From assembly GCF_000058485.1 (NCBI RefSeq), contig NC_008278.1, forward strand, positions 7,248,962 through 7,312,961: a stretch of 64,000 bases of DNA, read 5' to 3'. The position numbers and the translations under genes are program-made. Positions 1-64,000 of the stretch are shown one piece after another. The notes below the pieces were generated by a model. That model ran no database searches, had not been told where the DNA came from, and saw only the letters and a program-made list of their open reading frames with translations. This DNA is from Frankia alni ACN14a. Its GTDB lineage: Bacteria; Actinomycetota; Actinomycetes; Frankiales; Frankiaceae. How positions within the stretch are numbered: the first letter of the stretch is position 1; each line of letters opens with the position of its first letter.

Positions 1-79
1 CGGCGACGTAGCCGGCGTTCCAGACGGTCAGCGGCAGGGCGAGCAGCCGAGGGGTGGTGAGGGTGGGCCCTTCACCCAC
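1..79 (-). CDS. Possible 5' end of a further minus-strand gene, cut by the window edge
   Basis: A reading frame starts at a GTG (complement of 77-79), overlaps the last 8 bases of the SDR-like gene and stays open to base 1. It reads VGEGPTLTTPRLLALPLTV and then continues hydrophobic. The overlapping GTG start and leucine-rich N-terminus look like a translationally coupled downstream gene, perhaps a membrane protein. Only about 26 codons are visible, so no function can be given. It could also be a chance open frame in GC-rich DNA. Confidence 0.35.
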   Translation of the reverse strand, partial: MGEGPTLTTPRLLALPLTVWNAGYVA

Positions 80-1391
80 GGCGGGACGGTTCCCGGACCC
101 CGAGCAGGCCCCGTTCCCGCAGCCACGACTCGGTGCGGTCCATGCCGTCGGCGAGGGGCACGGCGGGCGACCAGCCGGCCAGGCTGCCGATCCGGCTGAT
201 GGAGAAGCCGGCGTCCCGGGTCAGTTCGCGCACGCCGAGCGCGCCGAGGTCCACCCGGGCGCGCGGGTCGACGCCGGCCACGAGCCGCGCGCCGAGGCCG
301 CGGACCAGGGCTGCGGCGGGTCGGCCCGGCACGGGCGGCGGCGAGGCGACCCCGGGCGGCGCGGCCGGCGCAGTCCCGGCCGGCTCCGGCTCCGCCGCGG
401 CGGACCCACCGCCCGCGGACACCCCGCCCGCCGACACACCGCCCGCCGACACACCGCTCGCCAGCGCACCGCCTGCCGACGCCGGGGACCTCGGTGCCGC
501 CAGCCCCGCGCCGAGGGCCCGCACCCGGTCCCACGCGTCCACGGCCCCGAGCAGCCGGCCCGGCACGGACCGCGGCGAGGGCAGGTCCAGCATCCGGCTG
601 TAGTACCCGAAGAACTCGGCGGCGCTGACCTGCTCGCCCCCGGTGACGTGCAGCACCTGGCCGGCGACCGCGGCGCGGTCCGCGGCGGCGACCGCCGTCA
701 CCGCGGCGACCACGTCATCGACGTGGACCGGACTGAGAACCCCGCGCCCGCCGTCCACCAGGACGAACCGGCCGGCCCGCATGAGCAGCACCGGCCACAG
801 TGTCCAGCGCCCCGCCCGGGGGCCGTAGGCGTCGCCGATGCGCACCACGGTGGCTCCGAGCCCGTGCGCCGCGGCCGAACCCACCGCCTGCTCGGCGGCG
901 GCGAGCGCGTCGGCCCGCACGTCGCCGGTGAGGCCGACCGGGGCGGACTCGTCCACCAGCGGCCCGTTCACCCGGCTGACCTCGGCGCGTTCGCCGTCAC
1001 GCGGCGTCACCCGCGACAGCACGTCCACACAGGACAGATGCAGGAAACGCGCGACCCCGGCGCGGGCGGCCGCGTCGAGCAGGGCGGCGGTACCGCCGAG
1101 GGTCACCCGCCGGACCTCGGCACCGGAGACCCGCCGCGGCGCCCCGGCGCGCCCCGGGCGCACCGGGGTGAGCTCCGCGACACCGCCGGTGCCCACGGCG
1201 GCGGCGTGGATTACCAGTTCGGCGCCGTCGAGCGCCTGCTCCCAGGTGCCGGGCCGGCTGATGTCGGCCTGCACCACGCCGGGCGCGCGCCGGACGTCCA
1301 GCGCGACGACGTCGGCGCCCTGTTCGCGCAGGGCATGCGCAAGCGCTCCGCCCAGAAACCCGGCCGCGCCGGTGACCACCGCCCGAACCAC
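72..1391 (-). CDS. NAD(P)-binding extended SDR / epimerase-like protein
   Basis: Protein of 439 residues with an N-terminal Rossmann fold: the nucleotide-binding glycine motif TGAAGFLG lies at residues 7-14, followed by alternating strand/helix pattern and an acidic residue after the second strand (VALDV). This is typical of the epimerase/3-beta-hydroxysteroid dehydrogenase family that oxidises or isomerises sugar or sterol substrates with NAD(P). The usual YxxxK catalytic pair is not evident where it is expected (the segment before AEQAV has R and L at those places), so activity is doubtful. Residues about 305-365 form an Ala/Gly/Pro/Ser-rich insertion carrying a five-residue repeat (coded by bases 406-480). 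The start ATG at 1391 is the first good one; the substrate is unknown. Confidence 0.75.
   Translation of the reverse strand: MVRAVVTGAAGFLGGALAHALREQGADVVALDVRRAPGVVQADISRPGTWEQALDGAELVIHAAAVGTGGVAELTPVRPGRAGAPRRVSGAEVRRVTLGGTAALLDAAARAGVARFLHLSCVDVLSRVTPRDGERAEVSRVNGPLVDESAPVGLTGDVRADALAAAEQAVGSAAAHGLGATVVRIGDAYGPRAGRWTLWPVLLMRAGRFVLVDGGRGVLSPVHVDDVVAAVTAVAAADRAAVAGQVLHVTGGEQVSAAEFFGYYSRMLDLPSPRSVPGRLLGAVDAWDRVRALGAGLAAPRSPASAGGALASGVSAGGVSAGGVSAGGGSAAAEPEPAGTAPAAPPGVASPPPVPGRPAAALVRGLGARLVAGVDPRARVDLGALGVRELTRDAGFSISRIGSLAGWSPAVPLADGMDRTESWLRERGLLGVREPSRRG
406..480 (-). repeat. 15-bp tandem repeat inside the SDR-like gene
   Basis: Five head-to-tail units of 15 bp, of the form acaccgcccgccgac with one to three changes each. 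The period is a multiple of three, so it adds a VSAGG-type pentapeptide repeat without changing frame. It lies in the low-complexity insertion between the Rossmann core and the C-terminal part. Confidence 0.8.
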
Positions 1392-1665
1392 GGCCCACTC
1401 CTCCTACCCGGGTCACCCATGCCCGGGTCACCCGCGTCGACGGTCCTGTCGCGATCGCCGCGGTCCGCTCCGCCGGCCGTGCCGCCCTCGCTGCCGTCGG
1501 CGACGACGTCCCGACCCTACGGGATCGACCGGCCGGCGGCCGCGGACCATCGGCGCGAGTCGACCCGGCCGGACGGCCCCCTCCACGCCCGAAACCGGAA
1601 TCCGCCGGTGCCGGGCGCGGGCGACGCCTCCCGGGTACCTGCCCGAGCCGGGCCGGCCGATCGGG

Positions 1666-2460
1666 TCAGGGGCCCGTTTCGGGGGTCGCGAAGTCCTGCG
1701 TCCAGTAGTAGCCGTAGCTCCCGCCCGTCGCGAGGCCGACGCCGATCCGCGTCAGCGAGCAGGTGAGGATGTTCGCCCGGTGCTCGGGGCTGTCCATCCA
1801 GTCCCGGACGACCTCGGCGGCACTGCGCTGGCCGGCGGCGATGTTCTCCGCGGCGACGGAGTAGTCGAAGCCCGCCGCCGCCATCCGGTCGAACGGGCTA
1901 CGGCCGTCGGGGCTGTCGTGGCGGAAGTAGCCGGACACGGCCATGTCGATGCTGTGCGCCCCGGCCGCCGCCGTCAGCACCGGGTCGGCCACCAGATCCG
2001 GGCAGCCGGCCGCCCGCCGGGCCCGGTTCGTGGCCGCGATCACGTCGGCGATCAGGCGGGCCCGGGCCGTCGGCTGGCCGGGCGCGGCCGGGCGGGGGGT
2101 GCCCGCAGAGGCCGTTTCCGGCGCACCCGGGTCGGGCCGCCGCGCCGACGGCGACCCGGCAGCGCCGCCGATGGGCGCCGCCAGCTCTCGGGCCGGCGTG
2201 CGCGCCGCGCCGAGGGAGCCGGAGCCGGCCCGGCCCGTGGCTGTGCCCGCGTCCGCGCCGGCGGGGCTCCCCGGGGGCGCCCCCTCGGCCGTCGACGGCG
2301 CGCCGGCCATCCGGGCGGCGAGTCTCCCGGTTGCCGTTCCAGCACGGTCGGTGACCCACAGCGCGAGCGCGAGCGTGGCCAACAGGACGCCCGCCGCCAC
2401 TGTCCACGCGGGCAGCACCGGGCGGCGGGGCGCCCGGTGGCGATTACGCGTGCGCTGCAT
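1666..2460 (-). CDS. Membrane-anchored or secreted CAP (SCP/PR1-like) domain protein
   Basis: The 264-residue product has a basic N-terminus, one hydrophobic segment at about residues 15-36 (signal peptide or anchor), a Pro/Ala/Gly-rich linker to about residue 130 and a C-terminal CAP domain. The domain shows the family marks: AHSIDMA, YFRHDSPDG, ENIAAG and SPEHRANIL near the end. CAP proteins are extracellular; in bacteria their activity is mostly unproven, with binding of lipids or a role in the cell envelope suggested. A purine-rich GAAGGG precedes the ATG at 2460. It stands alone, transcribed away from dedA. Confidence 0.85.
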   Translation of the reverse strand: MQRTRNRHRAPRRPVLPAWTVAAGVLLATLALALWVTDRAGTATGRLAARMAGAPSTAEGAPPGSPAGADAGTATGRAGSGSLGAARTPARELAAPIGGAAGSPSARRPDPGAPETASAGTPRPAAPGQPTARARLIADVIAATNRARRAAGCPDLVADPVLTAAAGAHSIDMAVSGYFRHDSPDGRSPFDRMAAAGFDYSVAAENIAAGQRSAAEVVRDWMDSPEHRANILTCSLTRIGVGLATGGSYGYYWTQDFATPETGP

Positions 2461-2724
2461 CGGACCCTTCGCTCGGTCGGCCCCCCCGACCTCGTGCCTG
2501 GATCGATCAAGGCTAGCTAGGAGTAGTCAGGAATTACCATCATCGACACCCATTGCCTACCCGATGTGATCTGGTAGTCGTGTGGTGGAGATTACCCGCC
2601 GGAGCGACCGGGGCAGCAACCCCTCCGCACGACGCACACGGGGACAACGCCGGCGTACTCGGCCGACGTCCTCCGGCGGCGGGTCGCGGCGAGCGGTCGA
2701 CGACCTGTGGCGCGGACCCGGCGG

Positions 2725-3459
2725 TCACCGGTCCCGATCGGTCGCCGAGGCGGCCGAGGGGTCCGGTTCCGCGGCCGGCACCGGTGCCGCGGGCGAATCG
2801 CCGTCCGGGTGGGGATCATCGCTTGCCGTCCCCCGGTCGGCGGTGGCCGCCTCGGGGTCTGACTGACCGCGCGCGGACCGGCCCCGGGCGGTGCGGCGGC
2901 GCAGCAGCTCGCCCCCGACCCCCGCCAGGACGGACACGGCCACCACCACCAGCGCGAGCCAGCCGGTGGCGTCGCGCAGGCCAGGGATGGCGGATGCCGC
3001 GTAGCCCAGCAGGATCAGCCCGGTCCCCCACACCACCGCGCCGGACACCACCGCGAGGAGGAAGCGGTGCCACGGCATGGCCACGGCCCCGGCCAGGACC
3101 GGGGCGAACGTCCGCGCCCACGGGACGAACCGGGCGGCCACCAGGGTGACCGCCCCGAACCGTCGGTAGAACTCCTCCGTCCGGGCCAGGGCGGGGGCGT
3201 AGCGGCGCTCGAGGAAGGGCCGGCCCAGCCGGTGCCCGGTGTAATAGCCCGCGGCGGCGCCGGCGCTGGCGGCCAGAGCGACCCCCACGGACAGGACATA
3301 GATGGAGACGTCCGCGCCCGCGTCCGCGGCGACCAGGCCGGCCGCGAACAGGATCGTGTCCCCGGGAAGCCAGAACCCGATCAGGATCCCGCTCTCGGTG
3401 AATATCATCGCGAAAAGGACGATGTACAGCGTCGTCCCGGACAGACTGCCGACGTCCAC
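2725..3459 (-). CDS. DedA family (VTT domain) membrane protein
   Basis: Predicted polytopic inner-membrane protein of 244 residues. The N-terminal core has the DedA marks FTESGILIGFWLPGDTILF, followed by the conserved AxxGxxxGYxxGxxxG helix and RFVPWARTFAPVLAG, the arginine-containing motif linked to proton-driven lipid flipping in this family. The last 50 residues are a hydrophilic tail. The open frame extends 54 codons upstream to an ATG at 3621, but that stretch is Arg/Gly-rich and unlike the family; the GTG at 3459 (VDVGSLSG) fits DedA N-termini better. It is divergent from fba, as I recall for the M. tuberculosis pair Rv0364/Rv0363c. Confidence 0.88.
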   Translation of the reverse strand: MDVGSLSGTTLYIVLFAMIFTESGILIGFWLPGDTILFAAGLVAADAGADVSIYVLSVGVALAASAGAAAGYYTGHRLGRPFLERRYAPALARTEEFYRRFGAVTLVAARFVPWARTFAPVLAGAVAMPWHRFLLAVVSGAVVWGTGLILLGYAASAIPGLRDATGWLALVVVAVSVLAGVGGELLRRRTARGRSARGQSDPEAATADRGTASDDPHPDGDSPAAPVPAAEPDPSAASATDRDR

Positions 3460-3808
3460 GTGACCAGTGTGCCGGGCGGGTCCGGCCGGGTGGCGGGCGC
3501 GTCGCCACGGTCGGTGTCTCGGCCTGCCGACGGACCACACCCGTCCGGGCCATCGGCTCCCCCCACCCCTGGTCTCGCCGCTCGGCGACCCCCGACCTCC
3601 CGCCGAACAGGCAATGCGCACCGGCGCCGGGTCGATGACCGACTTTGTCCCGGCGACGTCGGCCGCATCCGACCACCCCGACGGGGCGAGCCGTCATACC
3701 CTTCGCCCACCAACAGTCCAACGGCGGTCTGCCGGCCCTGTCGGGCTGCTCAGCGCCGCCGTCCATGGCTGATCGGCGCCCCGACAGCTTCGACAAGGAG
3801 CCCCACCG
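3460..3808. other. dedA-fba divergent intergenic region
   Basis: About 350 bases between the dedA GTG and the fba ATG. It must carry both promoters, but I could not pick a convincing -35/-10 pair. A TACCCT hexamer near 3697-3703 could serve as an fba -10. No gene or strong hairpin is evident. Confidence 0.4.
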
Positions 3809-4846
3809 ATGCCCATCGCCACCCCAGAGACCTACGCCCAGATGCTCGACCGGGCAAAGTCCGAGTCCTTCGCCTACCCCGCGATCAACGTCACCTCGTC
3901 GCAGACCCTCAACGCCGCCCTGCGGGGATTCGCGGAGGCGGGCAGCGACGGAATCGTGCAGGTCTCCACCGGCGGGGCGGAGTACCTGTCCGGTTCGACG
4001 GTGAAGAACATGGTCCTGGGCGCGGAGGCCCTGGCCGAGTACGCCCACCACGTCGCGAAGGCCTACCCGGTCACCATCGCGCTGCACACCGACCACTGCC
4101 CGGCGGACAAGCTCGACACCTACATCCGGCCGCTCATCGCGATCTCGAAGGAGCGGGTCGCCGCCGGCCGCGAGCCGCTGTTCCAGTCCCACATGTGGGA
4201 CGGCTCGGCCGTCGAGCTCGAGGAGAACCTCAAGATCGCCGAGGAACTGCTCGCCGACGCCGCCGCCGCGAAGATCGTCCTTGAGGTCGAGATCGGCGTC
4301 GTCGGCGGCGAGGAGGACGGCGTCGTCGGCGCGATCGACGAGAAGCTCTACACCACGCCGGGCGACATGTGGCGGACCGCCGAAGTCCTCGGTTCGGGCG
4401 AGAAGGGCCGTTACCTGCTGGCCGCGACCTTCGGCAACGTGCACGGGGTGTACAAGCCGGGAAACGTCAAGCTTCGTCCGACGATTCTTCGCGAGGGTCA
4501 GGACCACGTCGCCCAGAAGCTGGGTCTGCCGGCCGGATCGAAGCCGTTCGACCTCGTCTTCCACGGCGGCAGCGGCTCGGACCTCAGCGAGATCCGAGAG
4601 ACCCTGGACTACGGCGTCGTGAAGATGAATGTGGACACCGACACCCAGTACGCATTTACCCGCCCCATCGTGGACCACGTCTTCAAGAACTATGACGGGG
4701 TACTCAAGGTGGACGGCGAGGTCGGGGCGAAGAAGGCATACGACCCGCGCACCTACGGAAAGCTCGCCGAAAGCGGCATGGCGGCCCGGGTGGCCCAGGC
4801 GTGCGAGGACCTCCGCTCCGCCGGCCGGTCCCTCAGCAGGGCATAG
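3809..4846 (+). CDS. fba: Class II fructose-bisphosphate aldolase
   Basis: Zn-dependent aldolase that splits fructose-1,6-bisphosphate into DHAP and glyceraldehyde-3-phosphate in glycolysis and runs in reverse in gluconeogenesis. The 345-residue length is normal for the long (FbaA-like) class IIA group. The motif HTDHC at residues 93-97 carries the catalytic Asp and a zinc-binding His; later come the glycine-rich FHGGSGS loop and NVDTDTQYA near the phosphate site. A clear ribosome-binding site AAGGAG (3795-3800) sits 8 bases before the ATG. A GC-rich hairpin at 4900-4926 probably ends the transcript. Confidence 0.97.
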   Translation: MPIATPETYAQMLDRAKSESFAYPAINVTSSQTLNAALRGFAEAGSDGIVQVSTGGAEYLSGSTVKNMVLGAEALAEYAHHVAKAYPVTIALHTDHCPADKLDTYIRPLIAISKERVAAGREPLFQSHMWDGSAVELEENLKIAEELLADAAAAKIVLEVEIGVVGGEEDGVVGAIDEKLYTTPGDMWRTAEVLGSGEKGRYLLAATFGNVHGVYKPGNVKLRPTILREGQDHVAQKLGLPAGSKPFDLVFHGGSGSDLSEIRETLDYGVVKMNVDTDTQYAFTRPIVDHVFKNYDGVLKVDGEVGAKKAYDPRTYGKLAESGMAARVAQACEDLRSAGRSLSRA

Positions 4847-4899
4847 CACCGCCCGCTTCCGAGCCCGACCCGACCGCAACACTCCCGACCCGGAGGATG

Positions 4900-4926
4900 A
4901 CACCCGGCGATCGCCGCGCCGGGTGT
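4900..4926 (+). terminator. Terminator-like hairpin after fba
   Basis: A perfect 10-bp stem (acacccggcg paired with cgccgggtgt) around a 7-base loop, 54 bases after the fba stop. There is no T-run, as is common for actinobacterial terminators. Confidence 0.55.
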
Positions 4927-5759
4927 GCCGCCGGGCGCCGACCGGCCCGACCCGGGCACATCCGGGGCCGGGCCGGCTGATCTGTGGCTTTCCTCGGATC
5001 CGTCGGCTCTGTCAGCTCCGCCGGCCCCGGCCGGCACGTCGCCGGGACCGGCCCCGACGCGCATCGCCGTCCGTTCCGACGGCCGCGCGGTTTCCCGGCG
5101 GCACCCCGACGTCGGGACGAAGCGACCGGCACAGAACGGACATCCGGGAGATCCGCCCCATCGATCGTCCCGACGATGTCCCGTATCATGCGACCACCCG
5201 CGGTCCCCCAGTTGCGTCACGCGACTGGGGGACCACTGTCTTTCGCCGAGTGGTCCACCTCGGGTCCGTTGCCTGGTCACGCTTATCAGCAGCAGGTTTC
5301 GGCCAGATCGACCCACACGAGACGGACGTGCTACCGCATCGGAAGCCCCGCGCACCCAACCAGGACATCCTGCCCGGGAGCTGGGCCTTGGGGCCCCGCT
5401 ACGCCGCCGCGTGCTTCCCGCAGCTGCATGACAAGGTCGTAAGTCACCACCAGGTTTCCGTTGTTTTTCTCACATGAGTAGGCTGGCCCGGACGAACCCG
5501 GGTAAGCGGCGCATTGCGCCCATCCGGCGCGCCGGGGCACAGTCGATGTTGCTTTCCCGCAGGTCACCCATTCGGCGTGATTCACCACGCTCCGCTCGCC
5601 ATCACCCATCGGCAAACAGGGTGATCAGCCGGCCACAAATACCCCCGCCCGCGATAACGCCAGGTTGATGAGCGGGCGCGCACGCGCGATACCAGTCACC
5701 CCACGGGTGCTCAAGCAGGCGCGCCGACTGTGCTCTTTTTCACGTGACCTATTCAATGC
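4927..5759. other. Long intergenic region without a recognisable gene
   Basis: About 830 bases between the fba hairpin and the promoter of the first Rpf-like gene. Frames open here lack coding character and database-like motifs. The only distinct structure is the perfect inverted repeat at 5202-5234. The stretch from about 5440 is visibly richer in A+T than the surroundings. Confidence 0.5.
5202..5234. repeat. Perfect 11-bp inverted repeat (hairpin)
   Basis: Arms ggtcccccagt (5202-5212) and actgggggacc (5224-5234) flank an 11-base loop tgcgtcacgcg that can itself pair partly. No T-run follows. It lies about 355 bases after fba and 560 before the riboswitch promoter, too far for an obvious terminator; it could be an operator or a dispersed palindrome. 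Confidence 0.7.
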
Positions 5760-5789
5760 TTGGCGACTCGCCGGCCGGCGTGGTTATGG
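5760..5789 (+). promoter_or_regulatory. Candidate promoter for the first Rpf-like gene
   Basis: TTGGCG (5760-5765) and TTATGG (5784-5789) are 18 bases apart and would start the RNA near 5796, about 35 bases before the riboswitch. The -10 is a moderate match only, so this is tentative. Confidence 0.3.
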
Positions 5790-5831
5790 TCTTCGCCGTG
5801 CCGACAACAACGTCCGGCATTCGTCGGGCGG

Positions 5832-6045
5832 CACGCCGAATCCTGCCCCCGGCCGACGATTTCGCCAGACCGGGCGGCAGGAACGGGGGAACCATCTCCG
5901 AGCGTCGAAGGGATTCGATGCTCTCGGGGTGAAGCCATGAGCGACGGACGCACCAGGGTCTTTCGGTGCGACGCACGTCCCCAGGAATCCCTGGCATGGC
6001 CGGGCAGTTCCCAGCCCGAATCCGACAGCTCACCTCGCAGGCGTG
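5832..6045 (+). ncRNA. ydaO/yuaA-type c-di-AMP riboswitch
   Basis: The 3' end carries the strongly conserved ydaO signature, CCGAATCCGACAGCTCACC followed by TCGCAGGCG. Upstream are the other conserved pieces: cgccgaatcctgcc, gggggaacca and ggggtgaagcc. The outer P1 helix is visible: cacgcc (5832-5837) pairs with ggcgtg (6040-6045). In this class c-di-AMP normally turns expression off. The expression platform is just before the AAGG ribosome-binding region of the Rpf-like gene. In actinobacteria this riboswitch is known to precede cell-wall hydrolase genes. Confidence 0.92.
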
Positions 6046-6063
6046 GGGAAGGACCACAAACAT

Positions 6064-6744
6064 ATGTCCGACGCACGTACCAGTGGCCGACAATGGAGCG
6101 CCGGCACCCGCATCCGGGCGCGGGCCCTCATGGTTGCTCCGGTTCTCGCGGCGGCGGTCGGCGGCACTCTTGCCGTCAGCCAGCCGGCCGAGGCGGCCAG
6201 CACCTGGGCGGGTCTGCGGCAGTGCGAGTCCGGCGGTGATTACACGACCAACACCGGAAACGGCTACTACGGCGCCTTCCAGTTCTCGGCCAGCACCTGG
6301 CACAGTCTCGGCTACTCCGGTCTGCCACACGAGGCGGCCCCGGCGGTCCAGGACGAGGCCGCCCTCCGCCTCGCCCAGCGCTCCGGCTTCGGCCAGTGGC
6401 CGGTCTGCGGTCGCGGCATGGGCGCCGACCAGCTCGCGGGCGGCTCGTCGGCCAGCGGCGCGGCGCAGGCGTCGCGCTCGGCGACGCGGGCCCCGCTGAC
6501 CGCTCGTCCCGCCGCCTCCACCACCCCGAACTTCACCCGCAACCTCACGGCCGCGCTGGTCGGGCAGGACCGGGCCGACGTGCGCGCCTGGCAGACCCGG
6601 ATGAGCCAGCTCGGCTACCCGATCGCGGTGGACGGCCACTTCGGGCCACGTTCGGCCGCCGCCGCCCGCTCCTTCCAGGGAAGCCACGGTCTGGCCGTCG
6701 ACGGCATCGTCGGCCCGGCGACCTGGCACGCCACCTTCGGCTGA
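6064..6744 (+). CDS. Secreted Rpf-like transglycosylase with C-terminal peptidoglycan-binding domain
   Basis: Predicted exported cell-wall hydrolase of 226 residues. A basic N-terminus and hydrophobic core end in a likely signal-peptidase site at AEA-A (about residue 44). The Rpf-like fold follows immediately (WAGLRQCESGGDY), with catalytic Glu at residue 55, and runs to about residue 118. A linker leads to a PG_binding_1 domain at about 165-225 (LGYPIAVDGHFGPRS, VDGIVGPAT). Such enzymes cleave the glycan strand and help growth resumption from dormancy or spores. The ATG at 6064 is preferred because of GGAAGG about 10 bases upstream; the in-frame GTG at 6043 lies inside the riboswitch. Regulation by the c-di-AMP riboswitch just upstream is very likely. 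Confidence 0.92.
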   Translation: MSDARTSGRQWSAGTRIRARALMVAPVLAAAVGGTLAVSQPAEAASTWAGLRQCESGGDYTTNTGNGYYGAFQFSASTWHSLGYSGLPHEAAPAVQDEAALRLAQRSGFGQWPVCGRGMGADQLAGGSSASGAAQASRSATRAPLTARPAASTTPNFTRNLTAALVGQDRADVRAWQTRMSQLGYPIAVDGHFGPRSAAAARSFQGSHGLAVDGIVGPATWHATFG

Positions 6745-7108
6745 GCGCCGCATCACGCGCGGTAGCCATCCGGCCGATCGCCGCGCCGCCGAACGGCACC
6801 GTCCGCACGTAGTCCATCCGGCCCGGGACGCGGGGACGCGCGTCACGCCACCCGGACGACCTTCCCACCCCGGTGACACCGGCCAGGGGAGCTCACCGAC
6901 TCGCCCCGACCGGCCCGCCCGGACGCCCGGACGATCTCCGCTGCGCGCTCCGAAACGGGCCGGTCGGCCACCAACTCCGCACCGGGCGCCGACGTCCGTC
7001 GTGGTGGTACCCCACGACGCCGGCGGCACACCCCGCCACCCGATCGGGCGGCACCGTCGGGCTCCGCCGTTCGCGCGTCCCAACCTGGTTACTCCGAACC
7101 ACCCCGGT
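6745..7108. other. Intergenic region between the two Rpf-like genes
   Basis: About 360 bases of GC-rich sequence with no coding signal I can support and no clear terminator hairpin. The promoter of the second riboswitch follows. Confidence 0.45.
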
Positions 7109-7138
7109 TTGCGCCCCCTGAACCGTTCTCGCTAGAGT
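7109..7138 (+). promoter_or_regulatory. Candidate promoter for the second Rpf-like gene
   Basis: TTGCGC (7109-7114) and TAGAGT (7133-7138) are separated by 18 bases. TAGAGT fits the actinobacterial TANNNT -10. The RNA would begin near 7145, about 30 bases before the riboswitch. Confidence 0.45.
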
Positions 7139-7174
7139 GCCGATCACTCGCCACCCGGCGAGGTCGCTCGGACG

Positions 7175-7396
7175 GACGCCGAGTCCTGCCCGACGTGCGA
7201 GCGGCTGGTCCTAGTACGCACCGCAACGGGCAGGAGTGGGGGACCCACCATCCGGGCGTCTCTGACGCCCTTGGGGTTAAGCAGGCTCGTCCCAGCCATC
7301 CGGTGTGGGGAGAACGTTTCCCACGCAGTACCGACGGCCAGGGGCGGACCGGCCGGGCCATCCCAGCCCGCACCCGACAGCTCACCCCGCAGGCGA
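7175..7396 (+). ncRNA. Second ydaO/yuaA-type c-di-AMP riboswitch
   Basis: Same architecture as the element at 5832: 5' cgccgagtcctgcccg, gggggacccacc, a ttggggttaagcag version of the GGGGUGAA segment, and the 3' signature CGCACCCGACAGCTCACC followed by CCGCAGGCG. The outer helix cgcc (7177-7180) with ggcg (7392-7395) is shorter than in the first copy. The peripheral helices differ in sequence from the first copy while the core is kept, as expected for a structured RNA under selection. Confidence 0.9.
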
Positions 7397-7412
7397 TCGG
7401 GATTGGACTGAC

Positions 7413-8135
7413 ATGCCGTCAGGACGGCGTGGTGGTAGACATCGGGCCCCGCAGGCCCACTCGACCGCGGGTCGCATCCTTCGCACCACCGGCGCGGTGA
7501 CGGCCATCGTCGGCAGCGGGCTCGCGGTCAGCACGGTCGCCGCGGCCCCGGCCGGCGCCGCGACCGCCGACGACTTCGCCAAGCTCCGCCAGTGCGAGTC
7601 CGGCGGGAACTACGCCACCAACACGGGCAACGGCTTCTCCGGCGGTTACCAGTTCGACGACCAGACCTGGCACGGCCTCGGCTACTCCGGCCGGCCTTAC
7701 CAGGCCTCCCCCGCCACCCAGGACGAGGCCGCCGCCAAGCTCTACAACGCGCGGGGATGGCAGCCCTGGCCGTCCTGCTCGCGCAAGATGGGCCTGACGA
7801 ACAACGGCCCGGCCGCGGTCGGCTCCGGTGACGTCATCGAGCAGGCCCTCGCCCCCGCCGAGCCGCCGATGACACTGGATCGCGCTCGCCAGGAGATGGG
7901 TGACAACTCCTACAAGGGCACCGTCCTCAACGCCGGTTACGGCAACGACGTCCGCCCGGACGCGTTCGTCTGGCAGGCCGCGATGCGCAACAAGAGCTTC
8001 CTGCTCACCGTCGACGGAAAGTTCGGTCCGCAGTCGCAGGGCATCGCCGCCCTCTACGGCTACCTGACCCGGGTCAGCGACGGCCAGCCCGGCGCCGTCG
8101 GCCAGAACCTGTGGAACGTCACCGTCCGGTCGTGA
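7413..8135 (+). CDS. Second secreted Rpf-like transglycosylase
   Basis: Protein of 240 residues related to the product of 6064-6744. A basic N-terminus, a hydrophobic segment (about 24-49, ending APAGAA) and an Rpf-like domain starting FAKLRQCESGGNY, with catalytic Glu at residue 62, make it a predicted exported muralytic enzyme. The C-terminal 65 residues retain VDGKFGPQS and look like a divergent peptidoglycan-binding domain. The ATG at 7413 is used; a longer frame from a GTG at 7305 would translate through the riboswitch and is rejected. It has its own promoter and riboswitch, so it is not a simple operon partner of the first copy. Confidence 0.92.
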   Translation: MPSGRRGGRHRAPQAHSTAGRILRTTGAVTAIVGSGLAVSTVAAAPAGAATADDFAKLRQCESGGNYATNTGNGFSGGYQFDDQTWHGLGYSGRPYQASPATQDEAAAKLYNARGWQPWPSCSRKMGLTNNGPAAVGSGDVIEQALAPAEPPMTLDRARQEMGDNSYKGTVLNAGYGNDVRPDAFVWQAAMRNKSFLLTVDGKFGPQSQGIAALYGYLTRVSDGQPGAVGQNLWNVTVRS

Positions 8136-8176
8136 CCCGCCGCGGCTGCGCACCACCCGCACACGGCCGGTCACCT

Positions 8177-8216
8177 CACCCGCACGGCAGGTCGCACCAC
8201 CCGCACGGCAGGTCGC
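8177..8216 (+). repeat. Two direct 19-bp repeats between Rpf-like and DUF3151 genes
   Basis: The 19-base sequence cacccgcacggcaggtcgc occurs at 8177-8195 and again at 8198-8216, with a decayed third unit towards the DUF3151 start. It lies in the leader of the DUF3151 gene. No function is evident. Confidence 0.7.
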
Positions 8217-8241
8217 CACAGCCGTGCGGCAGGATGCATCC

Positions 8242-8679
8242 ATGACGACGCCGTCCGACCCGGGCCGCAACCTGCTCTCGGGCCCGCCGCCGACGCTGCT
8301 GCCCTCCGACGCCATCGCCACCGACGCGCTGGCCGCGGGGGAGTCGCCGGCGGCCGTGGCCGCCGCCTCGCCCGCGCTCAGTGCCCCGTGGGCCGCCCTC
8401 GCCGAACTCGCGCTGGCCGGCGACCGGCCCGTCGAGGCGTACGCCTACGCCCGCACCGGCTACCACCGCGGACTTGACGCGCTGCGCCGCGCCGGCTGGC
8501 GGGGCACCGGGCCGGTTCCCTGGTCGCACGAGCCGAACCGCGGTTTCCTGCGTTCCCTGGCCGCGCTCGGACGCGCCGCGGCGGCCATCGGGGAGACCGA
8601 AGAGGCCACCCGCTGTCAGAACTTCCTCACCGACAGCGATCCCGCCGCCGCACGGGAACTCGGCTTCGACGGATCGTGA
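8242..8679 (+). CDS. DUF3151 family protein
   Basis: Soluble protein of 145 residues, helical and Ala-rich, matching the actinobacterial DUF3151 family from memory: NLLSGPPPTLLP near the start, the tetratricopeptide-like stretch AYAYARTGYHRGLDALRRAGWRG, and the conserved VPWSHEPNRGFLRSLAALGRAA. The function is unknown. In M. tuberculosis the corresponding gene (Rv0360c, as I recall) also lies between fba and purA, so the neighbourhood is conserved. The ATG at 8242 is used; an in-frame GTG at 8224 adds six residues and cannot be excluded. The 3' end is 73 bases before purA. Confidence 0.85.
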   Translation: MTTPSDPGRNLLSGPPPTLLPSDAIATDALAAGESPAAVAAASPALSAPWAALAELALAGDRPVEAYAYARTGYHRGLDALRRAGWRGTGPVPWSHEPNRGFLRSLAALGRAAAAIGETEEATRCQNFLTDSDPAAARELGFDGS

Positions 8680-8743
8680 GTCCTCGGCGCCGGTTGGTCG
8701 CGGCATCGGCCGACCGGCCACGCGCGAGTGCCATCCCTAGTAA

Positions 8744-10036
<1,293 letters not shown>

Positions 10037-10099
10037 CCCCGCCCGGCGCAACCCCGGGGTCGCCGCCCCAGTTGCACAACGCAGCGTTACCGTCGAGGC

Positions 10100-11005
10100 T
10101 TGAACGGTCACGTTAAGCGATGGCGGGTGGGGGTGAGGACGGTGTCCGGTGCGCAGGCCCGCCCGTCCAGCGACGATCACTCCGTGCCCGGCCAGATGCC
10201 GCCACCGCCCGCCCCGGCCGACACCCGCACCGCCGAGGCCCCCACCGGCGAGGCACTGGCCGGCGAGGCACTGGCCGGCGATGCCCGGGCGGTTCCCGAC
10301 ACCCGGCCGGCGCTGTGGGCGCCGGCGGTGCGGCACCGGTACCTGCGCCCGACCGACTCCGACGCCTGGCCGGTCGGGTTCTCCCCCACCGGCGAGGCGC
10401 TGCCGGAAACGCTCACCGACGTGCTGCTTCGGGGCAGCCACGCCATCCGCAGCTCGAAGCGGGCCGAGGCACAGCGGCTCGAACGCGCCGCCGCCGTCGC
10501 GAACCACGTCGACGCCCAGATCCATGACTTCCTGGACTTCTGTGCCGCGGAGAACCTGGTACCGCCGGTCACCGTGCGGGCCCGCGGCACCGTGGCGCGC
10601 CGGACCGCGGGCCGGCACGGCTCCCGGCCGCGCGCGGTCGTCGACCCGCAGGGGAGCATCCCGGCGCGGGTCGCGCCGGAGGCCGCCGCCGAGCCCGCTG
10701 CCGGGCCGGCACACCGGGTGCACCGCCGCGAGCGGCTGAAGGCCTGGCCGCTGCTGTACTGGCGGTGCGAGTCCTTCCCGGCCGCCGGGCGGTCGCTGCA
10801 CCTGTTCGTCGAGCCGGGCGGGCGTGCCTTCGAGGGACGTGACGATCCGTCGCCGCTGACCGTGCTCGGCCGGGAGGTCCGCGTCTGGCCGGTCGACACG
10901 GCCGTCATCGTCGCCGGCATGGCCGAGGTGGACGCCCGCCGCTGCGCCCTGCACCTGGTGCACGGGATGGCCCATCTGCTGTGGCGCGCGGGCGTCGGTC
11001 TCTGA
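10100..11005 (+). CDS. Unknown protein between purA and purD
   Basis: A frame of 301 codons that I do not recognise. The first 60 residues are Pro/Ala-rich and contain a short EALAGEALAG repeat, while the rest has normal globular composition: WAPAVRHRYLRPTDSD, LLRGSHAIRSSKRAEAQRL and a C-terminal part ending CALHLVHGMAHLLWRAG. No membrane segment, signal peptide or catalytic motif is visible. The start is unsure: the TTG at 10100 is the most upstream, while in-frame GTG codons at 10127, 10133 and 10142 are alternatives. It lies in the same direction as the purine genes but with gaps of 63 and 423 bases on either side. Confidence 0.6.
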   Translation: MNGHVKRWRVGVRTVSGAQARPSSDDHSVPGQMPPPPAPADTRTAEAPTGEALAGEALAGDARAVPDTRPALWAPAVRHRYLRPTDSDAWPVGFSPTGEALPETLTDVLLRGSHAIRSSKRAEAQRLERAAAVANHVDAQIHDFLDFCAAENLVPPVTVRARGTVARRTAGRHGSRPRAVVDPQGSIPARVAPEAAAEPAAGPAHRVHRRERLKAWPLLYWRCESFPAAGRSLHLFVEPGGRAFEGRDDPSPLTVLGREVRVWPVDTAVIVAGMAEVDARRCALHLVHGMAHLLWRAGVGL

Positions 11006-11428
11006 TCGACCGACGCGGGCCGGCCTGCCGCGGACTGCGGTGCGTTTCGCCCGGTCCGAGCCCCCGGGAACGTGCACAACGCACCGCTTTGGCTGCCACG
11101 CAACCGGCACGGGACACCTGATGATCAGTTGCGCGCTAGGCTGGGGCCGTGACCCGATCCGACCGCCACGGCTCCCGGCCCGTTCCGGCGGTCGCGGGAG
11201 TGCCGCGCCCTTCGCCGTGCCCGCGCCGGTCCCCTTCTCCCGGCCCGGCGCCGCGCGCCGGGGACCGGTTGTGACGGCCGCCCGGGGCCGCCGCCTGCAC
11301 CACGTTCCGCCGCAGCGCGGCCGCGGCCCCGCTGCCGCCGCCCGCGCCACGCCATCCCAGGCCGCCCGGCGAGGCCCCGGTGCCAGCCGGCGCGCGGCCG
11401 GTCGCCGCCCCCGCCCCGAGGTGAACAG
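11006..11428. other. purD upstream region
   Basis: About 420 bases before purD. A TAGGCT hexamer at 11139-11144, after a short A+T-richer patch, could be a -10 element. A GTG at 11150 opens a 40-codon frame of Pro/Arg-rich sequence that I do not accept as a gene. No riboswitch or hairpin was recognised. Confidence 0.4.
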
Positions 11429-12739
11429 ATGAAAGTCCTGGTCGTCGGATCCGGTGGACGCGAGCACGCACTGTGCCGGGCGCTCGCTCGCGACCCGCGG
11501 GTCGACGCACTGGTCTGCGCGCCGGGCAACGCCGGCACGGCCGAGCTCGCCGAGCCCCGCCCGCTCGACGTCGCCGACCCGGACGCGGTCGCCGACCTCG
11601 CCGAACGGGTGGGCGCCGACCTCACCGTGATCGGCCCCGAGGTGCCGCTGGTCGCCGGCGCCACCGACGAGGTTCGCGCCCGCGGCCTGTCGGTGTTCGG
11701 CCCGACCGCGGCCGCCGCCCGGCTGGAGGGCAGCAAGGCCTTCGCCAAGGAGGTCATGCGCGCCGCGGGTGTGCCCACGGCCGCCGGCCGCGACCACACC
11801 GAGGTCGAGCCGGCGCTGGCCGACCTCGACGAGTTCGGGCCGCCGTACGTGGTGAAGTACGACGGGCTCGCCGCCGGCAAGGGCGTCACCGTGACCGAGG
11901 ACCGCGAGGCCGCGGTCGCCGCCGTGCGGGCGAGCCTGCGCGGCCCGGACGACCGGGTCGTCCTGGAGGAGTACCTCGACGGGCCGGAGGTCTCCCTGTT
12001 CGCGATCGTGACCGAGGCCGGCGCGGTCCTGCCGCTGCTGCCCGCGCAGGACCACAAGCGGGTCGGCGACGGCGACACCGGCCCGAACACCGGCGGGATG
12101 GGCGCGTACACCCCGCTGCCCTGGGCGTCGCACGGGCTGACCGCGGAGATCGTCGCGACGGTGATCCGCCCGACCGTGGACGAGATGGCCCGGCGCGGCA
12201 CCCCGTTCACCGGCCTGCTCTACGCGGGGCTCGCGCTGACCACCCGCGGCCCGCGGGTGGTGGAGTTCAACGTCCGCTTCGGCGATCCCGAGACCCAGGC
12301 CATCCTCGCCCTGCTCACCACGCCGCTGACCGACGTGCTGTCCGGGCGCCGCGCGCCGGTGTGGCGCTCGGGCGCCGCCGTCAGCGTCGTCGTGGCCGCG
12401 CCCGGCTACCCGGCGGCGCCGCGCCTCGGTGACCCGATCCGGGGGCTCGCCGCCGCCGGGGCGCTGACGGGGGTCGACGTGCTGCACGCCGGGACCCGCC
12501 GCGACGCCGACGGGCAGGTCGTCTCGTCCGGCGGGCGCGTGCTGTCGGTCACGGCGATCGGCTCCAACCTGGAGTCCGCGCGAGGATCTGCCTACGAGGC
12601 CGTCAGCCGGATCTCGCTGGCCGGCGCCCACTACCGCACCGATATCGGGGACCCGTCCCGGATGCGTCATGCGGCTGACGTACACCGCGCGGACACCGCG
12701 CCGGGCGAGGACCCGACGCGGCCGAAAGAGAAGGAGTAG
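11429..12739 (+). CDS. purD: Phosphoribosylamine-glycine ligase (GAR synthetase)
   Basis: Second step of de novo purine synthesis: ATP, glycine and phosphoribosylamine give GAR. The 436-residue protein starts with MKVLVVGSGGREHALC, the usual N-terminal signature, continues into an ATP-grasp domain (PYVVKYDGLAAGKGVTV, VVLEEYLDGPEVSLFAI) and has the phosphate/metal-binding QDHKRVGDGDTGPNTGGMG. GAGG about 8 bases upstream supports the ATG at 11429. The end carries an extra charged tail of about 25 residues. purE starts three bases after the stop, so purD-purE-purB form a tight operon. Confidence 0.97.
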   Translation: MKVLVVGSGGREHALCRALARDPRVDALVCAPGNAGTAELAEPRPLDVADPDAVADLAERVGADLTVIGPEVPLVAGATDEVRARGLSVFGPTAAAARLEGSKAFAKEVMRAAGVPTAAGRDHTEVEPALADLDEFGPPYVVKYDGLAAGKGVTVTEDREAAVAAVRASLRGPDDRVVLEEYLDGPEVSLFAIVTEAGAVLPLLPAQDHKRVGDGDTGPNTGGMGAYTPLPWASHGLTAEIVATVIRPTVDEMARRGTPFTGLLYAGLALTTRGPRVVEFNVRFGDPETQAILALLTTPLTDVLSGRRAPVWRSGAAVSVVVAAPGYPAAPRLGDPIRGLAAAGALTGVDVLHAGTRRDADGQVVSSGGRVLSVTAIGSNLESARGSAYEAVSRISLAGAHYRTDIGDPSRMRHAADVHRADTAPGEDPTRPKEKE

Positions 12740-12742
12740 ACC

Positions 12743-13267
12743 GTGTCGCAGAGCAGCACCGGATCCGACCGTCCCCGAGTGGCCGTCGTCTTCGGGTCGC
12801 CGTCGGACACCCAGACGATGAGCAAGGCCGGCGCCACCCTGGAGCGCTTCGGCGTGCCGTACGAGCAGGTGTCGCTGTCGGCGCACCGGGCCCCGCGCAC
12901 CCTCGCCGAGTACGTCGGCCAGCTTCGCGCCCGGGACATCTCGGTGGTCATCGCCGGGGCGGGCCTGGCCGCGGCGCTGCCCGGCGCCATCGCCGCGCTG
13001 ACGACGCTGCCGGTGATCGGGGTGCCGATCTCCGGCGGGGCGCTGGACGGGATGGACTCGATGCTCGCCATCGCGCAGATGCCCCCCGGCGTGCCGGTGG
13101 CCACCGTCGGCCTGAACAACTCGACGAACGCGGCGATCCTCGCCATCCAGATCCTGGCGCTGTCCGACCCGGACCTGAGCCTCAAGCTCGCCGCGTTCAA
13201 GGACGACTTCGAGCAGGCCGCGGCCGACGCCCTGGCCACGGCAGCCGCCGCCGGCGCCCGGCCGTGA
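12743..13267 (+). CDS. purE: N5-carboxyaminoimidazole ribonucleotide mutase
   Basis: Class I PurE, which rearranges N5-CAIR to CAIR in purine synthesis. The protein has 174 residues with the family motifs VVFGSPSDTQTMSKA near the start, SAHRAPRTLAEY (active-site His) and GAGLAAALPGAIAALTTLPVIGVP. The initiation codon is GTG at 12743 with AAGGAG (12731-12736) six bases upstream, partly inside the end of purD. The stop overlaps the GTG of purB by four bases, implying coupled translation. A purK partner would be needed to make N5-CAIR but is not in this window. Confidence 0.96.
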   Translation: MSQSSTGSDRPRVAVVFGSPSDTQTMSKAGATLERFGVPYEQVSLSAHRAPRTLAEYVGQLRARDISVVIAGAGLAAALPGAIAALTTLPVIGVPISGGALDGMDSMLAIAQMPPGVPVATVGLNNSTNAAILAIQILALSDPDLSLKLAAFKDDFEQAAADALATAAAAGARP

Positions 13268-14571
13268 TCGGCCGGTACACCCTGCCCGACATGGGCCGGG
13301 TGTGGTCGGAGGCGCACAAGTACGAACTGTGGTGCCAGGTCGAGGTGCTGGTGATGGAGGCGCACGCCGCCGCCGGCCGGATCCCCGCCGACTCCGTCGC
13401 GCCGGTCCGGGCAGCTCCCGCCCCCACGCCCGAGGCGGTCGCGGAGATCGAGGCCGTCACCCAGCACGACGTGATCGCCTTCCTGTCTGCCTGGGCGGAC
13501 CGCACCGAGCCGCGCTCGGCCGCCGCCTACGTCCACTTCGGCATGACGTCGTCCGACCTGCTGGACACGGCGCTGGCCCTGCAGCTCGTCGAGTCGACCG
13601 ACCTGCTGCTCGCCCGCGCGGACACCCTCGTCGCGGCGCTGCGCGACCTGGGGTTGGCCCACCGGGACACCCTGCGGGTCGGGCGCACCCACGGCATCCA
13701 CGGCGAGCCGACCGTGTTCGGCCACCGGGTCGCCGACCTCGCCTTCGGCCTGGCCCGCTGCCGCGACCGGCTGCGCGCGGCCCGCGCCGACGTGGCCGTC
13801 GCGAAGATCTCCGGCGCGGTCGGGACGTACTCGAACATCACCCCCGACGTCGAGGCGTACGTCGCCGAGAAGCTGGGCCTGCGCCCGACGCCGGTGGCGA
13901 CTCAGGTGGTGCTGCGTGACGGCGTCGCGAACTGGGTGGCGGCGCTGGCGGGGCTGGCGACGCTCTGCGAGGCGGTCGCGCTGGAGGTGCGCCACGGCCA
14001 GCGCACGGAGGTCCGCGAGCTGTCCGAGCCGTTCGGCTCCGGGCAGAAGGGCTCCTCGGCGATGCCGCACAAGAAGAACCCGATCATGTCGGAGCGGATC
14101 GCCGGCCTCGCCCGGATCGTGCGGGCCCAGTACGTCCCGGTCCTGGAGGGGGTGCCGCTCTGGCACGAGCGCGACATCTCGCACTCCTCGACCGAGCGGA
14201 TCGCCCTGCCGGACGCGGCGGCCGGCGTCGACTACCTGCTGCACCTGACGACGCGACTGGTCACCGGCCTGGTCGTCGACACCGGGCGGATGCGGGCGAA
14301 CCTCGATGCCACCGGCGGGCTGGTCTACACCTCGGCGGTGCTGCTGGAGCTGGTCGAGACGGGCCTGTCCCGTGAGGACGCCTACGCCGTCACCCAGGCG
14401 GCGGCGATGGAGACCTGGCAGACCGGCGTGCCGTTCCGCGAGACCCTGCGCAAGCACGCCGGCGACCGCGGCCTGCCCCTCGACGAGGCCCGCCTGGACG
14501 AGGTCAGCCGCCCCGAGCGCTACACCGAGCGCCTCGGCCCCGTCTTCGCCGCCCTCGCCGCCCTCACCTGA
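13264..14571 (+). CDS. purB: Adenylosuccinate lyase
   Basis: Homotetrameric fumarase-superfamily enzyme that removes fumarate from SAICAR and from adenylosuccinate, so it serves both IMP and AMP synthesis. The 435-residue sequence has the superfamily signature GSSAMPHKKNP (flexible catalytic loop), TSSDLLDTALALQL and RTHGIHGEPTVFG with the catalytic His. The GTG start overlaps the purE stop by four bases. It lies 405 bases before purC, the enzyme whose product it uses. Confidence 0.97.
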   Translation: MIGRYTLPDMGRVWSEAHKYELWCQVEVLVMEAHAAAGRIPADSVAPVRAAPAPTPEAVAEIEAVTQHDVIAFLSAWADRTEPRSAAAYVHFGMTSSDLLDTALALQLVESTDLLLARADTLVAALRDLGLAHRDTLRVGRTHGIHGEPTVFGHRVADLAFGLARCRDRLRAARADVAVAKISGAVGTYSNITPDVEAYVAEKLGLRPTPVATQVVLRDGVANWVAALAGLATLCEAVALEVRHGQRTEVRELSEPFGSGQKGSSAMPHKKNPIMSERIAGLARIVRAQYVPVLEGVPLWHERDISHSSTERIALPDAAAGVDYLLHLTTRLVTGLVVDTGRMRANLDATGGLVYTSAVLLELVETGLSREDAYAVTQAAAMETWQTGVPFRETLRKHAGDRGLPLDEARLDEVSRPERYTERLGPVFAALAALT

Positions 14572-14975
14572 GAGTCGGCGGCCGGCGGCCGGCCAACGGC
14601 ACCGGCTCCCCGGGCGCAGGGCCACGACCGCCCGTCCGGACGGCCACCGCGCCGGCTTCCTGCTTATCCAGAGGGTTCCGCGCCCGATTCATCCCTCTGG
14701 ATAAGCCGGCAGTCGGGGACCTGGACGGCGCCGGCCAGGGTTGGTCCAGGCGGCGCGGTCCCGGTTGTCTGCCGCCTCCATCCAGTCTCCTGCCGTCACC
14801 TCGGCCTGCATCGACACGTCCGGCGGCATCCATGCTCGGTGGCGGGTGCCGGCGACGCAGGTCGGCGGCGGATCGTCCGACCTGTACCGGACACACAAAC
14901 GGACAAATCGTCACGCGGGCATGGCGCGGGACGCACCAGGCCACGGGTGGTGTCCGGGGTCGGTACGGTCGGGGC
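14572..14975. other. purB-purC intergenic region
   Basis: About 400 bases. The long inverted repeat at 14662-14706 is the only definite structure. A frame running into purC from upstream (beginning near 14832) is rejected because it is Arg/Gly-rich and SAICAR synthetases begin at the MPLTHEEF position. Confidence 0.5.
14662..14706. repeat. Perfect 14-bp inverted repeat with 17-base loop
   Basis: gcttatccagaggg (14662-14675) pairs with ccctctggataagc (14693-14706). The arms are richer in A+T than the region around them. It sits about 90 bases after purB and could act as its terminator or as a protein-binding palindrome. There is no T-run. Confidence 0.75.
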
Positions 14976-15887
14976 ATGCCGCTGACACATGAGGAGTTCG
15001 CCGGACTCACCCACCTGGGTTCGGGCAAGGTACGGGAGCTGTTCGCGGTCGGGGACGACGCCGTGCTCCTGGTCGCCAGCGACCGCATCTCGGCGTTCGA
15101 CGTGGTCCTGCCGACCGAGATTCCCGACAAGGGCGCCGTGCTGACCGGGCTGTCGCTGTGGTGGTTCGACCAGCTCTCCGACCTCGTCCCGTCGCACGTC
15201 ATCAGCTCGAACGTGGACGAGTACCCGGCCGAGCTCGCGCCGTACACCGAGCAGCTGCGCGGCCGGTCGATGCTGTGCCGCCGCCTCGACATGGTGCTCA
15301 TCGAGTGCGTGGCCCGCGGCTACCTGACCGGCAGCGGGCTGAAGGACTACCAGCGCACCGGCGCGGTCAGCGGGCATCCGCTGCCGGCCGGGCTGGTGGA
15401 CGGCAGCCGGCTGCCGTCGACGATCTACACTCCGTCGACGAAGGCGCCGATCGGCGAGCACGACGAGAACATCAGCCGCGCGGACGCGGCCGGGCGGGTC
15501 GGCGCCGAGCTCGCCGCCGAGCTGGAGCGGCTCACCCTGCAGATCTTCGGGCGGGCCAGCGACCTCGCGGCCGAGCGGGGCATCCTGCTCGCGGACACCA
15601 AGTTCGAGTTCGGCCACGACGCCGAGGGCACGCTGCGGCTCGCCGACGAGGTGCTCACCCCCGACTCGTCCCGGTTCTGGCCGGAGGACACCTGGTCGCC
15701 GGGCGTCTCCCAGCCGTCGTTCGACAAGCAGTACATCCGGGACTACCTGACGAGCACCGGCTGGGACAGGACCGAGCCGGGGCCGGAGCTGCCGGACCAC
15801 GTCGTCGAGGCGACGCGGGCCCGCTACGTCGAGGCCTACGAGCGGCTGACCGGCATCTCCTTCAAGGACTACCTCTCCACCTCCTGA
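14976..15887 (+). CDS. purC: SAICAR synthetase
   Basis: ATP-dependent ligase joining CAIR and aspartate to SAICAR. The 303-residue protein is of the longer type seen in actinobacteria and yeast. Motifs include GSGKVRELF in the ATP-binding loop, VASDRISAFDVVLPTEIPDKG, and LLADTKFEFG near the catalytic site, then EVLTPDSSRFWP. The ATG at 14976 matches family N-termini. A perfect hairpin follows the stop by four bases (15891-15918). Confidence 0.96.
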   Translation: MPLTHEEFAGLTHLGSGKVRELFAVGDDAVLLVASDRISAFDVVLPTEIPDKGAVLTGLSLWWFDQLSDLVPSHVISSNVDEYPAELAPYTEQLRGRSMLCRRLDMVLIECVARGYLTGSGLKDYQRTGAVSGHPLPAGLVDGSRLPSTIYTPSTKAPIGEHDENISRADAAGRVGAELAAELERLTLQIFGRASDLAAERGILLADTKFEFGHDAEGTLRLADEVLTPDSSRFWPEDTWSPGVSQPSFDKQYIRDYLTSTGWDRTEPGPELPDHVVEATRARYVEAYERLTGISFKDYLSTS

Positions 15888-15890
15888 GAA

Positions 15891-15918
15891 CCTTCTGGAG
15901 GCCCCTGCCTCCAGAAGG
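15891..15918 (+). terminator. Terminator-like hairpin after purC
   Basis: Perfect 12-bp stem ccttctggaggc / gcctccagaagg with a four-base loop (ccct), starting four bases after the stop codon. It lacks a T-run, the I-shaped form common in actinobacteria. Confidence 0.75.
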
Positions 15919-16022
15919 ACGGATGGTGGGGACAGCCCTACCGCGGACGGGCGGATGGCCGCAGCGGAAAGCCGGTAGCCCGCCGCAGTGACCATGAACG
16001 TCCGCAACGAGATCGTCGTTCC

Positions 16023-18542
16023 ATGCAGACGCCACCTCGTCCGACAGACGTTTTCGCAGCTCCGACAGCCGATCGAGAGCGGTCGGCCGATCCCCCCGGG
16101 GCCGGCCGACCCACTCGGCCGACGGCCGGCGCGGATCGGCCGACGGTCGGCGCGAACCGGCCGACGCACCTCGCCGCGCGGGCGGCGCGGTGGAGCGTGC
16201 GGCACCGCGGGCTGGCCGTCGGCGGCTGGCTGCTCGGCGTCGTGCTGGCGATCGTCCTCGGCAGCATGATCGGCACCCACACCCTGGCCGACGCCGACTA
16301 CAGCACGGGCGAGGACTCCCGGGCCCAGCACATCCTGGCCGATCACGGCTACGTCGACACGGACAGCGAGAACATCCTGATCCAGCGCGCGACCCCGGCG
16401 GCGGACCCCCGGGCGTTGCTGGCGGACCCGCAGGTCCGCGCGGCGTTGAGCGACGCCGCCACCCGGGTACGGGCGAGCGGGGTGGCGACGGCGCTGCGCA
16501 GCCCGCTGGGCGTGGCCGGGGCGAGCGTCGACCCCGGCCTGGTGTCGCGGGATCTGCGCTCGGTGCTGCTCACCTTCGACCTCAAGGGCACCGCCGACGA
16601 TCCGGCGTCGGTCGACCCGACCCTGGACGCCGTCGCCGCCGTCCGCGCGGCGCACCCCGGCGTGTCGGTCGAGCAGTTCGGGGATGCCAGCGCCGACAAG
16701 GCGCTCAATGCCACCGTCGGCAAGGACTTCCACCGCGCCGAGCTGCTCGCCATCCCGCTGACCCTCGGCATCCTGCTGGCCGTGTTCGGCGCGGTGGTCG
16801 CCGCGGTGATCCCGATGGCGCTGGCGCTGACCGCCTTCGTCGGGGCGCTGGGCCTGGTCGCCTTCGCCAGCCGGCTGTTCCCGACCGACGACACGGCGAC
16901 GTCGGTCATGCTGCTGATCGGGCTGGCGGTCGGCGTCGACTACGCGCTGTTCTACATCCGCCGGGAACGCGAGGAGCGGGCCGCCGGCCACGGTCCCGAG
17001 CGTGCGCTGGAGATCGCCGCCGAGACCTCCGGGCATGCGGTACTCGTCTCGGGCCTCACCGTCGCGGCGTCGATGGCCGGCCTGTTCATCACCGGCCTGT
17101 CGGTGTTCACCGGCGTCGCGGTCGGCACCATCATCGTCGTCCTGGTGGCCGTGCTCGGCTCGCTGACCGTGCTGCCCGCGCTGCTGTCGCTGCTCGGCGA
17201 CCGGGTGGAGCTGCTGCGGCTGCCGTGGCGGCGCCGGGCGACGCGGCGGCGCCACAGCGATGTGCAGGCGCACCTGGCCAGGCCGGGAATCATGGGTCGG
17301 CTGCTGCGCCGGCCCGCGCCGGTCGCCGCGGTGACGGGCGGCCTGCTGGTGCTGCTGGCGCTGCCCGCGCTCGGGATGCACACCGCCGAGCCCGGCATCG
17401 ACGACATCCCGAAGAACCTGCCGATCATGAAGACCTACGGACGGCTGTCGGCCGCCTTCCCCGGCGGCGAGGTCGCGGCGGCCGTCGTCGTCTCCGGCAC
17501 CGACGGCGCGGACGTCACCACCCCGCAGGCGCGAGCGGCCATCGACGCGCTGCGCAGCCGGGCGGTGGCCAGCGGCCGGATGTTCGAGCCCGTGGTCGTC
17601 ACGGTCACCGACGATCACCGGGTCGCACGGGTCAGGATCCCGATCGCGGGCAGCGGCACGGACGGGGAGTCCGTCAGGGCCCTGCACACGCTGCGCTCGA
17701 CGGTGATCCCCGCGACCATCGGCGCCGCCCCGGGCCTGCGGGCCGACGTCACCGGCACCACCGCCGGATCCGCGGACTTCAACGCCCGGCTCAACGGCCG
17801 GACCCCGCTGGTGATCGCCTTCGTCATGGTGCTGGCCTTCGGGCTGCTGCTGGCGGCGTTCCGCAGCGCCCTGGTCGCGGCCGTGGCCGTCGGCCTGAAC
17901 CTGCTGTCGGTGGGGGCGGCGTACGGCCTGCTCGTCGCCGTCTTCCAGCACCACTGGGCCGACGGGCTGCTCGGCTACACCTCCACCGGAGCCGTCACCA
18001 ACTGGCTACCGCTGATGCTGTTCGTGGTGCTGTTCGGGCTGTCGATGGACTACCAGGTCTTCGTGCTCAGCCGGGTCCGGGAGGCCCGGGCGGCCGGGCT
18101 GTCCATGCGCGACGCCGTGACGGTGGGGGTGCGACGCAGCGCGGGGGTGGTGACCAGCGCGGCGGTCATCATGGTCGCGGTGTTCTCGATCTTCGCGACG
18201 CTGTCCCAGGTCAGCATGAAGCAGCTCGGGGTGGGCCTGGGCGCGGCGATCCTCCTCGACGCCACCCTGATCCGGGTGATTCTCATGCCGGCCGTGCTCA
18301 CCCTGCTCGGGGATCGCGTGTGGCGCGGCGACCAGCCGGGGCCCGACGGCCGACGCCCCGAGCTGCCCACCCAGCCGGTCGGCACCGGCGGCACGAGGGG
18401 CGACGCCGGCACCGTCGGCACGGTCGGCAGCGTCGGCACCGTCGGCACGGTCGGCACCGTCGGCACGGTCGGCAGCGTCGGCACGGTCGGTGCCCAGGTC
18501 CCCGTCCGTTGTTCGGACCGCTGGGCGATGCCCCCGGGCTGA
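16023..18542 (+). CDS. MMPL/RND-type membrane transporter
   Basis: An 839-residue polytopic protein with the MMPL layout: one N-terminal helix (about 66-86), a large extracytoplasmic loop, a five-helix bundle (about 235-400), a second loop, and another five-helix bundle (about 595-775). Typical sequences are [19 protein letters not shown] and, in the second half, [17 protein letters not shown], where the buried Asp and Tyr belong to the proton relay. MMPL proteins export lipids or small hydrophobic compounds by proton motive force; the substrate here cannot be deduced. The N-terminal 55 residues are Pro/Thr/Arg-rich. The last 50 residues contain a GTV/GSV tripeptide repeat array coded by 9-bp units. 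A hairpin at 18544-18580 follows. Confidence 0.9.
18408..18488 (+). repeat. 9-bp tandem repeat at the 3' end of the MMPL gene
   Basis: Nine consecutive 9-bp units of the form ggca(cc/cg/gc)gtc. Three unit variants alternate in blocks, suggesting repeated duplication of larger multiples. They encode a Gly-Thr/Ser-Val array in the cytoplasmic tail. Confidence 0.88.
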
Positions 18543-18543
18543 C

Positions 18544-18580
18544 GCGCCCCGTCGTGGGCCCCCGCAGGGGCACGGGGCGC
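18544..18580 (+). terminator. Hairpin after the MMPL gene
   Basis: gcgccccgt (18544-18552) pairs with acggggcgc (18572-18580), directly after the stop. The 19-base loop is itself able to fold (ccccgcagggg). It is the likely transcription end before the cofactor operon. Confidence 0.5.
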
Positions 18581-18722
18581 GGGGCACGGGCGCGGGGCTG
18601 GGGAAACGGTGCGTGGATCATCGGGGCGATGCCCGGATCACAGGGAGTCGCGGCGAGCATTGCGGGCGAGTTACAGTGGCGCTCGACGTCCGGTACCCCA
18701 CCCGAGGACTGGAACGGAAACC

Positions 18723-19754
18723 ATGAGCATCGTCTCCTCCACCGCGCCCGACCGCGCCCCGCGCCCCGGTCGGCCCAGCGGCTCCGATCCCGCCGTCATC
18801 CCCAGCCCAGCGCCGGCGCCGGCGCCGGCCGGATCCGACCGGCCCGTGCTGGTCCGCGACCGGGCCGAGCTCCGGGCCGCCCTCGTCGCGCTGGACCGCG
18901 CGGCGAGCTCGCACCCGCCAGCCGCCGCGCAGGACGCGGGGCCCGCCCGCGCGGCCTCGCGGCACGACCGGCCGGTCCGCGCCGTGGTCATGACCATGGG
19001 GGCGCTGCACGAGGGGCACGCCAGCCTGCTGCGCGCGGCCCGTGCCCGGGCGGACCAGGTGGTCGCCACGATCTTCGTCAACCCGCTGCAGTTCGGCGCG
19101 GGCGAGGACCTCGACCGCTACCCGCGCACGCTTGCCGCGGACCTCGCGGTGTGCGCCCGGGAGGGGGTCGACGTCGTGTTCGCCCCCGCGGTGATCCACG
19201 ATCCGCCGCCGTTGGTCCGGTTCGGCGCCGGCCCGCTCGGCGCGGTGCTGGAGGGGGCGTCCCGCCCGGGCCACTTCGACGGGATGCTCACCCTCGTCGG
19301 GACCATGCTGCACCTGGTCCAGCCCGACCTGGCGTTCTTCGGGCGCAAGGATGCCCAGCAGCTCGTCTGCATCCGGCGGATGGTCGCCGACCTCGCCTTC
19401 GACGTCACGGTGATCGGCGTGGAGACGGCCCGCGAGCCCGACGGCCTGGCGAGGTCGAGCCGCAACGTGTACCTCACCGCCGAGCAGCGGACCGAGGCGC
19501 TCGCGCTGTCCCGGGCGCTCGCCGCCGGCGCGGCGGCCAGCGCCGACGGGGCGCCGGCGGTGCTCGCGGCCGCGCGCGCCGTGCTCGACGCGGCGGACGG
19601 CGTCGACGTCGACTACCTCGAACTGGCCGGCCCCGAGGATCTGGGGCCGGTCCGCGGCGGCCCCGCGCTGCTGCTCGTCGCCGCCCGCGTGGGCACGACC
19701 CGCCTGATCGACAACGTCTCGCTCATCCTCCCCACCGACACCCAGGGAGCCTGA
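18723..19754 (+). CDS. panC: Pantothenate synthetase
   Basis: Condenses pantoate and beta-alanine to pantothenate with ATP. The 343-residue sequence is longer than usual (about 285-310) because of an N-terminal Pro/Ala-rich extension and a linker at about 60-80. The core has [16 protein letters not shown] (HIGH-like motif), [19 protein letters not shown], and FFGRKDAQQ with the KMSKS-equivalent SSRNVYL. The ATG at 18723 (MSIVSSTAP) is chosen; the frame is open further upstream, but without coding character. It is the first gene of a five-gene cofactor operon; panD, the source of beta-alanine, starts two bases after its stop. Confidence 0.95.
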
Positions 19755-19756
19755 CC

Positions 19757-20269
19757 GTGCTGCGCACCATGCTCACCGCCAAGATCCACCGGGCCACGGT
19801 CACCCAGGCCGACCTGCACTACGTGGGCTCGGTGACGATCGACGCCGACCTGCTCGAGGCCGCCGACCTGCTCCCCGGCGAGCAGGTGACGATCGTCGAC
19901 ATCAACAACGGGGCCCGGCTGGAGACGTACGCGATCGCGGGCCCGGCCGGCAGCGGCGTGATCGGCATCAACGGCGCGGCGGCCCGGCTGGTCCAGCCCG
20001 GGGACCTCGTCATCATCATCGCCTACGGGATGATGGACGACGCCGAGGCGCGCCGGCACGTCCCGCGGGTGCTGTTCGTCGACGCCGAGAACCGGATCAT
20101 CGGCCGCGGCCACGACCCGGCCGAGGCGCTTCCCGACGATCCCTCGAGTCTGCGCGGCGACCTCGCCGTGCCGGGAAACCCGGTGACGGCCGCCGCCCGC
20201 CGGGGCACCCCGACCCACCAGGCCCCCGTCGCGCTCCCGGCGAGCCGGACGGTCGTGGCCCCCCGGTGA
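19757..20269 (+). CDS. panD: Aspartate 1-decarboxylase
   Basis: Pyruvoyl-dependent enzyme that decarboxylates aspartate to beta-alanine for pantothenate. The family signature is complete: [21 protein letters not shown], with self-cleavage expected between Gly24 and Ser25 to make the pyruvoyl group. Later come [12 protein letters not shown] and [12 protein letters not shown]. The 170-residue protein is about 30 residues longer than typical, with a Pro/Arg/Ala-rich C-terminal tail. The GTG at 19757 has AGGGAG upstream inside the end of panC. The stop overlaps the start of nadB. Confidence 0.96.
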
Positions 20270-21966
20270 TCATGCTGCCGTGCCGACTCGGCGCGCCGCG
20301 CCCAGGGTGGAGCCGCGCCGCGGACATCGTCGTCATCGGATCGGGGATCGCCGGGCTCACCGCGGTCCTGCACCTGCGCCGGGAGCTGCCCGCGGCCCGG
20401 GTCCTGCTGGTCACGAAGGCGCATCTCGACGCCGGCTCCACCCGGTGGGCGCAGGGCGGGATCGCCGCGGCGCTCGCCGCCGAGGACTCCCCCGCCGACC
20501 ATCTCGCCGACACCCTCGTCGCCGGCGTCGGCCTGTGCGACCCGGACGCCGCGCAGGTGCTGGTCGACGAGGGGCCGGCCCGGGTGCGGGAACTCGCCGA
20601 GCTCGGCGCGCGCTTCGACCGGGCCGACGACGGCTCGTTCGCCCTCACCCGCGAGGGCGGCCACCTGCGCAACCGGATCGTCCACGCCGGCGGCGACGCC
20701 ACCGGGCTGGAGGTCGAGCGGGCCCTGATCACCGCGGTGCGGGCCGACCCGGCGGTCGAGGTGATCGAGAACGCCCTCGTCCTTGACCTGTTGCGGGATG
20801 CCGACGGTCGGACTGCGGGCGCGACCCTGCACGTGCTCGGCGAGGGCAGCCGGGACGGCGTCGGGGCGGTCACCGCGCCCGCGGTCGTGCTCGCGACCGG
20901 CGGGATGGGGCAGATCTTCGCCTCGACCACCAATCCGGGCGTCTCCACCGGCGATGGCGTGGCGCTGGCGCTGCGGGCCGGCGCCGTCGTCGCCGACCTG
21001 GAGTTCGTCCAGTTCCACCCGACCGCGCTGTGGCTGCCGCCGGCGGACTCGGCCCGGGTGGGCGCCCAGCCCGGCGGCCAACAGCCGCTGGTCAGCGAGG
21101 CGATGCGCGGCGAGGGTGCCGTCCTCGTCGACGCCTCCGGGCAGCGGGTGATGGCCGGCGCCCACCCGCTCGCCGACCTCGCTCCCCGCGACGTCGTCGC
21201 CAAGCAGATGTCGCGGGTGATGGCCGCACAGGGGGTCGAGCACCTGTACCTCGACGCCCGGGGGCTCGGGGCGGCGACGATCGAGCGGCGCTTCCCGTCG
21301 ATCACCGCGCGCTGCCGCTCCGTCGGCGTGGACCCGGTGACGATGCCGATCCCGGTCGCGCCGGCCGCCCACTACGCCTCCGGCGGGGTGCGCACCGACC
21401 TGTGGGGCCGCACGACCGTGCCCGGCCTGTACGCCTGCGGGGAGGTGGCCTGCACCGGCGTGCACGGGGCCAACCGGCTGGCGTCGAACAGCCTGCTGGA
21501 GGGCCTGGTCTTCGCCGCCCGCATCGCCCAGGACATCGCGGGCGCCGCGCGCGCGGGCCGGCGCCGGGACCCGGTGCCCGCCGCCCCCGTCGTCGGCCGG
21601 GGCAGCGGGCTGACCGATCCGGCCGAGCGTGCCGAGCTGACCCGGGCGATGACCGACGGCGCCGGGGTGCTGCGCAGCGCCGACAGCCTGCGGGCGACGG
21701 CGAAGGTCCTCGCCGGCCTCGGGGACCTGCGGGTCAGCGGCGCGACCGTGACCGCCGGCCCGCCGGCCTGGGAGATGACCAACCTGCGCACCGTCGCGAC
21801 CGCGTTGGTCGCCGCCGCCGCGACCCGCACGGAGACCCGGGGCTCGCACTGGCGGGAGGACTTCGGCGACCGCGACGACGCCCACTGGCTCGGCCGGATC
21901 CTGACCCGGCTCGACCCCGAGGGGGAACTGATCATCGATGTCGAACCCATGCGGCCGGCGCCGTGA
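20266..21966 (+). CDS. nadB: L-aspartate oxidase
   Basis: FAD enzyme that oxidises aspartate to iminoaspartate, the first step of de novo NAD synthesis. The protein has 566 residues. It shows the FAD-binding [16 protein letters not shown] near the N-terminus, [13 protein letters not shown], the conserved HPTALW, and the C-terminal signature [13 protein letters not shown] followed by [19 protein letters not shown]. The GTG at 20266 overlaps the panD stop; an ATG two codons later (20272) is equally possible. nadA, the quinolinate synthase that usually accompanies nadB, is absent from this cluster and must lie elsewhere. Confidence 0.95.
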
Positions 21967-23038
21967 GCGAGACCGACGGGCACGGCTGGACCGACGGGCA
22001 CGGCTGGACCGACGGGCACGGCTGGACCGACGGGCACGGCTGGATCGAGGTGCACAGCGGTCGGCTGTCCCCCGCCACCCGCAGCGCGCTGGTCGCGGCC
22101 GGCCTCGACCCCGAGGGCGTCGTCACGGTGATCGGCCGGGCCGTCGCCGAGGACCTGCCGAGCGGGGAGCCGGACGGGCCGGGCGGTCGCGCCGGCGCGG
22201 TCGACGCCACCTCCGCGGCGACCGTCGACGCCGCCCTTGTCGGGCACGGCGCCCTGGTCAGCCGCGCGGCGGGGACGGTCGCCGGGCTGCCGGTGGCCGC
22301 GGCCGTGTTCGAGAGCCTGCTCGGCCGGTCCGTGACCGTCACCCTGACCGCCGCCGACGGCGACGCCGTCTCCCCCGGCACGACGGTGGCCCGGGTCAAC
22401 GGCCCGGTCCGCGGCCTGCTGACCGCCGAGCGCACCGCGCTGAACCTGCTGTGCCACCTGTCCGGGATCGCCACGCTGACCCGGTCCTGGGTCGACGCCG
22501 TCGCCGGGACGGGCGCGGCGATCCGCGACACCCGCAAGACGCTGCCCGGCCTGCGCGCCCTGGAGAAGTACGCCGTGCGCTGCGGCGGCGGCAGCAACCA
22601 CCGGATGTCGCTGACCGACGCCGCCCTGATCAAGGACAACCACGTGGTCGCCGCCGGCGGGGTGGCGGCGGCCTTCGCCGCGGTGCGGGACCGGTTCCCG
22701 GGGCTGCCCGTCGAGGTCGAGTGCGACACCGTCGACCAGGTCGCCGAGGCGGTCGCCGCGGGGGCGGACCTCATCCTCTGCGACAACATGACGCCGCGGG
22801 ACCTGCGGGCCTCGGTGGCCCTGGCCAGGCCGGCGGGGGTGCGCCTGGAGGCCAGCGGCGGGCTGAGCCTGCGGGTGGCCGCGGACGTCGCGGCCACCGG
22901 GGTGGACTATCTTGCGGTCGGCGCCCTGACCCACTCGGCGCCCGCTCTCGATCTCGGCCTCGATCTCGATCCCGGCCGGCCGTCGGGACCGGACTGCGCG
23001 GGCCCGAGCTCGGCGGGCCCGACCGTGGAGGAGTCCTG

Positions 23039-23039
<1 letters not shown>
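21963..23039 (+). CDS. nadC: Nicotinate-nucleotide pyrophosphorylase (quinolinate phosphoribosyltransferase)
   Basis: Converts quinolinate and PRPP to nicotinate mononucleotide in NAD synthesis. The catalytic body has the expected AERTALNLLCHLSGIATLTR, DTRKTLPGLRALEKYAVRCG, SLTDAALIKDNH and the C-terminal LEASGGLSL. At 358 residues it is some 70 longer than usual, because of an N-terminal array of four DGHGWT repeats and a Pro/Ser-rich tail. The GTG at 21963 overlaps the nadB stop. If translation instead began after the repeat array no suitable start codon would be close, so the repeats are probably translated. Confidence 0.94.
21975..22046 (+). repeat. Four 18-bp tandem repeats at the start of nadC
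   Basis: Unit gacgggcacggctggacc repeated four times, with one change in the last copy, coding for DGHGWT. Near-perfect identity suggests recent expansion. The His/Trp/Asp-rich peptide is not part of the normal nadC fold. Confidence 0.95.
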
Positions 23040-23791
<752 letters not shown>

Positions 23792-23916
23792 TTCCGACCT
23801 CGGGGTGATTCGTCCGGCGCGCGGCGGCAGAATTCTCTGACGAACGCCGGTCGGGATACCGACATCCCGCCGCATCGAGAGTGCGCGACCGGTTCCACCG
23901 GTTACGATTCCAGGCT

Positions 23917-24831
23917 ATGCGGGACCGATCCTCGGAGGCCTGGGCGGGTGGCAGGCGCGGTCGGGCCGGGCGCCTGGCCCGGCCCTTCCTCCTCACGCTG
24001 TCGACGGTATTTCTGTATACCGCCGTGACGGCGTCGTCCGGGTGGAACACTCCGGCGTCCGCGGCGGCCCGGCCCCGCACCCTGGCGGTGCTGGGCGACT
24101 CCTACTCCTCCGGCGAGGGCAATCCGCCCTTCGACGTGCTCACACCCCGCTGTCGGCGGAGCAACCAGGCGTGGCCGCGCACGCTCGCCACCATGGAACC
24201 GCCGACCACCGTCGCGCTCTTCGCCGCGTGCGCCGGGGCGACCACCGACGCCCTCAACGAATCGTACAAGGGCGAACTGCCACAGCTCACCCAACTGCGG
24301 CGGCTGCGCACCGCCCCGGATATCGTCACCATCACCATCGGCGGTAACGACGCCGGTTTCAGCGACGTAATCCTGAGCTGCTTCACCTGGAAGTGTTTCT
24401 GGGATGGCAAGGACAAGCGCGAGCGAGATCTCATCACCAGGGAGCTCCCGGACGTCCTGAGCGCGAACTATGCCGCACTGAAGGCGGCTGCGCCGCAGTC
24501 CAGGATTCTCGTCGTCGGATATCCCGACATCTTCCCGAGCAGCCAGCGGAAGAACAACTGCAAATGGTTGAGCAACACCGAACGGCGGCAGCTCACCAAC
24601 CTGAACAGCCAGTTGAACCGGGTGATCCGACGGGCGGCGGCCGACGCGGACGTGGAGTACGTCGCGACCGACCGGGCGCTGCGCGGCCACGAGATCTGCA
24701 CCAGGGACTCCTGGGTGGCCCCGATCGGCCTGCTGCCGCCGGCCCGCGACCTCAGCGCGCACCCGACGGCCCGCGGCCAGCAGGCCATCGCCACAGCGGT
24801 CGACCGCTACCTCGCCGCCGACCGCCGCTGA
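23917..24831 (+). CDS. Secreted SGNH/GDSL-type hydrolase
   Basis: Predicted exported esterase or lipase of 304 residues. A basic N-terminus and hydrophobic segment (about 20-40) end at ASAAA. Block I follows as VLGDSYSSGEGN, with the nucleophile Ser. Block III is TITIGGNDAGFSD (Gly and Asn for the oxyanion hole) and block V is LSAHPTARGQQ with the catalytic His. The paired cysteines resemble Streptomyces SGNH lipases (SEST type). The ATG at 23917 is chosen; a GTG 36 bases earlier is in frame. It stands alone 125 bases after coaX. Confidence 0.88.
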   Translation: MRDRSSEAWAGGRRGRAGRLARPFLLTLSTVFLYTAVTASSGWNTPASAAARPRTLAVLGDSYSSGEGNPPFDVLTPRCRRSNQAWPRTLATMEPPTTVALFAACAGATTDALNESYKGELPQLTQLRRLRTAPDIVTITIGGNDAGFSDVILSCFTWKCFWDGKDKRERDLITRELPDVLSANYAALKAAAPQSRILVVGYPDIFPSSQRKNNCKWLSNTERRQLTNLNSQLNRVIRRAAADADVEYVATDRALRGHEICTRDSWVAPIGLLPPARDLSAHPTARGQQAIATAVDRYLAADRR

Positions 24832-24907
24832 GGCTCCGTCCGGCGGTGGCCGGGGGCGATCGCGGCCGGCGCCGGCACGATCGGTCCCGACGTCAGCGGT
24901 GGCCGCC

Positions 24908-24951
24908 GAAGAAGGGGGTGGCCTTCAGTGGAAGGAGGGGGTGGTCTTCAG
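24908..24951 (+). repeat. Imperfect 21-bp direct repeat upstream of hicB
   Basis: gaagaagggggtggccttcag (24908-24928) recurs at 24931-24951 with two changes. It lies 80 bases before hicB in otherwise featureless sequence. Its meaning is unknown. Confidence 0.6.
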
Positions 24952-25032
24952 CCCGGTACCCGAGGCGGCTGGCTCCCATGAACGCTAGGCTCTTACCTGA
25001 CGCAGATGTCGGCGGCTTGGAAGCAGACAACC

Positions 25033-25299
25033 ATGACGATACGTAGTGCAGACCAGGTCTATACGATACGTATCGAAACGGCGGAGATCGACGGCGGCTA
25101 CATCGCGGAAGTCCTCGAGCTCCCGGGATGCGTGTCCCAGGGCGACAGCCTCGACGAGACGGTGGACAACATCATCGACGCGATGATCCTCGTCCTGGAG
25201 GTCCAGAGCGGCCAGCACCTCAGTGTGGGTCGGCACGAGCAGCCCGACGCGGACAGACTACCGACCGAGCTGACCGTCCCGGTCCGGGTGGCGGCCTGA
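25033..25299 (+). CDS. hicB: HicB-like antitoxin
   Basis: Small protein of 88 residues with the HicB-type partial RNase H fold: YTIRIETAEIDGGYIAEVLELPGCVSQGDS is the typical core, followed by the helix DETVDNIIDAMILVLE. HicB proteins neutralise HicA mRNA interferases and often repress their own promoter. No C-terminal ribbon-helix-helix or HTH is obvious here. The ATG at 25033 has GGAAG nine bases before; an ATG at 25006 is also in frame. It faces the hicA-like gene tail to tail with 28 bases between, not in the usual co-directional operon. Confidence 0.78.
   Translation: MTIRSADQVYTIRIETAEIDGGYIAEVLELPGCVSQGDSLDETVDNIIDAMILVLEVQSGQHLSVGRHEQPDADRLPTELTVPVRVAA
25064..25075 (+). promoter_or_regulatory. 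12-bp palindrome inside the start of hicB
   Basis: cgatacgtatcg is a perfect palindrome at codons 11-15 of hicB, and its half acgatacgta also occurs at 25036-25045. The arrangement resembles a repressor site, but its position inside the coding sequence is unusual. Confidence 0.35.
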
Positions 25300-25327
25300 G
25301 CTCCGCGGCGCCTACGGCGGCGGATCG

Positions 25328-25567
25328 TCAGCGCCGCCGGAAGTAGTCGCAGTACTCCTCCAAGGTGAGGCCGGCTCGTTCGATGAGCTTGGCCAGCAGC
25401 GGCCGCTTGACCTCCTGCCCATTGCAGGGCACCGAGAGGTTCGCCTGCACCCCGGCCCGGCGGAGCACGACGTGGCTACCGCTGCGGCGAGCCACCTCCC
25501 AACCCGCCCGTTGGAACGCGGCCACATGCCGGTCTCCGACCGCGACGGGAAGATCTTTCAGCCCCAT
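25328..25567 (-). CDS. hicA: HicA-like mRNA interferase toxin
   Basis: Protein of 79 residues with the double-stranded-RNA-binding-like fold of HicA (YcfA): an N-terminal MGLKDLPVAVGDRHVAAF, then GWEVARRSGSHVVLRR with the catalytic His, and a C-terminal HHHP-like region replaced here by SVPCNGQEVKRPLLAKLI. HicA cleaves mRNA or tmRNA in a translation-independent way. The gene ends 28 bases from the end of the hicB-like gene on the other strand. The frame is open far upstream, but only the part from the ATG at 25567 has toxin character. Confidence 0.78.
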   Translation of the reverse strand: MGLKDLPVAVGDRHVAAFQRAGWEVARRSGSHVVLRRAGVQANLSVPCNGQEVKRPLLAKLIERAGLTLEEYCDYFRRR

Positions 25568-25873
25568 CAACCCTGGCCTATTCGTCGTCGAATGGAACAG
25601 ACTTGCGTAGCGCCGTGACAACCGGGCCGTGAACAGAAGATCTCCGACCCGTGTACACGCACCGTACCGGCAAGGGATGCACGATCCCCGCCCAGGTACG
25701 CACACGGATCGCCGAGAGCTACAAAACGTTTCATAACGGACACAACGTGTCAAGTGCGCACGTTTGCCGTAGGTGATCGGCGACTTTCCGGTACGGATGG
25801 CCACGGCGGATCGTGACGTCCCAGCCGCGCCGCGCCGCCGGGCGGGCCGCCGCCGGTGCCGCGCCGCCGCCGC

Positions 25874-25907
25874 GACCACGCCTCCGCGCCGACCACGCCT
25901 CCGCGCC
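25874..25907. repeat. 17-bp direct repeat, two copies
   Basis: gaccacgcctccgcgcc occurs twice without a gap (25874-25890 and 25891-25907) in the non-coding stretch before the FhuF-like gene. Confidence 0.7.
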
Positions 25908-26024
25908 ACCGAACGATCTCGCCCACCCGTCCGGGCCACCGGCCCGTGCCCCGCCACCTGCGGTGCGGCATCCCGAGGCAACCTGCGGATGCGCGGCGCC
26001 GACGGTCCGAGGACAATCGACAAC

Positions 26025-26096
26025 GTTGCGCGTTGGCCACGTTGCGCTCTGGCCTCGTCGCGCATTGGTCACGTCGTGCATTGGTCACGTTGCACA
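26025..26096. repeat. 16-bp tandem repeat, four and a half units
   Basis: Units gttgcgcgttggccac, gttgcgctctggcctc, gtcgcgcattggtcac and gtcgtgcattggtcac follow each other without gaps, and then a half unit gttgcaca. The 16-bp period breaks any reading frame, so this array is non-coding, unlike the other tandem repeats in the window. It ends 170 bases before the IdeR-box promoter. Confidence 0.9.
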
Positions 26097-26267
26097 GCAC
26101 AGTCGGGCGCGAGCGCGCGGCCGACTCCGGCGTGGCCGCCGCAGGATGATGAAGGTCGGTTCTACCACCTTGCGGACCGGGTGGCGGTGGGCCGCCACCG
26201 GGCCATGAGGGGTAAAAGGTGCGGAACGCCCTATGCCCGGCTTGCATGTCGGAGCGGCCACACTCAT

Positions 26268-26299
26268 TTGACAGCGAGCCTGAAGTTAGCCTTACCTAA
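26268..26299 (+). promoter_or_regulatory. Promoter overlapped by an IdeR/DtxR iron box
   Basis: TTGACA (26268-26273) is a consensus -35. Eighteen bases on, TTACCT (26292-26297) can serve as -10. Bases 26281-26299 match the 19-bp iron box (TTAGGTTAGSCTAACCTAA) at about 15 or 16 positions; the actual sequence is tgaagttagccttacctaa. A repressor bound here would cover the -10. Transcription would start near 26304, at the ATG itself. Confidence 0.75.
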
Positions 26300-26303
26300 G
26301 TCC

Positions 26304-27251
26304 ATGCTGGTGCCACTGCCGACTCCCGCAACGCCGCGGGAGCCGGCCACCGAAGGTGGATCCTCGCCCCTCCGATCCCCGCGGGAGTCGATCGCGACCG
26401 CCGCCCAGGGGATGGTCCCGCGTAGCCTCGCCAACGCGCTGGAACCTCGCGGCCTGTGTCTTGGCGTGCCGACCGGCCCCGGCTGGGCGGACTGCGCCTT
26501 TCTCTCGGGGCCGGCGGGTGTGACGCGGTCGCTGGCGCGGATCGCCCGGTCCCATCCCGGCGCCAGCCCCGAGGTCGCCGCGAGCTACCTGGCCAACTGG
26601 TACGCCGCCGCCGTCGTCGCGCCGGCCGTCGCCTCCTACGTGCTGCTGCGACGGGTCCCGGACCTGGAACCGGCGGGGATGTCGCTGCGGGAGCTCGACA
26701 GCGGCTGGTTCGACCGGACGGCGCTGCACCTGCCCGTCGGGACGGTGCTGGCCGACGCCGCGCTCGCGGGCCCCGTCGACCGGACGACGGCGCGCCACAG
26801 CGGGTCGGATCGGCCGGATCGGGTGGTCGGCGATCTCGCCGCCCTGCGGGGAGTCCTCGTGGAGGAGGTGCTCTCCCATCTCGGTCCGTTCGTCCGCGAG
26901 CTGCGGGCGCGGGTCCGCACCGGCTACCCGGCCCTCTGGGGCGCGGTGGCCGCGCAGTGCGCACGGGCCTTCCTGCTGACCGAGCGGGCCACCGGGGACC
27001 CCGACACGGGACGGCAGGAGGCGGACGCGTTCTTCGAACGCGCGGCCCCGACGATGCGTGCCCGCCCGCGTTGGCACGAGTTCGTCCATCGCGGCCGGTC
27101 CTACACCGGGATGCGCTGCGGATCGTGCTGCCTCGCGCACCGCCTCGGCGAGGAGTACTGCACGACCTGTCCCTTCACCGACGACGCCGATCGCGAGCGG
27201 CGGATGCGCGCCTGGATAGACACGCAGGGTAATGGAGGTCTTGCGGTCTGA
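26304..27251 (+). CDS. FhuF-like ferric-siderophore reductase with C-terminal [2Fe-2S] motif
   Basis: Protein of 315 residues. The C-terminal 60 residues have the FhuF-type iron-sulfur motif RCGSCCLAHRLGEEYCTTCP (CC-x9-C-x2-C; the classic FhuF form is, as I recall, CC-x10-C-x2-C). The body is soluble and helical (ASYLANWYAAAVVAPAVASY). Such proteins reduce ferric siderophores in the cytoplasm to release iron. The ATG at 26304 lies four bases after an IdeR box, so the mRNA may be leaderless; an ATG at 26412 is an alternative. Iron-repressed expression is inferred. No siderophore transporter is nearby. Confidence 0.82.
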   Translation: MLVPLPTPATPREPATEGGSSPLRSPRESIATAAQGMVPRSLANALEPRGLCLGVPTGPGWADCAFLSGPAGVTRSLARIARSHPGASPEVAASYLANWYAAAVVAPAVASYVLLRRVPDLEPAGMSLRELDSGWFDRTALHLPVGTVLADAALAGPVDRTTARHSGSDRPDRVVGDLAALRGVLVEEVLSHLGPFVRELRARVRTGYPALWGAVAAQCARAFLLTERATGDPDTGRQEADAFFERAAPTMRARPRWHEFVHRGRSYTGMRCGSCCLAHRLGEEYCTTCPFTDDADRERRMRAWIDTQGNGGLAV

Positions 27252-27751
27252 CTCGCGCTCAGCACGCGGTCGGCCGTGGACACACGTAAAGTGGTTGTAG
27301 GAAGGCGTTGAGTCTCGATAATGCAAGATCTTTAATGCCTCAACGCCGAACAGTAACATCAAAATTGCAAAGCGATGTGCATGTGGCCCCAATCACAACA
27401 GAAGGCACCCCGCCATCGACTACCGTCGGTAGCGACAAGGGAGAGCCGGCCGGGCGAGAGATCGCCTGGCGGGCAGGCCCCACCGCCCCGAGCGGGCGGG
27501 CGGCGACGGCGCCGCGAGGCTCGAGTCGTTCTGCTCTTGGCGGAACGACGTGACGGAATCATGGCTGGTCGGCCACGGTTGCCTTAGGCGTCTCCGCTGG
27601 TCGGGCCGGCAGTCAAGCTGGTCCTCCGTCCCCGACGAAGTGGACGGAGCCGGCGGGTAGGTTTCTGTTCGATGCGTGAGGACATGCCTCGGCGGAGCTA
27701 GCATGCGGATACCGGCTGTCGTGTGGTCGGTCGCAGCTCGAAGGAGCGCAC
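27252..27751. other. Region between the FhuF-like gene and clpC
   Basis: About 500 bases with no supported gene. The first 130 bases are A+T-rich for this genome and contain the inverted repeat at 27304-27347. The clpC promoter must be in the second half, but no consensus element was convincing. Confidence 0.45.
27304..27347. repeat. 9-bp inverted repeat around an A+T-rich 26-base centre
   Basis: ggcgttgag (27304-27312) and ctcaacgcc (27339-27347) are perfect inverted copies. The centre (tcgataatgcaagatcttta) is by far the most A+T-rich patch nearby. It may be a terminator of the FhuF-like gene, 50 bases upstream, or a binding site. Confidence 0.6.
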
Positions 27752-30256
27752 ATGTTCGAGAGATTCACCGACCGGGCACGTCGGGTCGTCGTCCTGGCCC
27801 AAGAAGAGGCCAGGATGCTCAACCACAACTACATCGGGACCGAGCACATCCTGCTTGGCCTGATCCACGAGGGCGAGGGCGTCGCCGCCAAGGCCCTCGA
27901 GTCCCTCGGCATCTCCCTTGAGGGTGTGCGGTCGCAGGTCGAGGAGATCATCGGCCAGGGCCAGCAGGCACCGAGCGGGCACATCCCGTTCACCCCGCGT
28001 GCGAAGAAGGTCCTGGAGCTGTCGCTTCGGGAGGCCCTCCAGCTCGGCCACAACTACATCGGGACCGAACACATCCTGCTTGGCCTGATCCGCGAGGGCG
28101 AGGGCGTCGCCGCCCAGGTGCTCGTCAAGCTGGGCGCGGACCTCAACCGCGTGCGTCAGCAGGTCATCCAGCTCCTGTCCGGGTACCAGGGCAAGGGCGA
28201 GACGGCCACCTCCGGCGCTCCGGCCGAGGGCACCCCGTCCACCTCGCTGGTGCTCGACCAGTTCGGCCGCAACCTCACCGCGGCGGCGCGCGAGTCCAAG
28301 CTCGACCCGGTCATCGGGCGCGAGAAGGAGATCGAGCGCGTCATGCAGGTGCTGTCGCGCCGGACCAAGAACAACCCGGTCCTGATCGGCGAGCCCGGCG
28401 TCGGCAAGACCGCCGTCGTCGAGGGCCTGGCGCAGGCGATCGTCAAGGGCGAGGTGCCCGAGACCCTGAAGGACAAGCAGCTCTACACCCTCGACCTCGG
28501 CGCTCTGGTCGCCGGTTCCCGCTACCGCGGTGACTTCGAGGAGCGGCTGAAGAAGGTCCTCAAGGAGATCCGCACCCGCGGCGACATCATCCTGTTCATC
28601 GACGAGCTGCACACGCTGGTCGGCGCGGGCGCCGCCGAGGGCGCGATCGACGCCGCGTCGATCCTCAAGCCGATGCTCGCCCGCGGCGAGCTGCAGACGA
28701 TCGGTGCCACCACCCTCGACGAGTACCGCAAGCACCTGGAGAAGGACGCCGCGCTGGAGCGCCGCTTCCAGCCGATCCAGGTCGCGGAGCCGTCGGTGGC
28801 GCACACCATCGAGATCCTCAAGGGCCTGCGCGACCGTTACGAGGCGCACCACCGCGTGTCGATCACCGACGCCGCCCTGGTCGCCGCCGCCTCCCTGGCC
28901 GACCGGTACATCTCGGACCGCTTCCTGCCGGACAAGGCGATCGACCTGATCGACGAGGCCGGCTCGCGGATGCGCATCCGCCGGATGACCGCGCCGCCGG
29001 ACCTGCGCGAGTTCGACGAGCGCATCGCGGGTGTCCGCCGCGACAAGGAGTCCGCGATCGACGCGCAGGACTTCGAGAAGGCCGCCTCGCTGCGGGACAA
29101 GGAGAAGACCCTCCTGTCCGAGAAGGCGAAGCGGGAGAAGGAGTGGAAGGCCGGCGACATGGACGTCGTCGCCGAGGTGGGCGACGAGGAGATCGCCGAG
29201 GTGCTCGCCATCTGGACGGGCATCCCGGTCTTCAAGCTCACCGAGGAGGAGACGGCCCGTCTGCTGCGCATGGAGGACGAGCTGCACAAGCGGGTCATCG
29301 GCCAGCAGCAGGCCATCAAGGCCGTCTCGCAGGCGATCCGGCGCACCCGCGCCGGGCTGAAGGACCCCAAGCGTCCCGGCGGGTCGTTCATCTTCGCCGG
29401 CCCGTCCGGAGTCGGTAAGACCGAGCTGTCCAAGACGCTCGCCGAGTTCCTCTTCGGCGACGAGGACGCGCTCATCCAGCTCGACATGTCCGAGTACATG
29501 GAGAAGCACACCGTCTCGCGGCTGGTGGGCTCCCCGCCCGGCTACGTCGGCTACGAGGAGGGCGGCCAGCTCACCGAGCGGGTGCGGCGCAAGCCGTTCT
29601 CGGTCGTCCTGTTCGACGAGGTCGAGAAGGCCCACCCCGACGTCTTCAACACGCTCCTGCAGATCCTGGAGGACGGTCGCCTGACCGACTCCCAGGGCCG
29701 GCTGGTCGACTTCAAGAACACCGTCCTGATCATGACGTCGAACCTGGGCACCCGAGACATCTCCAAGGGCCCCGGCATCGGCTTCGCCACCGGTCAGGGC
29801 GCCGTCGACTACGAGCGGATGAAGGCGAAGGTCCAGGACGAGCTCAAGCAGCACTTCCGGCCGGAGTTCCTCAACCGGATCGACGACATCATCGTCTTCC
29901 ACCAGCTCTCCGAGAACGAGATCATCCAGATCGTCGATCTCATGCTGGCCCGGGTGGACATCCAGCTCAAGAACAAGGACATGGCCCTCGAGCTGACGTC
30001 GGCCGCCAAGGCGCTGCTGGCGAAGAAGGGCTACGACCCCGTGCTCGGCGCCCGGCCGCTGCGCCGGACGATCCAGCGGGAGATCGAGGACGTCCTGTCC
30101 GAGAAGATCCTGTACGGCACGCTCAAGCCGGGCGAGATCGTCGTCGGCGACGTCGAGGGCGAGGGGGACGACGCCAAGTTCGTCTTCCGCGGCGAGACCA
30201 AGCCGAACCAGGTGCCCGACGCCCCGCCGGTCGACCTCGCCAAGTCCAGCGAGTAG
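27752..30256 (+). CDS. clpC: ATP-dependent Clp protease ATP-binding subunit ClpC
   Basis: AAA+ unfoldase that feeds proteins to the ClpP1P2 protease in actinobacteria. The 834-residue protein has two N-terminal Clp repeats ([14 protein letters not shown] occurs twice, near residues 25 and 100). Then come the first AAA+ module with Walker [10 protein letters not shown] at about 212-220, a UVR-containing middle domain ([14 protein letters not shown], about 435-460), and the second module with GPSGVGKTE at about 549-557. AAGGAG eight bases or so before the ATG is the ribosome-binding site. A strong bidirectional terminator follows at 30291-30330. Confidence 0.98.
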
Positions 30257-30290
30257 CACCAGCGGCGCGTCTCCAGCGCCACCGGACCGC

Positions 30291-30333
30291 GGCTGAGCCC
30301 CGGAACCCCGCCAGGTTCCGGGGCTCAGCCGTT
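30291..30333 (+). terminator. Strong hairpin terminator after clpC
   Basis: A perfect 17-bp stem (ggctgagccccggaacc / ggttccggggctcagcc) with a six-base loop, followed by gttt. It lies 35 bases after the clpC stop and, being symmetric, may also end the convergent TSUP transcript. Confidence 0.9.
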
Positions 30334-30429
30334 TCGGCGGCCCGCGCGCAGACGGCTCCCCTCGGGCGTGGGCGCGGCCCAGCGGTAGGCCCGGCTCAGC
30401 GGTGGGCCCGGCTCAGGCGTGGGCGCGGC

Positions 30430-31155
30430 TCAGGTGTAGGCATCCCACGCGAGGCTCGTGGCGAGGCCGAGCGCGGCCAGTCCGATGAGCACCCGCAGAA
30501 GATCGCCCGGCAATCGGCGCACGATCAGCGGCCCGACCGCGCCGCCGATCAACAGACCGACGCCGAGGGGCACCACCGCGGTCCAGCGCACAGGGCCGAA
30601 GACGGCGAACCCCGCCGCCGCGACCAGATTCGCGAAGCCCGACGACACGTTCTTGACGGCGTTGACCCGGGCGAGCGGCTCAGGGATCGCCACCGCGAGC
30701 ACGGCGAGCAGCGCCGCCCCGCCACCGGCGCCGAAATAGCCCAGGTAGATCCCGGTTCCGAAGACCGCGGCGAGCACCGCCGGGCCACCCTCGGCCGGCG
30801 CCTCGGCCCGCCGGGCGAGGATCCGGGGCTGCGCCCACAGCAGCACGGCCGCCCCGGCGATCAGCACCGGCACCGCTCGTTCGAACGTCCGCTCCGGCAG
30901 CGTCAGGAGTCCGACGGCGCCCACCGCCCCGCCGGCGAGGGTCATCACCCCGAACCGGGCGACCCGGTCGGCCTGGCCCGCAAGCTCGGGCCTCGACCCG
31001 GCGGCCGCACCGACCGCGACGAACAGCAGCGCCGTCGTGTTGGTGACGTTCGCCGCCAGCGGCGGCAGCCCGGTCGCGAGCAGCGCGGGGTAGGAGACGA
31101 GCGACGCCAGCCCCGCGACGGTGCTGGTGATGCCGGCCAGCACGCCGGCGCCCAC
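30430..31155 (-). CDS. TSUP family (TauE/SafE-like) membrane permease
   Basis: Protein of about 241 residues with seven or eight predicted helices and the two TSUP half-repeats: GAGVLAGITSTVAGLASLVSYP at the start and GTGIYLGYFGAGGGAALL in the middle. TSUP proteins move organic or inorganic sulfur compounds or carboxylates; the substrate here is unknown. The GTG at 31155 cuts into the first helix. A CTG at 31182 with a perfect GGGGGAG six bases before would add LTAADIALL, which fits family N-termini better, so the true start may be that CTG. Confidence 0.85.
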   Translation of the reverse strand: MGAGVLAGITSTVAGLASLVSYPALLATGLPPLAANVTNTTALLFVAVGAAAGSRPELAGQADRVARFGVMTLAGGAVGAVGLLTLPERTFERAVPVLIAGAAVLLWAQPRILARRAEAPAEGGPAVLAAVFGTGIYLGYFGAGGGAALLAVLAVAIPEPLARVNAVKNVSSGFANLVAAAGFAVFGPVRWTAVVPLGVGLLIGGAVGPLIVRRLPGDLLRVLIGLAALGLATSLAWDAYT

Positions 31156-31398
31156 CAGCAGGGCGATGTCGGCGGCGGTCAGGGTTCACTCCCCCGGTGT
31201 CACCCGTCCCCGGGACGGCGGGCGCCTGCGGCGTCACCAGGACAGTAGGGGATCACGGGGCGAGCAGCGGCGGCGGCGCAACGTCGGCCATCCCACACGA
31301 CGTTCAGTCGATGGGCAGCCGGGGGCCGTGGCACCATGCTCGTTGGTCGGCAACGACAACCAGGTCAGATCAGACCAGTTCAGGCGGGATCGGGTGGA

Positions 31399-32817
31399 GT
31401 GACGGGCGGTGCCGACGATGCCTACGGCGTTCATCTCACCTTCGGCGCCGAGCCGTCGACGGCCATGGTCGTCTCCTGGCTGAGCCACGGCCCCGCCACC
31501 CGGCCCGCGGTTCGCTGCGCAGCCCGGCCCGGCGCCCTCGGCCCGCCGGTGCCGGCGACCATCCGCTCCTACCGGGACGCGCGCACGGGCGAGCGGGTCT
31601 TCGTCCATCACGCGAGCCTGACCGGGCTCGAACCCGCCACGGACTACGCGTTCACCCTCGAGCACGACGGCCGGCCGCAGGGGGCGGACGGCTCGTTCCG
31701 CACGGCGCCGGGCTCGCGGGCCGCCTTCGGCTTCACCTTCTTCGGCGATCAGGGCACCGACCGGCCGTACGACCCGTACGGCTCGCCCGCCTCCGGGTAC
31801 GCCGTGGTCGGGGTCGAGCGGTGTGCACCGCTGTTCGCGCTCACCGGCGGGGATCTGTCCTACGCCAATCAGCGCGAGGACCCGGTCCGCACCTGGTCCG
31901 ACTGGTTCACGATGATCAGCCCGTCCGCGGGGGCACGGCCGTGGATGCCGTGCGTCGGCAACCACGAGATCGAGCGGGGGAACGGCGCGCTGGGCCTCGC
32001 GGCCTACCAGACCTACTTCGAGCTGCCGCCGAACGGGGACGAGGGCTACCTCGCCGGGCTCTGGTACGCGTTCACGGTCGGGGCGGTCCGCTTCGTGGTC
32101 GTCAGCGCCGACGACGTCTGCTACCAGAACAGCGGCCCGATCTACCTGCGCGGGTTCAGTGCCGGCCGGCAGACCGCCTGGCTCGCCCGGACGCTGGAGC
32201 AGGCCCGGGCCGACCCGGGCATCGACTGGATCGTGGTCGCCATGCACCATGCGGCGCTGTCCACCTCGGCCGATCACAACGGCGCCGACCTGGGCATCCG
32301 GGAGGCCTGGCTGCCGCTGTTCGACCGGTACGGAGTGGACCTCGTGCTCTACGGGCACGAACACCACTACGAACGCAGCCACCCGGTGCGAGGCATCGTC
32401 CCGGGCAGCCCGACCCTCGCCCCCCGGCCGGTCGCGAGCGCGGTCGGGCCTGGCGGCGCCGTCGTGGACACGTCGGCGGGCACGGTCCACCTGATGGCGG
32501 GCACCGGAGGCTCGTCGTCGCCGTCCACGGACACCCTCCTGGACCCGCCCGCCGGGCGGATCGTGGTCGGCGTCCGTGACCCCGAGCCGGGACGCCGGCA
32601 CCGGGCCGCCGTCCGTGCGCTCGAGGACGCGGCCTGGTTGGCCTTCCGGGCTCCCGACCACCCCTACGCCTTCGCCGGGTTCGAGGTGGATCCCGGCGAG
32701 GCCGGCGGGCTGACCAGCATCCGGGTCACCGCGTACGACTCGGGCTCTCCCGACCCGGTGCCGTTCGACCGGGTGACTCTGGTCCGGCCCAGAACCGACG
32801 CGGCACCGACCGGCTGA
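31399..32817 (+). CDS. Purple-acid-phosphatase-like metallophosphoesterase
   Basis: Protein of 472 residues with an N-terminal fibronectin-like domain (about 8-105, VHLTFGAEPSTAMVVSW) and a C-terminal calcineurin-fold domain. The five metal motifs are visible in order: GDQG near 114, GDLSYA near 151, GNHE near 187, MHHAALS near 281 and GHEHHYER near 318. These bind the dinuclear metal centre of purple acid phosphatases. No signal peptide is visible with this start, which is unusual for the family. The GTG at 31399 is preferred; an ATG at 31336 is in frame but adds 21 Gln/Arg-rich residues. The function is phosphomonoester hydrolysis by family, substrate unknown. Confidence 0.88.
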   Translation: MTGGADDAYGVHLTFGAEPSTAMVVSWLSHGPATRPAVRCAARPGALGPPVPATIRSYRDARTGERVFVHHASLTGLEPATDYAFTLEHDGRPQGADGSFRTAPGSRAAFGFTFFGDQGTDRPYDPYGSPASGYAVVGVERCAPLFALTGGDLSYANQREDPVRTWSDWFTMISPSAGARPWMPCVGNHEIERGNGALGLAAYQTYFELPPNGDEGYLAGLWYAFTVGAVRFVVVSADDVCYQNSGPIYLRGFSAGRQTAWLARTLEQARADPGIDWIVVAMHHAALSTSADHNGADLGIREAWLPLFDRYGVDLVLYGHEHHYERSHPVRGIVPGSPTLAPRPVASAVGPGGAVVDTSAGTVHLMAGTGGSSSPSTDTLLDPPAGRIVVGVRDPEPGRRHRAAVRALEDAAWLAFRAPDHPYAFAGFEVDPGEAGGLTSIRVTAYDSGSPDPVPFDRVTLVRPRTDAAPTG

Positions 32818-33726
32818 CGCCGGGAGCGGGCCCGGCCCTCCGCCGGCGGTGGCCGCCGCGGGGTTCGTGGGCGCCCTTCGGGAAATGCGGAACTCAGGGG
32901 ATGCGCCGCGGTCGGCGATCTTCCGATCGTTCACCGCTCGCCTGCCGTGACGAAATATGTTCCGGCCGCGCCGCCGAACCGAATTCGCGTCACGCCCGGT
33001 GAAGAAGGCTCCTCGCGTCCCGGCGCGACGAGATGATCGCACGCAGCTCCGGGCTCCTTTCCCCGGACAGCCCGACCACCCCCGGGCGGTGACCGCCGGA
33101 CATCCCGCGGAACATCGAACCGACATCAACACTGCAACGTCCGCACATCTTTGCCGGAAACCCCGGCGCGGTGTTCGGAACAGTCGTACGCGAGGACACT
33201 CGGAACGATCATCGATCGCGGTCCCACGGCGCACCGCAAACGGGAACAACGTGCTGCACATGCCGCTGCACGCGGCACCTGCCTTCGGCTCCGTCACACG
33301 GTGGAGCCGACCAGAATTCCCGCTGCCGGCGACGGTCGCTGCCGGCGGCGCCGTCCGGAGATCCAGTCACCCGGGCCGGGATGATTTTTTCGGACTTCCG
33401 CTGGACCGACCGGGGGTCCGAGGAATAACTTTCGCCAGTAGGCGGTAATCGGTCGACTACACGATCATTGTCAACTGCGGCGAACCGGGGGGACGTCCAT
33501 TGTCAGGGATGCAGCGGACGCCGGGTGAGGGCAGCTCATCCCGTCCACGTGCCGAAACCCGGGCATCCATTCTGCGGGAATACTGCCCGCCAGCAAATCA
33601 ACGGCAGTCCCGAAACTCGTCGAAGGTCGATCTCACCCAGGCATACCCGACCCGGCGGAATGAACGTCCGCGGGGTCGGCGGAATGGTTCGCCGCTGCGC
33701 GGGACGGCCGTCGCCCGGGGCCCTCG
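32818..33726. other. 909-base intergenic region
   Basis: No frame here has coding character that I trust; several overlap on both strands with Arg/Pro-rich translations. The sequence from 32880 to 33640 is less GC-rich than its neighbours, as for regulatory or decayed DNA. No clear hairpin, repeat or RNA motif was recognised. It precedes the two-gene unit of unknown function and presumably carries its promoter. Confidence 0.45.
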
Positions 33727-34806
33727 GTGAGCGCCGCGGCCGCCCCGGTGGCCACCCTGGACCTGCGCTCGGGCTGCCGTCGGCGGGTGGCGCGACGCCC
33801 CTGGGCTCCCGGTGCCCTGCGGACGCTGCTCACCCGGCGGCTGCGGTTCGACGTGGGCGCGGCGCAACGTCTGCTGATCGTCGACGAGGCCCGCGCGGCG
33901 GCGGCCCACCAGGTCGGAGTGGCCGCGCTGACCACCGGGCGTCCCGCCGAGTCGGTGCTGCTCGTCCTGGTGGGGCCGGCGCCGGGCGAGATCACCGCGC
34001 GCGGCACCGGTGTCCGCGACGAGCCGTTCGGCGCCGGGCCGAGCGAGGAGCCGCTCCTCGACCTCGACGCCCCCTACAACCCGGCCTTCTATGCCTTCGC
34101 CGACGACCCGACCTTCGGCGACCACCACACGGCCATCACCGACGACACGGCCCTCGGCGACGACCCGGCCTTCGGCGACGACACCACCGCGGCGGACGGC
34201 AGTGCGGCGGACGGCAGTGCGCCCGCCGTCCCGGCGATCCTCTGGGTCGGAGCGGTCGAGGGCGGATCGTCGGCCGCCGCGGTGGACCCGGCCGGCCCGG
34301 CGCTGCGGGTGCTACTCGACGCGCTGCGCAGCCCCGAGGTGTTCGACGCGGTCCACCGTGCGGTGTCCGCCATGCCCGGCCGCCTCGCCTTCCCCGGCAT
34401 CCGCGCCGTCGTCGGCCGGCTCCCCGGCGAGTTGCTGCGCGCGTTGCGGATCGGGGCCGCGGTCCAGGCCGATGCCGGCGCCCAGTCCGATGTCCACGCC
34501 GACGCGGCGGCGGTTCCCGAGCTTGCCGGCGAGAGGCAGCGTGTGCTGCTGGATCCCCGACCCGAGGCCGCGGCGGTCATCGCCTTCGCGCCACGGGTTG
34601 CCCGCACGGAGCCGGCACCGCCGGAGCCGGCACCGCCGGAGGCGGATGACGCCAGCCCGGCAGACGCCGTCGAGCCGGCAGACGCCGTCGGGCCGGCCGT
34701 CGAGATCGTCTGGACCGCCGCGACGATGCTCGCCGGCGTGCTGCGGCTGACTCCTGCGCGGGACGCCGAAGCGCTGGGGGTCCTGTTCCCGGGTCTGCAA
34801 CCGTGA
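33727..34806 (+). CDS. Unknown protein, first gene of a two-gene unit
   Basis: A 359-residue product that I do not recognise. It has alternating hydrophobic and charged segments like a soluble globular protein (AAQRLLIVDEARAAAAHQVGV, ESVLLVLVGPAPGEI). Low-complexity inserts rich in Asp/Thr/Ala (about 118-160, with DDxxFGDD repeats) and Pro/Glu/Ala (about 295-320) interrupt it. There is no signal peptide or membrane helix. The start is GTG at 33727. Its stop overlaps the GTG of the next gene by four bases, so the two proteins are made together and probably act together. Confidence 0.7.
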   Translation: MSAAAAPVATLDLRSGCRRRVARRPWAPGALRTLLTRRLRFDVGAAQRLLIVDEARAAAAHQVGVAALTTGRPAESVLLVLVGPAPGEITARGTGVRDEPFGAGPSEEPLLDLDAPYNPAFYAFADDPTFGDHHTAITDDTALGDDPAFGDDTTAADGSAADGSAPAVPAILWVGAVEGGSSAAAVDPAGPALRVLLDALRSPEVFDAVHRAVSAMPGRLAFPGIRAVVGRLPGELLRALRIGAAVQADAGAQSDVHADAAAVPELAGERQRVLLDPRPEAAAVIAFAPRVARTEPAPPEPAPPEADDASPADAVEPADAVGPAVEIVWTAATMLAGVLRLTPARDAEALGVLFPGLQP

Positions 34807-37800
34807 ACCGCGCCGCCCCCGCGGCCGTGGACCGGGCCCCGTCGGCGGGGGACGCCACCTCCGCGGTGACCCGCATCGACCAGATCGTCTACGCCTGGTC
34901 CAGGCGGACGCGGGCCGGCACCGAAGGCTACTTTCCCGTCGCGAGCTCTCTGAGCTCCGCGGCGACCCGTTCGTGGAACGGCCTGCTCGCCGCCCAGGTC
35001 GAGGCGGGCGACAGCCCTGTCGACCGGCCGCCGCCCACTCTCGCCTACGTCGTCGGCGCACCCGACCGGCCCGCCCGGGACGATCCGGACGACGTCCCGG
35101 ACGCCGCGCTCGTCCACCACACCCACGTCGCCGGCCGAAGCGGCGCCGGAAGCGGCCGGCTGCGGGCGCATGTCCTGATCGGGCGGGCCGACTACCTGAC
35201 CGAACGGGTCGCGCTGGCGCTCCACGCGGCGGGCGGGGCCACCGCGGCCGGTGCCCGGACCACACCGCGGCTTGAGCCACTGCACCTCGACGACCTCACC
35301 GCGCAGCGACGGGCCGGCGAGCGGACGCTGCGCCAGGCCGCCCGGGCCAGCGCCCGGCGCAACCGGCTGACCGTCCTGGTCTCGACGGCCCTCACCTGGT
35401 CGTGGATGGACCGACCGGTGGTGGTGTCACCTACCGGCTCGACCGAGGCCGTCACGCTGATGTGGGCACTCGTCGAGATGCTCGAAGGGGTGCTTCCCTA
35501 CCGGCTCACCTTCGCCATCCACGCCGCCCCGCCCACTCCCCGCCGCACGTCGCCCGCCGCCCGCGCGGCCGGTGCGGCGAACGGGCCGGCGTGGGCGGCG
35601 AACGGGCCGGCGTCGGCCGCGGACCACGCGACGAGGGCGTCGGCCGGGGCGACCACCGGCCTGGGCCGGTCCGATCCGCGGTTCCGGTTCGTCCCGGTCC
35701 CCCCCGAGCTCGGGCCCGGCACCGACCCGGCGGTGATACACGTGGATCCCCGCGTGGCGCCGCCGGTCCCCCCGACCATCTCCGACGCGGCCCACCTGCT
35801 CGTCGACGTCTACGGACGGGGCGGAATCCGCGGCGTGAGCGACCTGCTGGCCCTGGTCGGCGACGAGGCGTTCCGGCCCCACGATCCCGAGCGCTGGTGC
35901 CACCGGCTGCTGGCGACCGGCGGACGGGACGCGGCGGTGGCCGGATCCGGCGTGTGGCCGGGCCCCGGCACGGCCGGGTCGTTCGCCGCCGGCTCCCTCT
36001 CCGCCGACCCCCTCACGGCCGACGCGCTCACGGCCGACGCGCTCACGGCCGACGCGCTCACGGCCGACCCTCCGCCGACTGCCCCCCAGCCGAGCGGCCC
36101 CGGTCCCATCGACTCTCAGCCGATCGACCCGAGTCCGATTGACCCGAGTCCGATTGACCCGAATCCGATCGGCCACCCGCACGCGGACTGGGCGTCCGAA
36201 CCGGCCTGGCCGTCGCCGGGGCGGCCCGCACCGCCGCCGGCAGATGCGCGATCACCGGCGGCGCCGCTCGCGGGGCGAGGGGCCGCCGGGCAGGCACTCG
36301 CGGTCGCCGAGCACCTTCATGACGCCTACGAGCTGGTGCTGGCACCGGGCGGCGCCGTCGGGGACGACACCGATCCGGCGGGTCGCCTGATCGCCATCCT
36401 GACCCACCCGGTCGGCCTGCCCGCCGACCTGCCGAGCGCCGAACGGCTGCGCGGGCAGCTCCACCGCGTCGCCGGCCGGCTGACCACGCCGGGTGCCTCC
36501 GGCCAGCCGCCAAGATCGGCGACGGGGCAGCAGGCACGCCCCGGGCCGCAGTCGCGCGAGCAGGGACGCGACATGATCGTGGCCGGTGTCCTCGACCGCC
36601 TGGGGTGTGATCCGGCCGATCGGGTCCGGATCACAGCGGACGTCGAGGCCGCGGTCGTCGAGGAGCAACGGCAGGTCGAGGGGGCGCTGACCGCGCTGGC
36701 CGACGACCTCGCCGCGCTGCGTGGCCCGTCGCCCACCCGGGGTGCCGAGCAGTCGTCGCGCCAGGCGATCGGACTCCTGACGGCCGGCCTGGACGCAGTC
36801 TTCTCGTCCTACCGCCTCGCGACGGCCGGCGGGAGCGCGCGGCGGCTCGCCGCCGAGACCCTCGACGCGCTGCGCACCGTCCGTCGCCCGGCCCCCGCGG
36901 CCACCCCGCCCGCGGCCACCCCGCCCGTGGCCACCCAGTCCGCACCGACCACCCCGCCAAGCCACCTCGAAGCACCGCCCAGCCGCATCGACCGCCCGGC
37001 CGGGGCGGAGAACGGCTTCGAGGTGACGGTGACGGTCCGACCGCCGGCGGCAGTCTCCCCCGCGGTTGCTGCCGCCGCGCACCGGCAGGAGCTGGAGCAG
37101 GCCGCATGGGCCGCGGTCACCCGGCACGTCGCGGCGGCCTACCGGACGGAGTGGTCGTACTGGGACGGCCGCCTGCACCCCGTCGACCGGCTGCTGGCCG
37201 TGCTGGGCGTGCCGCTCGGGATCTCGCTGGCGGAGTCGGGTCCCGATCCGCTGGCCGATCCGCTGGAATCGCCCACCGAGCTGCGTGAACTCGCCGCGCT
37301 GCGCGACCTGTTCGGCCCGCTGGGCCCGCCGGCCGCCCGGTCCCGGCCGCAGCCTGACCGCCCGCCGGGCCGGTGCGCCGACGTCCTCGCCCGCGCCGCC
37401 AGCGACGTCACCCAGGCGATCACCCGACTGACACCGGAGCGCCGCCTGGCCGAGGTGGACCGGACGGCCTACGTCGCCGCGGTCCACAGCGCCGTCGAGG
37501 AGATGCATCGGCAGATCGTGCAGCTACTGGCCGGGCTGGTCACGGACCTGGCCGCCCTGCCGGTGGCAGCGCAGGGCGGCACGGACCGGCCGGACGAGAC
37601 CCACCGGGCCGCGCGCATGCGGGACCTGCTCGCCCCCGCTCTGCGGACCGTCTTCGACCGGTTCGGGCTGACGGAGGGGTTCGCGTTCGCCGACGCACTG
37701 GCCGACGAGCTGGCCTGGCTGACCGCCGGCCCGGCACCCCCCACGACGGCACGCCCGGCAACGGGACTCCCCGCCCACGAAGGGCCCGCTCAAGAACGGC

Positions 37801-38969
37801 CTGCCGACGAGCAGCCTGCCGACGAGCGGGCCGCCGGCGGATGGCCCGCCGACGGACGGCCCGCCGAGTCGCCGGCCGAGTCACCGGCCGCGGCGGTGGT
37901 GCGGCTGCTGCGGGAGACCCGGTCGTGGGGAGCCGACGCCTTCCGGATACTCGTCCTGTACGCCCCGGGCTGGCACGGAGCCGAGGACGTCCGGTATGCC
38001 ATCGCCGCCGCCGTGGCGGCCGAGCCGGGCGGGTTCGGGCCGCCGGGAGCCGACGACGACGGATCCGCGCTGCTCGCGGCCGGCGCCCGACCCTTCTTCG
38101 AGCGGCTCGCGACGGCCCGACCGGGCGGGCGCCAGGTGGTCGACACCGTCGCTCGCGTGCTGGACCTCTACGTCCGCGGCGACGACGGCGAGGCATCCGG
38201 AGAGGGCGCGGCATCCGGGGAGGAGGAATCCGGGGGGGTGCACGGCGAAGGTGGCGAGGTCCGGGCGGCGAGCGCGGCGCCACGGTCGCGGCGGCCCACC
38301 TCGTCCGCTGCGGAACTGCACGCCCTCGGCGGCGAGCTCACCAGGCGCATCCCGCCGACCGCGGCGGCACCGCGGGATCCGGCGGTCGCGTTCCTCGACG
38401 CGTGCACGTCGGGCCGACCCGACGCGGCCCGGGTCTTCGGCCTGCTCGTCCGGTACGTGCCGAGCTGGGACGACGCCTGGGATCTGTACGAGGCGATCTG
38501 GAGCCGAGGCACACCTCGCCGCGACGGCAGGATGGTGCCCGGCCCGCCCTCGGCGGCGGAGCTGGGCGCTGCGGGGGAGCGGTACTTCCGCCACGCCCTG
38601 CGTGCCGGCGACGGTGACGGTTTCGGCTCCGTCGGCGCCGACGACCACGCGCAGGCCCGCGGCGACGAGGGCCACGGCGACGGAGGCTACCGCGACGAGG
38701 GGTACGGCGACGAGGGGTACGGCGACGACGTCGTCGGCACGCACGCCGCCGACCTGGAACGTGTCGTGCGCCGACTGGTGGCGCTCTACCTGCCGGACGA
38801 CCCACGCCTGCGGGCCGCCCACGAGCTCCCCGGCTTCGTCGAGTCCCGGGTCATCGGCGAGATCGCCGCAGGAGGCGAGACCCGGCGCCGTCGGCGCTCC
38901 TTCGGGCTCCCCGTGTTCGCTCTCACCCTGGCCGTCGCCGTGCTCGCCCTGCTCGTCGTCGTCCGGTGA
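34803..38969 (+). CDS. Giant (1388-residue) repeat-rich protein with C-terminal membrane anchor
   Basis: No confident family. The first 110 residues (RIDQIVYAWSRRTRAGTEGY, then LAYVVGAP and LRAHVLIGRADYLT) are reminiscent of the GTPase-associated protein GAP1 N-terminal domain, but this is a weak resemblance by eye. The middle is made of helical segments separated by Pro/Ala/Asp/Thr-rich linkers with short repeats (LTADA x4, PSPID, PAATP, DEGYG). After an Arg-rich stretch (about 1362-1368) the last 20 residues are one hydrophobic helix ending at VVVR, giving a tail-anchored topology with the bulk in the cytoplasm. The GTG start overlaps the previous stop by four bases. A PP2C gene follows after 244 bases. 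Confidence 0.72.
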   Translation: MNRAAPAAVDRAPSAGDATSAVTRIDQIVYAWSRRTRAGTEGYFPVASSLSSAATRSWNGLLAAQVEAGDSPVDRPPPTLAYVVGAPDRPARDDPDDVPDAALVHHTHVAGRSGAGSGRLRAHVLIGRADYLTERVALALHAAGGATAAGARTTPRLEPLHLDDLTAQRRAGERTLRQAARASARRNRLTVLVSTALTWSWMDRPVVVSPTGSTEAVTLMWALVEMLEGVLPYRLTFAIHAAPPTPRRTSPAARAAGAANGPAWAANGPASAADHATRASAGATTGLGRSDPRFRFVPVPPELGPGTDPAVIHVDPRVAPPVPPTISDAAHLLVDVYGRGGIRGVSDLLALVGDEAFRPHDPERWCHRLLATGGRDAAVAGSGVWPGPGTAGSFAAGSLSADPLTADALTADALTADALTADPPPTAPQPSGPGPIDSQPIDPSPIDPSPIDPNPIGHPHADWASEPAWPSPGRPAPPPADARSPAAPLAGRGAAGQALAVAEHLHDAYELVLAPGGAVGDDTDPAGRLIAILTHPVGLPADLPSAERLRGQLHRVAGRLTTPGASGQPPRSATGQQARPGPQSREQGRDMIVAGVLDRLGCDPADRVRITADVEAAVVEEQRQVEGALTALADDLAALRGPSPTRGAEQSSRQAIGLLTAGLDAVFSSYRLATAGGSARRLAAETLDALRTVRRPAPAATPPAATPPVATQSAPTTPPSHLEAPPSRIDRPAGAENGFEVTVTVRPPAAVSPAVAAAAHRQELEQAAWAAVTRHVAAAYRTEWSYWDGRLHPVDRLLAVLGVPLGISLAESGPDPLADPLESPTELRELAALRDLFGPLGPPAARSRPQPDRPPGRCADVLARAASDVTQAITRLTPERRLAEVDRTAYVAAVHSAVEEMHRQIVQLLAGLVTDLAALPVAAQGGTDRPDETHRAARMRDLLAPALRTVFDRFGLTEGFAFADALADELAWLTAGPAPPTTARPATGLPAHEGPAQERPADEQPADERAAGGWPADGRPAESPAESPAAAVVRLLRETRSWGADAFRILVLYAPGWHGAEDVRYAIAAAVAAEPGGFGPPGADDDGSALLAAGARPFFERLATARPGGRQVVDTVARVLDLYVRGDDGEASGEGAASGEEESGGVHGEGGEVRAASAAPRSRRPTSSAAELHALGGELTRRIPPTAAAPRDPAVAFLDACTSGRPDAARVFGLLVRYVPSWDDAWDLYEAIWSRGTPRRDGRMVPGPPSAAELGAAGERYFRHALRAGDGDGFGSVGADDHAQARGDEGHGDGGYRDEGYGDEGYGDDVVGTHAADLERVVRRLVALYLPDDPRLRAAHELPGFVESRVIGEIAAGGETRRRRRSFGLPVFALTLAVAVLALLVVVR
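36012..36071 (+). repeat. 15-bp tandem repeat in the giant gene
   Basis: Four units of ctcacggccgacgcg (the last with changed end), coding for LTADA. About 60 bases later a second 15-bp type (near 36122-36168) codes for PSPID/PNPIG. Both keep the frame. Confidence 0.88.
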
Positions 38970-39213
38970 CAGCACCGGTCGCCGGGCCGAGGGGCGACGA
39001 CCGCCATCCCGCCCGACCGGGCGGCCCGATCACCGCGGCTGCCCCGTTCGCCCTACTCGGGGTCGGTCGAGTCTGGAACAATGACCTGCACCTGTGTCGG
39101 TGTCGCGACACACCCGGGGTTCGCCGTGCGTCGGTGCCCTTGGGTAAGAAGGAAGACGGCTGGCGACACGTCCCGACAGCGTGATCGTGACTGGTTCGGC
39201 GAGGACGGAGGCC

Positions 39214-40557
39214 ATGGGTAGCTCGCTGGTACCAATCATGCTCATCGTGGTGCTGCTGGTGGCCCTGGTGATCTACTTCGCTCTCAACAACCGGCCGGTT
39301 CGGCAGGGCAGCCAACGCCGCAGCCGTGGCTTGGACCATCAGCGGCATCGATCCGGTACGGTGCCGCTGCGAGACAGCTCCGACGCCGCCGCGCCGGACG
39401 GGATCGTGCCGGGCTTCACCGAGCCGGCGCCGGACCCCCCCGCCGAACAGACGGCCGACGACCCGAGCGACGGCCCGGAGGCGGGCGCGTCGTGGGGAGG
39501 GGATGTGACCACGCAGGTTCCAGTCGGGGGGGAGAACAGTCGCGATCCCGACGCGACCGGTTGGACACCACCGCCCGCCGCCCCGCCGCATCAGGCCCAG
39601 TCCCGCGAGGACGAGCGGGAGGACGCCACCCGCTACTACGACCCACAGACCGGCGACTACCCGATCGCGCCGCCCACGACGACCTTCGTCGCGCAGTCGG
39701 CCGCGGTGGGAGCGGAGCCGGTTGGGGGGCGGGCGGCCGTGGGCGACCCGCGGTGGGAGAGCTCGCCGACCGCGACGACCTATCCCAACGTCGCGGCCGC
39801 CGCGTCGCGGGAGCAGGCCGCCGACCTGATGGCGACCGAGCCCGAGCAGACCACGGCCGCCCCGCTGCGGCTGGCCGCCGCCGGCCGGACCCGCCGGGGC
39901 AAGCGCGGCGGTCCCAACGAGGACGCCTTCGTCGTCGTGGACGGCCTGCTGGCGGTCTCGGACGGCGTCGGCGGGGAGGCCGCCGGGCAGATCGCCTCCA
40001 CGCTGACCGTCACCACGGTGGCCGGCTTCCGGCCGCAGTACGCGGAGGATCCGCTGGAGGGCCTGCGCCGGGCCGTGGAACGGGCGAACCGGGTGGTCCG
40101 CACCCGCGCCAGGGAGGAACCGACCTGGCTGGGCATGGCCTGCACGCTGGACGTCGTCATCCTCGGCCGGCAGCACAACACCGGCGAGTACCTGACCGTC
40201 GCCCACGTCGGCGACAGCTCGGTCTGGCTGCAGCCGGGCCGGGGGCGCCCGCGGGCGTTGACCACCCCGCACGCGATCCGCAACGGCCCGCTGCTGAACG
40301 CCGTCGGCCTCGCCGACGAGATCGAGGCCGACATCTTCAGCGAGCCGGTCCGGGCCGGCGACCGGGTCGTCCTCGCCAGCGACGGCATCACCAAGGTGAT
40401 GACGCCCGAGCAGCTCGACGGGCTGCTCGGCGAGCTGGGCTCCGAGCCGCCCGAGCGGGCCGCGGATGCCCTCGTCGAGGCGGCCCTGCTGGCCGGCGCC
40501 CGCGATGACACCACCATCGTCGTCGCCGATCTGGTCTCCGAGCCCACCTCGCGGTGA
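39214..40557 (+). CDS. Membrane-anchored PP2C-type protein phosphatase
   Basis: Protein of 447 residues. One N-terminal transmembrane helix (about 5-23, VPIMLIVVLLVALVIYFAL) is followed by a 190-residue Pro/Asp/Thr-rich linker and a C-terminal PP2C domain (about 215-445). Metal-binding Asp residues are in GPNEDAF, SDGVGGEAAG, LASDGITKV and ARDDTTIVV; HVGDSSVWL is also conserved. PP2C enzymes reverse Ser/Thr phosphorylation by Hanks-type kinases, but no kinase is in the window. ATG 39214 has GGAG three bases upstream (GAGG at 39201 as well). Its neighbour 93 bases downstream is the RyR-domain channel-like protein, a possible partner. Confidence 0.9.
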   Translation: MGSSLVPIMLIVVLLVALVIYFALNNRPVRQGSQRRSRGLDHQRHRSGTVPLRDSSDAAAPDGIVPGFTEPAPDPPAEQTADDPSDGPEAGASWGGDVTTQVPVGGENSRDPDATGWTPPPAAPPHQAQSREDEREDATRYYDPQTGDYPIAPPTTTFVAQSAAVGAEPVGGRAAVGDPRWESSPTATTYPNVAAAASREQAADLMATEPEQTTAAPLRLAAAGRTRRGKRGGPNEDAFVVVDGLLAVSDGVGGEAAGQIASTLTVTTVAGFRPQYAEDPLEGLRRAVERANRVVRTRAREEPTWLGMACTLDVVILGRQHNTGEYLTVAHVGDSSVWLQPGRGRPRALTTPHAIRNGPLLNAVGLADEIEADIFSEPVRAGDRVVLASDGITKVMTPEQLDGLLGELGSEPPERAADALVEAALLAGARDDTTIVVADLVSEPTSR

Positions 40558-40650
40558 CCCCGGTCGGGCGTCCGGCCCGGCCGCGGCGCACCCGGCGTCG
40601 GCGGTCGGAGTCCCGGACCCGGCCCCGGCAGTCCGCCCGGGACGGCCACG

Positions 40651-42549
40651 GTGATCGGCCGCGGCGCGCCCGGTGGCCGGGGCGGGCGCGCCGGCCTGGG
40701 GCACCGGCTGGAACGCTGGGCGGCCCGGCCGCTGCTCGTCGCCGGGCGGCTGGCCCGCTGGTTGCGCCGCCACCTGCTGGGGACGTTCGCCGTCCTCGGG
40801 GTGATCGCGTTCAGCCTCGGCCTGATCGGGATGTACCGGCATTTCCGCAGCGAGCCGGCGATGTTCAGCTGGCCCAACATCGTGTTCTTCACGGCGACGC
40901 TCTTCCTCGCCGACGGGACGGTCTTCCAGGACGGCGGGAAGTTCCCGCTGACGCTGGAGATCGCCCGGTTCCTCGCGCCGGTGGCGACGGCCGTCGGGGT
41001 CGCCGACGGCGTGAGCACGATCTTCGCCCAGCGCTTCGAACGGTTCCGGGCGCGCCACGCCCGCCATCACGTCATCGTGTGCGGCACCGGCCCCACGGCG
41101 TCGGCGCTCGTCGACAAGCTCTCCCGATCCAAACGGGTGGTACTGGTCGCCGAGGATGCGGAGCGGGAGTATCCGGACGCCGAGCTGCCGCCCGGCCTGC
41201 TGCGGGTTGTCGGTGACCCGGTGGAACCGCTGGTCCTGGCGAAGGCCGGCGTCGCCCGTGCGGACGTGGTCTACGGCTGTCTGCCGGACACCTCGTCGAA
41301 CCTGGCGATCGCGCTGGCCGCCCGGCGCCTCGCCGCCGACCGGGTGGAGCAGCCGCTGCGCTGCCTGGCCCAGGTGGGCGACCTGTCCCTGATCCCGCAC
41401 CTGCGCGCCCGGCGGATCGGGCTGAACGACGACAGCGGGTTCCGGCTGGACTTCTTCGCCGTCGAGGTGCTCGGCGCGCACGCCCTGCTCAACCGGTACC
41501 CGCCGAGCTGGGCCGCCCCGGAGCCCGGCGCGGCGCCGACCGTCGCGCCGGCGCCGCTGGTCGTGCTCGGGCTGTCCGGCCTCGGCCGCGCCCTGGTGAT
41601 GGAGCTGGCCCGCCGCTGGCGGTCCCTGGCCGGCGCGTCCGGGCCGCTGTTGCCCATCGCCGTGGCCGATCCGGCGGCCGAGGAGAAGCTCGCCGCGCTG
41701 CGCGCCCGGGAGCCCGCCCTGGCCCGCGTCGCGCTCACCGCGCACGACACCCCGCACGGCGAGCTGCCGCCGGCCGTCACGCAGGCGGATGGTCCGCAGG
41801 AGCCGCCCGAGTTCGTCTACGTCTGCCAGAGCGACGAGGAACGGGCGCTGTTGTACGGGCTGGACGCCGCCCAGGCCCTCAACGGCCGGTTCGGCGTCGC
41901 GCGGACCACGGTCATCGTGCGCACCGGACGCCAGCGCAGCCTGCAGGACGTCTTCGGCCGGCCGACGTTTCCCCGCCCCGCGACCCCGCTGCCGGGGCCG
42001 CTGCTGGAGGACCTCCAGGGGGGCGTGCGCTTCTTCGCCGTCAACGACGAGGCGCTTCCCCTCGACCTCGGCGACACCGACCTCATCGAACGCTTCGCCC
42101 GGGCAAGCCACGAGCGCTACCTGGACACGGAACGCCGCCGGGGCAACGCGATGGGGTCCAGACGGGCGATGGTGGCGTGGGCGGACCTGCCGGACGACCT
42201 GCGCGACTCCAACCGGGCGCAGGCCGCCCAGTTCGGGGAGGTCCTGCGGGCGCAGGCGCTGATGCTGATGCCGGCCGGAGAGGCTGACGCCGACTTCGCG
42301 TTCACCGTGGGGGAGATCGACGAGCTCGCCCAGCAGGAGCACGAGCGGTGGCGCCGGGAGCGGGAGGCGAAGGGCTTCGCCCTGGGGCCGACCCACCAGG
42401 ACGGGGCCGACCGGCGCCACCCCGCGATGGTCGACTGGTCGGCGCTGTCCGAGATCGACCGGGATCGCGACCGCGACGTCATCCGCAGCCTGCCGGCGAT
42501 CCTCGCCCACGCGGGGCTGCGCATCGTCCGCCTGGAGGATCCGACCTGA
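40651..42549 (+). CDS. Channel-like protein: two membrane helices, two TrkA-N/RCK-like Rossmann domains and a C-terminal RyR domain
   Basis: Protein of 632 residues. Helix 1 (about 43-61) and helix 2 (about 105-125) flank a loop (about 74-95, NIVFFTATLFLADGT) placed like a pore helix and filter, though it lacks TVGYG. A TrkA-N-like Rossmann domain follows (HHVIVCGTGPTASALVDKL, about 139-290) and a second one (VVLGLSGLGRALVMEL, about 302-450). Residues about 478-628 match the RyR repeat (SHERYLD, QEHERWRREREAKGFALGP, LSEIDRDRDRDVIRSLP). Prokaryotic RyR domains have been proposed to bind nucleotide-derived second messengers. The GTG at 40651 is the start; ion gating by a nucleotide ligand is inferred only. 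Confidence 0.85.
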   Translation: MIGRGAPGGRGGRAGLGHRLERWAARPLLVAGRLARWLRRHLLGTFAVLGVIAFSLGLIGMYRHFRSEPAMFSWPNIVFFTATLFLADGTVFQDGGKFPLTLEIARFLAPVATAVGVADGVSTIFAQRFERFRARHARHHVIVCGTGPTASALVDKLSRSKRVVLVAEDAEREYPDAELPPGLLRVVGDPVEPLVLAKAGVARADVVYGCLPDTSSNLAIALAARRLAADRVEQPLRCLAQVGDLSLIPHLRARRIGLNDDSGFRLDFFAVEVLGAHALLNRYPPSWAAPEPGAAPTVAPAPLVVLGLSGLGRALVMELARRWRSLAGASGPLLPIAVADPAAEEKLAALRAREPALARVALTAHDTPHGELPPAVTQADGPQEPPEFVYVCQSDEERALLYGLDAAQALNGRFGVARTTVIVRTGRQRSLQDVFGRPTFPRPATPLPGPLLEDLQGGVRFFAVNDEALPLDLGDTDLIERFARASHERYLDTERRRGNAMGSRRAMVAWADLPDDLRDSNRAQAAQFGEVLRAQALMLMPAGEADADFAFTVGEIDELAQQEHERWRREREAKGFALGPTHQDGADRRHPAMVDWSALSEIDRDRDRDVIRSLPAILAHAGLRIVRLEDPT

Positions 42550-42921
42550 CTTCCGACACCTGCCCGGTTCGGTAGCCGCCGGCACTGCGCCGTCGGCAAG
42601 TAACGCAGGCGGCCCGAACACGACTTTTCATCGGCCATACCCCGCACCCGGCCGAAAGAAGTTTTCTCGGTGTACGCGACCCTGATCCGTCTGACAGCAA
42701 AACGAGATCTGCCCGCAGTCAGCAGACGCCCCGAGACCAAAAGTATGACGTAGCTCACATTCACTTTACCGGCCCGATTGCGGCTGACCATAAACCAATA
42801 CGCCTACTTTGATTCACTCGTATTCTCGCTGAACCAGCCTTCCGGAGCCCACATGCGGCAGAATCATGTGTATCTGGTCGACACGTATCACTTCGTGGTC
42901 GAGACCGAGGTGAGGTGGGAT
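42550..42921. other. Upstream region of the EamA transporter gene
   Basis: About 370 bases, A+T-richer than average from 42600 on. The frame of the transporter is open through the last 144 bases of this region, but that part has no transporter character. A Crp-like site lies at 42744-42759. Confidence 0.5.
42744..42759. promoter_or_regulatory. Crp/FNR-family-like binding site
   Basis: tatga-cgtagc-tcaca matches the TGTGA-N6-TCACA pattern at nine of ten positions and lies in an A+T-rich patch about 165 bases before the transporter start. It may regulate that gene by cAMP-Crp; this rests on the sequence match only. Confidence 0.45.
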
Positions 42922-44046
42922 ATGCCGTCGAGCACGCCTGACAGCGCCAGCCGACGGCGCACCGCGGTGCGCAGCCTCGCCGCCGACGTCGGCGGGCTCG
43001 CGGCGAGCCGGCCCGCACCGACAGGCCGCGCCCCGACCGCCCCCGCACCACCGGTCGCGGCCGAACATGGCCGCACTGCCTGGCTGGCAGATCTGGGCGT
43101 GCTGGGCGTAGCGGTGGTATGGGGCTCAACCTACGTGGCGATGCAGTGGTCAGGACGGTTCATCTCCGTCCCCGCCTTCCTGTTTCTGCGGTTCGCGATG
43201 GGAGCGTCGACCATCGTCGTCCTGGCACCGCGGGCATGGCGTGGGCTGACTCGCCAGGAGATGTCGATCGGAGCCCTGTTCGGCTGTTTGCTGTTCGGGA
43301 TCCTGTATCTCGAGACGCTGGGTGTCCGTCACACCCTCGCCTCCAACGCGGGCTTTCTCATCTCACTGTCGGTGATACTCGTCCCCCTGATCGAGAGGAC
43401 CTTCCTCCGGGCACGGATCGCCCGGGTTACCTACCCGCTGACGCTGGTGTCCCTGGCCGGGTGCGCGCTGCTCACGCTGGATCGGGGCTTCACCGTACGC
43501 GGGGGAGATCTGATCATTCTGGGGGCCGCGCTGATCCGGGCCGTCCAGATCGTGCTCTTCAGCTCGCAGTCGAAGGGCCGGGACATCTCACTGCTGCGCG
43601 TCACCGGCGTCGAACTCTGGGTCGTCGCGTGCGGGGGTCTGCTGGTCTCCCTGTTCCGGCCGGGCCGGTCCGTCCACGAGGCGACGCACCTGCCCGGCGA
43701 GGCCTGGCTGGTCATCGCGTACCTCGGCGTGGCGGGCACCGCCTTCGCCTTCCTGACCCAGCTCTATGCCGCGCGGGCGTCCTCCCCGACCCGGGTCGGT
43801 CTCATGATGTCCACCGAGCCGTTCTTCGCAGCGGTCTTCGCCGTCGTGCTCCTGAGCGAGAATCTCGGCCCCACCCAACTCACGGGAGGGGGGTTGGTCC
43901 TGCTGTCGGCCTACCTGGGGCGGTGGGCGGATGCTCGGCGGCTGGCATCCCGACCGGAGTCGCCGGCTGCCGCGCCGGTGCCGCCGGAGGGCGCTACGCG
44001 CCGCGGCCCGCTTCGGCGGTCCTACGGCACAGATCCTCGAACATGA
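42922..44046 (+). CDS. EamA-type (DMT superfamily) permease
   Basis: Protein of 374 residues with ten predicted helices in two EamA halves: LGVLGVAVVWGSTYVAMQWSG begins the first, and GTAFAFLTQLYAARASSPTRVGLMMSTEP marks the second. The DMT family exports amino acids, metabolites or drugs; no substrate can be named. The N-terminal 60 and C-terminal 30 residues are hydrophilic and Pro/Arg/Ala-rich. The ATG at 42922 is chosen for GAGGTGGGA just upstream; in-frame codons upstream (42778, 42853) give sequence unlike the family. Possible Crp control comes from the site at 42744. Confidence 0.85.
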   Translation: MPSSTPDSASRRRTAVRSLAADVGGLAASRPAPTGRAPTAPAPPVAAEHGRTAWLADLGVLGVAVVWGSTYVAMQWSGRFISVPAFLFLRFAMGASTIVVLAPRAWRGLTRQEMSIGALFGCLLFGILYLETLGVRHTLASNAGFLISLSVILVPLIERTFLRARIARVTYPLTLVSLAGCALLTLDRGFTVRGGDLIILGAALIRAVQIVLFSSQSKGRDISLLRVTGVELWVVACGGLLVSLFRPGRSVHEATHLPGEAWLVIAYLGVAGTAFAFLTQLYAARASSPTRVGLMMSTEPFFAAVFAVVLLSENLGPTQLTGGGLVLLSAYLGRWADARRLASRPESPAAAPVPPEGATRRGPLRRSYGTDPRT

Positions 44047-44212
44047 CGAGCTGCGGCGACGCTCCGCCGCGCTGCTGCGGGCCGACTTCGCGGTATGTGA
44101 CTCGTTCGTCCGCGAGCGGAAGGACACCAGGATCTCTGCCACGATCGTCGCCTGCTCCGGATCCGCCGGTGCGTTCACCCCCGAGCAGCTCGCCGAGTGG
44201 CCACGGCCGGGG

Positions 44213-45955
44213 TCAGGAGATGCGCTGGTCCACGGGGCAGTCCAGGGCGCTGGCCCGGGTCAGGCCGTCGACCGAGAGTCGGGCGGACAGCCGCACCGGC
44301 CCGGACGCCTCGGTGAGAATGCCCGTCCAGCCGCCGGCGGCGCGGAACACGCACGCCCTGCCCTCCGACAACCGCCAGTAGGGCGTGTAGTGGACGAGCA
44401 CGGTGGCGATCCCCGGAGTGCGAAAGCGCACGGCCACCGAGCTCACCCCGAGCTCCGTGAGGCTCGCCGGCCCCTGCACCAGACCGGCGGAGTCGGTGAC
44501 GAGCCAGACCTTCCAGTGCGGGTTCGCCCAGGCGAGTTCGAGGTAGGGCAGGCCCGCCCGCAGTAGTTTCGCCTCCGCGACGGCGGACGGGTCGAGCTCC
44601 ACGTCGGGCAGGGCGACGTAGCGGATGCCCCGGGCGAGCAGCCACTCGTGGTAGGTCTCGGCGTCGAGGCTGCCGTCGTAGAACAGCGCGTTGTACTTGC
44701 TGTCGAGCTGGCGCAGCCAGCCCCGGGCCATCGGCACGCTCGGCGCCACGAAACGCGCCTCCCAGTGGGCGCGGGTGAACGGCACCTCGACCCGGCCGGC
44801 CGGCACGGGCGCGCCGCGGTCGAGGTAGTCGAGCAGCTCGGTGTAGTACCCGGCGGACGACGACGGATCGCCCTGGGTGAGCAGCGCGCCGTGGATCGGG
44901 CCGACCTGCCAGCCGATCAGCGGGATCGCGACGATCGCGAGCACCCGGCGGCGGTCGGCGAGCAGCAGCGCCGCCGCGGGGCCGGCCAGCAGCGTCGCCG
45001 GCCGGGTGATGTTCCCCCCGACCTGGGAGGGGATGAAGAAGAACACCGCCGCCGCGGCGGCCCACAGCAGCAGGCCGTGACGGATCGCCCGGGCCTCCCT
45101 CGGGACGACCAGCAGGCCCACCGCGATGAGCGCCAGCAGTGACAGGAAGGTCAGCGCCGGGAACGGCTGGTAGCCGTCCTCGGGGAACGCCAGCGCGACG
45201 ACGATGCCGGCCCCGGCCCCGGCGAACGGCAGCACGCGGCGCCAGCCGATGGTCAGCACCAGCGCGGCGCCGACGAGCAGGACGAACCCGGCGGCCAGGG
45301 GCGAGGCCAGCGACGACAGCACGGCGCCGGCCCAGGTCAGCTTCGTCCGGCGCTCACGGGCCCCGAGCAGCGCCAGCGCGCCGAACGCCATGCCCAGGGC
45401 GAACGGCATCCGCCCGACGACGAGGTTCGACACCGTCGCCACGGCGAACCAGACGAGGACGAGGTCCTGCCCCGACCGCCGGCCCGGCCCGCGCAGCAGG
45501 CGGGTCACGATCACCGTGGAGGCGACGCAGGAGATCGCGCCCAGCAGCTGCACCCCGAGCAACGCCCCCAGGGGCGGGAACAGCACACTGTACCCGGGTA
45601 TGGTGTGGCCGCCGTACCACTGATCGTCCCACAGGACCGCCCCGCCATGGCGGAACAGCCACACCCGGTATTCCTGGGCGGGGGTGTCGGGGCCGGTCAC
45701 GCCGAGCCCGACGCACAGCAGGCACAGGGCCGCGGTCAGCGTCCAGGGCCACCGGCGCACGGCCGCGACGAGGACGAGCAGGCCACGCACGACCGGCCCG
45801 TGGTGCCGCGGCGGCTCGAGGGCGATGAAGGGGGTCTGGGGCAGTGGAGCCACGCGAGACTCGGTCTCGCCCGCCGGCACCGCCACGGCCACAGTCGTCG
45901 GCTGGCTACCGCGCGTGGCGTCGACCGGGGAACCGGGCGCCGCGAGCGCTGTCAC
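44213..45955 (-). CDS. Polytopic membrane protein, GT-C-glycosyltransferase-like
   Basis: Protein of 580 residues with 10-12 predicted helices, followed by a soluble C-terminal domain of about 200 residues. The first extracytoplasmic loop carries acidic/aromatic DDQWYGGHTIPGYSVLFPP, in the place where GT-C enzymes have their catalytic acid. The C-terminal part (GIRYVALPDVELDPS, LVHYTPYWRLSEG) is typical of actinobacterial membrane proteins of unknown function from this class. The start is placed at the GTG at 45955 because GGGAGG lies about six bases upstream; the ATG at 46009 would also be in frame. It is divergent from, and overlaps, the MptB-like gene. Confidence 0.75.
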   Translation of the reverse strand: MTALAAPGSPVDATRGSQPTTVAVAVPAGETESRVAPLPQTPFIALEPPRHHGPVVRGLLVLVAAVRRWPWTLTAALCLLCVGLGVTGPDTPAQEYRVWLFRHGGAVLWDDQWYGGHTIPGYSVLFPPLGALLGVQLLGAISCVASTVIVTRLLRGPGRRSGQDLVLVWFAVATVSNLVVGRMPFALGMAFGALALLGARERRTKLTWAGAVLSSLASPLAAGFVLLVGAALVLTIGWRRVLPFAGAGAGIVVALAFPEDGYQPFPALTFLSLLALIAVGLLVVPREARAIRHGLLLWAAAAAVFFFIPSQVGGNITRPATLLAGPAAALLLADRRRVLAIVAIPLIGWQVGPIHGALLTQGDPSSSAGYYTELLDYLDRGAPVPAGRVEVPFTRAHWEARFVAPSVPMARGWLRQLDSKYNALFYDGSLDAETYHEWLLARGIRYVALPDVELDPSAVAEAKLLRAGLPYLELAWANPHWKVWLVTDSAGLVQGPASLTELGVSSVAVRFRTPGIATVLVHYTPYWRLSEGRACVFRAAGGWTGILTEASGPVRLSARLSVDGLTRASALDCPVDQRIS

Positions 45956-47736
45956 CCGCGACCTCCCAAGGCACCGACGACGGTCCGTCCGCCGCGTCCC
46001 ACCGATCATCTCCCGACGGCCCGCCGGTCGGCGAACGGCCGGCCGCGGCCACCACCGACGCGGCGGCGCACGACGGCCGCGGACCGACCGCCGTCAGGCC
46101 CCCGACCAGCGTCATCTGGTTGATCATCGGGGGAGCCGGCGCCGCGGTCGCGGCCATGTTGGCCGAGGGGTGGCTCGGCCCACGCGATCCGAACGTCACC
46201 GACCCCTCGTCCTGGTGGGGAATTCTCCCATCGACCCCGCCGACGGAGACGGCAAGGGGCGTTCTGGCCGGACTGTCCGCGCTCAGCGTCATCACGCTGT
46301 GCCTGTGCTGGGTTCTCCTGGTACGCGCGATGGCCGCCGGGCGGGTGTCCACCCGCACCGGGCTCGCCGCCGCCGCCGCCTGGAGCCTGCCGTTCGCCGT
46401 CGGGCCGCCGCTGTTCAGCCGGGACGTCTACGCCTACGCCGCCCAGGGGGAGCTGGCCAGGCTCGGCCTGGACCCGGCGACCCACGGGGTGGCCACCCTG
46501 CTGACGGCCGGCGCGTCGGACGGATCCGGCCAGGCCTTCGTCCGAGCCGTCGACCCGCGGTGGTGGCACACCCACACCCCCTACGGCGGTGCCGCGGTCG
46601 CGGTCGAGAAGGCCGCGGCGGCCATCGGCGGTGGCCCGGCGGGGACCATCGCGGTTCTCCGGGTGATCGCCGTGCTCGCCACGATCGCCCTGATCTGCCT
46701 GTCGCTGCTCCTCGCCGGGTCCGAGCCGGGCCGGCGCCGCGCGGTCGCGGTCCTGGTCGCGGCGAACCCCGTCGTCGTCATCCACCTCGTGGGCGGCGCG
46801 CACCTCGACGCGCTCGCCGCCGCGCTCGTCGTCGCCGCCCTCGTGCTCGACCGCGTCCCGCGCGTGGCGGGACACGGGACCCTGCCGGGCGCCGCCGCGA
46901 CGGGACTGGCGGGCCTCGCCGGCAACGTCAAGGCGACCGCCCTGCTCTGCGTCGGCTGGCTGGTGCTGGCCCACCTGCTGGCCGCGCGGCGGGCGCCGCG
47001 ACCGGTACGGGCGGCAGTCGTGCGTCTCGCCGCCGACGCGGTCGCCGTCGCCGTCGCCTCGGCCCTGAGCATCGCCGCCGCCGGCTTCGGCCCGACCTGG
47101 ATCCACGCGCTGTCGACCTCGGGCACCCTGACCACCGGCATCGCTCCCGCCGCGGTCCTCGCGGCGGCGGCGGACGGCGTGCTCGCGCTGCTCGGCGTGC
47201 ATCCCGCGGACGGGGCGACGCAGCGGGTGACCCGGACGCTGTGCCTGGCGGCCGCGGCGGCCGTCGTCGGCGCCCTCGCCGTGCGCGCCTGGCGCCGCTC
47301 CTCCGAGGCACCCGCCGGCCCCGGCACGACGGGGGGCGATCGCGCGTTGCGGGCGTTCGCCGACCGGCGGCCGGACCTGGTCGTCGTCGGCTTCGGCGGG
47401 CTGGCCGTGGCGCTCGGCAATCCGGTGGTCTACCCCTGGTACCTGGCGCTGTGCCTGACGCCGCTCGCGATCCTGACGACCGGCGGCGCCCCGGGCGGGC
47501 GACGGACGGGACGGCTGCCGGGCACGGCCGCGGGACGCACGGTCGCCGCGCTGGTCGTGACCTCCGCCTGGCTGTGCCTCGCGACCCTCTCGCCGCTCGC
47601 GGCCACCTGGCGGCTGCTCGGTCCCGCCGGGATCGCCGCCCTGGTCACGGTCGCCGCGCTCGCCGTGGGGGCCGGGGTCGCGACCGCGCTGGTGGCGGCC
47701 CGGCGGCGGCCCGCACCGCCCACCAGCACACCGTGA
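45844..47736 (+). CDS. MptB-like polyprenol-phosphate-mannose-dependent mannosyltransferase
   Basis: Membrane protein of 630 residues with a Pro/Arg-rich N-terminal 85 residues and about 12 predicted helices. The motifs FSRDVYAYAAQGELARLGLDP, NPVVVIHLVGGAHLDALAAAL and NPVVYPWYLAL match the MptB/GT-C group, which adds alpha-1,6-mannose to lipoglycans on the outer face of the membrane. The catalytic Asp would be that of SRDVYAY. The GTG at 45844 is the only usual start before the first helix, but it puts the first 112 bases on top of the divergent neighbour's coding start. The 3' end overlaps the convergent gene by 92 bases. Confidence 0.82.
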   Translation: MEPRETRSRPPAPPRPQSSAGYRAWRRPGNRAPRALSPATSQGTDDGPSAASHRSSPDGPPVGERPAAATTDAAAHDGRGPTAVRPPTSVIWLIIGGAGAAVAAMLAEGWLGPRDPNVTDPSSWWGILPSTPPTETARGVLAGLSALSVITLCLCWVLLVRAMAAGRVSTRTGLAAAAAWSLPFAVGPPLFSRDVYAYAAQGELARLGLDPATHGVATLLTAGASDGSGQAFVRAVDPRWWHTHTPYGGAAVAVEKAAAAIGGGPAGTIAVLRVIAVLATIALICLSLLLAGSEPGRRRAVAVLVAANPVVVIHLVGGAHLDALAAALVVAALVLDRVPRVAGHGTLPGAAATGLAGLAGNVKATALLCVGWLVLAHLLAARRAPRPVRAAVVRLAADAVAVAVASALSIAAAGFGPTWIHALSTSGTLTTGIAPAAVLAAAADGVLALLGVHPADGATQRVTRTLCLAAAAAVVGALAVRAWRRSSEAPAGPGTTGGDRALRAFADRRPDLVVVGFGGLAVALGNPVVYPWYLALCLTPLAILTTGGAPGGRRTGRLPGTAAGRTVAALVVTSAWLCLATLSPLAATWRLLGPAGIAALVTVAALAVGAGVATALVAARRRPAPPTSTP

Positions 47737-49318
47737 GCAGACCGAGGTTGCGTCCGACCAGCAACAGGCTCAGCACGATCCGACCCTGGATGACGTCGTT
47801 GTACCGCCACGGATAGATGAGCTGGGTCAGCGCGGCGCAGGCCAGCAGCGCCACCGGCAGGCGACCGGGCAGGCCCCACGGCCGGCCGCCGAGCCCCGGC
47901 GCCGGCGCGCTGCCGACGCCACCCCCGGCGGCCCCGACGCCACCCCCGCCACCCCCGGCGGCCCCGGCGTCCGACGCGGCCGCGGGGGCGACGGCCAGGC
48001 CAGCGGCGACCAGCGCGAGGATCCACACGAGGTACTGCGGGCTGAGCACCCGGGCTGTCACGACGACCACGACGACCAGCGCGAGGGCCCGCCCGGCGAG
48101 CGTCCCGGCCATCGCCCGCGGGTCCTCGCCACCGCCGCCCGTCGAGACCATGCGGGCCTCGCCCGTCGGGGCCCTGAAGGTCTCGTCCGGCATGTCCGCC
48201 GCGTCACCCGTCCGGGCGGGTCCGGCCGCCGGCCGGCGGCCCCGCGTCCACCACCACGCCGCCGCCGCGACGATGACGACGCCCTCGACGAGGCTGCACG
48301 CGGTGGCGACGGCGCGGGCCACCGAACCGCCGAACTGCAGGGAGCCGTAGGAGTAGGCGGGCGCCGGGCCGCCGAGCATGTGGGCGACGACGAACGGCGT
48401 CGCGGCCACCGCCTCGATCTGCAGCCCGCGGGCCTGCTGCGCGCCGAGGAAGCCCAGGATGTCGCGCCACCAGCCGGTCAGCGCGACGACGGCGGCAAGC
48501 AGCCCCACCGCGCCCGCCAACCCGCCGGCCAGCCGGGCCGCCCCCGCCCGCAGCCGGGCCGGCCACCGGGCCGGGGAGCCTGCCGGCGCCGGAATCGCGA
48601 CCAGCAGCAGCAACGGCCACACCTTGAGCAGCGTCCCCACGCCGAGGTGGAAGCCGGCGCGGCCGAACCGGGCCCGCGACACGGCGAGCACCGCGGCGAG
48701 CCCCGCCGCGGCCGGAAGCAGGTCGAACCGGGCCAGCGCCACGGGGCCCAGGGCGGTGATCCCAAGCACCCAGAACAACGCCGCGCCACGGTCGCGCCGC
48801 GCCAACGCGGCGGTCACGGCGAGGTCGGCGAGGAGCGTCAGCACGACGAACGCCACCCGATAGGGCACCGCCGAAAGGGTGTGAGCCAGCTCCGGCAGCA
48901 CCAGCGCGACCGCCGCCCCGGGCGGGTACTGCCAGCGGTCGTCGCCGACGGGCAGCCCGCCGCCGTGGCCGAGATCGTGCGCCCAGCCGGCGTAGATCCG
49001 AACATCACCGAGGACGGTCTGCTGAGCACCGAACGTCTGGCCGGTCAGGACGCCGGCGACGAGCAGGGTGCGAGTGAGCAGCCAGCCGCCCCACAACCGG
49101 CGGGCGGCCGATCGGGGTGCCCCCGGACCGGTCCGGGATGTGGCTGCCCGGCCGGCGGCGGCGGTCGCCCGCGGGGCGGGCGGGCGGGGCGCCCCGGCGG
49201 ACGGGGCCGACTGATCCGGGCGCACGCCCGCGACCGTACCCGCCCGTTCGGGCGGCCCGAGGCGCGCCCTCGAGGCGCCGGGCGGAGGGCCTCTGCCGTC
49301 ACCTATTGTTTGCGCCAT
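47645..49318 (-). CDS. DUF2029 / GT87-like polyprenyl-linked mannosyltransferase
   Basis: Protein of 557 residues with a Pro/Ala/Arg-rich N-terminal 70 residues and about ten helices. GT87-type motifs are visible: VRIYAGWAHDL with the likely catalytic Asp before it, WQYPPGAAVALVLPEL, RFDLLPAAAGLAAVLA, GTLLKVWPLLLL and SPQYLVWILAL. Relatives transfer mannose from polyprenol phosphate to phosphatidylinositol mannosides or arabinomannan. A long Gly/Ala run (about 458-480) lies in one loop. The ATG at 49318 has no ribosome-binding site; a downstream GTG (49234 or so) is possible. The 3' end overlaps the MptB-like gene tail to tail. Confidence 0.82.
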   Translation of the reverse strand: MAQTIGDGRGPPPGASRARLGPPERAGTVAGVRPDQSAPSAGAPRPPAPRATAAAGRAATSRTGPGAPRSAARRLWGGWLLTRTLLVAGVLTGQTFGAQQTVLGDVRIYAGWAHDLGHGGGLPVGDDRWQYPPGAAVALVLPELAHTLSAVPYRVAFVVLTLLADLAVTAALARRDRGAALFWVLGITALGPVALARFDLLPAAAGLAAVLAVSRARFGRAGFHLGVGTLLKVWPLLLLVAIPAPAGSPARWPARLRAGAARLAGGLAGAVGLLAAVVALTGWWRDILGFLGAQQARGLQIEAVAATPFVVAHMLGGPAPAYSYGSLQFGGSVARAVATACSLVEGVVIVAAAAWWWTRGRRPAAGPARTGDAADMPDETFRAPTGEARMVSTGGGGEDPRAMAGTLAGRALALVVVVVVTARVLSPQYLVWILALVAAGLAVAPAAASDAGAAGGGGGGVGAAGGGVGSAPAPGLGGRPWGLPGRLPVALLACAALTQLIYPWRYNDVIQGRIVLSLLLVGRNLGLLTVCWWAVRAAAGPPPARSRPRPPRRARRP

Positions 49319-49421
49319 ATCGAGTCACTGCCACGGTGCGCAACGGAGCGCGCCGTGGCCGACGAACCCGGCGGCGCGTTCGGCGGCAGAGGGTGGCTCG
49401 AAACGCGCCGCGGAGGTGCCT

Positions 49422-50678
<1,257 letters not shown>

Positions 50679-50973
50679 GCGACCCGCGACACCCCCGAGC
50701 GGCCCACGGCCGACACGCCGTTCCCACCTGACACCGACCCGTCCCCTCCCCCACGCCGACCCCCGAGGACGGGACCCGCTCGTCCGGGCTCAGATCCGAC
50801 CGGCGGGACGCCCGCCGGCGCGAGGTGACGCGCCGGCACCGGAACGGGCCGCGCCGGGCGGCATCCCGGGATGTCCGGGACTGCCACCGGACGGTGCCGG
50901 TCGCCGAGTTGCCGAGGGTGACCACGGTCAAGGCCACCGATCGTGCGATCTCTCGGCAACTCGCGCGGCTGCC

Positions 50974-51354
50974 CTACCCGGCCGCCTCCCGACCGGGCCG
51001 CCTCCCGACCGAACCGCCTCCCGACCGGGCCGCGTCGGGGAACACCGCCGCCTGGGCCGCCGCGGCGGCGACGGCGAGCAGGGCGTCGCGGTCGTCGGCC
51101 GGCGCGGTGCGGTTTCGGCGGCGGTGACCGCAGCGCTCGCAGGCGTGGGTGAGCATCACGTCATGCGTGCGGGCCTCGACGGCCACCGGGCGCATCACCC
51201 CACCGCAGGCGGCCGCGCGGTCGCCGGGATGCACGTCGACGTGGCGCGAGCACAGGCAGGCCGGGCAGTGGTTGGTGTATCCGTCGCCGCGCACGGCGGT
51301 CCCACAGACGAGGCAGTCGAAGTCCTCCGTGGTGCGGGTGAATCGCCGGCTCAC
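50974..51354 (-). CDS. RNHCP domain zinc-ribbon protein
   Basis: Small protein of 126 residues. FDCLVCG, YTNHCPACLCSRHVD, the single Cys of AACGG and HACERCGHRRRNR provide eight or so Cys/His ligands. This is the RNHCP domain of unknown function, predicted to bind zinc. The last 40 residues are Ala/Arg/Gly-rich and variable. The start is a GTG at 51354 (VSRRFTRTTEDF); the frame is open upstream, but the sequence there does not match the family. It stands alone, convergent with gdhA. Confidence 0.82.
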   Translation of the reverse strand: MSRRFTRTTEDFDCLVCGTAVRGDGYTNHCPACLCSRHVDVHPGDRAAACGGVMRPVAVEARTHDVMLTHACERCGHRRRNRTAPADDRDALLAVAAAAAQAAVFPDAARSGGGSVGRRPGREAAG

Positions 51355-51615
51355 CGGTCCAGCGTAGCCATCGGCCGCCGGGCGGCACGGTGCGCACGGT
51401 CCGCGGACCCGGACCGCGCAGAATGCACCGCAATCGGCTCGGCCCGGTGTGCAACGAGCTCGGGTGGCGGTCATCGGCCGGAACGTGTGTTCCCGGAGAC
51501 GACCGGGGATGTCGGACCCACAGGATGAAATAGTGGGCGGCGAACCATACCGGGCGTGGCGTGACCGCGCCCGACCGCGCTCGTCATCCCGGATGCGTCC
51601 CGAGGAGGTCCCGCT

Positions 51616-51924
51616 GTGCAGGCAGCTCAACCCCTGCCGCCCGAGGAACCCGGGCGGACGAGCACCCCGGCCGCGGAGCTGTCCGACCGCGACCGTCGCA
51701 TTCTTCGCTTCGAGCAGGGCTGGTGGCGTCATCCGGGGGCGAAGGAGGAGGCGATCCGCGCCGAGTTCGGCCTGTCCTCGACCCGCTACTACCAGATCCT
51801 CAATCGACTGATCGACTCGGACGCGGCGCTGATCACCGATCCGATGCTCGTCCGGCGGCTGCGCCGGCTGCGCGAGCAGCGCCGGGCCGCCAGGTCCGGC
51901 CGCCGGGACCGGAACGAGGAGTAG
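51616..51924 (+). CDS. DUF3263 HTH-like protein
   Basis: Basic 102-residue protein with the DUF3263 core: LSDRDRRILRFEQGWWRHPGAKE followed by a helix-turn-helix-like IRAEFGLSSTRYYQILNRLID and a tail of Arg-rich helix (MLVRRLRRLREQRRA). It is probably DNA-binding, but the target is unknown. AGGAGG (51603-51608) seven bases before the GTG start is an ideal ribosome-binding site. The LytR_C gene follows after eight bases, the same pair as M. tuberculosis Rv0430-Rv0431, as I recall. Confidence 0.88.
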   Translation: MQAAQPLPPEEPGRTSTPAAELSDRDRRILRFEQGWWRHPGAKEEAIRAEFGLSSTRYYQILNRLIDSDAALITDPMLVRRLRRLREQRRAARSGRRDRNEE

Positions 51925-51932
51925 AGCTCCGC

Positions 51933-52580
51933 ATGACGCATGGCACGAGCGCGCCACCGCGACGCCGCCCCCCGGGCCGGCGCGCGGACCGGCTGCACGC
52001 CGTGGCGGCGGGGGCCGTCGCCGTCCTCGCCGTGCTCGCGGGCATCCTGCTGGTGAACCTGGTCAACGGCTCGTCCGACCCCGAGCGGCCGAAGCCGGTC
52101 GCGGCGCCCGCCCACACCCCGGACGACGCCGGCCCGAGCCCGTCGGCCTCGGCGCACCGCACGACGCCCGCGGCCTCGCCGACCCGCCGCCCGAGCCCGG
52201 CCGCGACGACGCCGCCCGCCGAGCGCCCGCCGTCCCCGACACCCGCGCCGCCGCCGGCAGCGCAGAGCCACCGGCCCACCGTGACGGCGCCGGTGGTCGT
52301 GCTGAACAACTCCCGGGTCTCCGGCCTCGCGGAGGTCGCGGCCGGGCGGGTCGAGGCGGCCGGGTTCACCGTCGAGCGGACCGGGAACTTCCAGTCGGTC
52401 TACAACGTGCCGGTCTCGACGGTGTTCTACGACGACGACGACGCCGCGGCCGCCCAGGCGCTCAAGGACGCCGTCCCGGGCATCGAGAAGATCGTCCCTC
52501 GCTCGCAGACGAGGATCGTCTCCACCGACACCCTGATCCTCGTCATCACTCGCGACTTCCCCGCCGACCCGGAAAAATGA
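51933..52580 (+). CDS. Membrane-anchored LytR_C domain protein
   Basis: Protein of 215 residues: basic N-terminus, one transmembrane helix (about 25-47, VAAGAVAVLAVLAGILLVNLV), a Pro/Ser/Thr-rich wall-spanning linker, and a C-terminal LytR_C domain (about 117-210, VVVLNNSRVSGLAEVAAGRV, STVFYDDDDAAAAQALKD). The mycobacterial equivalent (VirR, Rv0431 as I recall) affects envelope integrity and vesicle release. AGGAG lies 11 bases before the ATG. It is probably co-transcribed with the DUF3263 gene. Confidence 0.88.
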   Translation: MTHGTSAPPRRRPPGRRADRLHAVAAGAVAVLAVLAGILLVNLVNGSSDPERPKPVAAPAHTPDDAGPSPSASAHRTTPAASPTRRPSPAATTPPAERPPSPTPAPPPAAQSHRPTVTAPVVVLNNSRVSGLAEVAAGRVEAAGFTVERTGNFQSVYNVPVSTVFYDDDDAAAAQALKDAVPGIEKIVPRSQTRIVSTDTLILVITRDFPADPEK

Positions 52581-52666
52581 TCAGTGATCGTCCCGCCTGA
52601 GACATCCCCCGGTGGGAATGTCCGCCGGCCCTCGACCATCGACGACATCGACCCCGGGAAGGCTCC

Positions 52667-53515
52667 GTGAGCGATTCCGCCCCGCACAGCACGCCAGCGC
52701 CCCGCACCCCCGCCGGGGGTGCCGGGCTCGCCGCCCTGCTCACCGCGCCCGACCGCGCGCTGATCGCCCTCGACTACGACGGCACGCTCTCCCCGATCGT
52801 CGCCCGCCCGGCCGACGCCGTCCCCGCACCCGGGGCGATCGAGGCACTGCGCCGCATCTCCCGCGCGGTGGGCACGCTGGCAATCATCACCGGGCGGCCG
52901 GTCGACGCGCTGCTGGAGCTGACCGGGCTGGAGAAGCTTTCCGACCTCGGCGAGCTGGTCATCCTCGGCCAGTACGGACTGCAGCGGTGGGATTCGCAGT
53001 CCCGGGCGATCACCAGCCCGGAGCCGTTGCCGGGCGTGGCCGCCGTCCGCGCCGCGCTGCCCGAGCTGCTGCGCGACGCCCCCGCCGGCACGGTCGTCGA
53101 GGACAAGCACCAGGCGCTCGTCGTGCACGTGCGCCGCACCGCCGACCCGGACGCGGCGCTGGCCGCGCTCGCCCCGGCGCTGACGACGCTGGCCGAGGAG
53201 CACGGGCTGGAGGCCGCCCCCGGCAAGAAGGTGCTGGAGCTGCGCCCGCCCGGCCACGACAAGGGGGGCGCGCTGCGCGAGCTCGTCGCCGCCCGCGGAG
53301 CACGCTCGGTGCTCGTCGCCGGGGACGACTACGGCGACCTGCCCGCCTTCTCCGCCGTCGACGAGATGCGGGCGGGCGGGCTGCCCGGCATCTCGGTGTG
53401 CAGCGACAGCCCCGAGGTCCCCGCCGTGTTGCGGGAGCGCGCCGACCTGGTCGTCGGCGGTCCCGCGGGCATGGTCGCGCTGCTGGAGGTGCTCATCGAG
53501 CGTCTCGGCGGCTGA
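52667..53515 (+). CDS. otsB: Trehalose-6-phosphate phosphatase
   Basis: HAD-family phosphatase giving trehalose from trehalose-6-phosphate. The 282-residue sequence has motif I LDYDGTLSPIVARP (nucleophile Asp36, acid Asp38), motif II IITGRP, and the C-terminal GDDYGDLPAF with the Mg-binding Asp pair; VEDKHQALVVHVR and LELRPPGHDKGGALREL are OtsB-specific. GGAAGG supports the GTG at 52667. Its 3' end overlaps by 23 bases with otsA, which comes from the opposite strand, so the two trehalose genes converge and are not an operon. Confidence 0.94.
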   Translation: MSDSAPHSTPAPRTPAGGAGLAALLTAPDRALIALDYDGTLSPIVARPADAVPAPGAIEALRRISRAVGTLAIITGRPVDALLELTGLEKLSDLGELVILGQYGLQRWDSQSRAITSPEPLPGVAAVRAALPELLRDAPAGTVVEDKHQALVVHVRRTADPDAALAALAPALTTLAEEHGLEAAPGKKVLELRPPGHDKGGALRELVAARGARSVLVAGDDYGDLPAFSAVDEMRAGGLPGISVCSDSPEVPAVLRERADLVVGGPAGMVALLEVLIERLGG

Positions 53516-55121
53516 TCGGTGCGTCGGGGCGGTCGGCGGCGAGGGCGTCGAGCTGGTCGGTGAACCAGACCCGCGGTGGCAGCCGGCCCGCCACGGCGGC
53601 GAGCTCGCCGGCGCGGCGCCGGCGGTCGGCCGCGGGCATCGTCAGCGCCGCGTGCAGGGCCTGCGCCGTCGCCTGGATGTCGAACGGGTTGATCACCAGC
53701 GCAGCCCTGCCCATCTCCGCGCAGGCCCCCGCCTCCCGGGACAGCACCAGCACGGCGTCGCGCCGCGACACGACCGGCCCCTCCTTCGCGACGAGGTTCA
53801 TCCCGTCCCGGATCGGGTTGACGACGAGCACCTCGGCCAGCGAGAGCGCGGCGATCGACCGCGGGTAGTCGTCGGTGATCTCCAACCGCAGCGGCAGCCA
53901 CGTGTCGGTGGCGAACTCGTCCTCGATCTCCGCGGCGAGCCGCTGCACCGCGGCCGTGTACTCGCGGTACTCCGGCAGGTCGTGCCGCGACGGGTAGGCG
54001 CAGACGAGGTGCATCACCTTGCCGCGCCACTCCGGGCGGGTCCGCAGCAGCTCGCGGTAGGCGGCGAGGCCGCGCACGATGTTCTTGGACAGCTCGGTGC
54101 GGTCGACCCGGACGATCAGGCGCCTGCCCTCGGCCAGCTCGACGAGCTCCGCGGCCCGGGCGGCGACGTCGGACGCGTCGGCCCGGTCGCGCAGCTCGTC
54201 GGCGTCGACGCCGAGCGGGTGCACGCCGATGCGCACCGTGTGCCCGGCTCCCGCCGCCCCGGCGGGCGGCGCCACCGTGATCGAGCGTCCCTCGACCCGC
54301 ACACCGAGCAGACCGCGGGCGCACTCGGTGAAGGCGTCGGCCCACGCGTCGGTGAGGAACCCCAGCCGGTCGGCGCCGAGCATGCCGCGCAGGATCTGCT
54401 CGCCGACGTCGTCGGGCAGCATCCGGAAGTACTCCGGCGGCGCCCACGGGGTGTGGCTGAAGTGGCCGATGCGCAGGTCCGGGCGCAGCCGGCGCAGCTG
54501 CCCGGGGACGAGGGTCAGGTGGTAGTCCTGGACGAGCACCGAGGCGCCCGGAGCGGCCTCGTGCGCCAGCGCCTCGGCGAACATCGCGTTGTACGCCTCG
54601 TAGGCCGCCCAGTCGCGGCGGAACGACGGGTCGAACACCGGCTGCGAGGCCGGGGCGTAGAGCAGGTGCTGGATGAACCACAGGATGCGGTTCGCGACCG
54701 CGTTGTAGGCCCGGTCGAACACGACCCGGTCGACGTCGAGCATCCGCACGGCCGTGCCGCCGGTGTCGTGGCCGGCGAGGTCGAGCCGGCCGGCCGGTGC
54801 GGCGCGCACGGCGCGCCGGTCGGCGTCGCCGAGCGCGGCGCACACCCAGACCATCGGCAGGGCGTCGGGCGGGGCGTCGGCCGCCGCCTGCCCCAGACCG
54901 CTGACCAGCCCGCCCGCCCCCCGGCGCAGCACCAGCTCCCCGCTGTCACCGGTGGCGAAGGCGACCGGCCCCCGGTTGGAGGCGACCAGCACCCGCGCCG
55001 TCCCCAGCGGTGAAGGACCCCCCGACGTGCCCTGCTCGGCTTCCCGCGTCCGCTGCACACTGCGGAGGGTAGGCCATCCGGGCGGCCTTCCAGGCCGGAC
55101 CGCCGGCCACACCGCGGCCAT
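53493..55121 (-). CDS. otsA: Alpha,alpha-trehalose-phosphate synthase (UDP-forming)
   Basis: GT20 enzyme that joins UDP-glucose and glucose-6-phosphate. In its 542 residues, VLVASNRGPV is the N-terminal glycine/Arg loop. Later come the dimer/active-site VQDYHLTLVP, GHFSHTPWAPPEYFRMLP, VDRTELSKNI with the UDP-binding Arg and Lys, and the C-terminal VNPIRDGMNLVAKE. The ATG at 55121 gives about 40 residues before the catalytic body; a GTG at 55058 is a reasonable alternative. It is preceded on the same strand by a HAD phosphatase gene after 195 bases that contain a 22-bp repeat. Confidence 0.94.
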   Translation of the reverse strand: MAAVWPAVRPGRPPGWPTLRSVQRTREAEQGTSGGPSPLGTARVLVASNRGPVAFATGDSGELVLRRGAGGLVSGLGQAAADAPPDALPMVWVCAALGDADRRAVRAAPAGRLDLAGHDTGGTAVRMLDVDRVVFDRAYNAVANRILWFIQHLLYAPASQPVFDPSFRRDWAAYEAYNAMFAEALAHEAAPGASVLVQDYHLTLVPGQLRRLRPDLRIGHFSHTPWAPPEYFRMLPDDVGEQILRGMLGADRLGFLTDAWADAFTECARGLLGVRVEGRSITVAPPAGAAGAGHTVRIGVHPLGVDADELRDRADASDVAARAAELVELAEGRRLIVRVDRTELSKNIVRGLAAYRELLRTRPEWRGKVMHLVCAYPSRHDLPEYREYTAAVQRLAAEIEDEFATDTWLPLRLEITDDYPRSIAALSLAEVLVVNPIRDGMNLVAKEGPVVSRRDAVLVLSREAGACAEMGRAALVINPFDIQATAQALHAALTMPAADRRRRAGELAAVAGRLPPRVWFTDQLDALAADRPDAPISRRDAR

Positions 55122-55210
55122 CCGGCGCGGATTCCGGCGGATATGGCCGGAGATCGTCCGTCCGGTGTCCGAACACCGTCCGGTCGGCCAACACCGGGCG
55201 AACCCTCCCT

Positions 55211-55276
55211 GAACCGGCGTCGGACCGGCCGTGAACCAGCGTCGGACCGGCCGTGAACCAGCATCGAACCGCCTGC
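55211..55276. repeat. 22-bp tandem repeat, three units
   Basis: Units gaaccggcgtcggaccggcc(gt), gaaccagcgtcggaccggcc(gt) and a diverged gaaccagcatcgaaccgcct(gc) lie head to tail between the HAD phosphatase gene and otsA. The 22-bp period, two helix turns, could place protein sites on one face, but no function is known. Confidence 0.85.
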
Positions 55277-55316
55277 GAACGCGCCTGGAACAGGAGGGGC
55301 GCTGCCGGCGAGCGGG

Positions 55317-56114
55317 TCAGGCGGCGACGGCCGTGCGCACGGCGCTCGCCCACCCCGCGCCGACCGTGCCCGCCTCGACGGTGACGTTGTCGTACCGCTC
55401 GAGCAGGGCGGTGATGTCGGGGTGGCGAAGCGCGTTGGCGACCAGGTGCATGCGGCCGACATGCGGGGCCATCGCCAGGTCGCTGGCCGAGTCGCCGATC
55501 GCGATCGCCTCGGCCGGGGACACGCCGCGCCGTTTGAGGTCGTAGGCCACCGCGTCGCCCTTGCCCACCCCGTCGGGGACGAGGTGGTAGACGTGCGGCG
55601 CGACGCCCAGCCCGGGCATGTGGGCGGGCGAGATCAGACCGTTGTCACGCATGCTCAACCAGGCGAAACCGGTCTCGGCGAGCCAGCCGTCGACCTCGGG
55701 GACGTCGATGCGACCGCGGAGCATGACGTCGACCTCGCGGCCGGCGTGCCAGGGGGTGTGCAGCTCCAGGCGGCCCGGGTAGTTCTCGATCAGCCGGTCG
55801 AGCAGCGACGCGGGGACCTGGTCGAAGTCCGGCGGCATGGCGCCGCGCAGGATCTCGCTGTCCCGCCCGTCGTTCCAGCCGACGATGGCGCCGAGCTCCC
55901 CGATGAAGCCGTCCGCGCCGAAGATCTGCGCCGCCTCGACGAGCTGGGGCCGAGTGCGGCCGCTGACCAGCACCAGCGCGATGCCGGCCGCGTGCAGCTC
56001 GGCGAGCGCCTGCGCCGGGTCCAGGGTGATCGCCCCGCCCTCGGCGCGGAAGAAGCAGCCCTTCGGGCCGACCATCGTGCCGTCGAGATCGGTGTAGACG
56101 ACGCGAATACTCAC
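55317..56114 (-). CDS. HAD-IIB family phosphatase (mannosyl/glucosyl-3-phosphoglycerate phosphatase-like)
   Basis: Soluble 265-residue phosphatase. Motif I is YTDLDGTMVG (Asp9/Asp11), motif II LVSGRTRPQLVEA, and the C-terminal GVSPAEAIAIGDSASDLAMA holds the metal-binding Asp residues. The cap domain is of the type C2b, as in mannosyl-3-phosphoglycerate phosphatase and in sucrose or trehalose phosphatases. The location upstream of otsA suggests sugar-phosphate metabolism, perhaps a compatible solute. Starts at GTG 56114 or GTG 56120; AGGGAG is nine bases from the former. The exact substrate is unknown. Confidence 0.82.
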   Translation of the reverse strand: MSIRVVYTDLDGTMVGPKGCFFRAEGGAITLDPAQALAELHAAGIALVLVSGRTRPQLVEAAQIFGADGFIGELGAIVGWNDGRDSEILRGAMPPDFDQVPASLLDRLIENYPGRLELHTPWHAGREVDVMLRGRIDVPEVDGWLAETGFAWLSMRDNGLISPAHMPGLGVAPHVYHLVPDGVGKGDAVAYDLKRRGVSPAEAIAIGDSASDLAMAPHVGRMHLVANALRHPDITALLERYDNVTVEAGTVGAGWASAVRTAVAA

Positions 56115-56388
56115 TGTCACGGACTCCCTGGTCTGCAAGGTGGGTCGGCCCGCCGGCACCGACCGCCCGGGCACCGGGCGCGAGCGGCGGTCGCCGGACG
56201 CGGTCCGGCGTTCCCGGTGCCGGTGGACGTGCCCGGCCCCGGTGACCGTGCCCGGGGCGCCGAGGAACGTCGATGAACATTGTGGGGCCGCGGCGGGCCG
56301 CACCCGACGAAACACGATCTCATGAGCGTGAACCACGAAACACCGGTGCACGATCTCCGGCACTCGGTCTACAGTACGGACAGACAAC

Positions 56389-56512
56389 TTCATCTGGCTC
56401 ATCCAGAGGGGCAGAGGGAACGGCCCAGTGAAGCCCCGGCAACCACCCGCATCCGATGCGTGGCAGGTGCTAATTCCGACCCGTGGCAGGTTGCCCCGGG
56501 AAAGATGAGGAG
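56389..56512 (+). ncRNA. SAM-I (S-box) riboswitch
   Basis: The sequence carries the S-box core: gagggaacggccc, then agtgaagccccggcaacc, and ggtgctaattccgacc. The closing P1 helix pairs ttcatct (56389-56395) with agatgag (56503-56509). The 3' strand of P1 runs directly into the AGGAG ribosome-binding site (56508-56512) of the next gene, which suggests that SAM binding hides it and lowers translation. S-box RNAs normally control methionine, cysteine or SAM genes. Confidence 0.93.
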
Positions 56513-56519
56513 CTTCTTC

Positions 56520-57797
56520 ATGACTCTCGCGCCCGAGCGTGCCGACACTCCCGCCCTCGACGTCGCGAACCCCGCGGTCGGACTGTCCTGTCGCCACTGC
56601 GGCGCCACCTACCCCCTCTCCCCGTCCCACGTGTGCGTGGAGTGCTTCGCCCCGCTGGAGATCTCCTACGACCCCGACCTGCTCGGCCGGGTCACCCGGG
56701 AGTCCATCGAGCGTGGGCCGGCCAACCTGTGGCGCTACGTCGGCCTGCTGCCCGCGGGGCACGACCCGGCGCGCCGGGTGTCGCTCGGCGCCGGCTGGAC
56801 GCCGCTGCGCCCGGCCCCGCGCCTGGCCGCCGAGCTGGGGATGAAGACCCTCTACGTCAAGGACGACAGCGCCAACCCGACGCACTCGTTCAAGGACCGC
56901 GTCGTCTCGGTGGCGCTGAGCGCCGCCCGCGAGCTCGGCTTCACCACGGTGGCCTGCGCCTCGACCGGCAACCTCGCCCAGTCCGTGGCCGCGCACGCCG
57001 CCGGGGCCGGGCTGCGCTCGGTGGTGCTGGTGCCGCACGACCTGGAGGCCGGCAAGACCGTCTCCACCGGCGTGTACGGCGGGACCCTCGTCGCGATCCA
57101 GGGCAACTACGACGATGTCAACCGGCTGTGCAGCGAGCTGGCCGGCGAGTACGAGTGGGCGTTCGTCAACGTCAACGTCCGCCCGTTCTACGCCGAGGGC
57201 TCCAAGACGCTGGGTTACGAGGTCGCCGAGCAGCTCGGCTGGCGGCTTCCCGAGCAGGTCGTCGTGCCGATCGCGTCCGGCTCCCTGCTGACCAAGGTCG
57301 ACAAGGCGTTCGGCGAGCTCGGCAAGCTGGGCCTGGTGGAGCCGACGCCGTACCGGGTCTTCGGCGCGCAGGCCGCCGGCTGCAACCCGGTGGCCGCGGC
57401 GTTCGCCCGCGGGGTCGACACGGTTGCCCCGGTGCGACCGTCGACGATCGCCAAGTCGCTGTCCATCGGCAACCCGGCCGACGGCCCGTACGCCCTCGAC
57501 GTCGCCCGCCGCACCGGCGGTGCGATCACGGACGTCAGCGACGACGAGATCCTCGAGGGCATGCGGCTGCTGGCCCGTACCGAGGGCATCTTCGGCGAGA
57601 CCGCCGGCGGCGTCACGGTCGCGAACCTGCGCCGCCTGCTGCGCGAGGGTCTGCTCGACCCGGCCGCCGAGACCGTCATCTACAACACCGGCGACGGGCT
57701 GAAGACCCTCGACCCGCTGGTCGAGACCGGCGGCCCGACGGCCACCATCAAGCCGTCGCTGCGTGCCTTCGAGGCCGCCGGCCTCGGCGACGACTGA
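56520..57797 (+). CDS. Threonine-synthase-like PLP enzyme, possibly the O-phosphohomoserine-dependent homocysteine synthase (MetM type)
   Basis: PLP-dependent fold II enzyme of 425 residues. An N-terminal zinc-ribbon-like part has CRHC (24-27) and CVEC (39-42). The PLP Lys is Lys125 in NPTHSFKDR; CASTGNLAQS is the phosphate/carboxylate loop. By family it acts on O-phosphohomoserine, normally to make threonine. The SAM riboswitch in front, however, indicates methionine regulation. A related Streptomyces gene near groEL2 was reported, as I recall, to make homocysteine with a sulfur carrier protein. No such carrier gene is visible next to it here. The ATG at 56520 is fixed by AGGAG seven bases upstream. 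Confidence 0.88.
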   Translation: MTLAPERADTPALDVANPAVGLSCRHCGATYPLSPSHVCVECFAPLEISYDPDLLGRVTRESIERGPANLWRYVGLLPAGHDPARRVSLGAGWTPLRPAPRLAAELGMKTLYVKDDSANPTHSFKDRVVSVALSAARELGFTTVACASTGNLAQSVAAHAAGAGLRSVVLVPHDLEAGKTVSTGVYGGTLVAIQGNYDDVNRLCSELAGEYEWAFVNVNVRPFYAEGSKTLGYEVAEQLGWRLPEQVVVPIASGSLLTKVDKAFGELGKLGLVEPTPYRVFGAQAAGCNPVAAAFARGVDTVAPVRPSTIAKSLSIGNPADGPYALDVARRTGGAITDVSDDEILEGMRLLARTEGIFGETAGGVTVANLRRLLREGLLDPAAETVIYNTGDGLKTLDPLVETGGPTATIKPSLRAFEAAGLGDD

Positions 57798-57994
57798 CCC
57801 CGCCGGCCTCGGCGACACTGACCGCCCCGGCGCCCGGCGCCGATGCCGCGGCCTGTCGGCTGGCCGACACCGGGCCGGCAGCCGGCGCGTCGCGGCCCTG
57901 CCACGCGGCCTGACCGGGGGCGTCGCCGTGCCGCGCCCGGTCGCGCAGCGGGCCGTGGAGGCCGCGGTGCGCAACACGGAGAAGCGGCGGCGAG
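57798..57994. other. Region between the threonine-synthase-like gene and the CIRCE elements
   Basis: About 200 bases of Pro/Arg/Ala-coding-like GC-rich sequence with no supported gene. No ThiS/MoaD-like sulfur carrier (small protein ending Gly-Gly) was found here in any frame. Confidence 0.5.
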
Positions 57995-58021
57995 CTTGCA
58001 CTCTCCCATGCCGAGTGCTAA
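57995..58021 (+). promoter_or_regulatory. CIRCE operator 1 overlapping the likely groEL2 promoter
   Basis: cttgcactc-N9-gagtgctaa (57995-58003 and 58013-58021) matches the HrcA operator TTAGCACTC-N9-GAGTGCTAA in all but two bases of the left arm. Within it, TTGCAC (57996-58001) and TAAACA (58019-58024) are 17 bases apart and may be the promoter, so HrcA binding would block RNA polymerase. Confidence 0.92.
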
Positions 58022-58028
58022 ACAGGAC

Positions 58029-58055
58029 TTGGCACTCTCACCTAGGGAGTGCCAA
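58029..58055 (+). promoter_or_regulatory. CIRCE operator 2
   Basis: ttggcactc-N9-gagtgccaa (58029-58037 and 58047-58055) is a perfect inverted repeat with the CIRCE spacing; only the fourth base pair differs from the consensus. It starts eight bases after operator 1 and would be in the 5' untranslated RNA. Confidence 0.9.
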
Positions 58056-58061
58056 GGCTGA

Positions 58062-59819
<1,758 letters not shown>

Positions 59820-59875
59820 TCCAGCTCCTCCGCGTCACCCAGCGCACGCGCTGGATCAGCACCACCGTCACGACG

Positions 59876-59908
59876 AAGGCGGCTCCGGCTCACGGGGCCG
59901 CCTTTCGC
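59876..59908 (+). terminator. Terminator after groEL2
   Basis: aaggcggc (59876-59883) pairs with gccgcctt (59897-59904), loop of 13 bases, followed by a short T-containing ttcg. It begins 57 bases after the stop codon. Confidence 0.75.
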
Positions 59909-60025
59909 CGTTCCCCGTCGCCCGCCGTGCGCCGTACCCGCACGAAGGCGCAGCAGTCCACTCGGCCTGTGGGCGGACTACCGCGCAGACCTCCACCCGT
60001 TCCGACGCCACGTCAATGCCGCAAT

Positions 60026-60041
60026 ACCCCTTTATTGGGGT
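60026..60041. repeat. Hairpin 1 of the groEL2-downstream array
   Basis: acccc-tttatt-ggggt, a five-pair stem with a six-base A+T loop, at the left end of a run of hairpins that reaches 60363. Confidence 0.55.
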
Positions 60042-60063
60042 GATGAATATCAGAGTCGTGCGT

Positions 60064-60120
60064 CACACTGAAAGTGTGCACCATCGACACTCGCACGGCA
60101 AAGCCGACATCTCCGGCTTT
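60064..60120. repeat. Hairpins 2 and 3 of the array
   Basis: cacact-gaa-agtgtg (60064-60078) is a six-pair stem closed by a GAA triloop. aaagccg (60100-60106) pairs with cggcttt (60114-60120) and is followed by t. Between them lies 21 bases of single-stranded sequence. Confidence 0.65.
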
Positions 60121-60137
60121 TCGTCGAGCTTGACCGG

Positions 60138-60311
60138 CCCAGGAAGATCGCCGAAGGCGATCTGACGGACACCCCGAACGGTGCCCTGGGCCAGGGGTCC
60201 CCGTGAATCGCCGAAGGCCCCAACGGCTCCCCCAGGAAGATCGCCGAAGGCGATCTGACGAAGACCCCGAACGGTGCCCTGGGCCAGGGGTCCCCGTGAA
60301 TCGCCGAAGGC
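60138..60311. repeat. 81-bp direct repeat, two copies, containing GAA-loop palindromes
   Basis: Copy 1 (60138-60218) and copy 2 (60231-60311) are almost identical and 93 bases apart. Each has gatcgcc-gaa-ggcgatc, then ccctgggccaggg, then the left part of gtgaatcgcc-gaa-ggcgattcac. That last palindrome is complete (10 bp stem) only in copy 2, whose right arm continues to 60317; in copy 1 it is broken by ccccaacggc. Eleven-base tcgccgaaggc therefore occurs four times. Confidence 0.9.
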
Positions 60312-60329
60312 GATTCACGGGGGAAGGCG

Positions 60330-60363
60330 CCGCCTCCGCGGACGGGAGGTTCCGCGGAGGCGG
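60330..60363. repeat. Perfect 13-bp inverted repeat at the right end of the array
   Basis: ccgcctccgcgga (60330-60342) pairs with tccgcggaggcgg (60351-60363) around the loop cgggaggt. It is the strongest stem of the array. No gene starts within 260 bases. Confidence 0.8.
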
Positions 60364-60627
60364 GCTCATCGGCCTGGGAGCGGCGCCACTCGGGACGGAG
60401 CGAACGCCGGGAGGTGCCCCCAAAGACGGCCTTGCGCCAAGAAAGATCCTCGGCCACCAGCAACGGCGATCAAGTTACCACCCGGTATTGGGGCCGACAA
60501 GAGCTTTATGTCACTTCTTTTCAACAATTCGCGGTGGGGCCGGTTAGAGCTCGACTATTTGCACGACACGGACAATTAACGCAGCCGGCCTTTCGACAGG
60601 ACCGCCACGGCGGGGCACCATGGACAC
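60364..60627. other. Region before the Uma2 gene
   Basis: About 260 bases. From 60465 to 60590 it is clearly richer in A+T than the rest of the window, consistent with a promoter for the Uma2 gene or a trace of transferred DNA. No feature is certain. Confidence 0.4.
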
Positions 60628-61218
60628 GTGGTCCAGGCACCCGCGCAGTCCCGCTCCCACCGCCCGTCAGTGACCGTGCCCGCGCCTCCGGTCATGGTCG
60701 AGGACCTGGATACCGGCGGGTATGACGATGCCCGGCTGGAGCTGCTCGACGGGCTGTGCCTCCTGCGCCCGTGGCCGACCCCCCTGCGCGCCCGGGTGAC
60801 CAGCCGGCTGACCCGGTTGCTGACGCGGGCGGCGACCTCCGGCGCCCACGTCCTGCCCGCCGGCGTCGGGGTGGAACTGTCGGAGCGATCCCTGCTCGTG
60901 CCGGACATCGTCGTGGCCCCGAGCGCCGAGGTGGTGGGCCGCCGGCTACGCGAGACGCCCTACCTCGTCGTCGAGGTCGCGGATGCGAGCACCCGCCGCT
61001 ACGACCGCACGCTGAAACTCGACCTCTACCGGGAGCGCCGGGTACCGGCGTGCTGGCTGATCGATCCGGACACGGCGACGCTGGAGGCGTTCGAGCTGGT
61101 CGGTGGCGTCTACGTGACCGCCAGCGCGACCGGCCCACACGGTGAGTTCGCCGCGACCCGACCCTTCCCGGTGACCGTCCGACCCGCCGAACTGATCGAC
61201 CCGCCCGACGCCGAGTAG
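60628..61218 (+). CDS. Uma2 family (DUF820) restriction-endonuclease-fold protein
   Basis: Protein of 196 residues. The nuclease-fold core is visible: SLLVPDIVVAP (Asp), PYLVVEVADASTRRYDRTLKLDLY (the E-x-x...K pair) and the following RERRVPACWLIDPDT. N-terminal YDDARLELLDGLCLLRPWPTPLRARV also fits the family. Uma2/DUF820 proteins are common in actinobacteria and cyanobacteria; cleavage of DNA is predicted, but biological roles are mostly unknown, with links to mobile DNA suggested. The GTG at 60628 lacks a clear ribosome-binding site. It ends 28 bases from the convergent helicase gene. Confidence 0.85.
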   Translation: MVQAPAQSRSHRPSVTVPAPPVMVEDLDTGGYDDARLELLDGLCLLRPWPTPLRARVTSRLTRLLTRAATSGAHVLPAGVGVELSERSLLVPDIVVAPSAEVVGRRLRETPYLVVEVADASTRRYDRTLKLDLYRERRVPACWLIDPDTATLEAFELVGGVYVTASATGPHGEFAATRPFPVTVRPAELIDPPDAE

Positions 61219-61246
61219 GCGGCGGCGCCGCCGCGGGCCGGGCCGG

Positions 61247-62983
61247 TCAGCCCCGGCCGCCGGCGAGGTCGTCCGGATCCGCCAGATCGTCCGGATCCGC
61301 GAGGTCTCGTGGACTCGCCCCGTCGCCACGGCCGGTGTCACGCGAATCGGGGATGTCGTCGGCGTCGACGATCGTGTACGCGTAGCCCTGTTCGGCGAGG
61401 AAGCGCTGGCGGTGGGCCGCATACTCCTGGTCGAGGGTGTCGCGGGCGACCACGGTGTAGAAGTGCGCCGCCCGGCCGTCCGCCTTGGGCCGCAGCACCC
61501 GCCCGAGGCGCTGCGCCTCCTCCTGCCGGGAGCCGAAGGTGCCCGAGACCTGCACCGCCACCCCGGCCTCCGGCAGGTCGATGGACACGTTCGCGACCTT
61601 GGAGACGACCAGCGTGGTGATCTCGCCCGTGCGGAACGCCTCGAACAGCCGCTCGCGCTCCCGGTTGCGGGTCGAGCCCTGGATGACGGGGGCGCCCAAC
61701 AGCTCGCCGAGCTCGTCGAGCTGATCGAGGTAGGCGCCGATCACCAGCACCCGGTCGTCGGAGTGCCGGCGGACCAGACGCTCCACCACCGCCCGCTTGC
61801 TGTGGGCCGTGGCGCACATCCGGTAGCGCTCCTCCGGCTCGGCGACGGCGTAGGTCATCCGCTCGTCCTCGGTCAGGGTGACCCGCACCTCGGTGCACTG
61901 CGCGGGGGCTATCCAGCCCTGCGCCTCGATCTCGCGCCACGGCGCGTCGTACCGCTTCGGCCCGATGAGCGAGAAGACGTCGCCCTCCCTGCCGTCCTCA
62001 CGGACCAGGGTCGCCGTGAGGCCGAGCCGGCGGCGGGACTGGATGTCGGCGGTCATCCGGAAGACCGGCGCGGGCAGCAGGTGCACCTCGTCGTACACGA
62101 TCAGCCCCCAGTCACGGGCGCCGAACAGGTCCAGATGCAGGTACTCGCCCTTGCGGCGTGCCGTCATCACCTGGTAGGTCGCGATGGTGACCGGGCGGAT
62201 CTCCTTGCGCTCGCCGGAGTACTCGCCGATCTCGTCCTCGGTCAGCGAGGTGCGACGCAGCAGCTCGTGCCGCCACTGCCGACCGGCGACCGTGTTCGTG
62301 ACCAGGATCAGCGTGGTCGCGCCGGCCTGGGCCATCGCCGCGGCGCCCACGATGGTCTTGCCCGCGCCCGAGGGCAGCACGACGACCCCCGAGCCGCCCT
62401 CCCAGAAGCCCGCGACCGCGCCCTTCTGGTACTCGCGCAGCTCCCAGCCGTCCTGCCGGAGCTCGATCGCGTGCTTCTCACCGTCGACGTAGCCGGCCAG
62501 GTCCTCGGCGGGCCAGCCGAGCTTGAGCAGCGCCTGCTTGAGCCGGCCGCGCTCGGACGGGTGCACGGCGATCGTGTCGTCGTCGAGGCGCGTGCCCAGC
62601 ATCGGCGCGACCTTCTTCGCCCGCGCGACCTCGACGAGCACGGCCCGGTCGAGCGCCCGCAGCACCAGGCCGTGGACCGGATCGTTCTCCAGCCGTAGCC
62701 GGCCGTAACGATCCATGGTGTCGGCGACGTCGACGAGCAGCGCGTGCGGGACCGCATACCGGGAGTGGCGGACGAGCGCGTCCACCACCTGCTCGGCATC
62801 GTGCCCGGCGGCGCGGGCGTTCCACAGGGCCAGCGGGGTGACCCGGTAGGTGTGCACGTGCTCCGGGGACCGCTCCAGCTCGGCGAACGGCGCGATGGCC
62901 GCGCGGGCCTCGGCCGCGCCGGGATGGTCGACCTCCAGGAGCAGGGTCTTGTCCGACTGAACGATCAACGGGCCGTCCGCCAC
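61247..62983 (-). CDS. XPB/ERCC3-type DNA repair helicase
   Basis: Superfamily 2, 3'-5' DNA helicase of 578 residues, similar to mycobacterial XPB. The N-terminal damage-recognition part begins PLIVQSDKTLLLEVDHP. Walker A is LPSGAGKTIVG near residue 205, the Walker B box YDEVHLLPAP near 295, and motif III LGLTATLVREDGREGD. The RED and thumb regions characteristic of XPB follow; motif VI is QRLGRVLRPK. The C-terminal tail has a repeated DPDDLA coded by an 18-bp duplication. GGAGG (62993-62997) is nine bases before the GTG at 62983 but touches the ATG at 62992, so the GTG is preferred. Confidence 0.92.
   Translation of the reverse strand: MADGPLIVQSDKTLLLEVDHPGAAEARAAIAPFAELERSPEHVHTYRVTPLALWNARAAGHDAEQVVDALVRHSRYAVPHALLVDVADTMDRYGRLRLENDPVHGLVLRALDRAVLVEVARAKKVAPMLGTRLDDDTIAVHPSERGRLKQALLKLGWPAEDLAGYVDGEKHAIELRQDGWELREYQKGAVAGFWEGGSGVVVLPSGAGKTIVGAAAMAQAGATTLILVTNTVAGRQWRHELLRRTSLTEDEIGEYSGERKEIRPVTIATYQVMTARRKGEYLHLDLFGARDWGLIVYDEVHLLPAPVFRMTADIQSRRRLGLTATLVREDGREGDVFSLIGPKRYDAPWREIEAQGWIAPAQCTEVRVTLTEDERMTYAVAEPEERYRMCATAHSKRAVVERLVRRHSDDRVLVIGAYLDQLDELGELLGAPVIQGSTRNRERERLFEAFRTGEITTLVVSKVANVSIDLPEAGVAVQVSGTFGSRQEEAQRLGRVLRPKADGRAAHFYTVVARDTLDQEYAAHRQRFLAEQGYAYTIVDADDIPDSRDTGRGDGASPRDLADPDDLADPDDLAGGRG
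61265..61300 (-). repeat. 18-bp tandem duplication at the 3' end of the xpb gene
   Basis: gaggtcgtccggatccgc and cagatcgtccggatccgc follow each other. On the coding strand they give two DPDDLA units near the C-terminus. Confidence 0.8.
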
Positions 62984-63126
62984 CCTCACCATCCTCCAGG
63001 TCCGCCGTAGGGCACAGGCCCACGCCGGGCAGGTCCCGACGGGCACGCCACCGTGCTGGCGACGTCCTTCGACGGTACAGGCGCCCACCGACAGGTTGTC
63101 GACCCCGCCCCACCGCGGCCCACGGC

Positions 63127-64000
63127 TCAGCTCGGGTCGGCCGCGTCCGGCGTGGCCGCCGTCCAGTCCGCCGGCGTCGCGGCGCCACCGGCACCGAACC
63201 CCTCGTCGATGTCGGCGACCCCGGTCACCCGGTGCAGGGCGAAACGGCGCGGGCCCGCGCTGAGCTCGTCCCAGGCTGTCAGCCAGCCGCCGTCCACCGC
63301 GGTCGGCCGCACGATCCGGTCACTGGGCGTGCCCTGCTGGTCGACGTACCCGAGCAGGACCCGACGCCGGTCCCGGACGGCGCCCTGCAACATCACCAGG
63401 ATCAGCGGGGCGGAGCGGGTGAGTCCGATCTCGGCGCCGGCGACGCCACCGGCCGCCCGCAGCGCCCGCGCGCTGTCGTCACCGCGGCGGACCAGCCGCA
63501 GCACGTCGCGCGCCTGCGCGAGCCGCCCGTCGGCGACGTCGACCGGCGCCGGGCGCGGCCTGGCCGGGGTCCGGTGGGCGGCCGGCCGGCTGAGCACCAC
63601 CCTGCCGTCGGGAGCCTCGGCGACCGGCGCGTAGCCCGCGGCGCGCAGGCCGGCCAGCAACTCGCCCGTCGGCAGCGACGAGATGACGATGGTCGGCGCG
63701 ATCCGACGCAGCCCCAGCGCCTGCGTGCGACGGCTCGCGACCACCTCGGCGAGCAGCGCGGTGTCGTCGCAGCGCAGGTAGCTCGACGCCGGACCGGCGC
63801 GCAGCCGGCCGTGCCGGCGGGCGGTGTCGTCGATCAGGTAGGTCAGTCCCTGGGGAACGCCGGTGCGGCCCAGGCGACCGAGCGCGGCGTGGATGTCCTC
63901 GGCGACCAGCCCCGAGTCGAACCCCCGACGCAGCGACTCCTCCGAGAAGCGGTAGACGGTCGCGGCCCCGGACGACTCGACGTCCGCCATCCGCGCGAGC
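63127..64000 (-). CDS. Helicase-associated / WYL-like domain protein, 5' part outside the window
   Basis: The frame is open to the right edge, so only the C-terminal 290 or so residues are seen; an internal ATG at 63990 is unlikely to be the start. The visible part has the helicase_C_3-like segment VYRFSEESLRRGFDSGLVAEDI, GVPQGLTYLIDDTARRHGRL, LRAAGYAPVAEAPDGRVV, and then a WYL-type end RRVLLGYVDQQGTPSDRIVRP. Relatives of about 700-800 residues lie next to xpb in mycobacteria (Rv0862c, as I recall) and may work with it in DNA repair. The gap to xpb is about 140 bases. Confidence 0.85.
   Translation of the reverse strand, partial: LARMADVESSGAATVYRFSEESLRRGFDSGLVAEDIHAALGRLGRTGVPQGLTYLIDDTARRHGRLRAGPASSYLRCDDTALLAEVVASRRTQALGLRRIAPTIVISSLPTGELLAGLRAAGYAPVAEAPDGRVVLSRPAAHRTPARPRPAPVDVADGRLAQARDVLRLVRRGDDSARALRAAGGVAGAEIGLTRSAPLILVMLQGAVRDRRRVLLGYVDQQGTPSDRIVRPTAVDGGWLTAWDELSAGPRRFALHRVTGVADIDEGFGAGGAATPADWTAATPDAADPS

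Follow-up and report, generated by a model that had tools for sequence, protein, structure and literature searches.

A metM-type gene with a SAM-I riboswitch and no adjacent metO in Frankia alni ACN14a, and CysO as its candidate sulfur carrier

The gene annotated as threonine synthase at 56520-57797 (+ strand, ATG start, 425 aa) of the window, the 64,000-nucleotide stretch of DNA from the plant-root bacterium Frankia alni ACN14a analyzed here, very probably encodes a methionine-pathway enzyme, namely a PLP fold-type-II homocysteine synthase candidate of the MetM type. We observed a SAM-I riboswitch immediately upstream of this gene, grouping of its product with MetM proteins in one clade, a separate ThrC-like gene elsewhere in the genome, the absence of metO beside it, and CysO as the sole MetO/CysO-type carrier of the genome. 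We are confident of the explanation as a whole: a MetM-type homocysteine synthase would be produced under SAM-I repression from a locus that has lost metO, and its sulfur would most likely come from CysO.

In the 2024 Streptomyces work of Hasebe et al., the sulfur donor is reportedly a dedicated carrier in thiocarboxylate form, MetO, which the next gene encodes. Passages of a 2025 paper (PMC12172450) credit the homocysteine synthase MetM, its carrier MetO, and the SAM riboswitch of S. albulus metM to that study. As these passages present it, MetM with an upstream SAM riboswitch is not new as such, having been first described in Streptomyces in 2024, and the riboswitch is no longer the added regulatory argument that an earlier reading of the DNA (the sequence-only reading) had made of it. 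What the present analysis adds is the existence of metM loci without metO that keep the riboswitch, with CysO as the carrier left in the Frankia genome. The open-access literature, mostly in the form of titles and abstract openings, yielded no work that we recognized on Frankia MetM, on CysO serving MetM, or on metO-less MetM.

The SAM-I leader in Frankia and its relatives

A cmscan covariance-model search identified a SAM-I (S-box) riboswitch aptamer at 56396-56511 on the + strand (RF00162; 78.3 bits, with the gathering threshold at 44.4 bits; E 1e-16; model positions 1-108 all covered), the 3' end of which lies 8 bases before the ATG at 56520. The sequence-only reading, which had placed such an element before a 'threonine synthase' within 56389-57797, was right about both the element and the range. 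A chance match was ruled out by the E value together with conservation upstream of metM in relatives. In the RF00162 model alignment, P1 pairs 56398-56403 with 56504-56509. The 3' strand of P1 falls in the stretch AGATGAGGAG (56504-56512, + strand) and overlaps the Shine-Dalgarno sequence; the latter, GAGGAG at 56507-56512, starts inside the P1 3' strand and is followed by a 7-base spacer to the ATG. Farther upstream, TACAGT at 56370-56375 (+ strand) is likely the -10 element of the metM promoter, judged from its sequence and position. No variation was seen in TACAGT, in AGATGAGGAG, or in the 5' strand of P1 among 18 aligned Frankiaceae leaders (18 of 30; the other 12 are 8 from one genus whose aptamers are enlarged or fit the model poorly, plus 4 more), and because P1 is invariant, these leaders provide no covariation evidence. 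In plain thermodynamic folding the aptamer did not stand out (MFE z-score 0.42), which lends no support; the evidence for the riboswitch is the covariance-model match and its conservation upstream of metM. A hairpin of the MFE fold in which the Shine-Dalgarno sequence pairs with the start codon was discarded, as by eye it is not kept among the Frankiaceae leaders.

The overlap between P1 and the Shine-Dalgarno sequence leads us to expect a switch that represses translation. At high SAM, P1 would form, the 5' half of the Shine-Dalgarno sequence would be hidden in the P1 3' strand, and translation would not take place; the expected direction is thus OFF, by translational repression. The leader resembles SAM-I riboswitches with the ribosome-binding site in P1, as described in part of PMC2258182: here GAGGAG overlaps the 3' strand of P1, 7 bases before the ATG, and nothing notably different was found in the comparison. 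Regulation of thrC by T-boxes in Bacillota, which appears in a portion of PMC12452182, was also considered and is not relevant to Frankia metM.

The genome searched is a single contig of 7,497,934 bases, and it contains a single SAM-I at E up to 1. No SAM riboswitch reached the gathering score around the metB/CGL-like gene, metY-metX, a third Cys/Met-family gene, hom-thrC-thrB, or mec-cysO-cysM. SAM-I preceded metM in all 29 Frankiaceae loci sampled (20/20 and 9/9), which represent 29 of the 34 other genomes of the family, 5 lying outside the sample. It was likewise present in 20/20 other named loci without metO (20 of the 27 metO-less loci outside Frankia), and among 11 further non-Frankiaceae loci it was found in 6 and not in 5.

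We also surveyed 296 sampled Actinomycetota genomes, 110 of which carry a MetM-type protein (identity to the window protein of 50% or more; three further matches of 35-37% identity fall outside these counts). In this set, a SAM-I was found no more than 500 bases upstream of metM in at least 66 of the 110 cases. A SAM-I occurs anywhere in the genome in 91/110 MetM genomes versus 67/186 others, and none was detected at E 0.001 in 19 of the 110. SAM-I is not tied to MetM alone, as at least 23 of 113 MetX genomes have one no more than 500 bases upstream of metX (rows picked by hand).

Several observations on riboswitches stand apart from this pattern. In one Frankiaceae genus, the SAM-I aptamer at L177 (- strand, about 3090-2787) has a large insert and spans about 300 bases by eye, and in L176, L181, and L186 of the same genus the aptamer fits are 150, 188, and 242 bases long (scores 44.7-63.3 bits). 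Genomes G022, G048, G092, and G103 of family f16 have MetM-type genes with no SAM-I in the genome (E 0.001) and no carrier within 1 kb, and are a third arrangement of metM. Two c-di-AMP riboswitches were also detected in the window, at 5853-6056 (54.9 bits) and 7209-7410 (38.9 bits, threshold 38). They run into the listed starts of the ORFs at 6043-6744 and 7305-8135, respectively, both of which look by eye, from their translations, like Rpf-type secreted transglycosylases.

Separation of MetM from threonine synthase

The window protein matches Pfam PALP and scores above the cut-off of the NCBIfam model TIGR00260 'threonine synthase' (270.9 bits against 167.1 bits). The other ThrC-like gene of the genome is also above this cut-off (303.6 bits), and since both Frankia genes pass, the model cannot separate MetM from ThrC. 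NF006050 was rejected as a discriminator because both proteins were scored below its cut-off. The second gene, 38% identical to the window protein, is located in the order lysA-hom-thrC-thrB (ThrC was named by TIGR00260; lysA, hom, and thrB by reading their translations) and is presumed to be the true threonine synthase. Thus, a second thrC beside hom and thrB, which the sequence-only reading had proposed to search for, is present; it takes the thrC place there, and the window gene sits outside hom-thrC-thrB. A separate ThrC-like gene, 36-42% identical to MetM, was found in 35/35 Frankiaceae genomes.

We built a FastTree tree of 139 rows, comprising 131 MetM proteins, 4 Frankiaceae ThrC, and 4 other ThrC-like proteins with Cys-rich N-termini. 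The 131 MetM rows, including the window protein, formed a single clade (support 100) that long branches separate from both other groups, which sets the window protein apart from true ThrC; the tool warned that among the deepest rows of this tree long branches meet. The Streptomyces rows were called MetM by locus order, the characterised S. albulus sequence being outside the tree. The window protein is 60-64% identical to Streptomyces proteins of metM-metO loci and, after rounding, 100% identical to MetM of Frankia torreyi CpI1. The alignment has 41 columns in which almost all MetM rows share a residue that is absent from every ThrC row; 28 of these are in the catalytic part, 11 are N-terminal (where at most one of the four ThrC rows is comparable), and 2 are gapped in ThrC.

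The loop N219-x-R221-x-x-Y224-x-x-x-S228 (57174-57203, + strand) has the counterpart S-x-N-x-x-R-x-x-x-Q in ThrC. N219 was found in 130/131 MetM rows and R221, Y224, and S228 in 131/131, and the S, N, R, and Q residues in 4/4 ThrC rows. These four positions align with S155, N157, R160, and Q164 of Thermus ThrC (1uim), among which we take S155 and R160 to be phosphate contacts. K125 of the SFKDR motif (56892-56894, + strand) aligned with SFKDR of solved ThrC chains and was invariant in both protein alignments; as expected for this fold, it is presumably the PLP Schiff-base lysine. The histidine in the lysine loop (PTHSFKDR) was discarded as a MetM marker, as different MetM proteins have H, N, F, W, or G there. 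The zinc-ribbon-like Cys4 N-terminus that had been noticed earlier (C24, C27, C39, and C42; 56589-56645, + strand) was present in 131/131 MetM rows and absent from the genome's own ThrC, and its sequence suggests that it may bind zinc. It was also rejected as a marker, because the 4 other ThrC-like rows carry 3 or 4 of the cysteines. In summary, the window protein resembles ThrC (1uim, 2zsj, 6cgq, and 2d1f) in its PLP fold type II, its SFKDR lysine, and presumably its substrate, but differs in the Cys4 N-terminus, the change of the loop from S/N/R/Q to N/R/Y/S, the SAM riboswitch, and the location outside hom-thrC-thrB. The clade, the separate thrC, and the riboswitch support the methionine-pathway reading proposed earlier; neither of the sequence-based outcomes that it had named as refuting it, a genome with no second thrC and grouping with true ThrC, occurred. 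Homocysteine synthase activity of Frankia MetM is predicted from sequence.

The Frankia genome also encodes MetX (NF001209, 416 bits) adjoining MetY (NF005872, 810 bits) and, elsewhere, a metB/CGL-like gene. As metX-metY is present, homocysteine is probably also made in the usual way, and MetM is not obviously essential and looks redundant in Frankia. MetX was found in 31/110 MetM genomes versus 82/186 other genomes; MetM has likely replaced MetX in part, and the Frankia genome keeps both.

Absence of metO and the carriers that remain

In relatives, metO was directly downstream of metM in 26/29 loci, and a listed carrier was within 600 bases of metM in at least 77 of the 110 MetM genomes. Most named Streptomyces loci have the order metM-metO-groEL with an S-box core upstream, which bears out what the sequence-only reading had said of a Streptomyces MetM near groEL. 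In the window, groEL is indeed nearby (start 58198). The interval between metM and groEL (57798-58197, + strand), where metO is located in Streptomyces and others, contains no carrier gene: tblastn with MetO and CysO and a carrier profile found none beside metM, in agreement with the earlier reading. A PF02597 search of the genome detected ThiS-family genes only away from metM. Two inverted repeats of the form GCACTC-N9-GAGTGC precede groEL (57998-58018 and 58032-58052; 0.02 expected by chance). We take these to be CIRCE-like, and groEL is therefore probably HrcA-controlled.

The same absence was seen beside metM in the 29 Frankiaceae loci (best tblastn E above 0.3; no profile match at E up to 1), which include two short downstream stretches of 365 and 33 bases, the 33-base one being undecidable. 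A diverged metO hidden behind metM was rejected, as a profile of 8 carriers was empty at E up to 1 in the window, in 48 metO-less loci of the tree, and in the 29 Frankiaceae loci; both controls, MetO of L040 and CysO of L014, were recovered. Among 129 decidable MetM rows of the tree, 81 have a carrier within 1 kb of metM and 48 do not, and metO presence requires 10 state changes, at least 7 of them forced by starred branches. Of 80 named loci, 51 have metO and 29 lack it (in one of these the available sequence ends 14 bases after metM), the latter including loci of Micromonospora, Actinoplanes, Blastococcus, Modestobacter, Glycomyces, and Lentzea. Frankia thus shares with the Streptomyces MetM/MetO system the clade, the Cys4 N-terminus, the upstream SAM riboswitch, and the downstream groEL, whereas, compared with S. 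albulus, it has no adjacent metO, only a CysO-clade carrier, and metX-metY in addition.

CysO, encoded in mec-cysO-cysM, was the only MetO/CysO-type carrier detected by profile in the Frankia genome at E 1e-8 and is about 50% identical to a MetO. The expectation that a carrier would have to come from elsewhere in the genome therefore held in that CysO is the best candidate, but it is not an orphan gene, being inside mec-cysO-cysM. A carrier of this type was present in 109/110 MetM genomes versus 67/186 others (odds ratio 194, with kinship ignored), and the single MetM genome without one (G248) has a partial MetM. All 12 phylum-set genomes with a metO-less metM locus (11 relatives and Frankia) carry such a carrier elsewhere. 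MetM and a MetO/CysO-type carrier were found together in 35/35 Frankiaceae genomes, 27 of which have a single carrier and 8 have more, mostly distant copies. In 30 of these genomes, the carrier is upstream of CysM in 30/30 and has Mec upstream in 29/30, the last being at a contig end. In the carrier tree, one branch parts 47 CysO-labelled rows from 26 MetO-labelled rows (89/94; 99% of 200 bootstrap trees); the tree has few columns and the labels were assigned by locus, with a CysM match near 46 of the 47 CysO rows (not L200). The 30 Frankiaceae rows all fall with CysO, and since CysO and MetO form separate clades, CysO may not fit MetM.

Frankia CysO (L014:5743-6063; genome 1604742-1605062) has 13 residues after its Gly-Gly end, and across Frankiaceae such tails range from none to about 30 residues; the JAMM protease Mec may cut them. 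The other ThiS-family genes over the PF02597 cut-off in the genome encode ThiS and a MoaD-like protein. The latter (genome 1004892-1005128, L016) ends in AGG, and its gene lies, by eye, near look-alikes of mshD, a response regulator, a thioredoxin, and CysA/SseC-type sulfurtransferases. At L204 (G297:C1:2193356-2193622), a ThiS/MetO-like domain ending in AGG continues in frame, by eye, into a cytochrome P450-like protein (505 aa read); such a carrier-P450 fusion would be unusual.

Sulfur source, alternative readings, and meaning

In the mechanism we propose, MetM would act on O-phosphohomoserine, which Hom and ThrB produce and which the separate ThrC of the genome also uses, and would swap the phosphate on the gamma carbon for sulfur, yielding homocysteine. 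With metO gone from the locus in Frankia and in several actinobacterial groups, CysO of mec-cysO-cysM would supply the sulfur; on the genomic evidence, we consider CysO somewhat more probable than not as the donor of Frankia MetM. According to sections of PMC3227635, in mycobacteria MoeZR makes the CysO thiocarboxylate and Mec releases cysteine from CysO. Frankia has the same mec-cysO-cysM genes; in the system of those sections CysM acts on O-phosphoserine, whereas MetM would be a second CysO user, and Frankia CysO differs in having a tail after GG. By analogy with cysteine release, Mec could free homocysteine from the carrier. A broader arrangement, to which we give a little less than even credence, is that CysO feeds CysM and MetM at two branch points and Mec frees both products, in Frankiaceae and recurrently in metO-less actinobacteria, with the SAM-I of metM as the only SAM-I valve.

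Other sulfur sources have to be weighed against CysO. MetM might use free sulfide or persulfide with O-phosphohomoserine and need no carrier, which would account for the repeated loss of metO. The 48 of 129 decidable rows without metO beside metM, the 10 state changes (at least 7 forced), the lack of any carrier by profile in 48/48 metO-less loci at E up to 1, and the distinct clades of CysO and MetO all agree with this possibility. However, it does not account for why 109/110 MetM genomes retain a CysO/MetO-type carrier or for the carriers found elsewhere in 12/12 phylum-set genomes with a metO-less locus, and we regard it as rather unlikely. A donor role for the MoaD-like protein (genome 1004892) or ThiS appears less probable still. 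Both belong to the ThiS family by PF02597, and look-alikes of a CysA-type sulfurtransferase and SseC are near the MoaD-like gene by eye; yet the MetO/CysO profile picked up neither at E 1e-8, and ThiS, named by TIGR01683, adjoins a thiE-like gene by eye.

A different view of the enzyme itself is that the window gene encodes a second threonine synthase, or a combined threonine synthase/deaminase, controlled by SAM to balance the use of O-phosphohomoserine. Its TIGR00260 score above the cut-off fits this view, as do activities reported for a Microcystis homologue. Passages of PMC12172450 describe this homologue, which is 51.6% identical to S. albulus MetM and has a carrier next to it but no riboswitch. 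It reportedly acted in vitro as both a threonine synthase and a threonine deaminase, methionine was not seen to rise, and the authors question whether it fills the whole role of MetM under the conditions they used. The separate ThrC-like gene in 35/35 Frankiaceae genomes, the conserved SAM-I upstream of metM, the changed loop residues in the MetM rows, and the coupling of MetM to carrier genes argue against a second threonine synthase, which we consider the least probable of these alternatives.

The 110 of 296 sampled actinobacterial genomes that carry a MetM-type protein point to wide misannotation, as the family model TIGR00260 labels this kind of protein threonine synthase; of the MetM-type proteins, the model was run on the window protein only. 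The finding also extends the Streptomyces result to a rule about carriers that can be tested. Should CysO not be shared, MetM would be carrier-free, and the chemistry proposed for it would have to be revised. Should CysO serve both enzymes, the pathways to cysteine and to methionine would compete for a single carrier, and a SAM sensor would sit at one of the two exits.
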